Below are positions 1 to 5,190 of a DNA stretch of 5,190 nucleotides, in pieces. The DNA is from SAR202 cluster bacterium (GTDB lineage: Bacteria > Chloroflexota > Dehalococcoidia > UBA3495): positions 1 to 5,190 of the forward strand of contig VFFT01000047.1 in NCBI GenBank assembly GCA_009392775.1, read 5' to 3'. Below the pieces are notes generated by a model. That model saw nothing but the letters and a program-made list of their open reading frames with translations. It had not been told where the DNA came from and made no database searches. Both the position numbers and the translations under genes were made by a program. Positions within the stretch are counted from its first letter, which is position 1, and each line of letters opens with the position of its first letter.

Positions 1-328
1 ACGGTCCTACGCCCTAGGTGCGAGGGGGCCAACCTGAAGCACTTAGGGCTCTCTACTATTAGATTCGATTCTATTTCATACGATAGGTCTAACCACTTTA
101 TTGGCTAACGAATTACACTACATTATACCTTTTAGCTTACGGAATCATGCTACTTGGGTTACTGCTTTCGTTTAATTGATAGTACTATTAGCAGTAGAAT
201 ATGCAGTAATTCGCAAGGATCTTCTATATTTGATGCCCTAATATATATAATTCGATAACCTGATGTCAAGATTCCTTGAGAGAATATAAGGATCAAAACC
301 TCACTCAGGCCAACGCAAATTAAGAGGA
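1..328. other. Gene-free left edge, AT-rich
   Basis: No credible coding region is present on either strand. Open stretches are short, for example an ATG at about 147 that stops after ten codons, and they have neither ribosome binding sites nor recognisable protein sequence. From about 60 onward the stretch is AT-rich, with a TATATATA run near 240-250 and small repeats of the type AAGGATC, none of which forms a convincing element. No GC-rich hairpin followed by a T-run lies just beyond the stop of the transporter gene that ends at 329, so where that transcript ends is not clear. A weak 5-bp stem (TCAAG/CTTGA with a 4-nt loop, near 266-279) is too small to call a terminator. The one notable structure is the hairpin at 11-49, listed separately. 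Confidence 0.6.
11..49 (+). other. Strong hairpin, possibly part of a structured RNA or transcript end
   Basis: GCCCTAGGTGC at 11-21 pairs with GCACTTAGGGC at 39-49 across a 17-nt, G/C-rich loop. All 11 positions pair if the plus strand is transcribed, with one G-U wobble (17 with 43). In minus-strand RNA the same position would be an A-C mismatch, which favours plus-strand transcription. No clean T-run follows (TCTCTACTATT), so a simple intrinsic terminator is not well supported. It could be the 3' part of an RNA gene or leader whose body lies left of the window. I do not recognise tmRNA, SRP, RNase P, 5S or tRNA signature sequences in it. Confidence 0.35.
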
Positions 329-1360
329 TCAGCTAAATAGTTTGGACTTAACCAGTAAGCTGCAGATGATCAATGCGATTATGCCTGAAACACCTAACAG
401 TACAAATGAGGCAAGGGTTGATAGGAATTCTAATTCAGCGCTAAAGGTTGAAACTTGTTTCATCCCAATGGCAACGCTGCCACTCAATACCGTGATTCCA
501 AATAGGACACGTATTCTAGATGGATCAACTAGTTTAGTTGCTCCCGCTCCTAGTTGAGATCCTAGTGAAGCTGCTGCCAGCATTACTATTGCCATGGTGG
601 GGTCAACGTGGTTGCCCAAGGAGTATATAAACGTGCCTACAGATCCTGTAATGATGATCTGAAATAAGTCAGTTCCTATGGCGATTGTGGTTGGGATGCC
701 TACTACATAAACTAATAGCGGCATTAGGATAAATCCTCCGCCGGCTCCGAGCAATCCCGCCAGGAATCCTATGAAGAAACCGATGGATATAGGTATGAAA
801 ACGGAAATATTATCGATTTTTGAAACAGGTAATTTCACGTATGTGGGTATCGGGGGTAGGCCCGGTATCCTGATGTTGTGTGGCGGGATTCGCATATTCT
901 GGATTCGTTGGGCTAATTTAGCGGTCGAGACAGTTTCTCCGTTCTCCTGCAGCTTACGGGTTTTGAAGAAATCGTAAATGATGAATACTCCCAGTGTAGT
1001 TAGGAAAACTATGAATACATAGCCTATTACCGGACCAGCTATTCCAGCGTCATCTAGTGTGCTGTTTAGATGTTCCGCCAAAATTTCAGCGGGAATTGTG
1101 CCAGAAACCATTAGAAAACCTAGTTTGAAATCGACGTTTCCCATTCCCCTGTGTTTTAGCATATTTATTATGGATGATCCCATAACAAGAGTTAGCCCCG
1201 TTCCTACTGCAAACAGAGGTGGGACACCAAACACCAGTAATCCGCCGGTAATTAAAAACCCTCCCCCGACTCCAAAAAAGCCGCCGAGTGTACCTACAAT
1301 AACCCCAAGGAATACCAGGAGTATGGGATTAACTACTATTTCAGCGTTGGGAAAATACAT
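329..1360 (-). CDS. TauE/SafE (TSUP) family anion exporter, probable sulfite/organosulfonate permease
   Basis: This is an inner-membrane transporter of the TSUP family (COG0730), whose members move sulfite, sulfoacetate, taurine-related or other small anions; the exact substrate cannot be read from sequence. The 343 residues show the family's internal duplication. Repeat one (about 12-95) carries GGFFGVGGGF at 26-35 and then VGTGLTLVMGSS. Repeat two (about 188-275) carries AGLLGAGGGF at 201-210 and then IGTDLFQIIITGS. Hydrophobic spans lie near 11-43, 47-66, 77-95, 108-130, 187-222, 226-247, 255-273, 284-300 and 311-338. A hydrophilic, proline-rich linker at about 131-185 separates the halves and probably faces the cytoplasm. 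It makes the protein longer than the usual 250-270 residues, as in the longer TSUP subfamily. The ATG at 1360 lies 4 nt after the stop of the small membrane gene at 1365-1541 and has only a poor ribosome binding site, which suggests translational coupling. The family call is firm; sulfite as substrate is only the default name. Confidence 0.9.
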   Translation of the reverse strand: MYFPNAEIVVNPILLVFLGVIVGTLGGFFGVGGGFLITGGLLVFGVPPLFAVGTGLTLVMGSSIINMLKHRGMGNVDFKLGFLMVSGTIPAEILAEHLNSTLDDAGIAGPVIGYVFIVFLTTLGVFIIYDFFKTRKLQENGETVSTAKLAQRIQNMRIPPHNIRIPGLPPIPTYVKLPVSKIDNISVFIPISIGFFIGFLAGLLGAGGGFILMPLLVYVVGIPTTIAIGTDLFQIIITGSVGTFIYSLGNHVDPTMAIVMLAAASLGSQLGAGATKLVDPSRIRVLFGITVLSGSVAIGMKQVSTFSAELEFLSTLASFVLLGVSGIIALIICSLLVKSKLFS

Positions 1361-1364
1361 TAAA

Positions 1365-1541
1365 TTACTTTGCCAGCCTGGTGAATAACCCTGTCAGATA
1401 ACGGCAGGCAGAAAATAATAATTGCCAGAAAAAATAGAGGGCAAGTGCGGTTATGGCTACTGTCACCATCACCAATATTGACCACATCAAGGGATGAGTA
1501 GAGCTGTATTCTGCGAGAAATGTTCCTATCATTTCATACAT
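1365..1541 (-). CDS. Small single-span membrane protein upstream of the TSUP exporter
   Basis: This is a 58-codon reading frame from ATG at 1541 to TAA at 1365-1367, starting MYEMIGTFLAEY and ending LFTRLAK. It has a short polar N-terminus, one strongly hydrophobic helix (about residues 18-45, including MWSILVMVTVAITALALYFF), and a C-terminal amphipathic stretch with Arg47, Arg55 and Lys58. By the positive-inside rule the C-terminus should face the cytoplasm. Support for coding: an in-frame TAA lies nine codons upstream, a GGA sits at Shine-Dalgarno distance before the ATG, and the stop falls 4 nt before the TSUP start in the same direction. That is the arrangement of a two-gene operon with a small membrane partner. 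ATG at codon 4 is an alternative start. I do not recognise a family. It may be a subunit, a stabiliser or a leader whose translation opens the TSUP start; these roles are inference. Confidence 0.6.
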   Translation of the reverse strand: MYEMIGTFLAEYSSTHPLMWSILVMVTVAITALALYFFWQLLFSACRYLTGLFTRLAK

Positions 1542-2921
<1,380 letters not shown>

Positions 2922-2937
2922 TGTGTCGTTATAGTAA

Positions 2938-3219
2938 CTAGGTTGTCCCTCCGGCTACAGCTGGAACTATGCTAATTTCATCACCCTCTTTAGTGTCTGT
3001 GGATAACCCGCTTAAGAATCGGACATCTTCCCCGTTTAAGTATATATTTACAAAGTATCGAAGCTCTCCATTTTCATCAATGAGCCTCTCTTTAAACCCG
3101 GGGTATTCTGATTCCAAGTTATCTATCATTACTGATAGTATTGACTCTGTCACTTCAACCTTGTCTTGCCCGTTTGTCATTTTTCTTAGCGGGGTAGGAA
3201 TTCTAACTAAGACGCCCAT
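2938..3219 (-). CDS. CysO/MoaD/ThiS-type ubiquitin-like sulfur carrier protein with C-terminal GGTT
   Basis: This is a beta-grasp sulfur carrier of 93 residues. Such proteins are adenylated on a C-terminal Gly-Gly and turned into a thiocarboxylate that hands sulfur to a cofactor or amino-acid enzyme. Visible features are an N-terminal strand VLVRIPTPLRK, a central helix around 25-40, RYFVNIYLNGEDVRFLSGL at 54-72, and the end GDEISIVPAVAGG at 79-91. The IPTxLR start, the FVNIYxNxEDVRF block and the PAVAGG end resemble Mycobacterium CysO, the donor for cysteine synthase CysM, more than plain MoaD. Two threonines follow the Gly90-Gly91 pair, so the acceptor glycine is not terminal and a protease (JAMM type in known cases) should be needed. 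The ATG at 3219 has a good AAGGAG site at 3226-3231, 6 nt away. It is third in the operon, 43 nt after the NIL gene. No E1-like activating enzyme or JAMM protease gene is in the window. The family is certain; the CysO-like role is probable. Confidence 0.9.
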   Translation of the reverse strand: MGVLVRIPTPLRKMTNGQDKVEVTESILSVMIDNLESEYPGFKERLIDENGELRYFVNIYLNGEDVRFLSGLSTDTKEGDEISIVPAVAGGTT

Positions 3220-3225
3220 TGGGAA

Positions 3226-3231
3226 CTCCTT
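3226..3231 (-). promoter_or_regulatory. Shine-Dalgarno AAGGAG of the sulfur carrier gene
   Basis: AAGGAG on the minus strand lies 6 nt from the ATG at 3219 and fixes that start. It shows that the carrier is translated independently of the two genes before it, unlike the NIL gene, which appears coupled. Confidence 0.75.
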
Positions 3232-3262
3232 ATTGTTATTAGACTTGGGTGTTTGTACTAAA

Positions 3263-3520
3263 TTAACCTTCGATTACATCTCCGCCCACTGGGTCTACCC
3301 GGACGCCGGTGGAACTAACCCATTGTAATCCGCGTTCTATTTCTTCTTTCTCGCCATCTAGTTCCAATATCACCCAGCCCATATTCTCACCTATTTCGGC
3401 TCGGCGGATATTTGTTACAAGATGGAAATCCTGGCCTAGTTTATAGATTACTGGCTCCTTTACTAGGTCGTCGGATTCAAATGTAAATCGTACTCGTTGT
3501 CTGTCCACTTTATCTACCAA
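3263..3520 (-). CDS. Stand-alone NIL domain protein
   Basis: A small soluble protein of up to 85 residues made of a single NIL domain, the ferredoxin-like fold that forms the methionine-binding tail of the MetN transporter ATPase and also occurs fused to ferredoxin in proteins needed for homocysteine synthesis in some anaerobes. Matching features are the first strand RVRFTFESDDLVKEPVIYKLGQDF (about 9-32), the core TNIRRAEIGENMGWVILEL (36-54) and the helix and closing strand EEIERGLQWVSSTGVRVDPV (59-78). No cysteine is present, so no iron-sulfur cluster can bind here. The longest start is TTG at 3520, which overlaps the end of the PLP-enzyme gene by 11 nt. GTG at 3508, just after that gene's TAA (TAAAGTG), is an equally good start and removes only four residues. 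Neither has a strong ribosome binding site, so translation is probably coupled. It may be a methionine/homocysteine sensor subunit or a scaffold; the function is inferred from the family and the neighbours. Confidence 0.85.
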   Translation of the reverse strand: MVDKVDRQRVRFTFESDDLVKEPVIYKLGQDFHLVTNIRRAEIGENMGWVILELDGEKEEIERGLQWVSSTGVRVDPVGGDVIEG

Positions 3521-4799
3521 CCGGATTGAAGTTGTTTAGAGCCTCCTCAAATGAGCTCAGCATTGGTTTTACGCTGAGAGGATTAACGACTTCTTCCACG
3601 GCTTCCTGGGTCTTCAGTCCATTACCAGTGATATAGGCTACGGTCAGCTCGTCAGGTTTTATTGCGCCGGATTCTGCGAGTTTCTTGAGACCAGAAATTA
3701 CTACGCCGCCGGCTGTTTCAGTAAAAATCCCCTCGGTTTGGGCGAGCAGTTTAATGCCCTCCACGACTTCGGGTTCGGGAACGATAGTCCCGCTACCGCC
3801 GGAATTCTTAATGACACGTAATGCGTAGATGCCATCCGCTGGGTTTCCGATTGCAAGTGACTTGGCTATGCTGTTTGGCTTAACTGGCATCACGTGGGAC
3901 TGGCCTTCTTTCCATGCGGTGACTATTGGTGAACAACCTTCTGCCTGGGTCATATGCATCTTTGTTACTACTGCCGGATGATGCACCGTGTTTTGGTCTT
4001 CGCCAAACGACATTGGATCGACCCCATCCAGCAGCCCTAAGCAGGCCAATTCATTGAATCCCTTCCAGATTTTTGTGAACATAGCACCTGAAGCAGATGG
4101 AACTATAGCGTGATCTGGGACTCTCCATCCGAGTTGCTCTGCTACCTCGTACCCTAGTGTCTTGCTACCCTCGGCATAATATGGGCGCATATTTATATTA
4201 ACGAACGCCCATGGGTAATTATCACCAACCTCGCTACAAAGACGGTTAACCTCATCGTAGTTGCCGTCTACAGAAACTAAAGTGGGGGCGTAGACAGCTG
4301 CTCCTATAATTTTACCTCTCTCCAGGTCGGATGGTATGAATACTACTGATTTCATTCCTGCCCTAGCGGCATGAGCTGCTACGCTACAGGCTAGGTTGCC
4401 GGTAGATGCACAGGATAAAGTTTCGAAACCAAATTCTACTGCTTTCGTTGCGGCAACAGATACCACCCTATCTTTGAAAGAATAAGAGGGATTTACGCTA
4501 TCGTTCTTGATGTATAAGTTGTTTAGACCAAGCCTTTTTCCGAGGTTGTTAGCCTTCAGTAGCGGTGTATATCCAGCCATAATATCGACCGGAGTCTCTC
4601 CGCTAGCTGGGAGTAAGTCTTCGTAACGCCAGATACTTAGGGGTCCACGGGATATCTTATCCTTGCTTATGACCTGGGAGATTGTATCGTAGTCGTAATC
4701 TACCTCTAGGGGGCCAAAGCAAAAATCGCACACGTTTAGAGCTTCAGCGGGATATTCCCTGCTGCATTCTCGACACCGTAACCCACTTACATATGCCAT
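3510..4799 (-). CDS. thrC: Threonine synthase-like PLP enzyme with N-terminal zinc ribbon
   Basis: A fold-type II PLP enzyme of 429 residues, related to threonine synthase, which converts O-phosphohomoserine to threonine. An N-terminal zinc ribbon (Cys9, Cys12, Cys24, Cys27) precedes the catalytic domain. NPSYSFKDR at 103-111 holds the Schiff-base Lys109. ASTGNLACS at 131-139 is the substrate-carboxylate loop. QAEGCSPI lies at 285-292, ETAGGV at 361-366 and TGNGLKT at 391-397. Several loops differ from ordinary ThrC as I remember it: NPTGSFKD, ASTGNTSAS and VPVGNAGN are here NPSYSFKD, ASTGNLACS and VPSASGAM (233-240). About 262-282 also looks like an insertion. The enzyme is thus a divergent subgroup. 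It is first in an operon with a NIL domain and a CysO-like sulfur carrier, which suggests a sulfur-linked reaction, perhaps homocysteine formation from O-phosphohomoserine. Plain threonine synthesis remains possible. The ATG at 4799 has a strong GGAGGT site at 4808-4813. Confidence 0.85.
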   Translation of the reverse strand: MAYVSGLRCRECSREYPAEALNVCDFCFGPLEVDYDYDTISQVISKDKISRGPLSIWRYEDLLPASGETPVDIMAGYTPLLKANNLGKRLGLNNLYIKNDSVNPSYSFKDRVVSVAATKAVEFGFETLSCASTGNLACSVAAHAARAGMKSVVFIPSDLERGKIIGAAVYAPTLVSVDGNYDEVNRLCSEVGDNYPWAFVNINMRPYYAEGSKTLGYEVAEQLGWRVPDHAIVPSASGAMFTKIWKGFNELACLGLLDGVDPMSFGEDQNTVHHPAVVTKMHMTQAEGCSPIVTAWKEGQSHVMPVKPNSIAKSLAIGNPADGIYALRVIKNSGGSGTIVPEPEVVEGIKLLAQTEGIFTETAGGVVISGLKKLAESGAIKPDELTVAYITGNGLKTQEAVEEVVNPLSVKPMLSSFEEALNNFNPVGR

Positions 4800-4807
4800 T
4801 ATTAATT

Positions 4808-4813
4808 ACCTCC
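4808..4813 (-). promoter_or_regulatory. Shine-Dalgarno GGAGGT of the thrC-like gene
   Basis: GGAGGT on the minus strand lies 8 nt before the ATG at 4799 and confirms that start. It follows a C-rich stretch (CCACCACCCCC) in the leader. It is the strongest ribosome binding site in the window together with that of the gene at 5061. Confidence 0.8.
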
Positions 4814-4838
4814 GTGGGGGTGGTGGAATTACGCAAAC

Positions 4839-4857
4839 CCGCTATCTATTATAGCGG
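4839..4857 (-). promoter_or_regulatory. Leader palindrome CCGCTAT-N5-ATAGCGG
   Basis: Perfect 7-bp arms around a 5-nt centre lie 40 nt upstream of the thrC-like start. If the promoter at 4870-4898 is right, the palindrome begins a few nucleotides after the expected transcription start. It could be a repressor operator or a 5' mRNA hairpin. On the minus strand it also contains TATAAT, so it might overlap the -10 box of a second promoter, though no good -35 hexamer lies in front of that. No T-run follows, so it is not a terminator, and I see no SAM, T-box or other known riboswitch core around it. Confidence 0.45.
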
Positions 4858-4869
4858 ACAGCATCGGTG

Positions 4870-4898
4870 ATCGTAACAAAGCGCCTAATTCATGTCAA
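4870..4898 (-). promoter_or_regulatory. Sigma70-type promoter for the thrC-like/NIL/sulfur-carrier operon
   Basis: On the minus strand a perfect TTGACA (4898-4893) is followed after exactly 17 nt by TACGAT (4875-4870), which matches the -10 consensus at 4 of 6 positions. Transcription would start near 4863, giving a leader of about 64 nt that includes the palindrome at 4839-4857 and the strong Shine-Dalgarno. It is the best promoter in the window. Confidence 0.6.
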
Positions 4899-5047
4899 GA
4901 AACTAGGCTGAGAGCTCACTTGTATATCCACTAATATGAGTAATTATTTTGCTTGCCTGAGTATAGTTTTTTTCGTAAGATTGATCCTTAGTAGATGATG
5001 TGGTGTGGTCGATATATGTGGCCTGCCGGTACATAGTTCAATTCGTT

Positions 5048-5052
5048 GGAGG
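5048..5052 (+). promoter_or_regulatory. Shine-Dalgarno GGAGG deciding the GTG start at 5061
   Basis: GGAGG lies 8 nt before GTG at 5061, with an in-frame TAG at 5034-5036 upstream. This makes GTG the likely start rather than the downstream ATG at 5106. AGGCC at 5050-5054 could pair with GGCCT at 5020-5024, but only over 5 bp. Confidence 0.65.
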
Positions 5053-5060
5053 CCGAAAAG

Positions 5061-5190
5061 GTGTTTAATTTCCCTCTGTTGTCATTACCGTTTTTTTCTT
5101 CGCCAATGGGGTCTTACCAGTTTGCCGGTGGAGAATTAACTGAGATAGTGATCCACATTTTAATCCAGCTGGCAGTCATATTGTTTGTGG
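5061..5190 (+). CDS. Partial gene: N-terminus of a probable cation:proton antiporter or other membrane protein
   Basis: The reading frame starts with GTG at 5061, just after a strong GGAGG site, and stays open to the right edge (43 codons and one base). The peptide begins MFNFPLLSLPFFSS and continues through QFAGGELTEIVIHILIQLA into a hydrophobic stretch (VILFV) that is cut by the window. The pattern of a short polar lead, then xxHILIQLAVIL, is what I expect before and within the first helix of CPA2 (KefB-type) cation:proton antiporters. With only 43 residues this is a similarity of style, not proof. It is divergent from the thrC-like operon; its own promoter should lie in 4900-5045, where no good hexamer pair is seen (a lone TATAGT lies near 4961). 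Confidence 0.55.
   Translation, partial: MFNFPLLSLPFFSSPMGSYQFAGGELTEIVIHILIQLAVILFV

Follow-up and report, generated by a model that had tools for sequence, protein, structure and literature searches.

A probable MetM/MetO-type homocysteine operon with an added NIL-domain protein in a SAR202 cluster bacterium

Wolinella has a route to methionine that runs through the sulfur carrier HcyS (Krishnamoorthy and Begley 2011, as referenced in PMC5764234). HcyS has a C-terminal extension that must be removed. Its partner is reportedly a MetY-type PF01053 enzyme acting on an acylhomoserine, unlike the enzyme described below, which belongs to the threonine synthase (ThrC) family. For Streptomyces, thiocarboxylated MetO is said to be the sulfur donor. 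There the enzyme MetM converts O-phosphohomoserine to homocysteine, and the carrier gene metO adjoins metM (Hasebe et al. 2024, AEM 90:e01247-24, as cited in passages of PMC12172450). According to the same passages a SAM riboswitch precedes metM in S. albulus, and metO belongs to the sulfur-carrier family (PMC12172450). The ThrC of Microcystis is given as 51.6% identical to MetM and its neighbour as 47.25% identical to S. albulus metO; this identity figure and the neighbouring gene are the basis on which we count the protein as kin of MetM. It forms threonine from O-phosphohomoserine in vitro and has threonine deaminase activity as well, and its high expression in cells did not raise methionine. 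The assay, for which these passages give Na2S as the donor and name no carrier thiocarboxylate, yielded only unidentified HPLC peaks near methionine, both with and without sulfide (PMC12172450). Thus, membership in the MetM clade does not prove the function of every member. Another homocysteine-forming enzyme, HcyB (DUF39), requires a NIL-ferredoxin alongside it, according to the part of PMC5764234 used here.

Here we describe an operon which is in all likelihood of the MetM/MetO type, devoted to homocysteine, with a NIL protein added. The original prediction held that the biochemistry of such a cluster was not established. This has to be corrected, as the MetM reaction was reported for Streptomyces in 2024 (passages of PMC12172450) and the core route has been known since then. 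New, it seems, are a NIL partner, a carrier that cysteine synthesis apparently draws on as well, the spread through Dehalococcoidia and the SAR202 cluster with near-exclusion of HcyB, and a form in which the genes are arranged as CysK-CGL-MetM-NIL. We found no report of the enzyme–NIL–carrier trio in the literature text that could be searched, outside of which lie most subscription papers including Hasebe 2024.

The window, that is the whole stretch of 5,190 nucleotides which we analysed, contains three neighbouring open reading frames, all on the minus strand. The enzyme gene (3510..4799), currently annotated 'threonine synthase', codes for a PLP protein of the threonine-synthase family with 429 amino acids (Pfam PALP 7.4e-64). 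It is followed by the gene of a stand-alone NIL-domain protein (3263..3508; Pfam NIL 2.7e-13), which has 81 amino acids when read from GTG 3508 and 85 if TTG 3520 is the start, and by the gene of a CysO/ThiS-type sulfur carrier of 93 amino acids (2938..3219; Pfam ThiS 9.9e-13). The predicted group of three co-oriented genes is therefore confirmed, with the same order and strand conserved in relatives, and the gap of 43 nt between the NIL and the carrier gene is correct. An overlap of 11 nt between the enzyme and the NIL gene had also been proposed, which needs the TTG start. The homologues begin at GTG 3508, one base past the TAA of the enzyme gene, and those listed are mostly 80–81 amino acids long. 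Therefore, the two genes probably do not overlap. As to the single promoter that was postulated for the operon, a sigma-70-like match (TTGACA-17-TACGAT, minus strand, 4898-4870) is well placed upstream of the enzyme gene, but the five promoter-type matches in the window are not above the chance number (4.3 ± 2.2 in shuffled sequence), and this part of the prediction remains weak.

Between the tgt gene on the plus strand and the carrier gene on the minus strand lies a perfect 26-bp inverted repeat with a 5-nt loop (2865..2921, arms 2865-2890 and 2896-2921). It is likely a two-way terminator for both genes; a terminator scan of the window did not list it. The tgt gene is convergent with the carrier gene and ends within the repeat. 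Together the tgt and TauE/SafE genes take up window positions 329-2876, and within 7 kb of the operon a tgt-type cluster is found in 39 of 80 loci and a TauE-type cluster in 26 of 80.

We scanned genome contigs with an alignment of the enzyme and confirmed 86 relatives. The best 80 of these 86 together with the window make up 81 loci, among which 76 have a NIL gene on the same strand, 78 have a carrier gene and 74 have both. The median gap between enzyme and NIL gene is 6 nt. This survey of the three-gene cluster, which had been proposed with the prediction, thus finds the trio retained in 74 of 81 loci, and its occurrence on one strand is therefore not due to chance. Among the exceptions, no NIL gene was found in L036, L037, L050 and the cyanobacterial L076, no carrier gene in L074, and L064 and L080 are situated near a contig end. 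Among the genomes scanned, the one nearest to the window is a Dehalococcoidia draft (G001, locus L001).

The closest named relative of the enzyme is a protein from a SAR202 cluster bacterium with 98% identity. Against the NCBIfam model thrC the enzyme scores 268.5 bits (cut-off 167.1), and it matches cysteate_syn weakly (65.8 bits, cut-off 324.9). Both the profiles and the tree place it outside the CysK/CysM family. The tree comprises 40 proteins, and the window enzyme is found together with Chloroflexota, cyanobacterial and Nonomuraea copies behind one 100/100 branch. This MetM-type side consists of 22 rows (the window, 15 Chloroflexota, five cyanobacterial and one Nonomuraea protein), where the Nonomuraea enzyme stands proxy for S. 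albulus MetM. Canonical ThrC as well as the PRK08197 and PRK06450 types from like genomes fall outside of the clade. The window enzyme shares 51% identity with the Nonomuraea enzyme and 33% with the canonical ThrC of a relative.

The enzyme carries a signature of four residues, L136, R205, Y208 and S212. When 228 proteins are aligned, all 211 members of the MetM-type clade carry R205, Y208 and L136, whereas N, R and T occupy these positions in 11 of 11 canonical ThrC. The 211 members are the 80 loci, the window, nine proteins from HcyB-bearing genomes, 120 listed proteins, among which the named ones are cyanobacterial, and the Nonomuraea enzyme. In T. thermophilus ThrC the counterparts of R205 and Y208 are N157 and R160, which we take to be phosphate contacts in the phosphate loop; T88 of the same protein presumably belongs to the carboxylate loop. 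Compared to canonical ThrC the phosphate-loop arginine is shifted by three positions, and judged by the phosphate-loop Asn/Arg and the carboxylate-loop Thr the window enzyme is not a canonical ThrC. These observations suggest that many genes annotated as 'threonine synthase' code for homocysteine synthases and that a test of three residues separates them.

Some further observations on this family may be added. The window enzyme has an insertion of about 17 residues (window 3951-4001, residues about 267-283) with invariant DQNT and HHPA, which is also present in close relatives and missing from the Nonomuraea and L066 enzymes. A third threonine-synthase paralogue of the PRK08197 type (L227 3579-4757, 556 bits) occurs in at least six of the enzyme-bearing genomes among the loci fetched. 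We also considered the Haloterrigena ThrC (34.6%) as a MetM and dropped it; it is without the signature loop and its place in the tree is unsure.

The Nonomuraea gerenzanensis locus links this clade to methionine. A SAM riboswitch (RF00162, 68.7 bits) is found directly before the MetM-like gene, and a carrier ending in PAVAGG comes after it. No SAM riboswitch was found at the Rfam gathering score in the window nor in eight Chloroflexota loci, which counts against the homocysteine reading. We do not regard the riboswitch as defining, because the Microcystis homologue is reportedly without one too (passages of PMC12172450).

The NIL protein is a member of the NIL-domain family. The Pfam assignment is firm (50 bits, cut-off 24), and the fold evidence is weak, as the model predicted from 12 sequences has low confidence (pLDDT 60). 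The model shows the order beta-alpha-beta-beta-alpha-beta, and its six best fold matches in the PDB are chains or soluble NIL domains of MetN-type transporters with TM-scores of about 0.5. Near the Nonomuraea enzyme (about 6 kb searched) and a cyanobacterial enzyme (8 kb) no NIL gene was found, which concerns two loci only. The best hint to the role of the NIL protein is that NIL domains stand beside two unrelated homocysteine-forming enzymes, HcyB and MetM. The trio thus hints at NIL as a recurring partner of such enzymes, which is directly testable.

We examined which methionine genes accompany the operon in 14 enzyme-bearing relatives, 13 of them Chloroflexota and the other a cyanobacterium (G014); these genomes stand in for the window's own. 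The original prediction had named the genes that should be missing if the trio makes homocysteine, and those that should be present. A second, canonical ThrC is found in a separate cluster in 11 of the 13 Chloroflexota relatives (G009 and G010 left out), and two representatives score 300 and 314 bits with NCBIfam (cut-off 167). MetA is absent from all 14 genomes, and HcyB (COG1900, PF01837) is absent from all 13 Chloroflexota and present in the cyanobacterium. There is no convincing MetX either: none of the 14 genomes has a match over the cut-off, a strict threshold that none of the control genomes passes either. Candidates with about 140 bits in four genomes were set aside, because the three examined fit the model PRK07581 ('hypothetical protein') best (475–489 bits, cut-off 332). 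The expected lack of metB, metY and metZ holds for the five of 13 Chloroflexota genomes with weak PF01053 matches only, but not for the other eight, where PF01053 exceeds 400 bits. Seven PF01053 proteins were examined; six are nearest to PRK07811 (CGS/CGL) but under its cut-off and one is MGL/MetZ-like. The genes for carrier activation and cleavage are at hand, as E1 (ThiF/MoeB) and JAB (JAMM) matches over the cut-off occur in 14 of 14 genomes. Homoserine kinase is over the cut-off in 12 of 13 Chloroflexota and in the cyanobacterium; in the draft assembly of the nearest relative G001 we found no clear match to thrB, a point against the homocysteine reading. These gene checks in the relatives favour the predicted homocysteine synthesis by the enzyme–carrier trio, which very probably operates.

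We extended the comparison with HcyB to 294 genomes of the class to which G012 belongs. The enzyme, counted at E <= 1e-100 with eight weaker matches left out, is present in 188 genomes and HcyB in 81; 19 have both and 44 have neither. The two are anti-correlated (odds ratio 0.08, Fisher p 1e-18, a statistic that ignores kinship), and since genome quality is not given for this set, absences may be assembly gaps. Among the 169 genomes with the enzyme and without HcyB, 141 are also without a PF01053 match at E <= 1e-60, where at most six first-look candidates were scored per genome. PF01053 itself is not associated with the enzyme (45/188 against 23/106, p 0.77). SAR202 and other Dehalococcoidia thus gain a candidate methionine route, 141 of the 294 genomes having the enzyme where HcyB and strong PF01053 matches were both missing.

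In the 19 genomes with both proteins the enzyme is not a simple substitute for HcyB; PF01053 is present in 17 of them. Loci from eight HcyB-bearing genomes (L230, L232-L238) show enzyme and NIL gene mostly after CysK-type and CGL-type genes. This arrangement, CysK-CGL-MetM-NIL or part of it, is seen at L230 6935-10667, L233 1077-5395 and L236 5376-9186; at L232 4.8 kb lie between CGL and the enzyme, and L234 ends before NIL. At L233 the CGL-type protein is over the PRK07811 cut-off and CysK over the cysK cut-off, whereas only similarity underlies the gene names at the other loci. At L231, E1 and a remote carrier stand in place of CysK and CGL. At least 17 copies of the enzyme gene, from 16 genomes, have a PF01053 gene at most 300 nt upstream; 11 of these genomes have HcyB and five do not, so this arrangement is not tied to HcyB. 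The cyanobacterium G014 has the enzyme with an adjoining carrier (L076 7839-9598) and HcyB in the same genome, so two routes can coexist.

The best relative of the window carrier in the PDB is 3dwg_C (1.1e-21), whose record is named cfp10A and which we take to be M. tuberculosis CysO. It is 51% identical to the Nonomuraea carrier, and its C-terminus reads PAVAGG followed by TT. The C-terminus is exactly Gly-Gly in 30 of 78 carriers and runs on by one to four residues in 44; the other four are cut, masked or read differently. With two residues past Gly-Gly, the window carrier would therefore need a trimming protease. Exactly one CysO-grade carrier, the operon's, was found in 12 of the 13 Chloroflexota genomes, where CysO grade means more than 100 bits and remote carriers with less than 50 bits were set apart; G013 has further ones. 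A PALP-family gene is located within 0.5 kb of E1 in 10 of 13 genomes, judged by position. The E1-adjacent PALP genes of G001, G007, G012 and G013 cluster with each other; that of G012 was examined and has M. tuberculosis CysM as its closest match (307 bits). A single CysO-grade carrier and a CysM-like gene beside E1 suggest that the operon carrier probably serves cysteine synthesis as well, and is thus probably common to both pathways.

If the carrier served cysteine alone, this could count against the homocysteine reading. Among the alternatives the one that survives best takes up this point: the carrier would be the only CysO of a CysM cysteine route, and enzyme and NIL protein would use free sulfide to make homocysteine. 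The single carrier and the PALP gene beside E1 are in line with this, as are the HcyB-bearing relatives, in which the carrier of the enzyme–NIL pair is remote or not in view. However, enzyme and carrier also come as a pair at the Nonomuraea and Aphanothece loci, and CysM is absent from the operon. We consider this explanation unlikely. Still less probable is a role of the enzyme as an additional threonine synthase, or as a threonine deaminase, in which case NIL would sense methionine to regulate the branch point and the carrier would be present by shared sulfur regulation. Plant threonine synthase is regulated by SAM, and the NCBIfam thrC score and the in vitro activities of the Microcystis homologue (passages of PMC12172450) agree with such a role. 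It conflicts with the separate canonical ThrC in 11 of 13 genomes (G009 and G010 left out), with the differing phosphate-loop signature in 211 of 211 members, with the riboswitch and with neighbours that are sulfur genes (CysK, CGL, carrier). Finally, addition of sulfur or another nucleophile to a phosphorylated amino acid to give another product (cysteate synthase, which is related to ThrC, uses sulfite) is highly improbable, since the weak cysteate_syn match and the displaced arginine would suit it but the signature is common to the SAM-riboswitched Nonomuraea enzyme and the homocysteine gap in the relatives would remain unfilled.

We therefore return to homocysteine synthesis from the carrier and suggest that it could proceed in the following steps. 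Gene anatomy, conservation, clade, residue signature and genome context are our own observations; the MetM reaction is the one reported by others for Streptomyces, and all remaining steps we infer. A JAB protease would trim the two extra residues of the carrier to Gly-Gly. An E1 of the ThiF/MoeZ type, encoded elsewhere, could then adenylate the Gly-Gly end, which would be converted to the thiocarboxylate. The MetM-like enzyme would use PLP to eliminate phosphate from O-phospho-L-homoserine, and the carrier sulfur instead of water would add at the gamma carbon. JAB proteolysis would then release homocysteine. Methionine or homocysteine is the most likely ligand of the NIL protein, which may tune the enzyme or dock onto it, and the same carrier probably supplies the genome's CysM too. 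We also put forward, tentatively and with somewhat less than even confidence, a synthase of three components. In it NIL would be indispensable as a subunit with methionine or homocysteine as its ligand, gating either MetM or its carrier; one CysO pool would be split between CysM and MetM, and MetM-NIL would be re-used in the CysK-CGL transsulfuration operon of other relatives. If true, Dehalococcoidia/SAR202 would draw both cysteine and homocysteine from a single pool of protein-bound sulfur.

Compared with the known systems, the operon is most like MetM/MetO of Streptomyces. In the window, too, a ThrC-fold enzyme adjoins a CysO-like carrier, and the enzyme has the clade and the residues of the SAM-riboswitched actinomycete pair of Nonomuraea. 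The SAR202 operon differs by the NIL gene between enzyme and carrier, by a window without an Rfam match to the SAM riboswitch, and by a carrier with two extra C-terminal residues, of which there is apparently one per genome. HcyS of Wolinella resembles it in the use of a protein thiocarboxylate on the way to methionine and in a C-terminal extension that has to come off. With CysO/CysM/Mec of M. tuberculosis it shares a CysO homologue as the carrier, and CysM-like, E1 and JAB genes are found elsewhere in the genomes of relatives. From this system and from the ThiS-JAB-E1-cysteine synthase operons, as far as these are described in passages of PMC1779556, it differs in that its enzyme belongs to the ThrC family and is not a CysM, and E1 and JAB genes are absent from the window operon. 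Finally, HcyB (DUF39) with its NIL-ferredoxin (part of PMC5764234) likewise combines a NIL domain with a homocysteine-forming enzyme, but HcyB occurs in none of the 13 Chloroflexota relatives, and the NIL protein of the window comes without a ferredoxin part.
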